From an uncultured Oscillospiraceae bacterium (GTDB lineage: Bacteria > Bacillota > Clostridia > Oscillospirales > Oscillospiraceae): a stretch of 42,046 nt of DNA. Numbering within the stretch: the stretch's first letter is position 1; each line of letters starts with the position of its first letter. The notes beneath the pieces are model-generated. The model ran no database searches, was not told where the DNA came from, and saw only the letters and a program-made list of their open reading frames with translations. Where the stretch lies: the NCBI GenBank assembly GCA_944385395.1, contig CALWXA010000096.1:1-42046 (forward strand), in the 5' to 3' direction. The translations under genes and the position numbers were made by a program. Shown in pieces: positions 1 through 42,046 of this stretch.

Positions 1-1
1 G

Positions 2-46
2 TATATGTCCGGCGCCAAGAGCGACAAGGGAGGACAGACGGCATGA
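2..46 (+). CDS. 3' end of an upstream gene, probably the ABC transporter ATPase (partial)
   Basis: The window opens inside a reading frame that ends YMSGAKSDKGGQTA and stops with TGA at 44-46. Its stop overlaps the ATG of the next gene in an ATGA arrangement, the tight coupling usual inside ABC importer operons. In BMP-type nucleoside importers the gene before the two permeases is the double-domain ATPase, and these proteins often end with a short x-L/Y-M-T/S-G-A-like tail. The identity is inferred from position and this short tail only; the catalytic part lies outside the window. Confidence 0.6.
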   Translation, partial: YMSGAKSDKGGQTA

Positions 47-1305
47 AGAATATTCTGCAAAAAGACGGTGGCCGCAAGGTTGTGGCATCGCTGCTGTCCA
101 TCCTGGCGGGCCTGCTGGTGGGTGCCATCGTGCTGGCCATTGTGGGAATGACCAAAAACGCCATCGGTCCTGCCGGCATTTGGGATGGCATCCGGATCAT
201 CTTCGGCGGTATTTTTGTTACCGGGCGGGATGGCGGCGCCCTGACCTGGGGCTTCAACCCTACGTCCATCGGCACCATGCTCTTCCGGGCGACGCCCCTC
301 ATTATGACCGGCCTTTCCGTGGCTGTGGCTTTCAAAACCGGCCTTTTCAACATCGGTGCGCCGGGACAGTATCTGATGGGTACCATGGCCACGCTGATGC
401 TGGCCCTGGGCATTCCCTCCGAGAGTGTCCCTGCGGGCCTCATCTGGGTCATCGCTTTCCTGGGCGGCTGCCTGGCCGGTGCCCTGTGGGGCGCCATTCC
501 CGGCCTTTTGAAGGCATTCCTCAACATCAATGAGGTGCTGGCCTGCATCATGACCAACTGGCTGGCGGCCAATGTGGTCACCTGGGCCTTCGACGCCAGC
601 AACTTTAAGAACGTCACCGAGGGCACCAAGACCGGCTATATCTACAAGACTACCTTTAACGGCGTGGAAACTCCCAAGATGGGGTTGGATCAGCTTTTCC
701 CCAACTCCCAGGTCAATGGCGGCATCATTGTGGCCATCGTCATTGCCATCGGCATGTATATCCTGATGAACAAAACCACCCTGGGCTACCAGCTCAAGGC
801 CTGCGGTGCCAACCGCCATGCCGCCCGGTATGCGGGCATCCAGGATAAGCGCAACATCGTGCTGTCCATGGCCATCGCCGGTGCCCTGGCCGCCGGTGGC
901 GCCTCTCTGTACTGGCTCAGCGGCAACACGGAGTTCTACTGGTCTACCTACCAGTCCCTGCCGGCCACCGGCTTCAACGGTATTCCCGTGGCCCTGCTGG
1001 CCATCAATAACCCCATCGGTGTCATCTTCACCGGCATTTTCATGGCTATGCTGGACGTGGTGGGCCAGCAGCTCACCGGTCTGACGGCTTACAATGAGTA
1101 CATCACCGATGTCATCATCGCCGTCATCGTGTACCTCAGCGCCTTCTCCCTGCTGATCCAGATGCTCATTGGCCGCATCAGGACCAAGAAGGCCGCCCAG
1201 GCGGCTGCGGTGGAGGAAACAGCGGCGGCGGAACCTGCGGAGGTACCGCCGGAAATACCACCGGAAACCCCGGAGAAACAAACGGAAGGAGGCGAGGCTG
1301 AATGA
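43..1305 (+). CDS. ABC transporter permease, nucleoside/BMP type (BmpC/YufP-like)
   Basis: This is a 420-residue polytopic inner-membrane permease of the branched-chain-type ABC permease family, in the subgroup that works with BMP-family lipoproteins and usually imports nucleosides. A hydrophobic segment at about 14-36 is followed by the conserved region around residues 84-109 (TPLIMTGLSVAVAFKTG, then FNIGAPGQ), and further membrane spans run to about residue 375. The C-terminus is an Ala/Pro/Glu-rich cytoplasmic tail after RIRTKK. The start overlaps the upstream stop (ATGA), and the stop overlaps the start of the second permease in the same way, so the two subunits are translationally coupled. 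The substrate is inferred from the family; the binding protein lies outside the window. Confidence 0.85.
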   Translation: MKNILQKDGGRKVVASLLSILAGLLVGAIVLAIVGMTKNAIGPAGIWDGIRIIFGGIFVTGRDGGALTWGFNPTSIGTMLFRATPLIMTGLSVAVAFKTGLFNIGAPGQYLMGTMATLMLALGIPSESVPAGLIWVIAFLGGCLAGALWGAIPGLLKAFLNINEVLACIMTNWLAANVVTWAFDASNFKNVTEGTKTGYIYKTTFNGVETPKMGLDQLFPNSQVNGGIIVAIVIAIGMYILMNKTTLGYQLKACGANRHAARYAGIQDKRNIVLSMAIAGALAAGGASLYWLSGNTEFYWSTYQSLPATGFNGIPVALLAINNPIGVIFTGIFMAMLDVVGQQLTGLTAYNEYITDVIIAVIVYLSAFSLLIQMLIGRIRTKKAAQAAAVEETAAAEPAEVPPEIPPETPEKQTEGGEAE

Positions 1306-2333
1306 CGTTCCTGATCCAACAGACGCTGCTCTATGCAGTCCCGCTGATGATCGTGGCTCTGGCCGGTGTGTTTGCCGAGCGCAGCGGTATCATCAACCTG
1401 GCCCTGGAAGGTATTATGATCTTCGGCGCTTTCATCGGCGTGCTGTTCGTGCGCAGCATGCAGGAGTTCGATTTCTTCGTCAACGCAGCCCGCAGCGGCG
1501 GCTGGGTGGCCCTGCAGGGACTGGAGATCGCCGCCATGCTGGTGGCTGCCCTGCTGGGTGCGGTATTCTCCCTGCTGCTGTCCTTTGCCTCCATCAACCT
1601 GAAGGCTGACCAGACCATCGGCGGTACCGCTCTGAACCTGCTGGCTCCCGCTCTGGTGCTGTTCCTGGTGCGCATCATCGCCAACCAGAACACCCTGCGG
1701 TTGGTCACCGGCGACTCTGCCAGCTGGTTTATGATCAAGAAGTCCACCCTGGGCATCGATAAGGATGTGGACCTGGGATTCCTGGGTGAAACATTCCTGA
1801 ATAAGGTCTACCTTGCTACTTACATCTGCATCCTGGTGTTCATCGTGCTGTCGGTGATCCTGTATACCACCCGCTTCGGCCTGCGTCTGCGGTCCTGCGG
1901 TGAGAACCCTCAGGCGGCGGACTCCCTGGGCATCAACGTTTACCGGATGCGCTATATCGGCACCACCATCTCCGGTGCCCTGGCAGGCATGGGCGGCTTC
2001 GTCTACGCCATGACCACCGCCAACTGCACCGCCAACGGCGACGTGGCAGGCTTCGGCTTCCTGGCACTGGCGGTTATGATCTTCGGTAACTGGAAACCCC
2101 TGAACATCGCCGGTGCGGCATTGCTGTTCGGCTTGTTCAAGTGCATCGCTGCCGCTTACGCTACCCTGGATATCAACGGCGACGGCGTGTACATGCTGGC
2201 AGAACTGGGCATCAGCTCCCACTTCTACCGGATGCTGCCCTACCTCATCACCCTGGTGGTGCTGGCCTTCACATCCAAGAAGTCCCGCGCTCCCAAGGCA
2301 GAAGGTATCCCCTACGATAAGGGCAAGCGCTGA
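1302..2333 (+). CDS. ABC transporter permease, nucleoside/BMP type (BmpD/YufQ-like)
   Basis: This is the second membrane subunit (343 residues) of the importer. Residues 22-40 carry the family hallmark GVFAERSGIINLALEGIMI, and the rest is a series of about eight to ten membrane spans ending in a short basic tail. It is shorter than the partner permease and lacks its N-terminal extension, as is usual for the second permease of this family. The ATG overlaps the stop of the first permease by four bases, and a strong terminator follows 17 bases after the stop, so this is the last gene of the operon. It should form a heterodimeric channel with the 43-1305 product. Confidence 0.85.
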   Translation: MTFLIQQTLLYAVPLMIVALAGVFAERSGIINLALEGIMIFGAFIGVLFVRSMQEFDFFVNAARSGGWVALQGLEIAAMLVAALLGAVFSLLLSFASINLKADQTIGGTALNLLAPALVLFLVRIIANQNTLRLVTGDSASWFMIKKSTLGIDKDVDLGFLGETFLNKVYLATYICILVFIVLSVILYTTRFGLRLRSCGENPQAADSLGINVYRMRYIGTTISGALAGMGGFVYAMTTANCTANGDVAGFGFLALAVMIFGNWKPLNIAGAALLFGLFKCIAAAYATLDINGDGVYMLAELGISSHFYRMLPYLITLVVLAFTSKKSRAPKAEGIPYDKGKR

Positions 2334-2350
2334 ATCTACCGCAATAAAAA

Positions 2351-2376
2351 AGACGGCCTTCGGGCCGTCTTTTTTT
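2351..2376. terminator. Intrinsic terminator after the ABC importer operon
   Basis: An 8-bp perfect stem AGACGGCC/GGCCGTCT with a TTCG tetraloop is followed by a T run. A matching A run precedes it, so it can also end transcripts of the convergent reverse gene that stops at 2445. Confidence 0.95.
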
Positions 2377-2444
2377 GTCGTGCATGTGGATAGCAAATTT
2401 GCTATGTGCCCCCGCTGATGCCACAGCATGAAATTTCAGCATCG

Positions 2445-3320
2445 TCAAAAGAGCCATCCTGCTATCGGCACCGCCAGCAGAGCTGAGAGAAGTCCCTGTG
2501 TGCCCTTGGCCAGCATATACCGACCCATGGAAAGCCCGGTTCCCTCCAGCACGGCGGCGGTCTGGCAGTGGACGCTGATGCCGCCCCAACCCAGCAGGAA
2601 GGCGGCTTGGACGAAGCCGGCGGGGGTATTCTCCAGACCTGTGACGCCGTTGGTCAGCTCCAACAGGCCCCGGACCAGGGGCAGCTGGAAGGGCGGCAGA
2701 GGCTGCAGCAGCGACAGCACCGTAACGAAAAACACCACAAAGGCGCAGATCTGCACCATGGCGGCTCCAGCGGCGGCAATGGCGTCCACCAGGGCGCTGG
2801 CCAGGGAAGTTTCCTGGGCTGCCGGCGGGAGGGAGGCGGTGCATCCTACTCCCCCCGGCCGCAGCACCAGAGCCAGCAGCAGTGCCGCCGCTACATGGAT
2901 GAGATACAGCCACAGCCCTGCCCGGAGACTTCCAAACCGGCCCAGACCCACCAGACCCAGGATGAAAGCCGGACCTGCATTGTTGCAGCAGCAAAGGAGC
3001 TTCTGGGCTTCCTGCTGCCCCAGCTGTCCGGAGCGTACCAACTGCCCGATGAGCCGTGCGCCCAGGGGATAGCCGCCCAGGGCACCCAGGAAAAATACGG
3101 TGCTGCCCTGGCGGCTGAAAAACGGCAGACGCCACAGAACCGTTCCGCCGCCCAGGGAAGTAAACAGGCTGGATAGTACGAAAAACGGGAACAGGGACGG
3201 GATCACTGATCCGGCACACAGGGACAGACCCTGGCGCACCGCCTGTCCCGCCTGCTCCGACAGCACCAGCAAAGCGCCCATAGCTCCCAACAGGAGCAAG
3301 GTGATCCAACGCAGCTTCAT
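2445..3320 (-). CDS. YlbJ-like sporulation membrane protein (nucleoside-recognition/gate domain)
   Basis: A 291-residue polytopic membrane protein. Motifs of the YlbJ/nucleoside-recognition (gate) family are visible: GYPLGARL at 83-90, CNNAGPAFILG at 112-122 and GWGGISVHCQ at 254-263. YlbJ is a mother-cell spore protein in Bacillus, but it is longer (about 400 residues), so this may be a short paralogue. The start at 3320 is chosen because GGGGGAG lies just upstream; an upstream in-frame extension has no such site. It is divergent from yqfC, another sporulation gene. A sigma-E-like promoter precedes it. Transport substrate unknown. Confidence 0.75.
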   Translation of the reverse strand: MKLRWITLLLLGAMGALLVLSEQAGQAVRQGLSLCAGSVIPSLFPFFVLSSLFTSLGGGTVLWRLPFFSRQGSTVFFLGALGGYPLGARLIGQLVRSGQLGQQEAQKLLCCCNNAGPAFILGLVGLGRFGSLRAGLWLYLIHVAAALLLALVLRPGGVGCTASLPPAAQETSLASALVDAIAAAGAAMVQICAFVVFFVTVLSLLQPLPPFQLPLVRGLLELTNGVTGLENTPAGFVQAAFLLGWGGISVHCQTAAVLEGTGLSMGRYMLAKGTQGLLSALLAVPIAGWLF

Positions 3321-3341
3321 GACCCACTCCCCCTTCAAAAA

Positions 3342-3371
3342 ACTGTATGAGGAGGCGGGGACAGACATGCC
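3342..3371 (-). promoter_or_regulatory. Candidate sigma-E promoter of the YlbJ-like gene
   Basis: On the reverse strand GGCATGT (3371-3365) is followed after 15 bases by CATACAGT (3349-3342). This resembles the sporulation sigma-E pattern (GKMATATT, about 14 bp, CATACAnT). Matches are by eye and imperfect in the -35. Confidence 0.45.
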
Positions 3372-3426
3372 TGATATGGCAAGTTCGCCGCTGGCGCTGC
3401 ATAGGATTTGACCATGGAGGTGGGTC

Positions 3427-3708
3427 ATGGAAAAAGGAAAGTTGGCACAGCTGGGTCTCACGGCCATGGAGCGGCTGGATCTGCCGGGAGAACTGGCTGC
3501 CGGTGTGCCTGTGGTGGAACTGACGGGAAACCGTCAGTTCCTGATGGTGCAGCATAAAGGGGTGCTGTCCTACAGCACCGAATTGGTGGAGGTCAGCGCC
3601 GCAGGGCTGCAGGTGCGTCTGACAGGCCGGGATCTGCAGCTGGTGGCCATGACGGAGTCGGAACTGCGGATCTGCGGTACCATTGAGAAAGTGGAGCTGG
3701 TGGAATAA
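3427..3708 (+). CDS. yqfC: Sporulation protein YqfC (YabP/YqfC family)
   Basis: A 93-residue protein of the small YabP/YqfC beta-rich family, made in the mother cell under sigma-E in Bacillus; biochemical function unknown. The central part (VVELTGNRQFLMVQHKGVLS and the following VRLTGRDL) matches the family pattern. The ATG follows GGAGGT at close spacing, and the stop is directly followed by the ATG of yqfD with no gap. The yqfC-yqfD pair ahead of phoH, ybeY and era is a conserved Firmicutes order, which is the strongest support. Confidence 0.85.
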   Translation: MEKGKLAQLGLTAMERLDLPGELAAGVPVVELTGNRQFLMVQHKGVLSYSTELVEVSAAGLQVRLTGRDLQLVAMTESELRICGTIEKVELVE

Positions 3709-4896
3709 ATGTATCGAAAGATCACCAATTTTTTGCAGGGGCATGTGACGGTCCAGGTGGAGAGTCCCTACCCGGAGCGGGTGGTGAATCTGTGCGCCGT
3801 GCATCAGATCCCCTTTTGGGACCTGCGGTGGCTGGATGCGGGAACCTTCCGTATCAGCACCACCCGCCGGGGCCTGCGGCAGCTGCGGCAGGCGGTGGAG
3901 GGGGTGGACTGCACCATCACCAGCGGCAGGGAGCGGGGTGCGCCCATACTGCTGGGCCGGTTCCGACGTCATTATGTACTGCTGGCAGGCTTTGTGCTGT
4001 TTCTGGCCCTGCTGTTTGGGGGGAACCTCTTCATCTGGGAGTTCCGGGTCACCGGCAACGATACGGTGCCCGATGAGGTGATCCTCCGGACCCTGGAGGA
4101 ATACGGCATCACCGTGGGATCGGTGGGGCTGAACATTGACCAGGAGGCCATGCGCAACCACGTTTTACTGGAGCTGCCGGATATCTCCTGGCTGGCGGTG
4201 AACGTGAAGGGCTGCGTGGCCCATGTGCAGGTGGTGGAGCGCCAGCGTCCGCCCCAGATGATACGGGACGATGAGATCAGCAACGTGGTGGCCAGCCGCA
4301 CGGGCCTTGTGACCCAGATCGACGCCCTGGACGGCAAGGAGCAGGTGGCGGTGGGGGAGACGGTGGTAAAGGGGCAGCTGCTGATCTCCGGCGTGGCGGA
4401 TTCGGCCCAGACGGGACTGCGCCTGATGCACAGCTTAGGACAGGTGTGGGCCAGAACCTGGTATGAGCTGTCGGTGCTGGTGCCGCTGGAGACGGAAGGC
4501 CGGGGTGAGCAGGAATCTTCCGTTACCCGTGTGGCCCTGGATTTGGGGAAACATCGTATAAAAATCTATGGAAAGGGTAGCATGGTGGGGTCAGATTGTG
4601 ATAAAATAACACAGTATTATCCCCTGACGCTGCCCGGAGGCTTCCGCTTGCCCATCACGTTGGTAACGGAGCGGACGGTACGCTATAACACCACGGCGGC
4701 GGAGCGTACCGAGGCACAGGCCCGCAGTGAGGGGGAGGCCACGCTGCTGCAGCTGCTGGAGCAGCAGATGACGGAGGGCGGCACCGTGGAGCAGACCAAG
4801 TTTTCCGCCGCCCGGCAGGGCTCGTATCTGCTGGTGACGCTGAAGGCGGAATGCCTGGAGCAGATCGGAGAGCAGGTGCTGCTGCCCACCCAATGA
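3709..4896 (+). CDS. yqfD: Sporulation protein YqfD
   Basis: A 395-residue membrane-anchored sporulation protein. It has a cytoplasmic N-terminal region (1-85), one membrane span at about 89-110 and a large outer domain. Just after the span lies FRVTGNDTVPDEVI, similar to the POTRA/FtsQ-like segment found in YqfD, followed by the characteristic WLAVNVKG and VVERQRPP stretch. Length matches the family. It starts at the base after the yqfC stop and is followed 28 bases later by phoH. In Bacillus it is a mother-cell gene needed for normal sporulation; its mechanism is not known. Confidence 0.88.
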   Translation: MYRKITNFLQGHVTVQVESPYPERVVNLCAVHQIPFWDLRWLDAGTFRISTTRRGLRQLRQAVEGVDCTITSGRERGAPILLGRFRRHYVLLAGFVLFLALLFGGNLFIWEFRVTGNDTVPDEVILRTLEEYGITVGSVGLNIDQEAMRNHVLLELPDISWLAVNVKGCVAHVQVVERQRPPQMIRDDEISNVVASRTGLVTQIDALDGKEQVAVGETVVKGQLLISGVADSAQTGLRLMHSLGQVWARTWYELSVLVPLETEGRGEQESSVTRVALDLGKHRIKIYGKGSMVGSDCDKITQYYPLTLPGGFRLPITLVTERTVRYNTTAAERTEAQARSEGEATLLQLLEQQMTEGGTVEQTKFSAARQGSYLLVTLKAECLEQIGEQVLLPTQ

Positions 4897-4924
4897 TCGA
4901 CACACAAAAGAGAGAAGGTTTTCC

Positions 4925-5893
4925 ATGGAACAACGCATCAGTATGGAGCGGATGGAGGAGGCCATCAACCTCTTCGGCTCCTTCGATGAAAATATTCGGC
5001 TTCTGGAATCGGAGCTGCAGGTAACGGTGGTGAACCGTGGCGGCGAGCTGTGCATCTCCGGTGATGTGGAGCAGGTGATGCTGGCTACCAAGGCGGTGGA
5101 GGCATTGCTGACCCTGTCGGCCCGGGGCGAGACCATCAACGACCAGCACGTGCGCTACGTCATCGGGCTGTGCCGCAGCGGCCAGTCGGAGCGGGTGGCG
5201 GAGCTGACCCAGGATGTGATCTGCATCACATCCAAGGGCCGTCCGGTGAAGCCCAAGACCATCGGCCAGAAACAGTATGTGGATTCCGTGATGAAAAATA
5301 CCGTCACCATCGGCGTGGGCCCTGCCGGTACGGGCAAGCCGTACCTGGCGGTGGCTGCGGCGGTGGCGGCATTCCGGGACAAGCAGATCAACCGCATCAT
5401 CCTTACCCGCCCGGCGGTGGAGGCCGGAGAGCGCCTGGGCTTCCTGCCCGGTGATCTCCAGTCCAAGGTGGACCCCTATCTGCGCCCTCTGTACGACGCC
5501 CTCTTTGATATGCTGGGGGCCGAGACATACCAGAAATACCTGGAGCGGGGCAACATCGAGGTGGCGCCCCTGGCCTACATGCGTGGCCGGACACTGGATG
5601 ACAGCTTCATCATTCTCGATGAAGCACAGAACACCAGCCGGGAGCAGATGAAGATGTTCCTTACCCGTATGGGCTTTGGCTCCAAAGTGGTCATCACCGG
5701 CGACATCACCCAGATCGACCTGCCGGGGGACAAGCCCAGCGGCCTGAAGGAGGCCATGAAGGTTCTCCGGGACGTGGAAGGCGTAGGCATCTGCCAGCTC
5801 ACCCAGGAGGACGTGGTGCGCCATGTGATGGTGCAGCGGATCATCGAGGCCTACGCCAAATATGAAGAGCGCAGAGGAGGCGGCCGGAAATGA
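4925..5893 (+). CDS. PhoH-family ATPase (PhoL) with altered Walker A motif
   Basis: A 322-residue PhoH-like P-loop ATPase, a family linked to RNA metabolism. An N-terminal region with a KH-like look (1-105) precedes the ATPase domain. The Walker A region at 132-139 reads GPAGTGKP: the usual Thr/Ser after the lysine is Pro139 (codon CCG at 5339-5341; ACG would restore Thr). Walker B is intact (FIILDEAQNTS), as is VVITGDITQIDLP. Since the Thr/Ser binds Mg2+ with the nucleotide, activity may be weak or lost, or this may be a base error. The stop overlaps the ybeY start (ATGA), placing it in the era operon. Confidence 0.9.
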   Translation: MEQRISMERMEEAINLFGSFDENIRLLESELQVTVVNRGGELCISGDVEQVMLATKAVEALLTLSARGETINDQHVRYVIGLCRSGQSERVAELTQDVICITSKGRPVKPKTIGQKQYVDSVMKNTVTIGVGPAGTGKPYLAVAAAVAAFRDKQINRIILTRPAVEAGERLGFLPGDLQSKVDPYLRPLYDALFDMLGAETYQKYLERGNIEVAPLAYMRGRTLDDSFIILDEAQNTSREQMKMFLTRMGFGSKVVITGDITQIDLPGDKPSGLKEAMKVLRDVEGVGICQLTQEDVVRHVMVQRIIEAYAKYEERRGGGRK

Positions 5894-6390
5894 GACATAA
5901 GATCTCCGTGATAGGCCGGCCTTCCGGCGTCAGCAATCCCGGCCTGGCGGCTCTGCTGCGGCGGACGGTGAAAACGGCCCTGGCGGCCCAGGGCATGACG
6001 CTGCCCTGTGAAATCAATATTCTGCTTACCGATGACGCCGGTATCCAGGAGGTGAACCGGGACATGCGGGATCTGGACCGTCCCACGGACGTGCTGAGCT
6101 TTCCCATGTTTGATCTGACGCCCCCGCAGCTGCCGGAGGAAGGGGATGCCGATCCCGACAGCGGCTGCGTGCCCCTGGGGGATATGTGCATCAGCGTGGA
6201 GCGGGCCCGGGCCCAGGCGGAGGAATACGGCCACAGCTTCCAGCGGGAGATCTGCTATCTGGCAGTACATTCGGTGCTGCATCTGCTGGGTTACGATCAT
6301 CTGGACGAAGGCCCCATGAAGCGGCAGATGCGGCAGCGGGAGGAGGCCATCATGGCCCTGCTGGACCTTAAAAGGGAGGAAACGAAATGA
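5890..6390 (+). CDS. ybeY: Endoribonuclease YbeY (16S rRNA maturation)
   Basis: A 166-residue zinc-dependent single-strand endoribonuclease involved in 16S rRNA 3' end maturation and ribosome quality control. The zinc site HSVLHLLGYDH is present with His127, His131 and His137, and the family segment RPTDVLSFP lies at 64-72. Length is normal. It overlaps phoH at its start and era at its stop (both ATGA), so the three are translationally coupled. In Bacillus, pgpH lies between phoH and ybeY, and dgkA and cdd between ybeY and era; none of these is present here. Confidence 0.95.
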   Translation: MRHKISVIGRPSGVSNPGLAALLRRTVKTALAAQGMTLPCEINILLTDDAGIQEVNRDMRDLDRPTDVLSFPMFDLTPPQLPEEGDADPDSGCVPLGDMCISVERARAQAEEYGHSFQREICYLAVHSVLHLLGYDHLDEGPMKRQMRQREEAIMALLDLKREETK

Positions 6391-7277
6391 CCAAAACCGC
6401 TATGATCACTGTGTGCGGTCGGCCCAATGTGGGCAAATCCAGCCTCACCAACGCCCTGGTGGGGGAGAAGATCGCCATCGTGTCCCATAAACCCCAGACC
6501 ACCCGGAACCGGATCTACGGCGTGGTGAACCGGGGGGATACCCAGTATGTGCTGCTGGATACTCCGGGCCTCCACAAGCCCCGTTCCCGTCTGGGGGACT
6601 ATATGGTGAAGGTGGTGCGGGAGAGCCTGGCGGATGTGGAGGCGGCACTGCTGCTGGTGGAGCCCATCGCCCATGTGGGGGAGCCGGAGAAGGTGCTGCT
6701 CCAGCGCATTCAGGAAGAGAAGATCCCGGTGATTCTGTGCATCAATAAGATCGATACATTGGAAAAAAAGGAAGCGCTGCTGGAGGTCATGGCTGCCTAC
6801 AGCGCCTATTATCCTGACTTCGCCGCCATTATCCCCCTGTCCGCCCGCACCGGCGAGGGGCTGGAGGAGCTGATGGAGCAGCTGGCACCCTACGCCCAGG
6901 AGGGCCCCCAGCTGTTCCCTGACGGCATGACCACCGACCAGCCCGACGCCCAGATCTGCTCGGAGATCGTCCGGGAGAAGATGCTGCGCTGCCTGGACAA
7001 GGAGGTGCCTCACGGCACGGCGGTGGAGATCACCCGCTTTACCGAGCGGGACAACGGCATCATCGATCTGGATGTCACCATTTACTGCGAAAAGGCCAGC
7101 CATAAGGGTATCATCATCGGCAAGCAGGGAGAGACCATCAAGCACATCAGCTCCCTGGCCCGGCAGGATATCGAGAAGTTTATGGGCACCAAGGTCTATA
7201 TGGAGACCTGGGTCAAGGTGAAGGAAAACTGGCGTGATAACCAGAACTTCATCCGCTCCCAGGGTTACGAGGACTAA
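6387..7277 (+). CDS. era: GTPase Era
   Basis: A 296-residue Era GTPase that binds the 3' end of 16S rRNA during small-subunit assembly. G1 is GRPNVGKSS (11-19), the switch region holds PQTTRNRI, G3 is DTPG (58-61) and G4 is NKID (120-123). The C-terminal KH domain has KGIIIGKQGETIK followed by a helix and the KVKENWRD end. Full length, with no odd residues. Its ATG overlaps the ybeY stop. After its stop there is a 189-base non-coding stretch with several hairpins before the small yqzL-like gene and recO. Confidence 0.97.
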   Translation: MTKTAMITVCGRPNVGKSSLTNALVGEKIAIVSHKPQTTRNRIYGVVNRGDTQYVLLDTPGLHKPRSRLGDYMVKVVRESLADVEAALLLVEPIAHVGEPEKVLLQRIQEEKIPVILCINKIDTLEKKEALLEVMAAYSAYYPDFAAIIPLSARTGEGLEELMEQLAPYAQEGPQLFPDGMTTDQPDAQICSEIVREKMLRCLDKEVPHGTAVEITRFTERDNGIIDLDVTIYCEKASHKGIIIGKQGETIKHISSLARQDIEKFMGTKVYMETWVKVKENWRDNQNFIRSQGYED

Positions 7278-7325
7278 AGGAGCGGCAGAAAGCGAAAAGG
7301 ACTGTCGCCAGTTTTCCTGTGAGCA

Positions 7326-7399
7326 TCAGCGAACCGCCCGTCAGGGCGCCAATTGGGACAATTGCGCAGGCGGAATTCATTTCCGCCGTCAGCGAACCG
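7326..7399. repeat. Hairpin cluster flanked by a direct repeat, between era and the yqzL-like gene
   Basis: TCAGCGAACCG occurs at 7326-7336 and again at 7389-7399. Between and overlapping the copies are CGCCC/GGGCG (7335-7348), two CAATTG copies spaced three bases apart (7350-7364) and GGCGGAA/TTCCGCC with a five-base loop (7369-7387). No reading frame is evident. It may be a small dispersed repeat or a structured mRNA spacer affecting expression of the downstream genes. Confidence 0.6.
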
Positions 7400-7466
7400 T
7401 CCTAACAATTCCCAGCCATAATCCCACCCCGTCAGGCACACCCTAAGGCCAAGGGAGGTGGCGGAT

Positions 7467-7571
7467 GTGGACGCACAAAGCTGCTGGGAACTTTTTTGCA
7501 CCACCGGCGACCCGGAATGGTATCTCCGCTACTGCGAGGCCATCCGAAACCAGGGCGAGATCCAGGGATAG
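7467..7571 (+). CDS. YqzL-like small protein
   Basis: A 34-residue reading frame starting with GTG at 7467 and ending with TAG at 7569-7571. AAGGGAGG at 7451-7458 lies eight bases before the GTG, which decides the start. The product has the pattern CWELFCTTGDPEWYLRYCEA, resembling the YqzL family (an aromatic W-x-F start, then T-G and a tyrosine-rich helix). In Bacillus yqzL also lies between era and recO, so position and sequence agree. Function is unknown in the family. It is easily missed because of its length and GTG start. An ATG two bases upstream opens another frame, but that frame shows no family features. Confidence 0.72.
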   Translation: MDAQSCWELFCTTGDPEWYLRYCEAIRNQGEIQG

Positions 7572-7585
7572 AAGGAGCACGGACC

Positions 7586-8362
7586 ATGGAAAACCAAAAA
7601 ACAGTGCTCCACGGCCTGGTGCTGCGGGAGACGGATACCAAGGAAACGGACAAGATCCTTACTGTGCTGACGGCGGAGCTGGGGAAGATCCCGGTGATCG
7701 CTCGGGGCGCCCGGCGGAAAAACAGCCGCATCGCCGCCGTCAGCCAGCTGCTTACCTACGGGGAGCTGACGGTGTTCCACCGTGGAAACTGGTACATATT
7801 GGACGACGGGGAGACCCGGGAGCTGTTTCAGGGTGTCCGGCAGGATCTGGAGCTTCTGAGCCTGGCGGCCTATTTTGCGGAGCTCACCGAGGCGCTGACA
7901 ACGGAAAACCGGGAATCCGGCCAGCTGCTGCCGCTGCTGCTCAATGCCCTGTATGCCCTGGGCACACTGCATAAGGATCCGCAGCTGGTGAAGGCCGCCT
8001 TTGAGCTGCGGCTTTTGGCACTGTGTGGTTTTGAACCGTTGTGCCGGGGCTGCGCCGTCTGCGGCGCCCAGGAGCCCCGGGAACCCATGCTGGACGTGGT
8101 CCGGGGCATGGTGCATTGCCGCAGCTGCAAGGAGCCGGGGGGATTGTCCATGCCCCTGCCGGGAGACACCCTGACAGCCCTGCGGCATATACTGGAATGC
8201 CCGCCCAAGCGGCTGTACAGCTTTACACTGCCCCAGCCCCAGCTCCGCAGTCTGGGAAATGCTGCGGAGGCCTTTGTGGCCACTCACCTGGAGCGGAGCT
8301 TCCGCACACTGGATTACTATCGGTCCATCCGCTTGCCGGATGAGCCGGGATACGGGAAGTAA
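7586..8362 (+). CDS. recO: DNA repair protein RecO
   Basis: A 258-residue RecO, which helps RecR load RecA on SSB-coated DNA. The N-terminal OB-fold region begins with MENQKTVLHGLVLRETD, and the zinc-binding part is visible as CRGCAVCG followed later by CRSCKE. The ATG at 7586 is chosen because GAAGGAGCAC lies before it and because the family starts at this point; a frame extension to 7496 has no family similarity. It follows the yqzL-like gene by 14 bases and precedes mutS2 by five, so these three genes are likely co-transcribed. Confidence 0.93.
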   Translation: MENQKTVLHGLVLRETDTKETDKILTVLTAELGKIPVIARGARRKNSRIAAVSQLLTYGELTVFHRGNWYILDDGETRELFQGVRQDLELLSLAAYFAELTEALTTENRESGQLLPLLLNALYALGTLHKDPQLVKAAFELRLLALCGFEPLCRGCAVCGAQEPREPMLDVVRGMVHCRSCKEPGGLSMPLPGDTLTALRHILECPPKRLYSFTLPQPQLRSLGNAAEAFVATHLERSFRTLDYYRSIRLPDEPGYGK

Positions 8363-8367
8363 ACGAT

Positions 8368-10755
8368 ATGAGCGAGATGTTTGAAAAATCCATCCGCACC
8401 CTGGAACTGCCGGCGGTGCTGGAGATGCTGAGCCGGAAGGCGGTGAGCGATGCGGCCAAGGAGCGCTGCCGCCGCCTTCAGCCTGTGACGGACGCCGACG
8501 AGGTGACGGAGCTGCTGGAGCAGACCGACGCCGCCAAGGAGCGGCTGGGGCTCCATGGCAGCCCTTCTTTTTCCGGCGTGAAGGATGTGTCCCGGGCCCT
8601 CCACCGGGCGGACCAGGGAGGTATGCTGAATACCCGGGAGCTGCTGGACATCGCCGGCGTTCTCACCGCCAGCCGCCGGGTATACGAGTACGACCTGGAG
8701 CGCCGGGGTGAGGCTACCGTCATCGACCACCTCTTCTCCTCCCTCCATACCAACAAATACCTGGAGGAGAATATCCGCAGCGCCATCCTGGATGAGGAAA
8801 CCATCGCCGATACCGCCAGTGCCGAACTGGCGGACATCCGGCGGAAGATGCGCCTGACGGCGGCCAAGGGCCGGCAGATCCTACGGCGGATCATCGCCGC
8901 GCCCTCCTACGCCAAGGTGTTGCAGGAGGCCCTCAGCACCCAGCGGGACGGCCGGTTCGTGGTGCCGGTGAAGGCGGAGTATAAGGGAAGCCTTCCGGGA
9001 TTGGTGCACGACGTGTCTGCCTCCGGCGCCACGCTGTTTGTGGAGCCCATGGGCGTGGTGCAGGCCAACAACGAGCTGCGGGAGCTGCAGGCCAAGGAGG
9101 ATCAGGAGATCGACCGCATCCTGCGGCAGCTCTCCGCCGAGTGTGCCGGGCAAATGAGCAATATACTGTGGGATTACGACATTTTAGTGCACCTTGATGT
9201 GATTTTCGCCAAGGCGCAGCTGAGCTATCAGCTCAATGCCAGCCGGCCCCAGGTGCGCAAGCGGGGCGGCGTGGTGCTGCGCCGGGCTCGGCATCCGCTG
9301 CTGGATGCGGCCAAGGCAGTGCCCATCACCGTGGATCTGGGGGAGCAGTTCGATACCCTGGTGATCACCGGACCCAACACCGGCGGCAAGACGGTGACGC
9401 TGAAGACTTTGGGCCTTCTGTGCCTGATGGCCCAGTGCGGGCTCCACATCCCTGCCGACGACGGCAGCGCCATCCGGGTATTCCGGCGGATGCTGGCGGA
9501 TGTGGGAGATGAGCAGAGCATCGAGCAGAGCCTGTCCACCTTTTCGGCCCACATGTCCAATACGGTCCGGATCCTGGAAGAGGCGGATGAGGACAGTCTG
9601 ATCCTGTTTGATGAGTTGGGAGCGGGCACCGACCCTGTGGAGGGTGCGGCTCTGGCCATCGCCATCATTCAGTACGCCCGGAGCAAGGGGGCGCTGACGG
9701 CGGCTACCACCCACTATGCAGAGCTGAAAACCTTTGCCATGACCACGGCGGGGGTGGAAAACGCCTCCTGTGAGTTTGACGTCCAGACCCTGCGGCCCAC
9801 CTACCGCTTGCTCATCGGGATACCGGGCAAGTCCAACGCCTTTGCCATTTCCCGGCGGCTGGGCTTGCCGGAAGAGGTGATCCAGGCTGCCAAGGACCAG
9901 ATGGACAGCGAATCCGTGCGGTTTGAGGATGTACTCACCCAGCTGGAGGAAAAGCGCCAGCGACTGGAAAAGGCCCAGACGGAGGCCGACCGGCTCTGGC
10001 GGCAGCGGGAGGAGGACGCCCGGAAAGCCCGGACCTTCCGGGAGCAGATGGAGCGTGCCAAGGAAAATGCCCGCAGCAAGGGCGAGGCCGAGGCCAAGCG
10101 TATCATCCGGGAAGCCACGGAGCGCTCGGAGGAGATCTTCGCCCAGCTGGACGCCCTGCGGAAAGAGCAGCAGCGTCAGGCCAATTTCCAGGCGGTGAAC
10201 GACGCCCGGGCATCGGTGCGCCACAGCCTGAAGGAGGCCCAGGCCAAGCTTCGGGAGAAGGACGAGACGGAAGATCCCACCCTGACCCCCAGCCGCCCCT
10301 TTGAAGTGGGCGATCTGGTGGAGCTGGCGGGGGTGAAAACTGCGGCCAAGGTGGTGGCGGTGAACGGCGACGGTACGCTGCTGCTGCAGGCGGGCAAGAT
10401 GAAAATGACCACCAAGGCTTCCCAGGTCCGGCTGCTGGAGAGCGGCGAGGCCCGGCAGCGCCGTGAGAAGGCGGCTGCCGCCCCGGCCCCTGCGGTACGG
10501 CTGACGCCCCGTGCGGCGGCGGAGCTGGATATCCGGGGCCTGGAGACCCTGGAGGCGGAGAGCGTGGTGGAAAATTACATCGACAGCGCCGTAATGGCAA
10601 AGCTGGGAACGGTGACCATCATCCACGGCAAGGGCACCGGCGCATTGCGCAAGGCGGTCCATGAAATGCTCAAGCGCAACCGGGCGGTGAAGAGCTTCCG
10701 CCTGGGCCGGTACGGTGAGGGTGAAGCCGGAGTTACCGTAGTGGAGCTGAAATAA
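8368..10755 (+). CDS. mutS2: MutS2 ATPase/endonuclease
   Basis: A 795-residue MutS2. The MutS-type ATPase has Walker A GPNTGGKT from about residue 335, Walker B LILFDELGAGTDP, and the following THYAEL signature. After a long coiled coil (about 510-640) and a KOW-like segment (FEVGDLVELAG), the C-terminus is an Smr domain with LDIRGLE and HGKGTGALR. MutS2 lacks mismatch recognition; it acts on branched DNA and, in Bacillus, on collided ribosomes. The start is five bases after recO. A weak hairpin AAATCC/GGATTT at 10782-10797 is the only possible terminator seen. Confidence 0.95.
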   Translation: MSEMFEKSIRTLELPAVLEMLSRKAVSDAAKERCRRLQPVTDADEVTELLEQTDAAKERLGLHGSPSFSGVKDVSRALHRADQGGMLNTRELLDIAGVLTASRRVYEYDLERRGEATVIDHLFSSLHTNKYLEENIRSAILDEETIADTASAELADIRRKMRLTAAKGRQILRRIIAAPSYAKVLQEALSTQRDGRFVVPVKAEYKGSLPGLVHDVSASGATLFVEPMGVVQANNELRELQAKEDQEIDRILRQLSAECAGQMSNILWDYDILVHLDVIFAKAQLSYQLNASRPQVRKRGGVVLRRARHPLLDAAKAVPITVDLGEQFDTLVITGPNTGGKTVTLKTLGLLCLMAQCGLHIPADDGSAIRVFRRMLADVGDEQSIEQSLSTFSAHMSNTVRILEEADEDSLILFDELGAGTDPVEGAALAIAIIQYARSKGALTAATTHYAELKTFAMTTAGVENASCEFDVQTLRPTYRLLIGIPGKSNAFAISRRLGLPEEVIQAAKDQMDSESVRFEDVLTQLEEKRQRLEKAQTEADRLWRQREEDARKARTFREQMERAKENARSKGEAEAKRIIREATERSEEIFAQLDALRKEQQRQANFQAVNDARASVRHSLKEAQAKLREKDETEDPTLTPSRPFEVGDLVELAGVKTAAKVVAVNGDGTLLLQAGKMKMTTKASQVRLLESGEARQRREKAAAAPAPAVRLTPRAAAELDIRGLETLEAESVVENYIDSAVMAKLGTVTIIHGKGTGALRKAVHEMLKRNRAVKSFRLGRYGEGEAGVTVVELK

Positions 10756-10834
10756 TTTACCAAATTTTGTGTAAAGCGCCAAAATCCTATGGGATTTCTC
10801 AGAGCTGACATGAAAAAATTGTTGGGAATGGATA

Positions 10835-10864
10835 TTGCAAAAGTCGATGCAAATTCGGTATAAT
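10835..10864 (+). promoter_or_regulatory. Sigma-A promoter of the HPr gene
   Basis: TTGCAA (10835-10840) and TATAAT (10859-10864) are separated by 18 bases. The start codon of the HPr gene lies 65 bases beyond the -10. Confidence 0.8.
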
Positions 10865-10928
10865 ATGTTTTGCAAAAGGTTTTGTTTTTGATTGTGTCAT
10901 AAGCTGCGTATAAAGGAGAGCTGGTTGC

Positions 10929-11192
10929 ATGTATACACAGGAAATCACTGTTAAGAACGAGGTCGGTCTGCATGCCCGTCCTGCCACGTACTTTATTCAG
11001 AAGGCCAATGAGTTCAAAAGCGGCATCTGGGTGGAGAAGGACGAGCGCCGTGTCAACGCCAAGAGCCTGCTGGGCGTTCTGTCCCTGGGCATCGTGAAAG
11101 GCACTACCATCACCCTCATCGCCGACGGCGTGGATGAGAAGGAAGCGGTGGCTGCCCTGGTGGATCTCATCGAGAACAACTTCTGCGAATAA
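10929..11192 (+). CDS. ptsH: Phosphocarrier protein HPr
   Basis: An 87-residue HPr of the phosphotransferase system. Both regulatory sites are present: His15 in GLHARPAT, phosphorylated by enzyme I, and Ser46 in NAKSLLGVLSLG, the target of HPr kinase, which makes HPr a CcpA corepressor in Firmicutes. His15 argues against Crh, which lacks it. The gene stands alone with its own promoter and terminator; no enzyme I gene is adjacent. A cre-like site elsewhere in the window (23219-23232) would be a possible target of CcpA with HPr-Ser-P. Confidence 0.93.
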   Translation: MYTQEITVKNEVGLHARPATYFIQKANEFKSGIWVEKDERRVNAKSLLGVLSLGIVKGTTITLIADGVDEKEAVAALVDLIENNFCE

Positions 11193-11199
11193 AAAAAGT

Positions 11200-11227
11200 A
11201 TCCGATGCCAAAGGCATCGGATATTTT
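11200..11227. terminator. Bidirectional terminator between the HPr gene and the pyruvate-kinase-like gene
   Basis: ATCCGATGCC, an AAA loop and GGCATCGGAT form a perfect stem with an A run before it and a T run after it, between two convergent genes. Confidence 0.93.
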
Positions 11228-12214
11228 TTATGCTTGGCGATCCAATTCGCCCCAATGTGCCAGCTCCAGCAAAACCTTTACCGCTTCCACAGGATAGGCC
11301 CCCTGGGCCGTTTCTCCGGTGAGCATCAGCGCCGCAGCGCCGTCCAGACAGGCGTTGTATACATCGCATACCTCCGCCCGGGTGGGCTGTGAGGCATGGA
11401 TCATGCTTTGCAGCAGATGGGTCACCACCAGAAAATCTTTTCCGGCAGCCCGGCATTGGGCGGCCATCTTTTTTTGCGCTCTGGGCAATTGGAAAAGGGG
11501 CAGATTGCTGCCCAGATCCCCCCGGGCGATGGTCACTACATCGCAAAGCTCCATCCACTCCGGCAGGGTTTCCACGCCCTGGGCGTCCTCCACCTTGGCG
11601 AAGATCCGCAGTTCTGTGAGTCCGTGACGCTCCAATGCCTGCCGCAGCTCCAGGAGATCCTTACGGCTGCGGACAAAGGGCTGCATCACCGCTGTGACGC
11701 CGTGTTCCCAGGCGCAGGCCAGGTCGGCTTCATCCTCTGCCGACAGGGCCGGACGCACAAGATCCAGTCCCGGCAGCGTCAGGCTCTTGCGCCCTTCCAC
11801 CATGCCGCCCCTTTGGCAGCGGCAGAAAACCTGATCCGCCTGCCGCCGAAGGACGGTGAGCTCCATGCTTCCGTCGTCCACCAGAATGGTCTGGCCCGGC
11901 TGCAGCGCCTGAAGGACGTCTGGTTCCAGGGGAATGCCGTCCCGGCCCAGCAGCAATTCCTCCCCCGGCTGCAGCGGGATGGGGGCAGGGAGTGCCGGCA
12001 GCCGGATCTCGCCGCCCCGCAGGTCGATGATGAGCTGCGGAGCGGTGCCGGCAGCGGCGGCGGCCTGCTGCAGCGCCTGGGTCCAGGGGCGGCACTCCGC
12101 CAGGGAACGATGAGAAAGATTCAGCCGGAAGCCGGTAAGCCCCAAGGTCAGCATTTGCTCCAATACCTCTTGCCGGCAGCAGGCGGGACCCAGGGTGGCG
12201 TAGGTTTCGATCAT
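11228..12214 (-). CDS. Pyruvate kinase-like protein lacking the C-terminal domain
   Basis: A 328-residue protein clearly of the pyruvate kinase family but about 150 residues short. Recognisable parts are ATLGPA near the N-terminus, RLNLSH, DDGSMELTV in the B domain, AKVED (with the catalytic-type Lys), IARGDLG, PTRAEVCDV and MLTGETAQGAYPVEAV. The sequence stops soon after, so the allosteric C-terminal domain is missing. Several positions differ from standard enzymes (RGGEIR in place of KGPEIR, VTHLLQSM in place of TQMLDSM). Its start overlaps the uvrC stop by four bases, so it is coupled to a DNA repair operon. It may be a catalytic paralogue or a sensor; function not predictable. Confidence 0.8.
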   Translation of the reverse strand: MIETYATLGPACCRQEVLEQMLTLGLTGFRLNLSHRSLAECRPWTQALQQAAAAAGTAPQLIIDLRGGEIRLPALPAPIPLQPGEELLLGRDGIPLEPDVLQALQPGQTILVDDGSMELTVLRRQADQVFCRCQRGGMVEGRKSLTLPGLDLVRPALSAEDEADLACAWEHGVTAVMQPFVRSRKDLLELRQALERHGLTELRIFAKVEDAQGVETLPEWMELCDVVTIARGDLGSNLPLFQLPRAQKKMAAQCRAAGKDFLVVTHLLQSMIHASQPTRAEVCDVYNACLDGAAALMLTGETAQGAYPVEAVKVLLELAHWGELDRQA

Positions 12215-14043
12215 GATGGGTTCTCCTTGTGAAAATGGTCATACACCGCCTGAGCGGTTTTCTGGGGCACCACGGCGGACAGCTCCTCCACCGAAGCCCG
12301 GGTGATGGCGGCCACGGACTTGAAGTGCCGCAGCAGCGCCTGCTTCCGGGCAGGACCCACTCCGGCAATGCCGTCCAGACGGGAAGCGTAGGCCCCGGAG
12401 CGGTGCTTTTCGTGGTGATAGGTAATGGCGTAACGGTGGACTTCCTCCTGAATGCGGCCGATGAGGGCAAAGAGGGGCGGCGTCTGCTGGATGCCCAGCT
12501 CCTGGCCCAGCGGGGTCATGAGCCCTCTGGTGCGGTGCCGGTCGTCCTTCACCATGCCCAGCACCGGCACTTCCAGCCCCAGCTCCTGCAGTACCTGCAC
12601 CGCAGCCTGGGCCTGCAGCTGTCCGCCGTCCATCAAAATGAGATCCGGCAGAGTGTCAAAGCCTGCATCCCCCTCCAGATACCGCCGGAACCGCCGGGTG
12701 AGGACCTGGTGCATGGCGGCGTAGTCGTCGCCGCCGGTGATGTCCCGGAGCTGGAAACGGCGGTAATCCCGTTTCAGGGGCTTGCCGTCATAGAATACCA
12801 CCATGCCGCCTACGGCGTCGGCCCCGGCTGTGTGGGAGATGTCGTAGGCCTCCAGCCGCCGGGGGGGCTGGGCAAGGCCTGCCAGTGTCCCCAGCAGCTC
12901 CAAAGTTTTGCTGGTACGCTCGGCGTCGGAGGTGATGCGCTCCACTTCCTGGGCGGCGTTGCGCTCCGCCATTTTCAGAAGGTCCGCCTTCTCGCCCCGC
13001 TGGGGCAGCCGTACCCGGATGGTGTGCCCGGCCTGCTCCGTCAGCAGCTGGGCGAACACCTCCTGATCCTCCAGAGCACAGGGCAGCAGGATCTCGGCGG
13101 GGAATACGCCCCGGTGGAGATAGTACTGGCTCAATACAGAGGCCAGCACGGCGCTGTCATTCTCCTCGGCGGCGGCGGGGAATACCTGTACCTCCCGGCC
13201 CAGGAGATCCCCCTCCCGGATGTGCAGTACGGCGCAGCCCCAGCGCACCTGGCCCAGATAGACGCCCCATACGTCGGTATCGGCGCAGACGCCGGCGATG
13301 ACCTGCTGCTGCTTGCCCAGTACCGACAGGGCACGGATCCGGTCCCGGAGGGCGGCGGCTTTTTCAAAGGCCAGGGCTTCGGCGGCCTCCTCCATTTCCC
13401 GCTGCAGCTCCTCCGTCAGCTGCCGGAGCTTACCGGAGAACAGGCGGCTGGCCTGTTCCATCCGGCGGCGGTATTCCTCCTGTCCGGGGCCCTCCGGCAG
13501 ACAGAAACCGTCGCATTTGCCGATGTGATAGTTCAAGCAGGGCCGCTCCTTGCCGATGTCCCGGGGAAACCGCCGGGAACAGGTGGGCAGGTGCAGAGCG
13601 CTGCACACGGCGTCAATGGCGGCACGGGTTTCATGCCGCCCGCCGAAGGGGCCGAAATATTTGGCGCCGTCCTGGGCCACCCGGCTGCACAGCGTCAGCC
13701 GGGGATAGGCGGCGCTTTGGCCCAGCCGCACGAAGGGATAGCCCTTGTCGTCTTTCAAAAGGATGTTGTACCGTGGCTGATGGCGCTTGATGAGGGAGTT
13801 TTCCAGCACCAGCGCCTCAAACTCCGAGGAGACGAACACCGTGTCGAACCGGTCCACCTGGGAGACCATCATCCGGGTCTTGGCGTTGTGGCCCGAGCCG
13901 GACTGGAAATACTGGCTCACCCGGTTTTTCAGTTTTTTGGCCTTGCCCACATAGATCACCTGTCCGGTCTTGTCCATCATGAGATAGACCCCCGGGCTCA
14001 GGGGCAGGGCGTTGGCCTGATCCAGCAGCTGCTGGCGTGTCAT
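12211..14043 (-). CDS. uvrC: Excinuclease ABC subunit UvrC
   Basis: A 610-residue UvrC, the dual-incision nuclease of nucleotide excision repair. The N-terminal GIY-YIG domain carries GVYLMMDKTGQVIYVGKAKK, a Cys-rich patch follows (CSRRFPRDI, CLNYHIGKCDGFC), then the UVR motif around EEAAEALAFEKAAALRD. The RNase H-like second nuclease contains EAYDISHTAGADAVGGMVVF, and the C-terminus has helix-hairpin-helix motifs (LDGIAGVGPARKQALLRHF). GGGAGGA precedes the start. It lies 16 bases after recG and overlaps the pyruvate-kinase-like gene. Confidence 0.96.
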   Translation of the reverse strand: MTRQQLLDQANALPLSPGVYLMMDKTGQVIYVGKAKKLKNRVSQYFQSGSGHNAKTRMMVSQVDRFDTVFVSSEFEALVLENSLIKRHQPRYNILLKDDKGYPFVRLGQSAAYPRLTLCSRVAQDGAKYFGPFGGRHETRAAIDAVCSALHLPTCSRRFPRDIGKERPCLNYHIGKCDGFCLPEGPGQEEYRRRMEQASRLFSGKLRQLTEELQREMEEAAEALAFEKAAALRDRIRALSVLGKQQQVIAGVCADTDVWGVYLGQVRWGCAVLHIREGDLLGREVQVFPAAAEENDSAVLASVLSQYYLHRGVFPAEILLPCALEDQEVFAQLLTEQAGHTIRVRLPQRGEKADLLKMAERNAAQEVERITSDAERTSKTLELLGTLAGLAQPPRRLEAYDISHTAGADAVGGMVVFYDGKPLKRDYRRFQLRDITGGDDYAAMHQVLTRRFRRYLEGDAGFDTLPDLILMDGGQLQAQAAVQVLQELGLEVPVLGMVKDDRHRTRGLMTPLGQELGIQQTPPLFALIGRIQEEVHRYAITYHHEKHRSGAYASRLDGIAGVGPARKQALLRHFKSVAAITRASVEELSAVVPQKTAQAVYDHFHKENPS

Positions 14044-14059
14044 AGGATGTGTCCTCCCT

Positions 14060-16108
14060 TCAGTTCAGGGTACCGGCGCTGCGCTGCAGCAGCTGCCTCA
14101 CCCGCTGCTGCAGTTTCCGGTGATGCTGCAGCTCCGGATCGCCGGCAAGGAGCTGCCGGGCGGCCTTCTGAGCTTCGTCCAGAAGACGCATATCGCAGCT
14201 GAGATCGGCGATCTTCATGGCCGGCAGGCCGTGCTGCCGGGAGCCGAAGAAGTCGCCGGGGCCACGGAGCCGCAGGTCCTCCTCGGCAATTTTGAATCCG
14301 TCGTTGGTGCGCTGCATCACCTGCAGCCGCTCCCGGGTCTCCTGGGCGGTGTGGTCGCTCATCAAAATGCAGTAGCTCTTGACGCTGCCCCGGCCCACGC
14401 GGCCCCGGAGCTGGTGGAGCTGGCTGAGTCCGAACCGCTCAGCGTTCTCCACGATCATGGCGTTGGCGTTGGGCACGTCCACGCCCACCTCAATGACGGT
14501 GGTGGACACCAGGATCTGTGTTCTGGCCGCCACGAAGTCCGCCATCACCGCCTCCTTCTCCCGGGGCTTCATTTTGCCGTGGAGCACGGCGATCTGCAGA
14601 TCCGGAAATACCTCCTGCTGCAACTGCCGGGCGTAGGCGGTGACGGCCTTGCGCTCGTCGGGGATCTGGTCGTCCTCCCCCACCAGGGGACAGACGATGA
14701 ACACCTGATGCCCCGCCTCCACCTGCTTGCGGATGAAGGCCTGCACCCGGGTCCGATAGCTGCCGTCCACCACAAAGGTGTCCACCTTCTGCCGCCCCGG
14801 AGGCAGCTCGTCGATCACCGATACGTCCAGATCGCCGTAAATGATCAGTGCCAGCGTCCGGGGAATGGGGGTGGCAGAGAGCACCAGCGTGTGGGGATGG
14901 ACACCCTTTTCCCCTAAGGCCGCCCGCTGGGCTACGCCGAAGCGGTGCTGCTCATCGGTGACCACCAGACCCAGCCGGGCGTACTGCACGTCCGAGGTCA
15001 GCAGGGCGTGGGTGCCGATGCACACGTCCACCTCACCGCTGGCCAGCTGTGCCAGGATCTCCCGGCGTTCCTTGGCCCGGGTAGAGCCGGTGAGCAGCAC
15101 GCACCGCAGTCCCAAAGATCCCAGCAGGGGCCCCAGACCCTGATAATGCTGCCGGGCCAGGATTTCTGTGGGAGCCATCAGGGCGCTTTGCCAGCCGCTT
15201 TGGGCCGCCAGCCAGATGCACCCGGCGGCCACCATGGTTTTGCCGCTGCCCACGTCGCCCTGGCACAGCCGGTTCATGGGACGGCTGGAGCACATATCGG
15301 CGGCGGCCTCTGTAATGGCACGGCGCTGGGCGCCGGTAAGGGAGAAAGGCAGCTGGCGGCAGAAAATCTCCAGATCCGCCTGGTGACACTCCGGGCCGGT
15401 GACATCCTGCCGGTATTCCCGCAGCTGCTGCATGGCGCAGGTCAGCAAAAAAAGCTCCTCAAAAGCCAGCCGCCGCCGGGCAATGGACAGGGCCTCCGGG
15501 GAGTCGGGAAAGTGGATGTTTTCGTAGGCGTAGTTGCTGTGGCACAGCTGATGCTGCCGCCGCACCTCCTCCGGCAGATCGTCGGATAAAAGCTCCCGGC
15601 AGGCATCCAGGCCCTGACGTACCGCCCGGTCCATCATCAGTTGGCTGATGCCGGCGGTGAGGGAATAGATGGGCATGATCCGGCCGGTGATCTGCTGCTG
15701 ACCCTCCGGCTCCAGCAGGGGGTTCACCATCTGGCGGCGCAGCAGATTCCCCTCCACCCGGCCGTAGAACACATAGGTCTGACCGGGCTGCAGGGTGTTT
15801 TTCCGGTATTCCTGATTGAAAAAGGTAAGGTCCAGCACTCCGGTGTCGTCCACCGCCCGGCATTTGACCACGGACCTGCCGCCGCTGATGCGGTGGGCGG
15901 TAGGGGCGGCGGCGATCATGGCCCGGGTACAGCCGTTTTCGCCGGGTACCAGCTGGGCGATGGGCACTGTGTGGGAGCGGTCCTCGTACCCCCGGGGGAA
16001 ATAGGAGATGAGATCCTGCAGCGTGGCGATGCCCAGCCGGGCCAGCGCCTTGGCCCGTGCTTCCCCGATGCCGTGGATGTATCGGATATCCGTATGCAGA
16101 TCCGCCAT
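14060..16108 (-). CDS. recG: ATP-dependent DNA helicase RecG
   Basis: A 682-residue RecG, which remodels stalled forks and Holliday junctions. An N-terminal wedge/OB domain precedes the superfamily 2 helicase core with Walker A GDVGSGKT (about 284-291), the DEQHRFGV box near 384, SATPIPRTL, and the C-terminal GRVGRG motif and RecG-specific tail. The start at 16108 (MADLHTDIRYIHGIG) is chosen for its AAAGGAG site and normal length; an in-frame GTG four codons upstream would overlap that site. It is first in the recG-uvrC-pyruvate-kinase-like operon, with its own promoter. Confidence 0.95.
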   Translation of the reverse strand: MADLHTDIRYIHGIGEARAKALARLGIATLQDLISYFPRGYEDRSHTVPIAQLVPGENGCTRAMIAAAPTAHRISGGRSVVKCRAVDDTGVLDLTFFNQEYRKNTLQPGQTYVFYGRVEGNLLRRQMVNPLLEPEGQQQITGRIMPIYSLTAGISQLMMDRAVRQGLDACRELLSDDLPEEVRRQHQLCHSNYAYENIHFPDSPEALSIARRRLAFEELFLLTCAMQQLREYRQDVTGPECHQADLEIFCRQLPFSLTGAQRRAITEAAADMCSSRPMNRLCQGDVGSGKTMVAAGCIWLAAQSGWQSALMAPTEILARQHYQGLGPLLGSLGLRCVLLTGSTRAKERREILAQLASGEVDVCIGTHALLTSDVQYARLGLVVTDEQHRFGVAQRAALGEKGVHPHTLVLSATPIPRTLALIIYGDLDVSVIDELPPGRQKVDTFVVDGSYRTRVQAFIRKQVEAGHQVFIVCPLVGEDDQIPDERKAVTAYARQLQQEVFPDLQIAVLHGKMKPREKEAVMADFVAARTQILVSTTVIEVGVDVPNANAMIVENAERFGLSQLHQLRGRVGRGSVKSYCILMSDHTAQETRERLQVMQRTNDGFKIAEEDLRLRGPGDFFGSRQHGLPAMKIADLSCDMRLLDEAQKAARQLLAGDPELQHHRKLQQRVRQLLQRSAGTLN

Positions 16109-16145
16109 GGGACAGCTCACTCCTTTCCCGTACTTGTTTGCCTGT

Positions 16146-16174
16146 ATTTTACCAGTTTTGCCGGGCGGTGACAA
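16146..16174 (-). promoter_or_regulatory. Sigma-A promoter of recG
   Basis: On the reverse strand TTGTCA (16174-16169), a 17-base spacer and TAAAAT (16151-16146) lie upstream of the recG start. Confidence 0.78.
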
Positions 16175-16177
16175 CCG

Positions 16178-16209
16178 AAAAAGCGGGACACATCATGTGT
16201 CCCGCTTTT
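16178..16209 (-). terminator. Terminator after folA
   Basis: AAAAGCGGGACACA and TGTGTCCCGCTTTT form a 14-bp perfect stem with a three-base loop. The folA stop codon lies inside it. The reverse-strand right arm ends in a T run. Confidence 0.88.
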
Positions 16210-16687
16210 CTTCGCTTACATAATCCACATACTGGAAGCGTACGCCGTTTTCCTCCAGAACGGGGCCCTCCGTTTCCCGGCGCCAGCCGGGCAGGGTGTC
16301 CAGATCCGGGAAGAAGGTGTCGGCCTCCGCCTCTGCCAGCACCCGGGTGACATAGACCTGGCTGCACAGGGGCAGCATCTGCCGGTAGATCTCGCCGCCG
16401 CCGATGCAGAAGGCGTCGGGGCCTGCCAGAGCCGCCGCTTCCTCCGGCGAACGGGCCAGCTCCACCCCCTGGGGGGGCTGGTAATTCGGGTCACGGGAGA
16501 GTACGATGTTCCGGCGGTTGGGAAGCCCCTTGCTTCCCGGGAGGGACAGCAGCGTCTTGCGGCCCATCACCACCGTGTGACCGGCGGTGAGGGAACGGAA
16601 GCGCTTGAGATCGGCGCTGATGTGGAACAGCAGCTGACCTTCCCGGCCGATGCCCCAGGTTTCACTGACTGCTACAATGGCCTGCAT
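16193..16687 (-). CDS. folA: Dihydrofolate reductase
   Basis: A 164-residue DHFR that reduces dihydrofolate with NADPH. Seen are the N-terminal AIVAVSETWGIGREGQ, ADLKRFRSLTAGHTVVMGRKT and the nucleotide-binding CIGGGEIYRQMLP. The active-site loop reads LLF where many enzymes have LPW; this variant is common in Clostridia, so activity is expected. Its start lies 11 bases after the thyA stop, so the two are co-transcribed. The pairing is functional: ThyA produces the dihydrofolate that DHFR recycles. Confidence 0.95.
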   Translation of the reverse strand: MQAIVAVSETWGIGREGQLLFHISADLKRFRSLTAGHTVVMGRKTLLSLPGSKGLPNRRNIVLSRDPNYQPPQGVELARSPEEAAALAGPDAFCIGGGEIYRQMLPLCSQVYVTRVLAEAEADTFFPDLDTLPGWRRETEGPVLEENGVRFQYVDYVSEEKRDT

Positions 16688-16698
16688 CCTGCCCCTCC

Positions 16699-17529
16699 TT
16701 AAATGGCCACCGGGATCTGGTGGTCAAAGGGATGGGGATCGTACCCCTCCAGGGAGAAGCTGTCCCGGGTGAAGGCGTAGAAATCCTGTACGTCCTTGTC
16801 CATCACGAACCGGGGTGCCGGACGGCCCTGCCGCTCCAGCAGTTCCCGGATAATGGGCACATGCCGGTCGTAGATGTGGGCGTCGGCGATGACGTGTACC
16901 AATTCGCCCACCTGCAGCCCGCTGACCTGGGCGAACATATGTACCAGCACGGCGTACTGCACCACGTTCCAGTTGTTGGCCGCCAGCATGTCCTGGCTGC
17001 GCTGGTTCAAAATGGCGTTGAGGGTGTTGCCGGAGACGTTGAAGGTCATGGAATAGGCGCAGGGGTAGAGGGCCATGGCGTGGAGGTCCTCAAAATTGTA
17101 GAGGTTGGTGAGGATCCGCCGGGAGGCAGGATTGTGCTTGAGATCGTACAGCACCCGGTCCACCTGATCCATCTCCCCTTCGGGATACTGGTGCTTGATG
17201 CCCAGCTGATAGCCATAAGCCTTGCCAATGGAGCCGTTTTCATCGGCCCAGCTGTCCCAGATATGGCCCCGGAGGTCGTGGATGTTGTTGGACTTCTGCT
17301 GCCAGATCCACAGCAGCTCGTCGATGCTGGTTTTGAAATACGTGCGCCGGATGGTGAGGATGGGGAACTCCTGACGCAGGTCATAGCGGTTGATGATGCC
17401 AAATTTCTTCACGGTGTGGGCGGGGGTGCCGTCGTCCCAGTGGGGCCGTACCTGCTGGTCTGTATCCCATACGCCCTGCTCCAGGATCTCCCGGCAGTTC
17501 TGCTGAAAAATTTCGTCTGCCCGACTCAT
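16699..17529 (-). CDS. thyA: Thymidylate synthase ThyA
   Basis: A 276-residue thymidylate synthase that makes dTMP from dUMP using methylene-tetrahydrofolate. The catalytic cysteine lies in ALYPCAYSMTF, the PCA variant known from the Bacillus ThyA type rather than the PCH of Escherichia coli. NQRSQDMLAANNWNVVQYAVL and the dUMP-binding DAHIYDRHV are also clear. The ATG at 17529 has AAGGAGG nine bases before it; an upstream frame extension has no family match. It is transcribed ahead of folA from its own promoter, isolated from the preceding gene by a terminator. Confidence 0.96.
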   Translation of the reverse strand: MSRADEIFQQNCREILEQGVWDTDQQVRPHWDDGTPAHTVKKFGIINRYDLRQEFPILTIRRTYFKTSIDELLWIWQQKSNNIHDLRGHIWDSWADENGSIGKAYGYQLGIKHQYPEGEMDQVDRVLYDLKHNPASRRILTNLYNFEDLHAMALYPCAYSMTFNVSGNTLNAILNQRSQDMLAANNWNVVQYAVLVHMFAQVSGLQVGELVHVIADAHIYDRHVPIIRELLERQGRPAPRFVMDKDVQDFYAFTRDSFSLEGYDPHPFDHQIPVAI

Positions 17530-17558
17530 GGCCGTTTCCTCCTTGGGTGGTTTTTTCC

Positions 17559-17588
17559 AGTGTACCACAATCCGGCCCAATGGGACAA
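17559..17588 (-). promoter_or_regulatory. Candidate promoter of thyA-folA
   Basis: On the reverse strand TTGTCC (17588-17583), 18 bases, TACACT (17564-17559), about 30 bases before the thyA start. Confidence 0.6.
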
Positions 17589-17593
17589 GGGGC

Positions 17594-17623
17594 AAAAAAG
17601 GCGGCCGCCTGCTGGCAGCCGCC
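17594..17623 (-). terminator. Terminator after the unknown gene at 17630-18040
   Basis: On the reverse strand GGCGGCTGCC, loop AGCA, GGCGGCCGCC and a TTTTTT run; the stem has a single G-U pair. Confidence 0.9.
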
Positions 17624-17629
17624 GCTGTG

Positions 17630-18040
17630 TCAGTCCATGTCCACGCTGATATGGTCGGTTCCGTTGCGCTCGAACTCATTGAGGTATTGCCCCATGCGCT
17701 CCATCACCTCATCGTAATTTTCCGGGGTGAGAGGGGGATCATCCAGATCCCGCAGGGCCAGCTCCTGGGCCAGGATCTCAAAGAACGTGGTGTCCTCATA
17801 GGCCATGATGGCCTCGTGGATACCCCCCTCGGCAAAGGCCCGGGAGGGGATCAGCTCTCCCTCATACAGCTCCGTCAGGGCCGCCATGCCGTGATTGAGA
17901 CAGTGGGAAAAGATCAGGCTCTCCACCTGGTCATACTGGCGGATCCGGTCGTCTCCCCGGGTGGAGTTGAGGACCCAGTTGCCTATGTACACCAGATCCA
18001 GCAGACGCCGGAACTGCTTTTCGCTCATTTTGATCTCCAT
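17630..18040 (-). CDS. Conserved-looking hypothetical protein, 136 residues
   Basis: I do not recognise this gene. The product is a soluble, acidic, mostly helical protein with no signal peptide or membrane span. The N-terminal part reads EKQFRRLLDLVYIGNWVLNS, and a later stretch is rich in Glu, Tyr and Leu; no Cys pair or catalytic motif is visible. The start at 18040 has GGAGGT six bases before it, better than the in-frame ATG at 18082. It is bounded by its own terminator and a TATAAT element, so it is probably monocistronic. Codon use looks like that of the neighbours. Confidence 0.72.
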   Translation of the reverse strand: MEIKMSEKQFRRLLDLVYIGNWVLNSTRGDDRIRQYDQVESLIFSHCLNHGMAALTELYEGELIPSRAFAEGGIHEAIMAYEDTTFFEILAQELALRDLDDPPLTPENYDEVMERMGQYLNEFERNGTDHISVDMD

Positions 18041-18080
18041 GGTGCCACCTCCGATTCCTCTGCCCGAGATCTTTAGCTGC

Positions 18081-18086
18081 ATTATA
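18081..18086 (-). promoter_or_regulatory. -10 element of the unknown gene
   Basis: TATAAT on the reverse strand at 18086-18081, 40 bases before the start. No good -35 is seen at the expected distance. Confidence 0.45.
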
Positions 18087-18143
18087 GCAGACCAAGGCAG
18101 AAAATACTACAGAAAAAAGCGGGGAAAATCCCCAAAATTTAGC

Positions 18144-18172
18144 TTGTGAACGGGGCTTTTGAATAGTATAAT
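18144..18172 (+). promoter_or_regulatory. Sigma-A promoter of murI-DUF1934-argS
   Basis: TTGTGA (18144-18149), 17 bases, TATAAT (18167-18172), followed by AAGGAGG (18191-18197) and the murI ATG. Confidence 0.88.
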
Positions 18173-18204
18173 GTATGAGTTACCATATTCAAGGAGGCCC
18201 TTGT

Positions 18205-19017
18205 ATGGACCCGAGACCTGTAGGGGTATTCGACTCCGGACTGGGCGGTCTTACCGCCGTCCATGAGCTGCGCCGGATCCTCCCTTCTGAAAACATTATA
18301 TACTTCGGCGACACGTCCCGTGTCCCTTACGGCGGAAGAAGTGCGGAAATTTTGCTGCAGTATGCCCGTCAGGATGTCCGCTTCCTGCGCTCGTTTGATA
18401 TCAAAGCAGTGCTGGTGGCCTGCGGCACCGTGTCTACCACGGCGCTGCCCGCCCTGCAGCAGGAGAGCGATCTGCCGGTGTTGGGGGTGGTGGAGCCGGC
18501 CTGCCGCCGTGCCGCCGTGCGAACCAAGAACAAGCGTGTGGGACTTATTGCCACGGCCGCTTCGGTGCGTTCCGGCGCCTATGAGCGGACGCTGCGGCGT
18601 CTGGACCCGGAGATCACCGTGGTGGGCAAGGCCTGTCCGCTGTTTGTGCCCCTGGTGGAAAACGGACGGTTCCGACGAGGTGACACGGTGATCGAAACCG
18701 TGGCCCGGGAATATCTGGAGCCCATGAAGGACCTGGGACTGGATACCCTGATCCTGGGCTGTACCCATTATCCGCTGCTGACGGAGATCATCGGTGAGAT
18801 CATGGGCCCGGAAGTAGAGCTCATCAACGTGGGGCAGGAATCCGCCTGGGAGCTCAAGCGCACGCTGCAGAGCCTGGACCTGCTGGCCCCGGAGGGCAGC
18901 GGCGGCGTGGATCTGTACGCCAGCGACCAGCCGGAGGATTTTGCTCTGCAGGCCGGCCGCTTTCTGCAGCAGCAGCTTCAGGGCACCGTCCACGGCGTGG
19001 ATATTCATCGGTATTGA
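18205..19017 (+). CDS. murI: Glutamate racemase MurI
   Basis: A 270-residue cofactor-independent racemase that makes D-glutamate for peptidoglycan. The two catalytic cysteines are Cys73 (VACGTVST) and Cys186 (LGCTHYP), and the N-terminal GVFDSGLGGLT and YFGDTSRVPYG are typical. The start at 18205 is set by AAGGAGG seven bases upstream; an in-frame ATG at 18175 overlaps the promoter region and lacks such a site. The DUF1934 gene begins three bases after the stop, so it is first in a cell-wall/translation operon with argS. Confidence 0.95.
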   Translation: MDPRPVGVFDSGLGGLTAVHELRRILPSENIIYFGDTSRVPYGGRSAEILLQYARQDVRFLRSFDIKAVLVACGTVSTTALPALQQESDLPVLGVVEPACRRAAVRTKNKRVGLIATAASVRSGAYERTLRRLDPEITVVGKACPLFVPLVENGRFRRGDTVIETVAREYLEPMKDLGLDTLILGCTHYPLLTEIIGEIMGPEVELINVGQESAWELKRTLQSLDLLAPEGSGGVDLYASDQPEDFALQAGRFLQQQLQGTVHGVDIHRY

Positions 19018-19020
19018 GCC

Positions 19021-19425
19021 ATGGAAGAGCATGTTGTTGTAACGGTGCGCAGCACCAGCCGCTATGAGGGCGGGGAGGAAACCGCCGTCTTTCACGGCCG
19101 GGGTCTGCTGCGCCGTCAGGAAGGCGCCTGGCGCCTGCGGTATACGGCCTCCACGCCGGAGGGCGGCCGTCTTGCTTCGGAAGTCCGGCTGGAAGGGGAC
19201 TGCGCCTTTTTGCAGACCCTGGGCCCTGAGGGCTATACGCTGCCGCTGGATCTGCATCAGGCCACCACAGCCCGGATCCCTACGGCGGCAGGCATATTAC
19301 CAATCACCGTCCATACCCGGCATCTGCGCTGGGATGAGGACGGCATCCAAATGGCCTACACCCTGCTGGCCGGGAAAGAGACCCTTTCCCAGCTGGAAGT
19401 AGCCATCCAACTGCACAAGGAATAA
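19021..19425 (+). CDS. DUF1934 family protein (YwiB-like)
   Basis: A 134-residue predicted beta-barrel protein of the DUF1934 family. Alternating hydrophobic strands, for example VVVTVRSTSRY, GRGLLRRQEGAWRLRYTA and LPITVHTRHLRW, are in keeping with the calycin-like fold known for YwiB. No signal peptide or membrane span. In Bacillus the YwiB gene is also directly upstream of argS, and the same order here supports the call. It lies three bases after murI and 12 before argS. Function unknown. Confidence 0.85.
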   Translation: MEEHVVVTVRSTSRYEGGEETAVFHGRGLLRRQEGAWRLRYTASTPEGGRLASEVRLEGDCAFLQTLGPEGYTLPLDLHQATTARIPTAAGILPITVHTRHLRWDEDGIQMAYTLLAGKETLSQLEVAIQLHKE

Positions 19426-19437
19426 GGAGAGATAACC

Positions 19438-21180
19438 ATGATCAATATGATCCAAAAAGCCAAAGATCAGGTGCTGCAGCTGACCCTGGCCGCCCTGCAC
19501 CGTGCCCAGGAGGAGGGGCTGCTGCCGGAGGTATCCGTCACCCCCTCGGTGGAGATCCCCAAGGATACCGCCAACGGCGACTATACCACCACCTTCTGCC
19601 TGGCTGCCGCCAAGGCCATGAAGATGAATCCCCGCCAGGTGGCCCAGCTGCTGCTGGAGCGTCTGGATTTGACGGATTCCTATTTTACCTCCGTGGAGAT
19701 CGCCGGTCCCGGCTTCCTGAACTTCCGGCTGGGCAGCAAGTGGTTTGCCGAGACGGTGTCTGCCATTGAGACCGAGGGCGCAGCCTACGGCAGCAACGAT
19801 ACCCTCAGCGGCAAGAAGTACATGGTGGAATTTGTCTCCGCCAATCCCACCGGCCCTATGCATATGGGCAACGCCCGGGGCGGCGTGCTGGGCGATACCC
19901 TGGCCTCCGTGCTGCAGAAATCCGGCGCATCGGTGTGGCGTGAGTTCTATGTCAACGATGCCGGCAACCAGATCGAGAAGTTTGCCAAGAGCCTGGAGGC
20001 CCGTTACCTGCAGATTCTGGAGGGCGAGGACGCCGTGGAATTCCCGGAAGACGGCTATCACGGCGACGATATCCGCCAGTTGGCCCAGGCCTTCTATGAC
20101 CAGGAAGGGGACAAGTACCACCACTGCAGCCAGCAGGAGCGGCATGACGCTCTGGCCAAGTTCGGCCTGAGCCGCAACATCCCCAAGATGCAGTACGACC
20201 TGGCCCGGTACGGCATCCACTACGACCAGTGGTTCTTTGAGTCATCCCTCCATGAGAGCGGCTATGTGGCCCAGACGGTGGACGAGCTTACCGCCCGGGG
20301 CTATACCTATGAGAAGGACGGCGCCCTGTGGCTCAAGACCAGTGAGATCATGGCTGAAAACCTCCGCAAGGAAGGCAAGAGCGATGAGCAGATCGAAAAG
20401 CTGGGTCTGAAGGACGACGTACTGCGCCGGGGCAACGGCTTCTACACCTACTTTGCCGCCGATATCGCCTATCACCGGAACAAATTCGCCGTCCGGGGCT
20501 TTGATAAGGTCATCAACATCTGGGGCGCCGACCACCACGGCCATGTGGCCCGGCTGAAGGGTGCCATGGACGCTCTGGGTCTGGACGGTACCCACCGCCT
20601 GGATGTGGTGCTGATGCAGCTGGTGAAGCTGGTGCGGGACGGCGAAGTGGTGCGTATGAGCAAGCGTACCGGCAAGGCCATCAGCCTCACGGACCTGCTG
20701 GATGAGATCCCGGTGGATGCCTGCCGCTACTTCTTCAACGCAAAGCCCGATACCCAGATGGAGTTCGACCTGGGCCTGGCGGTGCGGGAGGACAGCGAGA
20801 ACCCGGTGTACTATGTCCAGTACGCCCATGCCCGGATCTGCACGCTGCTGAAGAACCTGGCCCAGGAGGGCTATGCCGTTCCGGCGGCAGCGGATGTGGA
20901 CTGCTCCGTGCTGCAGCATGAGACGGAGCTGGCGGTGATCAAGGAGCTGGCCCGCTACAGCCAGGTGGTGCAGCTGGCGGCCCGGGACTATGACCCCAGC
21001 CACATCAACCGCTACCTGACGGAGCTCTCCGCCGCTTTCCACAAGTTCTACAGCGCCTGCCGCATCAAGGGCGAGGAGGAACCGGTGCTGTACGCCCGGC
21101 TGAAGCTGGCCGACACGGTGCGCAGCGTGCTGCGCAACGCCATGGACCTCATCGGCTGCAGCGCTCCGGAACAGATGTAA
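19438..21180 (+). CDS. argS: Arginyl-tRNA synthetase
   Basis: A 580-residue class I synthetase that charges tRNA-Arg. The HIGH-type motif is HMGN at 142-145 within SANPTGPMHMGNARGG, and the KMSKS-type loop is RMSKR at 406-410. The N-terminal ArgS-specific additional domain (1-100) and the C-terminal DALR anticodon-binding helices (from about 470, VYYVQYAHARICTLLKN) are complete. Start by family alignment; the sequence AAGGAGAG lies before the ATG. It ends the murI operon; a weak hairpin follows. Confidence 0.97.
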   Translation: MINMIQKAKDQVLQLTLAALHRAQEEGLLPEVSVTPSVEIPKDTANGDYTTTFCLAAAKAMKMNPRQVAQLLLERLDLTDSYFTSVEIAGPGFLNFRLGSKWFAETVSAIETEGAAYGSNDTLSGKKYMVEFVSANPTGPMHMGNARGGVLGDTLASVLQKSGASVWREFYVNDAGNQIEKFAKSLEARYLQILEGEDAVEFPEDGYHGDDIRQLAQAFYDQEGDKYHHCSQQERHDALAKFGLSRNIPKMQYDLARYGIHYDQWFFESSLHESGYVAQTVDELTARGYTYEKDGALWLKTSEIMAENLRKEGKSDEQIEKLGLKDDVLRRGNGFYTYFAADIAYHRNKFAVRGFDKVINIWGADHHGHVARLKGAMDALGLDGTHRLDVVLMQLVKLVRDGEVVRMSKRTGKAISLTDLLDEIPVDACRYFFNAKPDTQMEFDLGLAVREDSENPVYYVQYAHARICTLLKNLAQEGYAVPAAADVDCSVLQHETELAVIKELARYSQVVQLAARDYDPSHINRYLTELSAAFHKFYSACRIKGEEEPVLYARLKLADTVRSVLRNAMDLIGCSAPEQM

Positions 21181-21193
21181 TACGAACCAATGG

Positions 21194-21225
21194 AGGGACA
21201 GGCCCGCAGGGGACTGTCCCTTCTT
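21194..21225 (+). terminator. Weak candidate terminator after argS
   Basis: GGGACAG (21194-21200) pairs with CTGTCCC (21214-21220), followed by an imperfect T-rich stretch. Confidence 0.5.
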
Positions 21226-21240
21226 GTTCCGCAGCACCGG

Positions 21241-21279
21241 ACTCTACGCTGCGCATAGGGGGAGAAACTCTACGCTGCG
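21241..21279. repeat. 13-bp direct repeat upstream of the HTH regulator
   Basis: ACTCTACGCTGCG occurs at 21241-21253 and 21267-21279, with 13 bases between. The centre-to-centre distance of 26 bases and the position 57 bases before the regulator start suggest tandem operator sites, perhaps for autoregulation. Confidence 0.55.
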
Positions 21280-21336
21280 TGTGTGGTTTATCCGGCGGAT
21301 TTTTGGTATCTTTCCATCAGAAGGGAGGAACAGGAC

Positions 21337-21942
21337 ATGGATCAGATCAGGATCGGCCAATTCATTGCGCAGACCAGAAGATCCCGGGGGCTGACCCAGA
21401 AGCAGCTGGCACAGCTGCTGTCCATCAGCGATAAGACCGTATCCAAATGGGAGTGCGGCAAGGGACTGCCGGAGGTCTCGCTGATGCTTCCGCTGTGCCG
21501 GGCGCTGGAGATCACCGTGAATGATCTTTTGGCTGGCCACCGGGTCGATCAAGGGGAGTACCAGAAAACTGCGGAGGAAAATATGATGGACTTGATGCGG
21601 GAAAATGAAGAGAATCGGAAAAAACTGGCTTTGTCTGCCATCTGCGGCGGTATGACCGTTCTGGCGGTCTGCTCGCTGGTGGTGATTGCGTCCTTTATGG
21701 AACTGCCTGCGGCGGCGCGGGTGGTACTGGTGCTGCTGGCCATAGCGGCGGCGGTGGTGGGCATCGGCGGCGCTGCTGTGCTGGATGTGGGAGCCGGGTA
21801 TTACCAGTGCCCCCACTGCGGGACGCTGTTCGTGCCTACCATGACTGCCTATGTCAAGGGCTACCATACCATCACCAGACGCCGCCTTACCTGTCCGGAA
21901 TGCGGCGTCACCAGTATGTGCCGCCGTCGAATCACCCGATAA
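21337..21942 (+). CDS. XRE-family HTH regulator with membrane spans and zinc ribbon
   Basis: A 201-residue protein. Residues 4-62 form an XRE/Cro-type helix-turn-helix (GLTQKQLAQLLSISDKTVSKWE). Two hydrophobic spans at about 104-125 and 128-150 follow, and the C-terminus has CPHCG and CPECG pairs that look like a zinc ribbon. HTH proteins with a membrane domain are frequent in Clostridia, and most have no assigned signal. The ATG at 21337 has AAGGGAGG eight bases before it. It is monocistronic, bounded downstream by a long bidirectional hairpin. The direct repeat at 21241-21279 may be its operator. Confidence 0.85.
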   Translation: MDQIRIGQFIAQTRRSRGLTQKQLAQLLSISDKTVSKWECGKGLPEVSLMLPLCRALEITVNDLLAGHRVDQGEYQKTAEENMMDLMRENEENRKKLALSAICGGMTVLAVCSLVVIASFMELPAAARVVLVLLAIAAAVVGIGGAAVLDVGAGYYQCPHCGTLFVPTMTAYVKGYHTITRRRLTCPECGVTSMCRRRITR

Positions 21943-21949
21943 ATCAGCA

Positions 21950-21994
21950 TATAAGAGAAGATCCTGTTGAAAACCAACAGGATCTTCTCTTATA
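21950..21994. terminator. Long bidirectional terminator hairpin
   Basis: A perfect 20-bp inverted repeat (21950-21969 and 21975-21994, starting TATAAGAGAAG) with a five-base loop between the convergent HTH gene and spmB. The spmB stop lies in its right arm. Confidence 0.85.
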
Positions 21995-22511
21995 CTCCCA
22001 TCAACAGCCGTACCGCCAGGGCGGAAAATACGAATCCCGCCAGATCTGCCGTCAGGGCGGCAGGGATGGTGTACCGGGTGCGGCGGATGCCGGCGGCGCC
22101 GAAATACACAGCGACGGTGTAAAAGGTGGTCTCCGTAGACCCCAGCATCACCGCCGCCACCCGTCCGATGTAGGAATCCGGCCCGTACTGCGCCATGATG
22201 TCGCTGCCGGCAGCCAGCGCCCCGGAGCCGCTGACAGGCCGGATCAGCAGCAGCGCCGTCACCTCCGGGGGAATGCCCAGAGCTTCCATCACCGGGGAGA
22301 GGAGAGCCGTCAGAGCTTCCAGAGCCCCGGATGCCCGGAGCATATACACCGCCGACAGCAGGGCCACCAGGGACGGCAGGATCCGGGTGATGACACTGAG
22401 CCCCTGACCCGCCCCGGCGGTGAGGGCGGCGTATACATCCACCTTGCGGTACAACGCCGCCACCGCTGCCGCCAGCAGCAGACCCGGCACTACATATACG
22501 GAAAAGTCCAT
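21990..22511 (-). CDS. spmB: Spore maturation protein B
   Basis: A 173-residue membrane protein of the nucleoside-recognition (gate) family. The conserved RPVSGSGALAAGSDIMAQYGPDS segment, near residue 92, and LGSTETTFYTVAVYFGAAGIRRTRY identify it as SpmB, needed for spore core dehydration in Bacillus. Four to five membrane spans. The ATG at 22511 lies one base after the spmA stop, so the two are coupled. Length matches the Bacillus protein (178). Likely expressed in the mother cell, although no clear sigma-E site was found. Confidence 0.93.
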   Translation of the reverse strand: MDFSVYVVPGLLLAAAVAALYRKVDVYAALTAGAGQGLSVITRILPSLVALLSAVYMLRASGALEALTALLSPVMEALGIPPEVTALLLIRPVSGSGALAAGSDIMAQYGPDSYIGRVAAVMLGSTETTFYTVAVYFGAAGIRRTRYTIPAALTADLAGFVFSALAVRLLMGV

Positions 22512-22512
22512 C

Positions 22513-23091
22513 TCAGTCCCTCCACACCGCCTGCAGGCACCGTGCCGCCAGCAGGCCTGCCGCCACCGACAGTACCGAGGCCAGCCATACCGCCGGCAGG
22601 ATGTCAAAGGGCGCAGCGCTGCCGCAGGCCGCCCGGACGCTGGCTACCGTGGTGGGCAGCAGCTGGATGGAGGCGGTGTTCAGCACCACCAGGCGGCACA
22701 GCTCATCGCTGGCTACCCCCTCGCAGCCGTAGGCCATCCGCCGTGCCGCCCGGATGCCCAGAGGCGTGGCGGCGTTCCCCAGTCCCAGCATATTGGCCGA
22801 AACGTTGGCCGACAGTGCTGCCAGCGTTTCCTCGTCCCGGGATGCCCGAGGCAGCAGCCGCCGCAGTACCGGCCGGAACAGCCGTCCCAGGCCCCGGGCC
22901 AGACCGCAGCGCTCCAAAAGTTCCATCACGCCCATCCACAGACATACCGCACCCGCCATGCCCAGACACAGATCCACCGCAGCGGCGGCACCGGACAGGG
23001 CGGCGGCAGCCACATCTTCCATTTCGCCGGCGGCTGTCCCGTATACCACGGAAATGCCTACCATGGCCGTCCAGACCCACGCCATTGCCAT
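22513..23091 (-). CDS. spmA: Spore maturation protein A
   Basis: A 192-residue membrane protein of the same gate family, the partner of SpmB. Key segments are NVSANMLGLGNAATPLGIRAA and LVVLNTASIQLLPTTVASVRA, both typical of SpmA. The start at 23091 follows GAGGTGAT at five bases; a second in-frame ATG two codons later is possible. The ribosome binding site lies inside an inverted repeat (23094-23109). It is divergent from the AbrB-type regulator gene across a 159-base gap. Confidence 0.93.
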   Translation of the reverse strand: MAMAWVWTAMVGISVVYGTAAGEMEDVAAAALSGAAAAVDLCLGMAGAVCLWMGVMELLERCGLARGLGRLFRPVLRRLLPRASRDEETLAALSANVSANMLGLGNAATPLGIRAARRMAYGCEGVASDELCRLVVLNTASIQLLPTTVASVRAACGSAAPFDILPAVWLASVLSVAAGLLAARCLQAVWRD

Positions 23092-23093
23092 TC

Positions 23094-23109
23094 TATCACC
23101 TCGGTGATA
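23094..23109. promoter_or_regulatory. Inverted repeat covering the spmA ribosome binding site
   Basis: TATCACC, TC, GGTGATA. On the reverse strand the GAGG core falls in the loop of the possible RNA hairpin. It may control spmA translation or be a repressor site. Confidence 0.45.
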
Positions 23110-23169
23110 TATATGCACAGGAACGGCTGCGTAATTCCTGTATAAATTGTCGAAAACGCCGGAACATGA

Positions 23170-23198
23170 TTGACAAATGGAGAAACTTGTGTCACAAT
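23170..23198 (+). promoter_or_regulatory. Candidate promoter of the AbrB-type gene
   Basis: TTGACA (23170-23175), 17 bases, CACAAT (23193-23198). The -35 is perfect; the -10 matches four of six. Confidence 0.65.
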
Positions 23199-23218
23199 AA
23201 ACAAACAAGATCCGCTGC

Positions 23219-23232
23219 TGAAAACGTTTTCG
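23219..23232 (+). promoter_or_regulatory. cre-like site (candidate CcpA operator)
   Basis: TGAAAACGTTTTCG contains the palindrome GAAAACGTTTTC and matches the catabolite-response element pattern TGnAAnCGnTnnCA except for the last base. It lies just downstream of the expected transcription start. Confidence 0.45.
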
Positions 23233-23250
23233 AAGTTGAGGTGAATTGCT

Positions 23251-23493
23251 GTGAAATCAACCGGCATTGTACGAAGAGTGGATGAGCTGGGCCGCATCGT
23301 GCTGCCCATTGAACTGCGGCGTACTTTGGATATCGCAGAAAAGGATGCCCTGGAGATCTATGTGGACGGCGCCTGCGTCATTCTGAAAAAACACAGCCCC
23401 AGCTGCGTGTTCTGTGAAGGCGCAAAGGATATCTCCGTATTCAAGGGCAAAAATGTCTGCAGCAAATGCCGGCAGGAGTTGGCGGGTAAGTGA
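23251..23493 (+). CDS. AbrB/SpoVT-type transition-state regulator
   Basis: An 80-residue DNA-binding protein. Residues 1-48 form the swapped-hairpin AbrB domain (GIVRRVDELGRIVLPIELRR). The tail has two CxxC pairs (CVFC and CSKC), a zinc-ribbon-like end common in clostridial AbrB homologues. The start is GTG at 23251, with TTGAGGTG eight bases before it. It has its own promoter, a cre-like site in the leader and a strong terminator behind it. Role in growth-phase or sporulation control is inferred from the family. Confidence 0.88.
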   Translation: MKSTGIVRRVDELGRIVLPIELRRTLDIAEKDALEIYVDGACVILKKHSPSCVFCEGAKDISVFKGKNVCSKCRQELAGK

Positions 23494-23573
23494 TGGCCGG
23501 AAGGTTACTCCGCACCGCTTTCCCACGGTTCCCCCATGGCACTGCCTGCGGCAGTGCGTTTCCCAATGATAAA

Positions 23574-23615
23574 AAGGAAGTCCCGGCGCTGATGCGCCGG
23601 GGCTTCCTTTTTTTA
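23574..23615. terminator. Strong bidirectional terminator
   Basis: A 16-bp stem (AAGGAAGTCCCGGCGC against GCGCCGGGGCTTCCTT, one G-T pair) with a TGAT loop, flanked by A and T runs, between the AbrB-type gene and the convergent rsmI. A smaller hairpin GCACTGCC/GGCAGTGC lies at 23539-23557. Confidence 0.93.
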
Positions 23616-23633
23616 TATAGCGGGCAAGGAGCA

Positions 23634-24461
23634 TCACTCCTGCAGCGCCGCCTGATAGAGTTCGTTTTTCCCAAGCCCCGTCTGCTGGGCCACCTGCCGG
23701 ACGGCGTCTTTCATACGGACCCCTTCCTGCCGCAGCTGCCGCACCTGCTCCACCGCCTGTTCCATGGTGACGGTGGGGCCGCTTTCCGGCTGCGCGCCGC
23801 CCAGTACCAGCACGAATTCGCCCCGTGGCTCTGCAGTCTGGTAATAGGCCACCGCCTGGGCCAGGGTGGTGCGCCGGGTCTCCTCGTGGAGCTTGGTGAG
23901 CTCCCGGCACAGGGCGATGGGCCGGTCTCCCAACAGCTCCAGCATGTCCGCCAGGGTGGCACGGAGCTTATGGGGCGCTTCGTGGAAAATCAGGGTCCGC
24001 TCCTCATCCTTGAGCTGCGCCAGCCGCTGCCGCCGCTCGTTTTTGTTGGCGGGCAGGAACCCTTCAAACACGAACCGCCCGGTGGGCAGTCCCGATACCG
24101 ACAGGGCCGTCACGGCGGCACAGCAGCCGGGAATGCTCTGTACGGTGATGCCGTTTTCAGCGCACAGACGTACCAGATCCTCGCCGGGATCGCTGATGGC
24201 CGGCGTTCCGGCATCGGTGATGAGGGCGCAGGTCTCCCCTGCCAGCAGCCGCTGCACAATGGCGCTGCCTGCGGCGGAGCGGTTGTGCTGATGATAGCTC
24301 ACCATAGGCTTTTTGATCTCCAGATGGTTCAGCAGCTTCCGGGATACCCGGGTATCCTCGGCGGCGATGAAATCCGCCTGTGCCAGAGTCTCCGCTCCCC
24401 GTGGGGACAGATCCCCCAGATTTCCGATGGGCGTAGCCACCAGATATAACATTCCTGCCAT
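23634..24461 (-). CDS. rsmI: 16S rRNA (cytidine1402-2'-O)-methyltransferase RsmI
   Basis: A 275-residue tetrapyrrole-methylase-fold enzyme that 2'-O-methylates C1402 in the decoding centre of 16S rRNA. Typical segments are LYLVATPIGNLGDLSPRG at the N-terminus, AAEDTRVSRKLLNHL, and LITDAGTPAISDPG with VQSIPGCCA. The start at 24461 follows AGAGGTG at about five bases. It begins four bases after the stop of the TrmN6-like gene; the same gene pair (yabB-yabC neighbourhood) occurs in Bacillus. Confidence 0.95.
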   Translation of the reverse strand: MAGMLYLVATPIGNLGDLSPRGAETLAQADFIAAEDTRVSRKLLNHLEIKKPMVSYHQHNRSAAGSAIVQRLLAGETCALITDAGTPAISDPGEDLVRLCAENGITVQSIPGCCAAVTALSVSGLPTGRFVFEGFLPANKNERRQRLAQLKDEERTLIFHEAPHKLRATLADMLELLGDRPIALCRELTKLHEETRRTTLAQAVAYYQTAEPRGEFVLVLGGAQPESGPTVTMEQAVEQVRQLRQEGVRMKDAVRQVAQQTGLGKNELYQAALQE

Positions 24462-24465
24462 GCTG

Positions 24466-25191
24466 TCACCTCTTGTCACGCAGATAGATGTGGTCCACTT
24501 CCTCTGTGGGTTTGCCGTCGGGCCTGGTGAGAATCAGCGGCGCTTCCACCGTCAGCCCGGTGCGTCCGCCCCGCCGGCATTCCAGCAGCAGCAGCGAGGG
24601 AGCCGTAGCGGCGCTGTGCTGTACCAGCCGCAGCCGCTTGGGTTCCAGACCCTGCTGCCGTGCCGTTTCCATCAGCTCCGCCATACGCCGGACGGGGAAT
24701 ACCAGAGCCAGCTGCCCGCCCCAGCGCAGGAGATACCGTGCGGCAGAGAGAACCTCCGCCAACGTGCAGCCGGTATCGAACCGTGCCGTGTCACGTGGGG
24801 AACGGCCGGTGGTGTAGCCGTCTGCGGTGTTGAAATAGGGGGGATTGGCCACCACCAGGTCGAAGGACCCGGCCTGGGGCAGCGCCTTGCGGTCCCGGAG
24901 ATCTGCCTGCAGGCACCGGACGGAGCCTTCCAGACCGTTGATGGAGGCGTTGCGCTGTGCCAGACGGCAGGCCTGGGGCAGAATCTCCACATTGGTGATC
25001 TCCAGCCCCGGTGCCCGGGCCAGCAGCAAAAGTCCCAGCAGTCCTGTGCCGGCCCCCAGATCGCACACCCGGCGGCACCGTCCCAGCCGGGGAAAGGCGG
25101 AGAGCAGAAACGAGTCCGTTCCCGGCGGGAACAGGGCGTCGTCGTAGAGAAGTCGGTACCCGCCGGGCCACAGCTGCTCCATTCTTTCCAT
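24466..25191 (-). CDS. TrmN6/YabB-like tRNA adenine-N6 methyltransferase
   Basis: A 241-residue class I SAM-dependent methyltransferase. Motif I is DLGAGTGLLG (44-53) and motif IV is NPPY (116-119), which marks an N6-adenine amino-methyltransferase. Homologues modify A37 of tRNA-Val in Escherichia coli (TrmN6), so a tRNA substrate is inferred. Start at 25191 because of AGGAGGT at six bases; a second ATG three codons later is possible. It is the promoter-proximal gene of the pair with rsmI. Confidence 0.88.
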   Translation of the reverse strand: MERMEQLWPGGYRLLYDDALFPPGTDSFLLSAFPRLGRCRRVCDLGAGTGLLGLLLLARAPGLEITNVEILPQACRLAQRNASINGLEGSVRCLQADLRDRKALPQAGSFDLVVANPPYFNTADGYTTGRSPRDTARFDTGCTLAEVLSAARYLLRWGGQLALVFPVRRMAELMETARQQGLEPKRLRLVQHSAATAPSLLLLECRRGGRTGLTVEAPLILTRPDGKPTEEVDHIYLRDKR

Positions 25192-25217
25192 ACCGCCACC
25201 TCCTGTGCGTTTCTCCC

Positions 25218-25246
25218 ATTGTAATATAAATGCCTCCGGGCTGCAA
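25218..25246 (-). promoter_or_regulatory. Promoter of the TrmN6-like gene and rsmI
   Basis: On the reverse strand TTGCAG (25246-25241), 17 bases, TACAAT (25223-25218). Confidence 0.75.
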
Positions 25247-25252
25247 GGACAT

Positions 25253-25287
25253 AAAAAAACACCGGACCCATCGTCCGGTGCTTTTTT
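25253..25287. terminator. Terminator after the ferredoxin gene
   Basis: CACCGGAC and GTCCGGTG (25260-25280) with a five-base loop, flanked by A and T runs on the two sides. Confidence 0.93.
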
Positions 25288-25297
25288 CAGTTTGCCA

Positions 25298-25471
25298 TTA
25301 TTCAGCGGGAGAGATAGCGCCGTTGGGGCAGGGATCGCTGCAGGAACCGCAGTCCAGGCAAGCATTGGCGTCGATGACGTACTGGCTGTCACCCTGGGAG
25401 ATAGCGCCGACGGGGCAAGCGTCTGCGCAAGCGCCGCAGCTGACGCAAGCAGAACCGATCTGATAAGCCAT
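25298..25471 (-). CDS. 2[4Fe-4S] ferredoxin
   Basis: A 57-residue clostridial-type ferredoxin, a low-potential electron carrier. Two cluster motifs are present: CVSCGACADACP and CLDCGSCSDPCP, each four cysteines in CxxCxxCxxxCP spacing. Full length for the family. GGAGGTG lies five bases before the ATG. The gene is monocistronic with its own promoter and terminator. Redox partners are not encoded nearby. Confidence 0.97.
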   Translation of the reverse strand: MAYQIGSACVSCGACADACPVGAISQGDSQYVIDANACLDCGSCSDPCPNGAISPAE

Positions 25472-25502
25472 GAGAGCACCTCCATAAAAATTTGGTAGTT
25501 TT

Positions 25503-25530
25503 ATTGTAGCATGAAAATGAAAAAAAGCAA
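25503..25530 (-). promoter_or_regulatory. Promoter of the ferredoxin gene
   Basis: On the reverse strand TTGCTT (25530-25525), 16 bases, TACAAT (25508-25503). Confidence 0.65.
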
Positions 25531-25590
25531 CCCCCCATTTATGAGCCCTTCCCGCCTGCCAAAATGGCGTTCACAGATTGTTTTCAAAAA

Positions 25591-25607
25591 GGTCAAAGAA
25601 AGTCAAA
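25591..25607 (+). promoter_or_regulatory. CtsR operator box 1
   Basis: GGTCAAAGAAAGTCAAA is a perfect match to the CtsR tandem heptad RGTCAAAnAnRGTCAAA. It lies ten bases upstream of the -35 of the ctsR promoter. Confidence 0.95.
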
Positions 25608-25616
25608 GATTCCCTG

Positions 25617-25644
25617 TTGACATTTACGGGAAGGGTGCTATACT
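25617..25644 (+). promoter_or_regulatory. Sigma-A promoter of ctsR-mcsA-clpC
   Basis: TTGACA (25617-25622), 16 bases, TATACT (25639-25644), between the two CtsR boxes. Confidence 0.92.
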
Positions 25645-25646
25645 AA

Positions 25647-25663
25647 GGTCAAAGAAAGTCAAG
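25647..25663 (+). promoter_or_regulatory. CtsR operator box 2
   Basis: GGTCAAAGAAAGTCAAG, identical to box 1 over the first 16 bases. It covers the expected transcription start, so a bound repressor would block initiation. Confidence 0.93.
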
Positions 25664-25675
25664 GGGGGTGATGAG

Positions 25676-26125
25676 ATGGGTATTTCGGATTTGATCGCCG
25701 GGTTTATCCAGTCAGAGCTGGAGGAGGCCGATGGGGTGCTGGAGCTGCAGCGCAGCGAGCTGGCCCAGCGGTTCAACTGTGTGCCCAGCCAGATCAACTA
25801 CGTGATGTCCACCCGGTTTTCGCCGGAGCGGGGCTATCTCGTGGAGGGCCGGCGGGGCGGCAACGGATACATCCGCATCACCCGTGTACGGGTGGATCGC
25901 CAGACACTGCTGATGCACGTCATCAATTCTCTGGGTGATGAGCTGGACCTGTCCAGCGCCCGGGCCATTGCCGCCAATTTGGCGGAGTCCGGGGCCATCA
26001 GCCGGGAAGCAGCCGGGAATCTCCTGGCGGCGGTGAGCCAGCGGGCCCTGCAGGCGGCACCGGCAAACTGCACCGGCAAGCTGCGGGCGGATATTTTCAA
26101 GCAGGTATTGATTCAACTGGTTTGA
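25676..26125 (+). CDS. ctsR: Class III heat-shock repressor CtsR
   Basis: A 149-residue repressor of clp genes. The winged HTH is seen in SELAQRFNCVPSQINYVMSTRF, followed by the glycine-rich wing GRRGGNGYIRI, which is the heat-sensing loop of the family, and a C-terminal helical dimer domain. The start at 25676 follows a G-rich ribosome binding site. Two operator boxes around its own promoter show autoregulation. It heads the ctsR-mcsA-clpC operon; mcsB, whose product counteracts CtsR in Bacillus, is absent. Confidence 0.97.
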   Translation: MGISDLIAGFIQSELEEADGVLELQRSELAQRFNCVPSQINYVMSTRFSPERGYLVEGRRGGNGYIRITRVRVDRQTLLMHVINSLGDELDLSSARAIAANLAESGAISREAAGNLLAAVSQRALQAAPANCTGKLRADIFKQVLIQLV

Positions 26126-26150
26126 TTTGCCAGCAAAGGAGGCTATTGTT

Positions 26151-26588
26151 ATGAAATGTCAACATTGTGGAAAGAATGAGGCAACGTTCTATTATAGAAG
26201 TACCGTCAACGGCCGGACTACGGAAGTGCATCTGTGTCCCCAGTGTGCCCAGGCGGAAGGATACGATCAGATGATGCGGCCCATGCGGTCCATGGGACTC
26301 TTTGATGATCCCTTCTTTACCCGTCCCTTCTCCTGGTTTGACGGATTGACTTCTCGGCTCCTGACGGAGTTCCCCGCCCCGGTGGCGTTGGAAGAGGCAC
26401 CTCAGGAGCGGGCGGAACAGCCTGCCGACCAGCCCTCCGGTGGGCTGGTGGACAACAAGCAGCAGGAAGAGCTGCGCAGCCGCCGCCGGCGCAACGAGCT
26501 GGAACAGCGGCTGAAAACCGCCATTGAAACGGAAAATTACGAGGAAGCTGCCCGGGTGCGGGATGAACTGCGCACCCTCAGCGCCTGA
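26151..26588 (+). CDS. mcsA: McsA-like zinc-binding, UVR-motif protein
   Basis: A 145-residue McsA-type protein. Only two CxxC pairs are present (CQHC at 3-6 and CPQC near 32-35), where Bacillus McsA has four, so it should bind fewer zinc ions. A Phe/Arg-rich middle and a low-complexity acidic linker follow, then a C-terminal UVR coiled-coil motif (ELEQRLKTAIETENYEEAAR). The start has AAAGGAGG at eight bases. In Bacillus McsA activates the arginine kinase McsB; no mcsB follows here, and clpC starts 43 bases later. Its partner may be ClpC itself. Confidence 0.87.
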   Translation: MKCQHCGKNEATFYYRSTVNGRTTEVHLCPQCAQAEGYDQMMRPMRSMGLFDDPFFTRPFSWFDGLTSRLLTEFPAPVALEEAPQERAEQPADQPSGGLVDNKQQEELRSRRRRNELEQRLKTAIETENYEEAARVRDELRTLSA

Positions 26589-26631
26589 TGCGGTTTTCTG
26601 AAAAGACCGCAGGAAAGGAGTGTTATCCAAT

Positions 26632-29109
26632 ATGTATGAAAACAAATTTACCCCCAGGGCTGAGGAAGCCCTGCGTCTGGCCCAGGAAGCTGCCGAGGAA
26701 ATGGGCCATGGTTATGTAGGCAGCGAGCATCTGCTGCTGGGCCTGCTGCGGGAAGAGGAGGGCATTGCCCATCGTGTCCTGTCGGAATACGGACTCAGTG
26801 AGGATATGGTCTGCACCATCCTGCAGCGCAGCGTGGGCACGGGCCTGTCCGGCTCCGCTCCTTCCCAGGGCCTGACGCCCCGGGCCAAGAGCGCTGTGGA
26901 GCTGGCAGTCAGCGAGGCCATGCGTACCGGCTCCGGCTATATCGGAACGGAGCACCTGCTGATGGGCATTCTCCGTGAGGGGAACAACATGGCCATCCGT
27001 GTGCTGCAGACCGTGGGCATCGATCCCCGGAAGCTGTACAGCAGCGTGGTGAAAAAGCTCAATGAGGCCCCCCGGACTGCCGCTGCATCCAACCAGTCCG
27101 CTGCCAAGGACGACGGCAAGAAGGGCAAGACCCTCTCGGAATTCACCCGTGATCTGACGGAAGCTGCCCGGCAGGGCCGGCTGGATCCCGTCATCGGCCG
27201 TGAGAAAGAGATCGCCCGTGTGATCCAGATCCTCTCCCGCCGTACCAAGAATAACCCGGTGCTGATCGGTGAGCCCGGCGTGGGCAAAACCGCCATTGCC
27301 GAGGGCCTGGCCCAGCGTATCGCCTCTGCCGACGTGCCCGAGGAACTGATGGACAAGAAGATCCTGTCCCTGGACCTGAGCGGCATGGTGGCCGGTACCA
27401 AGTACCGTGGTGAGTTTGAAGAGCGGATCAAGAACACCCTCAAAGAGGTGCAGAAAGCCGGCAACGTGATTTTGTTCATCGATGAGCTCCATACCATCGT
27501 GGGCGCCGGCAGTGCCGAGGGCGCCGTGGACGCCGCCAACATCATCAAGCCGGCCCTGGGCCGTGGCGAGATCCGTGTGGTCGGCGCCACCACCCTGGAT
27601 GAGTACCGCAAGTACATTGAAAAGGACGCTGCCCTGGAGCGCCGGTTCCAGCCGGTGACGGTGGGGGAGCCCAGCCAGGAAGCCTCTGTGCAGATCCTGA
27701 TGGGCCTGCGGGATAAGTATGAGGCACACCATAAGCTGACCATCACCGACGAGGCGGTGGAGGCAGCGGTGAAGCTCTCCTCTCGCTATATCAACGATCG
27801 CTTCCTGCCGGACAAGGCCATCGACCTGATGGACGAAGCCGCCAGCCAGGTGCGTATGGCAGCTGAATCCGCTTCTCCGGACCTGAAGAGCCTGGAAGAG
27901 AAGATCGCCGCATTGCGCCGGGAGAAGGAGGAGGCCATTGCCGGCCAGGACTACGAGAAGGCAGCCCAGCTCCGGGATATTGAGAAAAACTACACCGAGC
28001 AGGTGGAGATCGAGCGGGACAACTGGCGCAAGCAGCTGTCCACCAACCGCGGCAAGGTAACGGCGGAGGATATTGCCAAGGTGGTTTCCGGCTGGACCGG
28101 TATCCCCGTCACTCGTCTGACAGAGGACGAAAGCAGCCGCCTGCTGCAGCTGGAAAAGACCCTCCACGCCCGTGTCATCGGTCAGGATGACGCCGTGTCC
28201 GCCGTGGCCCGTGCCATCCGCCGCAGCCGTGTGGGTCTGAAGGATCCCCATCGTCCCATCGGTTCGTTCCTGTTCCTGGGCCCCACCGGCGTGGGCAAGA
28301 CGGAGCTGTGCAAGACGCTGGCTGAAGCCATGTTCGGTGATGAGAACGCCATGGTGCGTATCGATATGTCCGAGTACATGGAGCGCCACACCGTCTCCCG
28401 GCTCATCGGTTCGCCTCCCGGCTATGTGGGCCACGAGGAAGGCGGCCAGCTGACGGAGAAAGTCCGTCGCAAGCCGTATTCCGTGGTGCTGTTCGATGAG
28501 ATCGAGAAGGCCCATGAGGATGTGTGGAACATCCTGCTGCAGATCCTGGAGGACGGTGTGGTCACCGATTCCCAGGGCCGGCATGTGGACTTCAAGAACA
28601 CCATCATCGTGATGACCAGCAACGTGGGTGCCAAGAACATCACGGCTGCCGAGTCTGCCCCCCTGGGCTTCGACGGCGGCAAGAAGGACGAGGACGACAA
28701 CGCCCGCTTTGAGCGGATCCGTCAGGCGGTAATGGCAGAGCTCAAGCGCACCTTCCGCCCCGAGTTCCTCAACCGTATCGATGAGATCATCGTGTTCCGC
28801 CAGCTGACGGAGGAGAACATCTGCGCCATTGCCCGGGGTATGCTGGACAAGACGGCGGGGCGCATGGCCCAGCAGGGCATTACCCTGGAGGCCGACGACG
28901 ATGCCGTGGCGGCGCTGGCCAAGGACGGCTTCGATCCCCAGTACGGTGCCCGTCCGCTGCGCCGGGCCATCCAGAACCGGGTGGAGGATTCCGTGGCCGA
29001 GCAGATGCTGGAAGGCAAGCTGGTCTCCGGCGATACCGCTCTGGTGACTCTGACAGACGGCAAGGTCACCATCGTCAAAAAGAGCGAAGCTGCTGCTGAC
29101 GAGCAGTAA
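26632..29109 (+). CDS. clpC: ATP-dependent Clp protease ATPase subunit ClpC
   Basis: An 825-residue Hsp100 unfoldase for ClpP. It has two N-terminal Clp repeats (1-145), a first AAA+ module with Walker A GEPGVGKT at 213-220, a middle domain with a UVR-like stretch ([18 protein letters not shown]), and a second AAA+ module with GPTGVGKT at 550-557. LGF at 678-680 is the expected ClpP-docking tripeptide. The ATG at 26632 is preferred for family alignment and its AGGAAAGGAG site; the upstream GTG overlaps this site. Last gene of the CtsR operon. Confidence 0.97.
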
Positions 29110-29122
29110 CAGCCACGTCCCC

Positions 29123-29160
29123 GGGAGGGCGGCGTCCATAGGGCGCCGCCCTCCCTTTTT
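29123..29160 (+). terminator. Terminator of the ctsR operon
   Basis: GGGAGGGCGGCG and CGCCGCCCTCCC form a 12-bp perfect stem with a nine-base loop, followed by a T run. Confidence 0.95.
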
Positions 29161-29189
29161 GCTGCCGTTTATTTGTATCTGTTTTGTGG

Positions 29190-29218
29190 TTGTTTTGTGA
29201 CCATATCCGGGATATAAT
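29190..29218 (+). promoter_or_regulatory. Promoter of the membrane protein gene at 29263
   Basis: TTGTTT (29190-29195), 17 bases, TATAAT (29213-29218). Confidence 0.72.
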
Positions 29219-29232
29219 AGCACCATCTACTG

Positions 29233-29252
29233 CTTTGACAGGTCAAAGAAAG
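29233..29252 (+). promoter_or_regulatory. CtsR-like half-site and inverted repeat in the leader
   Basis: CTTTGAC, AG, GTCAAAG (29233-29248) is a perfect inverted repeat. Overlapping it, GGTCAAAGAAAG (29241-29252) equals the first 12 bases of both CtsR boxes in this window. It sits just downstream of the expected transcription start. Confidence 0.5.
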
Positions 29253-29262
29253 GATTCAATCT

Positions 29263-30984
29263 ATGAACATCAACTGGAACAGTCCGGATTTTCAGGGCTT
29301 CGGCCACCAAAATCCCTTTGCCAGGAAGGAACCCAGACCGGTGCGTAAGCCGGTGGGCACACCGCTGATGCGCACGGTCATCAATCTGCTGGTGACGCTG
29401 GTGTTTGCGGCCATCTACTTCTATGTGGTGCTGCCGCCCATCAACCTGCACGCTGAGTCGTTCTATACCTTTTTGCTGCTGTGCTGTGTGGTGTACTGCG
29501 TGTGCGCTCTGGTGACCTCCGGGTTCCAGGGCACCGGCGTCAAGGGCTATGCAGGCTTCGTGAAAAAACAGTGCCGCATCCCGGTGCTGCTGGCCGCCGC
29601 CGCCGTGGTGGTGGCATTGGTGGGCGCTCTGGTGGGCTGGGTGGTATTCCGTGCCGACAGCTATGCCTCGCTGCTGACGGTGGAGACCGGCAACTTTGCC
29701 GATGAGGTCCAGGAGATCTCCTATGACCAGATCCCCATGGTGGATAAGGATTCCGCCCAGCGCCTGGCTACCCGCAAACTGGGCGAGCTGGCGGACATGG
29801 TCTCCCAGTTCGAGATCCGGGAGGATTTTACCCAGATCAACTATCAGGGCCGCCCGGTACGTGTGGCTTCCCTGGAATACGCCGACCTCATCAAGTGGTT
29901 CACCAACCGCGGCGACGGCCTGCCGGCCTACCTGATCGTGGACATGGTGACCCAGGACGTGGAAGTGGTGCGTCTGGATGAGGGCATGAAGTATACCCCC
30001 GCTGAGCATTTCGGCCGGAACCTGTACCGCCACCTGCGGTTCAACTATCCCACCTACCTCTTTGCCGAGCCGGTCTTTGAAATCGATGAAGAGGGTCATC
30101 CCTACTGGGTCTGCCCCCGGATGATCAAGACCATCGGTCTCTTCGGCGGTACGGACATTCAGGGTGCCGTGCTGGTGGACGCCGTTACCGGTGAGAGCCA
30201 GTATTACGAGGAAGTCCCCTCCTGGGTGGACCAGCTGTATGTGGCGGATCTCATCATGGAGCAGTACGACTATTACGGCATGTACAGCAACGGCTTCTGG
30301 AACTCCATTTTCGGCCAGCGTGACGTGAAGGTCACCACCGACGGCTATAACTATATCGCCATCGGCGACGACGTGTATATGTATACCGGCGTCACTTCCG
30401 TTACCTCCGACCAGTCCAACATTGGCTTCCTGCTGTCCAACCAGCGCACTAAGGAAACCCGCTTCTATTCCGTGGCCGGCGCTACGGAGGCCTCCGCTCA
30501 GGCATCCGCCCAGAGCCAGGTTCAGCAGATGCGCTACCGGGCCACCTTCCCGCTGCTGCTGAATATCGCCGACCAGCCCACCTACTTCATGTCCCTGAAG
30601 GGTGAGGACGGCCTGGTAAAGATGTATGCCATGGTGAACGTCCAGCAGTATTCCATCGTGTCCACCGGCGGTACCGTGGAAGCCTGTGAGGCCAGCTACC
30701 GCCAGGCGTTGGCGTCCAACGGCATCATCGGCAATGAGGACGCCGAGGTGAAGCCGGAGGACCAGGCAGAAGTCCAGGGCGCCATTACGGATCTGCGCAC
30801 TGCTGTCATCGACGGCAATACCTGGTACTACCTGCAGCTGGACGGCACCGGCCCCTTCTATGCCATCTCCGCCGCTGACGACCGTAATGTGGTGATCCTC
30901 AATACCGGCGATACGGTGAAGATCAAATACGCCACCGGTGACGGCACCATCCTCAATGCCTACACGGTGACAAAGGTTCAATAA
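29263..30984 (+). CDS. Unknown membrane protein with large extracytoplasmic domain
   Basis: A 573-residue protein I cannot assign to a named family. A basic, proline-rich cytoplasmic N-terminus (1-36) is followed by three membrane spans at about 38-56, 66-86 and 106-128, and then about 440 residues outside the membrane. The outer part has several beta-rich stretches (for example YLIVDMVTQDVEVVRLDEG and AVLVDAVTGESQYYE), with a C-terminal OB-like segment (NTGDTVKIKYATGDGT). No catalytic motif or cysteine pattern is visible outside. The gene is monocistronic with its own promoter and a CtsR-like element, so an envelope stress role is possible but only inferred. Confidence 0.8.
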   Translation: MNINWNSPDFQGFGHQNPFARKEPRPVRKPVGTPLMRTVINLLVTLVFAAIYFYVVLPPINLHAESFYTFLLLCCVVYCVCALVTSGFQGTGVKGYAGFVKKQCRIPVLLAAAAVVVALVGALVGWVVFRADSYASLLTVETGNFADEVQEISYDQIPMVDKDSAQRLATRKLGELADMVSQFEIREDFTQINYQGRPVRVASLEYADLIKWFTNRGDGLPAYLIVDMVTQDVEVVRLDEGMKYTPAEHFGRNLYRHLRFNYPTYLFAEPVFEIDEEGHPYWVCPRMIKTIGLFGGTDIQGAVLVDAVTGESQYYEEVPSWVDQLYVADLIMEQYDYYGMYSNGFWNSIFGQRDVKVTTDGYNYIAIGDDVYMYTGVTSVTSDQSNIGFLLSNQRTKETRFYSVAGATEASAQASAQSQVQQMRYRATFPLLLNIADQPTYFMSLKGEDGLVKMYAMVNVQQYSIVSTGGTVEACEASYRQALASNGIIGNEDAEVKPEDQAEVQGAITDLRTAVIDGNTWYYLQLDGTGPFYAISAADDRNVVILNTGDTVKIKYATGDGTILNAYTVTKVQ

Positions 30985-30989
30985 AGCAA

Positions 30990-31019
30990 AAGCGGCAGAC
31001 CCTACGGGGTCTGCCGCTT
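30990..31019 (+). terminator. Hairpin after the membrane protein gene, without T run
   Basis: AAGCGGCAGACCC, loop TACG, GGGTCTGCCGCTT: a 13-bp perfect stem followed by AGGTTG rather than T. A near copy of its core with a T run is found at 31183-31213. Confidence 0.75.
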
Positions 31020-31069
31020 AGGTTGTCAAAAAAGCGGAAGATTTTGGATTTCGGAGGGAAAGATAGTGT

Positions 31070-31213
31070 GAAAGAAAACCGTCAGGGTTGTCTTTCGCGT
31101 TCAATCAGAACACTTTTCAAAACTTTTATAAGTTGTGAAAAGTGCTCTCAGCCTGTCGAAAACACCTTTTCGACAGGCTGAGAGACAGACCCTGCGGGGT
31201 CTGCCTCTTTTTT
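31070..31213. repeat. Multi-hairpin intergenic repeat, copy 1
   Basis: Four hairpins lie in a row. C: GAAAGAAAACC/GGTTGTCTTTC (31070-31096, one mismatch). B: CACTTTTCAAAACTT/AAGTTGTGAAAAGTG (31111-31144, one mismatch). A: CTCTCAGCCTGTCGAAAA, CACC, and its perfect complement (31145-31184). D: CAGACCC/GGGTCTG followed by TTTTTT (to 31213), probably the working terminator. A and B recur in reverse order at 41921-41990. The rest of the 31020-31228 gap, including 31020-31069, shows nothing else. Confidence 0.75.
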
Positions 31214-31228
31214 GCTGTTTGGAAACGG

Positions 31229-32458
31229 TTATACCACCTGGAACAGGTAGAATTTCAGATAGCTGGTCTCCTCTACACCCCAGAGGATGGGATGGTCACA
31301 GCTTTGCTGCCGGGCTTCGATCTGCCGCAGCTGCACCCCGGCGTCTTTGGCGGCGTCGGCAAGCATCTTGCGGAACAGCTCCTCCGTAGCAAAATGGCTG
31401 CAGGAGCAGGTGGCCAGATACCCGCCCCGGGGCAGCAGCTTCATGGCCCGGTAATTCAGCTCCTTGTAGCCGCTCATGGCGTTGGCCACGGTTTTCCGGC
31501 TCTTGGTAAAGGCCGGCGGGTCCAGAATGATGAAATCGTACCGCCGGGGCTCCTGTTCCAACCGGGGCAGCAGATCAAATACATTTTCCGCCACGCACTC
31601 CATCACGTCTGCAAGGCCATTGATCCGGGCGTTTTCCCGTGCCATGGCCACGGCGGATTCCGAAACATCCACCGCCGTCACGTGCCGGGCGCCGCCCCGG
31701 GCGGCGTTGAGGGCAAAGGACCCGGTGTGGGTAAAGCAGTCCAGCACCGTCCGGCCCGCCGCCAGCCGTGCCACCGCCCGGCGGTTGTATTTTTGATCCA
31801 GGAAAAAGCCGGTTTTCTGTCCGTTTTCCACATCTACCGTGTACCGGATGCCGTTTTCCAGAATCTCCGTCAGGGGGCTATCCGGCACCGGCTCCCCCGG
31901 CAGGGGATACCAGCCCTTGCCCTGCTCCATGCCTTCCAGCTCCCGGATGGCCACATCGTTGCGCAGATAGATGCCCCGGATGTCCTGCCCGTCCCGGCGC
32001 AGGATGTCCGCCAGTGCCGGCAGGATCACATCCTGCCGCTGTTCCATGCCCAAGGACAGCACCTGTACCGACAGAAGATCGTTGAACCGGTCTACCGTGA
32101 GACCCGGGAAGTGATCGGCTTCCCCGAAGATGAGGCGGCAGCAGCGGCTGTCCTCCGGCCCCATAACGGTCTTGCGGTAGTCCCAGGCGTACTGCAGCCG
32201 CCGGCGCCAGAAGGCCTCGTCGAAGGTGTCGTTGGCGTTGCGGCTGATGAGCCGTACCCGGATTTTGGAGTGGCTGTTGTAGAAGCCGGCCCCCAGCCAG
32301 CTGCCTTTGGGACTGAGTACGTCCACAATGCTGCCGTCGGCGATGTCACCGGAGAGCCCCGTCACCTCTCCTTCATAGACCCAGGGATGCCCGCCCCGAA
32401 TGGCGGCTTCCCCCTTCCGGGTGATGGTGATGTGGGGATAGGGACGTTGGGTTTTCAT
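31229..32458 (-). CDS. RlmI-type class I SAM-dependent rRNA methyltransferase
   Basis: A 409-residue enzyme of the COG1092 group (RlmI/YwbD-like), related to 23S rRNA m5C methyltransferases. The N-terminal PUA domain (about 8-80, with GHPWVYEGEV) binds RNA; the catalytic domain has DCFTHTGSFALNAARGG (motif I), DPPAFTKS (motif IV) and CSCSHF with the expected cysteine. The ribosome binding site is weak (AGGAAAG at a long distance), but the start fits the family. It starts 41 bases after the reverse-strand antiporter gene and so may be read from the same riboswitch-controlled promoter. Confidence 0.88.
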   Translation of the reverse strand: MKTQRPYPHITITRKGEAAIRGGHPWVYEGEVTGLSGDIADGSIVDVLSPKGSWLGAGFYNSHSKIRVRLISRNANDTFDEAFWRRRLQYAWDYRKTVMGPEDSRCCRLIFGEADHFPGLTVDRFNDLLSVQVLSLGMEQRQDVILPALADILRRDGQDIRGIYLRNDVAIRELEGMEQGKGWYPLPGEPVPDSPLTEILENGIRYTVDVENGQKTGFFLDQKYNRRAVARLAAGRTVLDCFTHTGSFALNAARGGARHVTAVDVSESAVAMARENARINGLADVMECVAENVFDLLPRLEQEPRRYDFIILDPPAFTKSRKTVANAMSGYKELNYRAMKLLPRGGYLATCSCSHFATEELFRKMLADAAKDAGVQLRQIEARQQSCDHPILWGVEETSYLKFYLFQVV

Positions 32459-32499
32459 AGCGGTACACCGGCTTTCCTGAAAGAGTTTATGTATGAGGA

Positions 32500-32961
32500 T
32501 TATACCACATCCGCCGTCTCGGCGCTACTCCTGCGCAGCAGCCTGCGGTAAGTAAGATCGATGCCCAGGGCGCCCAGGGGTGCGGTGATGAGGATGGCCA
32601 GCCCAGCGCCCATCAGCGCCGCCTCCTGGTGGGTAATGCCCAGAAACCGGGGCCCCAGCAGGAAAAAGGCCAGAATCTCGAAGGAGGCCGGTACAAAGGA
32701 CATGAGGATGGCGGGACGGCCCATCTTCCGCAGATCCGAAAGGTTCAGGGAAAGTCCGGCTTTGAGCAGAATGATGATCAGGGCCATCTGCCGCAGTTCG
32801 GCGGAGATGGCAAGAATGGATGGGTCCAGCAGATTCAGCACATAGGGCCCCAGCAGGATACCGGTAAAGAGCATACCGATGATCCGGGGCAGACGGCACC
32901 ATTGACATAATGCGGCGGCGGCCAGACCAGCCAGAAAAATCAGAGCCAGAGAAGTCAGCAT
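32500..32961 (-). CDS. Cation:proton antiporter, internally deleted
   Basis: A 153-residue protein that begins like CPA-type Na+/H+ antiporters (RLPRIIGMLFTGILLGP, then ELRQMALIIILLKAGLSL, then EILAFFLLGP) up to about residue 118 (QEAALMGA). It then passes directly into a segment that looks like the normal C-terminal end (LITAPLGALGIDLTYRRLL, 124-142). Full-length members have about 400 residues, so about 240 middle residues, including the ion-binding Asp region, appear to be lost in frame near 32600-32610. AAGGAGG nine bases before the ATG at 32961 is intact. It is controlled by a fluoride-riboswitch-like leader. Transport activity is doubtful. Confidence 0.75.
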   Translation of the reverse strand: MLTSLALIFLAGLAAAALCQWCRLPRIIGMLFTGILLGPYVLNLLDPSILAISAELRQMALIIILLKAGLSLNLSDLRKMGRPAILMSFVPASFEILAFFLLGPRFLGITHQEAALMGAGLAILITAPLGALGIDLTYRRLLRRSSAETADVV

Positions 32962-32984
32962 GGAAAAAATCCTCCTTAACACGC

Positions 32985-33073
32985 AAAAAGCCGATGCCTT
33001 CTGCGATGAAATCACAGAAGGCATCAGCTGATAGCAGCGGTTTAGGTTTCCCAGGGGAGAACTTCATTCCCGG
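32985..33073 (-). promoter_or_regulatory. Fluoride riboswitch (crcB motif) with terminator
   Basis: Read on the reverse strand. P1 is GGGA (33071-33068) with UCCC (33058-33055), and its loop is AUGAAGUUC. A short GGGAAACC mini-hairpin follows, then UAAACC. P3 is GCUG/CAGC around CUAU (33038-33027), then UGAUGCCUUCUG, where CUUC can pair with GAAG of the P1 loop as in the crcB pseudoknot. This closely follows the known pattern (AUGGAGUUC ... AAAC ... GCUGCUUAGC ... AAUGACUCCU). The platform is a 15-bp terminator (33029-32989) whose left arm shares the P3 and pseudoknot bases and which ends in a T run, just before the antiporter ribosome binding site. Confidence 0.85.
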
Positions 33074-33079
33074 AGATTA

Positions 33080-33108
33080 TTTATACAATATTTTGGAGGA
33101 TTTGTAAA
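33080..33108 (-). promoter_or_regulatory. Promoter of the riboswitch-antiporter transcript
   Basis: On the reverse strand TTTACA (33108-33103), 17 bases, TATAAA (33085-33080). Confidence 0.78.
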
Positions 33109-33111
33109 TCC
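33098..33111. promoter_or_regulatory. 14-bp palindrome over the antiporter -35
   Basis: GGATTTGTAAATCC is a perfect palindrome that includes the -35 hexamer. It may be a repressor site or a chance feature. Confidence 0.35.
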
Positions 33112-33143
33112 CCTTTTTTCCTGACAGGAAAGATTCTCCCATT

Positions 33144-33163
33144 GGGGAAATGCGACTTTCCCC
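33144..33163. promoter_or_regulatory. Inverted repeat upstream of the rny promoter
   Basis: GGGGAAA, TGCGAC, TTTCCCC: a 7-6-7 inverted repeat ending next to the -35 of rny at 33164. Candidate activator or repressor site. Confidence 0.4.
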
Positions 33164-33192
33164 TTGACAGGTATACAGGATACAGATAAAAT
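33164..33192 (+). promoter_or_regulatory. Sigma-A promoter of rny
   Basis: TTGACA (33164-33169), 17 bases, TAAAAT (33187-33192). Confidence 0.85.
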
Positions 33193-33206
33193 AAGAAAAG
33201 ATGATT

Positions 33207-33277
33207 ATTGGGAGATTAGGGGAATCGCCCAATTATTTTCTGCCTGAAGGGAATTGCCCGGCGGGGCAGTTCTTTTT
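33207..33277 (+). promoter_or_regulatory. Structured rny leader with terminator-like hairpin
   Basis: A first hairpin ATTGGG/CCCAAT (33207-33233, inner GATT/AATC) is followed by GAATTGCCC, GGCG, GGGCAGTTC and TTTTT (33251-33277), a terminator-like structure 35 bases before the start codon. CTGCC at about 33239-33243 could instead pair with GGCAG in the right arm. GGGAAT(C/T)GCCC occurs twice (33220-33230, 33249-33259). I recognise no named riboswitch. Confidence 0.6.
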
Positions 33278-33311
33278 CCATACAAAAAAGCAAATAGGAG
33301 GAGACCAAACC

Positions 33312-34862
33312 ATGACCACCATGGGCTACATTGTAGCAGCCGTTGTGGCCGTCGTGTCCTGCGTTGTTTGGTTCCCTCTCGGCATTCACTACCGTAAGCG
33401 CGTTGCGGAGAAAGAAATCTCCAGCGCAGAAGAAGAAGCCACGCGGATTATCAACGAAGCCATCAAGAGTTCTGAAAATAAGAAGCGCGAAGCCCTTCTG
33501 GAGGCAAAAGAAGAGATCCTAAAGTCTCGCAGTGAATACGAGAAGGAAGTCAAGGAGCGCCGGGCAGACCTGCAGAAGCAGGAGCGCCGGCTGCAGCAGA
33601 AGGAAGAAAACATCGATCATAAAACGGAAGCTCTGGAAAAGAAGGAAGAGGCTCTCAACGCCAAGCACGCCGCTGTGGATAAGGAGCAGGAAGAGATCAA
33701 GCTCATCAAGCGCAGCCAGACGGAGATGCTGGAGCGGATCTCCGGCTTCACCGCTGAGCAGGCCAAGGATTACCTCATCAGCCAGGTGGAAGCGGAAGTC
33801 ACCCACGAGACCGCTATGAAGATCAAGGAGATCGAGTCCCGGGCCAAGGAAGAGGCCGATCAGCGTGCCCGTGAGATCGTAGCCACCGCCATCCAGCGCT
33901 GTGCCGCCGACCACGTGGCCGAAATCACCGTCAGTGTGGTACCCCTGCCCAATGACGAGATGAAGGGCCGCATCATCGGCCGGGAAGGCCGCAACATCCG
34001 CACGCTGGAGACCCTTACCGGCGCCGACCTCATCATCGATGATACCCCGGAAGCCATTACCGTTTCCTGCTTTGAGCCGGTCCGCCGTGAGATCGCCCGG
34101 CTGGCTCTGGAAAAGCTCATTGCCGACGGCCGCATCCATCCCACCCATATTGAGGAGATGGTGGAGAAGGCCCGCCGTGAGGTGGATGCCGTCATCCGCT
34201 CTGAAGGCGAGCGCGCCGTGCTGGAGACCGGTGTCCGGTCCCTGCACCCGGAGCTGCAGAAGCTGCTGGGCCGGCTGCATTACCGTACCAGCTACGGCCA
34301 GAACGTGCTGCAGCACTCCATTGAAGTGTCTCACATCGCCGGCATGATGGCCGCCGAGCTGGGCGCCGACGTGAATGCCGCCAAGCGTGCCGGCCTCCTG
34401 CATGATATCGGCAAGGCCGTGGACCACGAGCTGGAAGGCACCCATGTGTCCCTGGGCGTGGAGTTCTGCCGGAAATACCGGGAGAAGGAAGAAATCATCC
34501 ATGCCATCCAGGCCCACCACGGCGACGTGGAGTGCAAGACTTTGGTGGCCTGCCTGGTCCAGGCGGCCGACGCCATTTCCGCCGCCCGTCCCGGTGCCCG
34601 CCGTGAGAATCTGGAGAACTACATCAAGCGTCTGCAGAAGCTGGAGGAGATCACCAGCGATTATCCCGGCGTGGAAAAGAGCTATGCCATCCAGGCCGGC
34701 CGTGAGGTGCGGGTGATGGTGAAGCCCGAGCAGGTGCCGGAAGATCAGATGGTGATCCTGGCCCGTGAGATGGCTAAGCGCATCGAAAACGAGCTGGAGT
34801 ATCCCGGTCAGATCAAGGTTCACGTGCTGCGTGAGACCAAGGTCGTGGAATACGCCAAATAA
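33312..34862 (+). CDS. rny: Ribonuclease Y
   Basis: A 516-residue membrane-anchored endoribonuclease that starts mRNA decay in Firmicutes. An N-terminal span (about 5-24) is followed by a long coiled coil (about 30-190), a KH domain with [15 protein letters not shown], and an HD domain with the metal-binding LLHDIGKA (His364, Asp365). The C-terminal region is complete. The ATG at 33312 has AGGAGG about nine bases before it; an upstream frame extension covers the leader hairpins and is not family-like. Monocistronic. ymdB, next to rny in Bacillus, is 3 kb downstream here. Confidence 0.97.
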
Positions 34863-34876
34863 GCAAGTAAATAAAA

Positions 34877-34911
34877 AAGACGTTCAGCCAGATCGGCTGA
34901 ACGTCTTTTTT
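34877..34911. terminator. Bidirectional terminator between rny and the lipoprotein gene
   Basis: AAGACGTTCAGCC and GGCTGAACGTCTT form a 13-bp perfect stem with a five-base loop and flanking A and T runs. Confidence 0.95.
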
Positions 34912-34925
34912 ATATCATGCTGCAA

Positions 34926-36110
34926 TCAGTCATTCCAACCGAAGATCCGCACCACCCACTGCTTGGTGTAGTAGTAGGCGCTGACGGGATAGTTCCGGTA
35001 GTTGGACGTGTTGGAACAGATGAGATAGTCAATGGTGTCTCCATTTGCATCGGTGATAGGCTGGGCGATGACGGTGGTGTGCTCCATACCCTCGGCACCC
35101 ATGATGAGGATATCACCGGCCTGGCCGTCATAGTAATTGGCGTTGGCGTTAGCCACCAGGCCGTACCCGGTGTTGGTCTGGGCGTAGTCCATGAAATCAC
35201 CCACGTTGATCCAGGAGAAATGCATATAGACGTCGGTATGCCAGAACCACTGGGCATCGCCGGTCTCGTCCATGGGGATACCGCCGGCGTGAAGCACCTG
35301 GGAGCCAAAGTTCTGGCAGTTGCCTCCCAGATCGTCATATACCATCCACTGGCTGCTGCGGTCCTGAATATACAGCTGCATATAGGTGTAGGCGGCCTGC
35401 CGGTCATAATCGTGATCCCAGGTGAGATCCACGGCGGCCCCGGCGCTGCTGCGCTGTGCCTGACGCTGGGCGATGTTCTGCAGGAATTCATCCAGCCGTG
35501 CGTCACATCCGGCCGCTTCGTCGTAGACAAAGTTGTAGTATGCGCCGCCTTCACAGCTGTGGCTGTCAATCAGCCAGCTGCCGTCTCCGCTTTGCGCCAT
35601 GGTGAAATAGTGCAGTGTACCGTATTCCTCACTGTCCACATCCTCCGTACCGGCAAAGTGGGTAACGGCGTCCTCTGTGATGGTGAGGGTCACGGTACCG
35701 TCCTCGTGCTCCTCCACATCCGTGATGGTCAGCGTGAAGTCATAGTCCACCAGGTGCAGATCGATGAGGGAGGCTTCCCGGACAGCAATGAGGCTGCGCC
35801 ATACCGCTTCATTCCAGTCTGCCTCTACAACGGATACGAACAGGTCATCGCAGCTCCCCTCGGTGAGGTTTCCCACGGCCTGATAGTAGCGGTGCATGAA
35901 TACCAGAACAGGCTGAACCATGGCAGCATCCACCTGGGCGGAGGACTCGCTGAATTTGCCGCTTCCTACGCAGCCTTCCGGCTCCGGGGTCTGCACCACC
36001 TGCGAAACCTGGGGCGTGTCGTCCGGTTCCTCTGCTGCTTCCTGCCCACAGCCGGGCACAAGCCCTGCCAGACAGGCAGCGAAAATCAAACACAACAATT
36101 TTCTTTTCAT
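34926..36110 (-). CDS. Amidase-domain lipoprotein, paralogue 1
   Basis: A 394-residue secreted lipoprotein. The signal peptide (MKRKLLCLIFAACLAG) ends in the lipobox VPGC with Cys21. A middle domain (about 60-235) precedes a putative amidase domain of the PF12671 type: DYDRQAAYTYMQLY, GGNCQNFGSQVLHAGG with the likely catalytic Cys, SWINVGDF, GDILIM, and HTTVI with the likely His. The end, QWVVRIFGWND, is shared with the divergent paralogue. It probably cleaves cell-wall peptide or amide bonds outside the cell; substrate unknown. AAGGAG precedes the ATG. Confidence 0.87.
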   Translation of the reverse strand: MKRKLLCLIFAACLAGLVPGCGQEAAEEPDDTPQVSQVVQTPEPEGCVGSGKFSESSAQVDAAMVQPVLVFMHRYYQAVGNLTEGSCDDLFVSVVEADWNEAVWRSLIAVREASLIDLHLVDYDFTLTITDVEEHEDGTVTLTITEDAVTHFAGTEDVDSEEYGTLHYFTMAQSGDGSWLIDSHSCEGGAYYNFVYDEAAGCDARLDEFLQNIAQRQAQRSSAGAAVDLTWDHDYDRQAAYTYMQLYIQDRSSQWMVYDDLGGNCQNFGSQVLHAGGIPMDETGDAQWFWHTDVYMHFSWINVGDFMDYAQTNTGYGLVANANANYYDGQAGDILIMGAEGMEHTTVIAQPITDANGDTIDYLICSNTSNYRNYPVSAYYYTKQWVVRIFGWND

Positions 36111-36249
36111 GGCATTTCTCCTTTTCAGATGGCAGCCCGTGCCCGGCAGGGCATACTCATCCTAATATAGCATGCATAGTGTGTCACAGAATGCTGAAAC
36201 AAATCTTAGGGGTGTACGGGTGAATTTTGGCAAAATGCGAATATAGTGC

Positions 36250-36278
36250 TTGCAAAACCGGCAGAAGTTTGTCATATT
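36250..36278 (+). promoter_or_regulatory. Candidate promoter of paralogue 2
   Basis: TTGCAA (36250-36255), 17 bases, CATATT (36273-36278), 32 bases before the GTG start. The gap 36111-36309 also must hold the reverse promoter; TATATT near 36170 is a weak candidate. Confidence 0.55.
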
Positions 36279-36309
36279 AAGAGATAAGACAGGAAGGGAG
36301 GACGTGCCT

Positions 36310-37818
36310 GTGAAGCGAAGAGCACTGAGTTTGCTGCTGATCCTCTGCCTGCTGCTGACGGCCTGCGGGACTACTGCGGATCCCCAGCAGGAGCAGCCGG
36401 TAACGCCCGGTGTGGAGACAGATCCCGACCCCGATGAAAAGAATCCCACAGACCCTACCGGTTCAAAAGATCCCACGGACCCCAATGCCCCTGAAGACCC
36501 GGACTCTTCCATAGATCCGGAAAATCCCGGTACTTCCCAGGATCCCGAGGACCCTGAGCCGTCCAAACCTTCCACGAATCCCGATCAGCCTGGCTATGAA
36601 CCGCCGGATATCGTATCGCCTCAGCACGAGCGGATCCGTGGCGCCGCCAGCCACGGCCTCTCTGTGGGCATGGAGGATGTGCTGCTGGCATTGCAGGAGC
36701 TTTACTATCAGTCCCTGACCAAGTTGGAAGTACAGCCCTGCGGCGCCTATTTCTCCGCAGATACTCAGGCCAAATGGCATGAAGCGGTGTGGCGCAGCCT
36801 CATCGCTGTCCGGGAGGCCTCCCTCATCGATCTGCACCTGGTGGACTACGACTTTACCCTGCGCTGCACCGGCGCCCGGTGGAAAGGCGACCGGGAGATC
36901 CATATCACGGCGGTGGAGGATGTGGCCATGTGGTTTGCCGCCACAGCGGATGTCACCAGCCGCCAGCAGGGCGTGGTCCATACCTTTGTGCTTTCCCGTA
37001 CCGGCCAGGATACCTGGAAGATCAAGGAGCACATGGCCGATGACAACCCCTATGCCAGCTTCTCCTATGACAGCGGCGCCGGCTGCGATAAGCGGCTGTC
37101 CACCTTCCTGAGCAATATTGCCCAGCGCCAGTCCCAGCGTGGCGGTGCCGGCGGCGGAACCAGCCTTACCTGGGACCACGATTACGACCGCCAGGCAGCT
37201 TTGAGCTATATGCGGCAGTATGCCCTGCAGCGCAACGGCGACTGGATGGCCTATGACAGTGCCGGCGGCAACTGCCAGAATTTCGGTTCCCAGGTGCTCT
37301 ATGCCGGCGGTATCCCCATGGATCAGGAGGGAGACGCCCAGTGGTACTGGAACAGCCACGGCGACCAGAACTATTCCTGGATCAATGCAGGCAACTTCAT
37401 GAACTATGCCCGGAGCAATACCGGGTACGGGCTGGTGGCCGATGCCAATGCCAATTACTATGACGGCCAGACCGGTGATATCCTGGTGATGGGCAACGGC
37501 AATTATGCCCATACCACGGTGATCTCCCGTCCCATCACCGACGGCAGCGGCGCCACTGTGGACTACCTCATCTGCTCCAATACCACGGATTATCTGGATT
37601 TCCCTGCCAGTGCCTATTATTATACCCAGCAATGGGTGGTGCGAATCTTCGGCTGGAATGATATGCCGGTGATAGATCCCGGTGGTGATGGCGGCGACGG
37701 CGGCGATGGTGGAGAAGAGGGTGAAACCACCGATCCTACCGACCCTGCGGATCCTGGCGATACCGAAACACCTCCCGAGAATGGAGAAACACCAGTGAAT
37801 ACCAATCCTGAGGAATGA
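36310..37818 (+). CDS. Amidase-domain lipoprotein, paralogue 2
   Basis: A 502-residue lipoprotein, signal VKRRALSLLLILCLL and lipobox LTAC (Cys19). A Pro/Asp-rich spacer (about 25-100) of the wall-spanning type precedes the same middle and amidase domains as in paralogue 1, with GGNCQNFGSQVLYAGG and HTTVI, and the C-terminal YFWGW-type end is extended by a low-complexity tail (GGDGGDGGDGG and a TDP repeat). The GTG at 36310 is chosen because AAGGGAGG lies eight bases before it; a GTG two codons earlier is too close. It is divergent from paralogue 1. Confidence 0.87.
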   Translation: MKRRALSLLLILCLLLTACGTTADPQQEQPVTPGVETDPDPDEKNPTDPTGSKDPTDPNAPEDPDSSIDPENPGTSQDPEDPEPSKPSTNPDQPGYEPPDIVSPQHERIRGAASHGLSVGMEDVLLALQELYYQSLTKLEVQPCGAYFSADTQAKWHEAVWRSLIAVREASLIDLHLVDYDFTLRCTGARWKGDREIHITAVEDVAMWFAATADVTSRQQGVVHTFVLSRTGQDTWKIKEHMADDNPYASFSYDSGAGCDKRLSTFLSNIAQRQSQRGGAGGGTSLTWDHDYDRQAALSYMRQYALQRNGDWMAYDSAGGNCQNFGSQVLYAGGIPMDQEGDAQWYWNSHGDQNYSWINAGNFMNYARSNTGYGLVADANANYYDGQTGDILVMGNGNYAHTTVISRPITDGSGATVDYLICSNTTDYLDFPASAYYYTQQWVVRIFGWNDMPVIDPGGDGGDGGDGGEEGETTDPTDPADPGDTETPPENGETPVNTNPEE

Positions 37819-37825
37819 AAAAAGG

Positions 37826-37854
37826 CCGGGGTGCCGTTGGCACTCCGGTTTTTT
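37826..37854 (+). terminator. Terminator after paralogue 2
   Basis: CCGGGGTGCC, GTT, GGCACTCCGG (one G-T pair) and a TTTTTT run. Confidence 0.92.
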
Positions 37855-37865
37855 CATGGTATAAT
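37837..37865 (+). promoter_or_regulatory. Promoter of ymdB, overlapping the terminator
   Basis: TTGGCA (37837-37842), 17 bases, TATAAT (37860-37865). The -35 is inside the right half of the upstream terminator. Confidence 0.8.
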
Positions 37866-37948
37866 ATACAGGATTGCTGGGCCGTTTGCGCTGTCCCCAA
37901 TGGACGGCGGACGATGCGGCCCTATACCAATGGAAAGGACTGCACACC

Positions 37949-38725
37949 ATGCGTTATGAGATCCTGGCCCTGGGGGATGTCACCGGGGAGGAAGGACTGG
38001 CCCACCTCCGGCGCTGCCTGCCGTATCTGAAGCGGCAGCGGAACATCGCCTTCACTGTGGCCAACGGAGAAAATATATCCGGCAACGGCCTGACGGAGGA
38101 GCAGGCCCGTGACCTGCTGGCTGCCGGGGTGGACGTTATCACCCTGGGCAACCACACCTGGGGCAAGCCCCGGATCGCCGACTTCCTGGAGGATAACCCT
38201 TATATCCTGCGCCCCGCCAACTATACCGGCCGGGCTCCGGGCCGGGGCTACGGGGTATACGAGTGCGGCCGGATCCGCATCGCCGTGATGAACCTCATTG
38301 GCCGGTGCGATCTGGACTTCAACGCCGAAAATCCCTTTACCACCGCCGACCGGCTGCTGCGCCAGGATGACAAGCCCACCTTTACCCTGGTGGACTTCCA
38401 CGCCCAGGCTACCAGTGAGAAGCTGGCCATGCGATATTATCTGGACGGCCGGGTCAGCGCCCTGTGGGGCACCCATACCCACGTGCCAACGGCGGATGAG
38501 CAGGTCTGTGCCAAGGGTACCGGCTATATCACGGACCTGGGCATGACCGGCCCGGTGGAGTCGGTACTGGGCATTTTGCCGGAACAGTCGGTGACATTTT
38601 TCCTGGGTGGTCTGCCGGGCCGCTTCCGCAGCGCCGGCGGCAGCTGTAAGCTCCAGGGCGCCGTGTTTACGCTGGAGAGCGATACCGGCCTTTGCACCGC
38701 CGTGGAGCGTGTGGACATCCGATAA
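37949..38725 (+). CDS. ymdB: YmdB-family phosphodiesterase (TIGR00282)
   Basis: A 258-residue calcineurin-like metallophosphoesterase. Metal-binding motifs are seen: GDVTGEEG near the start, NGENISG, LGNHTWG, DFHAQATSEK and GTHTHVPTAD. Bacillus YmdB hydrolyses 2',3'-cyclic nucleotides and affects biofilm and sporulation decisions, and it is encoded directly after rny. Here the lipoprotein pair separates the two. AAAGGA precedes the ATG. The gene is followed 24 bases later by the YbaK-like gene, so the two probably form an operon with the YhaO-like gene. Confidence 0.93.
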   Translation: MRYEILALGDVTGEEGLAHLRRCLPYLKRQRNIAFTVANGENISGNGLTEEQARDLLAAGVDVITLGNHTWGKPRIADFLEDNPYILRPANYTGRAPGRGYGVYECGRIRIAVMNLIGRCDLDFNAENPFTTADRLLRQDDKPTFTLVDFHAQATSEKLAMRYYLDGRVSALWGTHTHVPTADEQVCAKGTGYITDLGMTGPVESVLGILPEQSVTFFLGGLPGRFRSAGGSCKLQGAVFTLESDTGLCTAVERVDIR

Positions 38726-38749
38726 CAACACAAGAAGGAGCCGATGGAC

Positions 38750-39241
38750 ATGTCTGTAGAAAAGGTAAGAGCATATCTGAAAGGTTATGGCGTAGCGGAC
38801 CGGATGCGGGAATTTGAGGTATCCAGCGCCACCGTGGAGCTGGCAGCCGTGGCGGTGGGGGTGGAAGGTGCCCGGATCGCCAAGACATTGAGCTTCAAGG
38901 TGGGGGAGGACCCCATCCTCATCGTGGCGGCAGGTGACGCCAAGATCGATAACAGCAAATATAAGCATTATTTCCATGCCAAGGCCAAGATGCTCACCCC
39001 GGAGGAAGCGGTGGAGCGCATCGGCCACGCCGTAGGCGGCGTGTGCCCCTTTGCCCTGCCGGAGGACGTAAAGACGTATCTGGACGTATCCCTGCAGCGG
39101 TTTGAGACGGTGTTCCCCGCCGTGGGCAGCGCCGCCTCTGCCATTGAGCTGACCTGCCAGGAGCTGGAGCGCTGCTGCGGCGCCAATTTCGTGGAATGGG
39201 TGGACGTGTGCAAGGGCTGGCAGGAGGAGCAGGATGGTTGA
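38750..39241 (+). CDS. YbaK-family aminoacyl-tRNA deacylase
   Basis: A 163-residue YbaK/ProX-type trans-editing domain that hydrolyses mischarged tRNA, in most cases Cys-tRNA-Pro or Ala-tRNA-Pro. Conserved segments are GVEGARIAKTLSFKV with the catalytic-type lysine, LIVAAGDAKIDNSKYK and GHAVGGVCPFALP. The start at 38750 is preferred over 38744, since AAGAAGGAG ends nine bases before the former. It overlaps the YhaO-like gene by eight bases. The proS gene lies 1.2 kb downstream and encodes a ProRS without an editing insert, so a shared editing role is likely. Confidence 0.88.
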   Translation: MSVEKVRAYLKGYGVADRMREFEVSSATVELAAVAVGVEGARIAKTLSFKVGEDPILIVAAGDAKIDNSKYKHYFHAKAKMLTPEEAVERIGHAVGGVCPFALPEDVKTYLDVSLQRFETVFPAVGSAASAIELTCQELERCCGANFVEWVDVCKGWQEEQDG

Positions 39242-40310
39242 GATCCTCCACGCCGCTGACCTCCACCTGGACAGCGCCTTTGCTTCCCTGACGGAGGAGC
39301 AGGCCCGGCAGCGCCGGCAGGAGAGCCGGCAGCTTCTCCGGGATATGGTGGACTTTGCCAATGACCATGGGGTGCAGCTGCTGCTCCTCCCCGGCGACCT
39401 CTTTGATGGGGAGCGGGTCTATGCCCAGACCGCACCGGAGATGGCGGAGGCCTTGGGCCGCTTTACGGGCCAGGTGGTGATTGCCCCGGGCAATCACGAT
39501 TGGTATTCCCCCCGCAGCCCCTATGCCCGGACGCTGTGGCCGGACAACGTGCATATTTTCACCGGAGCCGCCATGGAGCGCCTCTCCTTCCCTCAGTACG
39601 GCTGCACCGTGTACGGCGCCGCCTTCACCGGTCCGGAAATGCCGGCGCCGGAGCCCTTCCGTGTGCCGGAGGAGGACGGCGTGACGTTGCTGGTGCTCCA
39701 CGGCGACGTGGCGGCTCCCGGCAGCCGGTACCGCCCCCTCTCGCCAGAGTGGCTGGCGGAAACCGGAGCGGATTATGTGGCCCTGGGTCATGTCCATAGC
39801 TGCAGCGGGGTGCAGTATGCCGGGAAAACGGCCTACGCTTATTCCGGCTGCCCCGAAGGCCGGGGCTTTGATGAACTGGACGATAAGGGGTTTTTGTGGG
39901 GCCGTGTGGACCGGGACAAGGCGGAACTGACCTTTGTACCCTTTGCCCGCCGCCGCTACCGGATCCTTACCGTGGATGTGACGGAGGGTGACCCCGCCGA
40001 GAAGATCGCCCAGGCCCTGAGCGGCCGTGAGGCGGACATCTGCCGGGTGCGGCTTACCGGCAGCGTGGATGAACGCCTGCCCCTGTCCGGATTGCAGCAG
40101 CAGCTTCAGGGCCTTGCCTGGCAGCTGGAAGTGCGGGACGAGACCCGGCTGCGGCAGGATCTGTGGCTCCACACCGGGGAGGAATCCCTCCGGGGCCTCT
40201 TTTTGCAGCGGATGCGCCGGGAATACGACGGGGCGGATGCAGAGCGGCAGCGTCAGATCCTCCAGGCGGTGGAGTATGGTCTGGCGGCTATGGAGGGCCG
40301 GGAGCTGTAA
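39234..40310 (+). CDS. Mre11/SbcD-like nuclease, YhaO type
   Basis: A 358-residue metallophosphoesterase of the DNA repair exonuclease group. The five phosphoesterase motifs are visible: HAADLHLD, GDLFDG, GNHDWY, HGDV and GHVHSC. The C-terminal 130 residues form the capping part typical of YhaO. In Bacillus YhaO works with the ATPase YhaN encoded next to it; here the next gene is proS, and no YhaN partner is found in the window. The ATG lies inside the end of the YbaK-like gene, indicating translational coupling. Confidence 0.88.
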   Translation: MVEILHAADLHLDSAFASLTEEQARQRRQESRQLLRDMVDFANDHGVQLLLLPGDLFDGERVYAQTAPEMAEALGRFTGQVVIAPGNHDWYSPRSPYARTLWPDNVHIFTGAAMERLSFPQYGCTVYGAAFTGPEMPAPEPFRVPEEDGVTLLVLHGDVAAPGSRYRPLSPEWLAETGADYVALGHVHSCSGVQYAGKTAYAYSGCPEGRGFDELDDKGFLWGRVDRDKAELTFVPFARRRYRILTVDVTEGDPAEKIAQALSGREADICRVRLTGSVDERLPLSGLQQQLQGLAWQLEVRDETRLRQDLWLHTGEESLRGLFLQRMRREYDGADAERQRQILQAVEYGLAAMEGREL

Positions 40311-40335
40311 GGCGCTGCAGGATGCCGGATGAGGC

Positions 40336-40364
40336 TTGACATTTGCTGCCGGGGCAGATACAAT
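40336..40364 (+). promoter_or_regulatory. Sigma-A promoter of proS
   Basis: TTGACA (40336-40341), 17 bases, TACAAT (40359-40364). The short leader has a hairpin ATCCCGG/CCGGGAT near 40392-40411 and no T-box. Confidence 0.88.
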
Positions 40365-40439
40365 AGAAATTCAGTGAGATTTTCAAGAGAAATCCCGGAA
40401 AAGGCCGGGATAAAAATGAGAAAAAGGAATGGAAGAATT

Positions 40440-41879
40440 ATGGCAAAAGATCAGAGAAACGTCGAGGCTATCACGCCCATGGAAGAGGACTTTGCCAAGT
40501 GGTATACGGACATCTGCCTGAAGGCGGAACTGGTGGACTACGCCAGCGTCAAGGGCTTTTTGATCCTGCGGCCCTACGGCTATGCCATCTGGGAGAATAT
40601 CCAGCGGATCATGGACGGTGCGTTCAAGAAAACCGGACACGTGAACGTGGCCATGCCGGTGCTGATCCCCGAGAGCCTTTTGCAGAAAGAGGGGGATCTG
40701 GTGGAGGGCTTTGCCCCGGAGGTGGCCTGGGTCACCCACGGCGGCAGCGAAAAGCTGGAGGAGCGCCTGGCCTTCCGGCCTACCTCCGAGACCATGTTCT
40801 GCGATCACTGGGCCCACGTGCTCCACTCCTGGCGGGAGCTGCCCATGCTGTATAACCAGTGGTGCTCCGTGATCCGCTGGGAAAAGACCACCCGCCCCTT
40901 CCTGCGCAGCCGGGAGTTCTGGTGGCAGGAGGGCCACACCATCCATGAGACGGCCCAGGAGGCCATGGACGAGACGCTGCAGCAGCTCAACTGCTATGCC
41001 GATTTCTGCAAGAACGTCCTGGCCATGCCGGTGGTGAAGGGCCGCAAGACCGACAAGGAGAAGTTTGCCGGCGCCGACGCCACCTACACCATCGAGTGCA
41101 TGATGAAGGACCGCAAGGCCCTGCAGTCCGGCACCAGCCACTATTTCGGCGACAAGTTCAGCCGGGCCTACGACGTGACCTTCGCCGGACGGGACAACAA
41201 GCTGCAGTACCCCTTCCAGACCTCCTGGGGCAGCAGCACCCGGCTCATCGGCGCGGTGATCATGACCCACAGCGACAACAACGGTCTGGTACTGCCCCCC
41301 GCCATCGCCCCCATTCAGGTGGTGGTGTTGCCCATCGCCCAGCACAAGCCTGGTGTTCTGGAGGCGGCGGCACAGCTGCGTGACCGCCTGACGGCCAAGG
41401 GATTGCGTGTGAAGATGGATGACAGCGATCAGTCCCCCGGCTGGAAGTTTGCCCAGTATGAGATGAAGGGCGTGCCTGTCCGGGTGGAGATCGGCCCCAA
41501 GGATATGGAGAAGGGCCAGTGCTGCCTGGCTCGCCGGGATACCGGCGAAAAGACCTTCGTGCCCCTGGAAGAGCTGGAGAGCGCCGTGGAGCAGCTTCTC
41601 TCGGATATCCACCAGAACCTGTACGATATGGCCGCCAAAAACCTGGAGGAGAACTCTTTCGACCTGAACACCTGGGAAGAGGTGAAGGAGATGATCACCA
41701 CCCGGGGCGGCTTTGCCCGGACCAAGTGGTGCGGCTCTCTGGAGTGCGAGGTGGCTATGAAGGAAAAGGCCGGAGTATCCTCCCGGTGTATGCCTCTGGA
41801 GCAGTCCGGCACCGTGGGCAAGTGCCCGGTGTGCGGCAAGGAATGCACCACCGACATCTACTGGGGCGTGGCCTATTAA
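40440..41879 (+). CDS. proS: Prolyl-tRNA synthetase, archaeal/eukaryotic type
   Basis: A 479-residue class II synthetase of the short type that lacks the bacterial editing insert between motifs 2 and 3. Seen are AFRPTSETMFC, RWEKTTRPFLRSREFWWQEGH (split over motif 2), and the C-terminal zinc-type domain with CGSLECEVA and CPVCGKEC, ending in the conserved Ala-Tyr. The start at 40440 (MAKDQRNVEAITPM) fits the family; an in-frame ATG at 40416 is less well placed. Without internal editing, mischarged tRNA-Pro must be cleared in trans, for which the nearby YbaK-like protein is a candidate. Confidence 0.95.
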   Translation: MAKDQRNVEAITPMEEDFAKWYTDICLKAELVDYASVKGFLILRPYGYAIWENIQRIMDGAFKKTGHVNVAMPVLIPESLLQKEGDLVEGFAPEVAWVTHGGSEKLEERLAFRPTSETMFCDHWAHVLHSWRELPMLYNQWCSVIRWEKTTRPFLRSREFWWQEGHTIHETAQEAMDETLQQLNCYADFCKNVLAMPVVKGRKTDKEKFAGADATYTIECMMKDRKALQSGTSHYFGDKFSRAYDVTFAGRDNKLQYPFQTSWGSSTRLIGAVIMTHSDNNGLVLPPAIAPIQVVVLPIAQHKPGVLEAAAQLRDRLTAKGLRVKMDDSDQSPGWKFAQYEMKGVPVRVEIGPKDMEKGQCCLARRDTGEKTFVPLEELESAVEQLLSDIHQNLYDMAAKNLEENSFDLNTWEEVKEMITTRGGFARTKWCGSLECEVAMKEKAGVSSRCMPLEQSGTVGKCPVCGKECTTDIYWGVAY

Positions 41880-41897
41880 GCAAAACCAACCTGCAAA

Positions 41898-41920
41898 AGG
41901 CGGAGCAAATCGCTCCGCCT
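41898..41920 (+). terminator. Hairpin after proS
   Basis: AGGCGGAGC, AAATC, GCTCCGCCT. There is no T run; it abuts the repeat that follows, which may have displaced it. Confidence 0.55.
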
Positions 41921-41990
41921 CAGCCTGTCGAAAAAGTCTTTTCGACAGGCTGCTGCACTTTTTGAAACTTCAAAAAAGTTTCAAAAAGTG
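41921..41990. repeat. Multi-hairpin intergenic repeat, copy 2 (inverted)
   Basis: Hairpin A: CAGCCTGTCGAAAA, AGTC, perfect complement (41921-41952). Hairpin B: CACTTTTTGAAACTT, CAAAA, perfect complement (41956-41990). The order A-B is the reverse of the B-A order at 31111-31184, as expected for an inverted copy. The remaining 41991-42046 has GC-rich dyads around GGCCGGCC and no gene start. Confidence 0.75.
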
Positions 41991-42046
41991 GTTTGACTGG
42001 ACGTGAACGGCCCAGGCCGGCCTCTCTTGGCCTGCGGCCAATTCAC

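Follow-up and report, generated by a model that had tools for sequence, protein, structure and literature searches.

The window, i.e. the whole stretch of 42,046 nucleotides from an uncultured Oscillospiraceae bacterium that was analysed here, carries on its minus strand a short open reading frame (ORF) related to Na+/H+ antiporters, which is preceded by a fluoride riboswitch and located between the genes for an RlmI-like methyltransferase and a divergently encoded ribonuclease Y. The following features make up the locus:

31229..32458, minus strand: neighbouring gene rlmI, RlmI-like methyltransferase (PUA_3 and Methyltrans_SAM domains)
32499..32507, minus strand: extended -10 box of rlmI, TGGTATAAT, overlapping the stop codon of the short ORF
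32500..32961, minus strand: ORF of 153 amino acids plus stop, antiporter with an internal in-frame deletion (from the ORF list, PF00999 and 80 related loci)
32503..32601, minus strand: retained C-terminal part, residues 121-153 (from alignment and tail comparison)
32596..32610, minus strand: fusion point, codons GGC GCT GGG CTG GCC (from codon comparison and repeat measurement)
32605..32961, minus strand: retained N-terminal part, residues 1-119 (from identity with the related locus L019)
32971..32976, minus strand: ribosome binding site AGGAGG (located by script)
32989..33029, minus strand: intrinsic terminator hairpin, the expression platform of the riboswitch (19-pair stem, loop of 3, T tail)
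33008..33080, minus strand: fluoride riboswitch aptamer (RF01734)
33080..33108, minus strand: promoter of the antiporter transcript, TTTACA at 33108-33103, 17-nt spacer, TATAAA at 33085-33080 (located by script)
33164..33192, plus strand: promoter of rny, TTGACA-17-TAAAAT (from a sequence scan)
33312..34862, plus strand: divergent neighbour rny, ribonuclease Y (PF12072, E 6.3e-65)

An earlier note on this DNA had described the promoter, riboswitch, ribosome binding site and reading frame as intact, and this was borne out: the promoter and the ribosome binding site were both located, all 153 codons are open, and by covariance model the aptamer is a full-length member of the fluoride riboswitch family (40.5 bits, gathering score 34, E 5.8e-8, model positions 1-64 of 64). 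Fluoride binding and induction are predicted from this membership. The RNA fold of the untranslated region gave a z of -6.09. The antiporter promoter is absent from the consensus scan list, as the scan rule demands a T as the final base of the -10 box. In the presence of fluoride, the transcript should still escape termination through the riboswitch, and the 153-residue product would still be translated.

Composition of the 153-residue protein

The removal of the middle of the ORF in frame, as proposed in the earlier note, was found to be real, and so was the assignment of the first 118 residues to the N-terminal half of an antiporter. Residues 1-119 align with the start of CPA2/NHA2-type antiporters of ~400 amino acids (80 related loci), with 97 of 118 residues identical to L019, the best identity thus being 82% over 118 residues. 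Residues 8-123 match the Pfam family Na_H_Exchanger (PF00999; E 1.7e-12, 47.3 bits, cut-off 26.2) over positions 4-115 of the 375 in the profile; the full-length L019 protein covers positions 5-363. Judged by similarity over the whole fold, the short ORF would not be placed among the CPA2 / Na_H_Exchanger antiporters. Against TIGR00932 (cut-off 238.3) it reached 32 bits, and L019 likewise stayed under the cut-off at 51.6 bits.

The last 35 residues, which had also been described as antiporter-like, are so only in part: residues 121-144, LAILITAPLGALGIDLTYRRLLRR, align with the antiporter C-terminus, whereas the final nine (SSAETADVV) fall where the tails of the relatives vary freely. The extended -10 box of rlmI falls on these last codons. 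An alternative alignment puts the junction about six residues further on; residue 120 was kept as the fusion because LAILITAPLGA equals the C-terminal consensus of the relatives.

By the in-register distance in L019, the missing stretch amounts to ~253 residues or 759 nt, nearly two thirds of the gene length, so that the large gap reported earlier stands while its estimate of about 240 residues was slightly low. As the earlier note had it, the ion-binding site is missing: the deleted stretch includes D158-D159, of which D158 is invariant and D159 nearly so in the alignment of relatives, and which we take to be the ion-binding Asp-Asp pair of CPA2 antiporters. In the L019 model, the deletion further takes away every helix between 126 and 359, together with the beginning of the last one (365-394). 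Having lost the Asp-Asp pair and the helix that bears it, the latter half of the first broken helix and almost everything else of the fold, the 153-residue product should lack antiporter function, and transport would be lost.

The AlphaFold2 model of the short form has a mean pLDDT of 68.6 and a pTM of 0.37, a low score that may have other causes in a short chimera, and Foldseek returned no PDB match for it at E <= 0.001. Helices are predicted for most of the chain, one of them running continuously across the fusion at 111-141. The model of a full-length relative reached a mean pLDDT of 80.4 and a pTM of 0.78, and folds like NHA2 (SLC9B2; 7b4l, 7p1i), the structures of which are the nearest to the full-length family among those solved (profile E 4.6e-50, Foldseek E 4.9e-16). 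Most of the NHA2 fold is absent from the window protein, and so is the Asp-Asp helix.

Related antiporters and the break points

Relatives were collected by a scan of one genome per species in 84,980 species, from which the best 80 of 138 related stretches were kept. A fluoride riboswitch was found within about 260 nt upstream of the antiporter in 19 of 20 related loci scanned, L020 remaining below score, and the aptamer and terminator region of the window aligns well with those of eight relatives. The closest known systems are the fluoride-riboswitch-linked Na+/H+ antiporters of Bacillota (e.g. L019 from an uncultured Faecalibacterium and L017 from Ca. Ventrimonas), which have a similar aptamer and terminator as well as the same C-terminal motif, and are up to 82% identical over the first 118 residues; their proteins are ~400 residues long, and that of the window is shorter by about 253. 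A review on C. difficile describes one fluoride riboswitch as controlling both a CLC-type gene and an antiporter of the NhaP type (PMC11477304), and the intact riboswitch-antiporter gene is of an already known kind. A deleted fluoride antiporter was not found described in the literature searched by title and start of abstract. The terminator-region pattern gave no matches when searched against viral contigs.

A full-length frame is present in 73 of the best 80 relatives, including L071, which reaches the contig end at residue 394. Among the seven others, the frames of L044 and L074 run off the contig, the match of L034 stops 75 nt short of the contig end, L026 has an altered C-terminus, and L072 is truncated after residue 156 with no further match within the next 2.9 kb; L064 and L082, described below, complete the seven. 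The fused short form occurs in none of these 80, in a scan that may omit records of the window's own genome or of a very near one. Further matches were obtained from 40 other genomes among 400 of the family (E <= 1e-20) and 64 others among 394 of the order (E <= 1e-25), together 90 distinct genomes, some of which may share species with the 80 loci. All have an open frame of at least 392 save G106 (299), which is the frameshift copy L103, and G770 (175, to the contig end), and no such short form was seen among them, genomes without a retrieved locus being judged on frame length only. In a DNA search, the junction peptide was present in 4 of 168 loci, every one of them the window's own place. 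Homologues of about 150 residues sharing the junction, which the earlier note had considered as the mark of a real short family, were thus looked for and not found in the species, family or order searches. The short ORF would accordingly not belong to a short antiporter family with the same junction, and a widespread family of this kind was rejected.

Damaged copies of other kinds were seen among the relatives. The fluoride-linked antiporter gene of Enterocloster alcoholdehydrogenati (L064:3001-4197) has an in-frame TAG at codon 135, the remaining frame being open, and L082 (3001-4193) and L103 share an identical frameshift near residue 263, where the two parts overlap by a few bases. Together with the truncated L072, L064 and L082 represent other losses of the same gene, but their breaks are nonsense, frameshift or end truncation, whereas that of the window is an internal in-frame deletion.

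At both break points, the 14 relatives listed mostly encode (G/V)-A-V-L-(G/A) in the same frame; the exceptions are L026, which lacks the right-hand site, and L048, which has S in place of the left A. Repeats were measured in 60 of 74 relatives, the other 14 having no VLAIL or VLGIL motif at the end. In 8 of the 60, including the close L019, L021, L017 and L029, the in-register repeat is exact over 10-12 nt; in the other 52 it is below 10 nt, and at least one longer direct repeat lies elsewhere in the gene in 43 of the 60. The repeat makes a deletion plausible at the sequence level, yet the place of the break is not outstanding. The fusion GCT GGG CTG in the window is an inexact copy of the relatives' repeat, with the codon GGG, for which the relatives have V, occurring at neither break point in the 14 listed; a further substitution or an unusual parent is therefore needed. 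Among the direct repeats of at least 10 nt and at least 300 nt apart in the genes of the 74 relatives, 160 of 185 are in frame, counts that are not independent as the genes are related. Direct repeats in this gene family being mostly in frame, the open frame is a weak argument for selection.

In the N-terminal part, the window departs from the relatives at 3 of 68 conserved columns, as compared to 2.3 on average for 22 relatives that have diverged to a similar degree. In a leave-one-out count over all retained columns bar the fusion column, it departs at 3 of 80 conserved ones, and at least as many departures occur in 22 of 74 relatives; with the fusion column included, the figure is 4 of 81. 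This near-normal conservation fits a recent loss and would equally fit a kept protein, speaking only against a long decay. Relaxed constraint on the retained half was considered as well; the conserved-column counts gave no clear sign of it, though the end branch of the window is long (0.36 against a median of 0.12, the closest relative being just 82% identical). In the tree of the first 118 residues, the window fell into no well-supported set of at most half the rows (93/80 with L017), and no donor of the cassette could be named from its 118 columns.

Genomic context in the genus

The window's own genome comprises 1.985 Mb in 104 contigs and is 92.8% complete. A search for a second full-length copy, as suggested in the earlier note, found none in this assembly, the other two matches to the short query being 25% and 35% identical. 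The missing middle was not found there either, a 22% match on contig C63 being the one hit of a full-length query outside the window. Both a further complete copy and a middle segment moved elsewhere in this assembly were consequently rejected. The genome has one fluoride riboswitch over the cut-off and two weak matches (16.2 and 15.5 bits), and no backup CrcB was found in the assembly.

A close relative of the antiporter is present in none of the 31 other genomes of the genus, seven of which have distant matches of 24-38% identity. Three other genus genomes have a fluoride riboswitch over the cut-off, and CrcB was seen in these three alone; the riboswitch was not found in 28 and CrcB not in 29 of the 32 genus genomes, in a survey that included many incomplete drafts and in which 115 first-look candidates per genome were scored for the riboswitch. 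The genus would thus appear to do without fluoride riboswitch and CrcB function, which was counted in favour of gene loss.

The gene rlmI is found in 24 of the 32 genus genomes, the window's own included, at E <= 1e-60. Upstream of it, 21 of the 23 other genus loci have a gene for an N-acetylmuramoyl-L-alanine amidase, and in 20 of these 21 rny follows beyond the amidase, rny not being in reach in L146. In the loci compared (L124-L146), this Amidase_3 and SH3 gene is missing from the window (32459-33311) and from the nearest relative, L124 of genome G007. L124, in which rlmI is 84% and rny 93% identical to those of the window, has a 266-bp gap with neither amidase nor antiporter; similarity of the window to it begins at about 33160. 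In L125 a different ORF lies upstream of rlmI, and rny is not in reach. The interval between rlmI and rny in the window is 853 bp and largely occupied by the cassette. An Rfam scan of 20 of these 23 genus loci gave no match over the cut-off and hence no riboswitch.

Probable gene loss and its alternatives

Taken together, the ORF very probably represents a fluoride-tolerance gene that was recently inactivated by a short-repeat deletion, i.e. a broken allele of an NHA2/CPA2-type antiporter. The riboswitch-antiporter cassette may have been acquired between rlmI and rny, or kept by this lineage alone among those of the genus that were sampled; arrival by horizontal transfer is suggested by the patchy distribution. 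A single deletion, presumably by slippage between two short AVL(G/A) codon copies, would then have removed about 253 codons, and the frame would have stayed open since the two copies are in phase with each other and code for one and the same motif. Among the three readings offered by the earlier note, short-repeat deletion is the best supported, with AVL(G/A) at both breaks and no second copy in the assembly, and is further backed by the near-normal conservation of the remaining residues and by the lack of another short form in the searches. Counted against loss was the undamaged state of promoter, riboswitch and ribosome binding site, which would be expected of a kept gene too. The deletion allele as such is ordinary. 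The locus offers a clean snapshot of a riboswitch-controlled gene dying, in which the switch and the frame outlast the function, and serves as a warning that a frame left open by an internal deletion lends little support to a kept mini-protein.

An assembly artefact or a strain mixture, with an intact gene in the living cells and either a false join of two places within it or a minority deletion path chosen by the assembler, is unlikely. While the genome is a fragmented draft, the two break points are similar in sequence and the retained residues resemble those of a working gene, a repeat of ~10-12 nt should, judging from k-mer sizes, be too short to merge paths in usual assemblers. Moreover, the missing middle lies on no other contig of the assembly, and the fusion codon GGG matches neither break point in the relatives listed.

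Compatible with the deletion reading, the coding part could be dead and the fluoride switch now drive rlmI by read-through, given that both are on the same strand with a 41-nt gap and no terminator-like site found in between. This seems distinctly improbable, as rlmI retains an extended -10 promoter of its own, like its genus relatives (TGTGxTAxAAT upstream of rlmI in 9 of 9 listed, out of 23), and the same layout would predate the deletion.

Very doubtful is a real mini-protein, i.e. a 153-residue membrane protein kept under fluoride control for a new use (as inhibitor, chaperone or stress peptide), for although its regulatory elements (promoter, riboswitch, terminator and ribosome binding site) are intact, its frame open, its residues conserved and helices predicted over most of its length, including the continuous helix at 111-141, it was found in no other genome examined, its model is of low confidence and matched no structure at E <= 0.001, no full-length partner from the antiporter family was found in its own assembly, and a repeat deletion in an antiporter gene of this kind usually leaves the frame open. 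The mini-protein reading has no positive support of its own, and ordinary recent gene loss is most likely, rather than a new kind of small protein. There is only a slight chance that the deletion, by joining the first half of a broken helix to the last helix, gave rise to a compact newborn fluoride-inducible membrane protein kept by the riboswitch; were the cell indeed to keep such a product, a deletion would have created a new small membrane protein.

Elsewhere in the window, beyond rny, two divergent adjoining ORFs (34926-36110 on the minus and 36250-37818 on the plus strand) have clearly similar C-terminal halves (WDHDYDRQAA...NCQNFGSQVL...) and are an apparent duplication.
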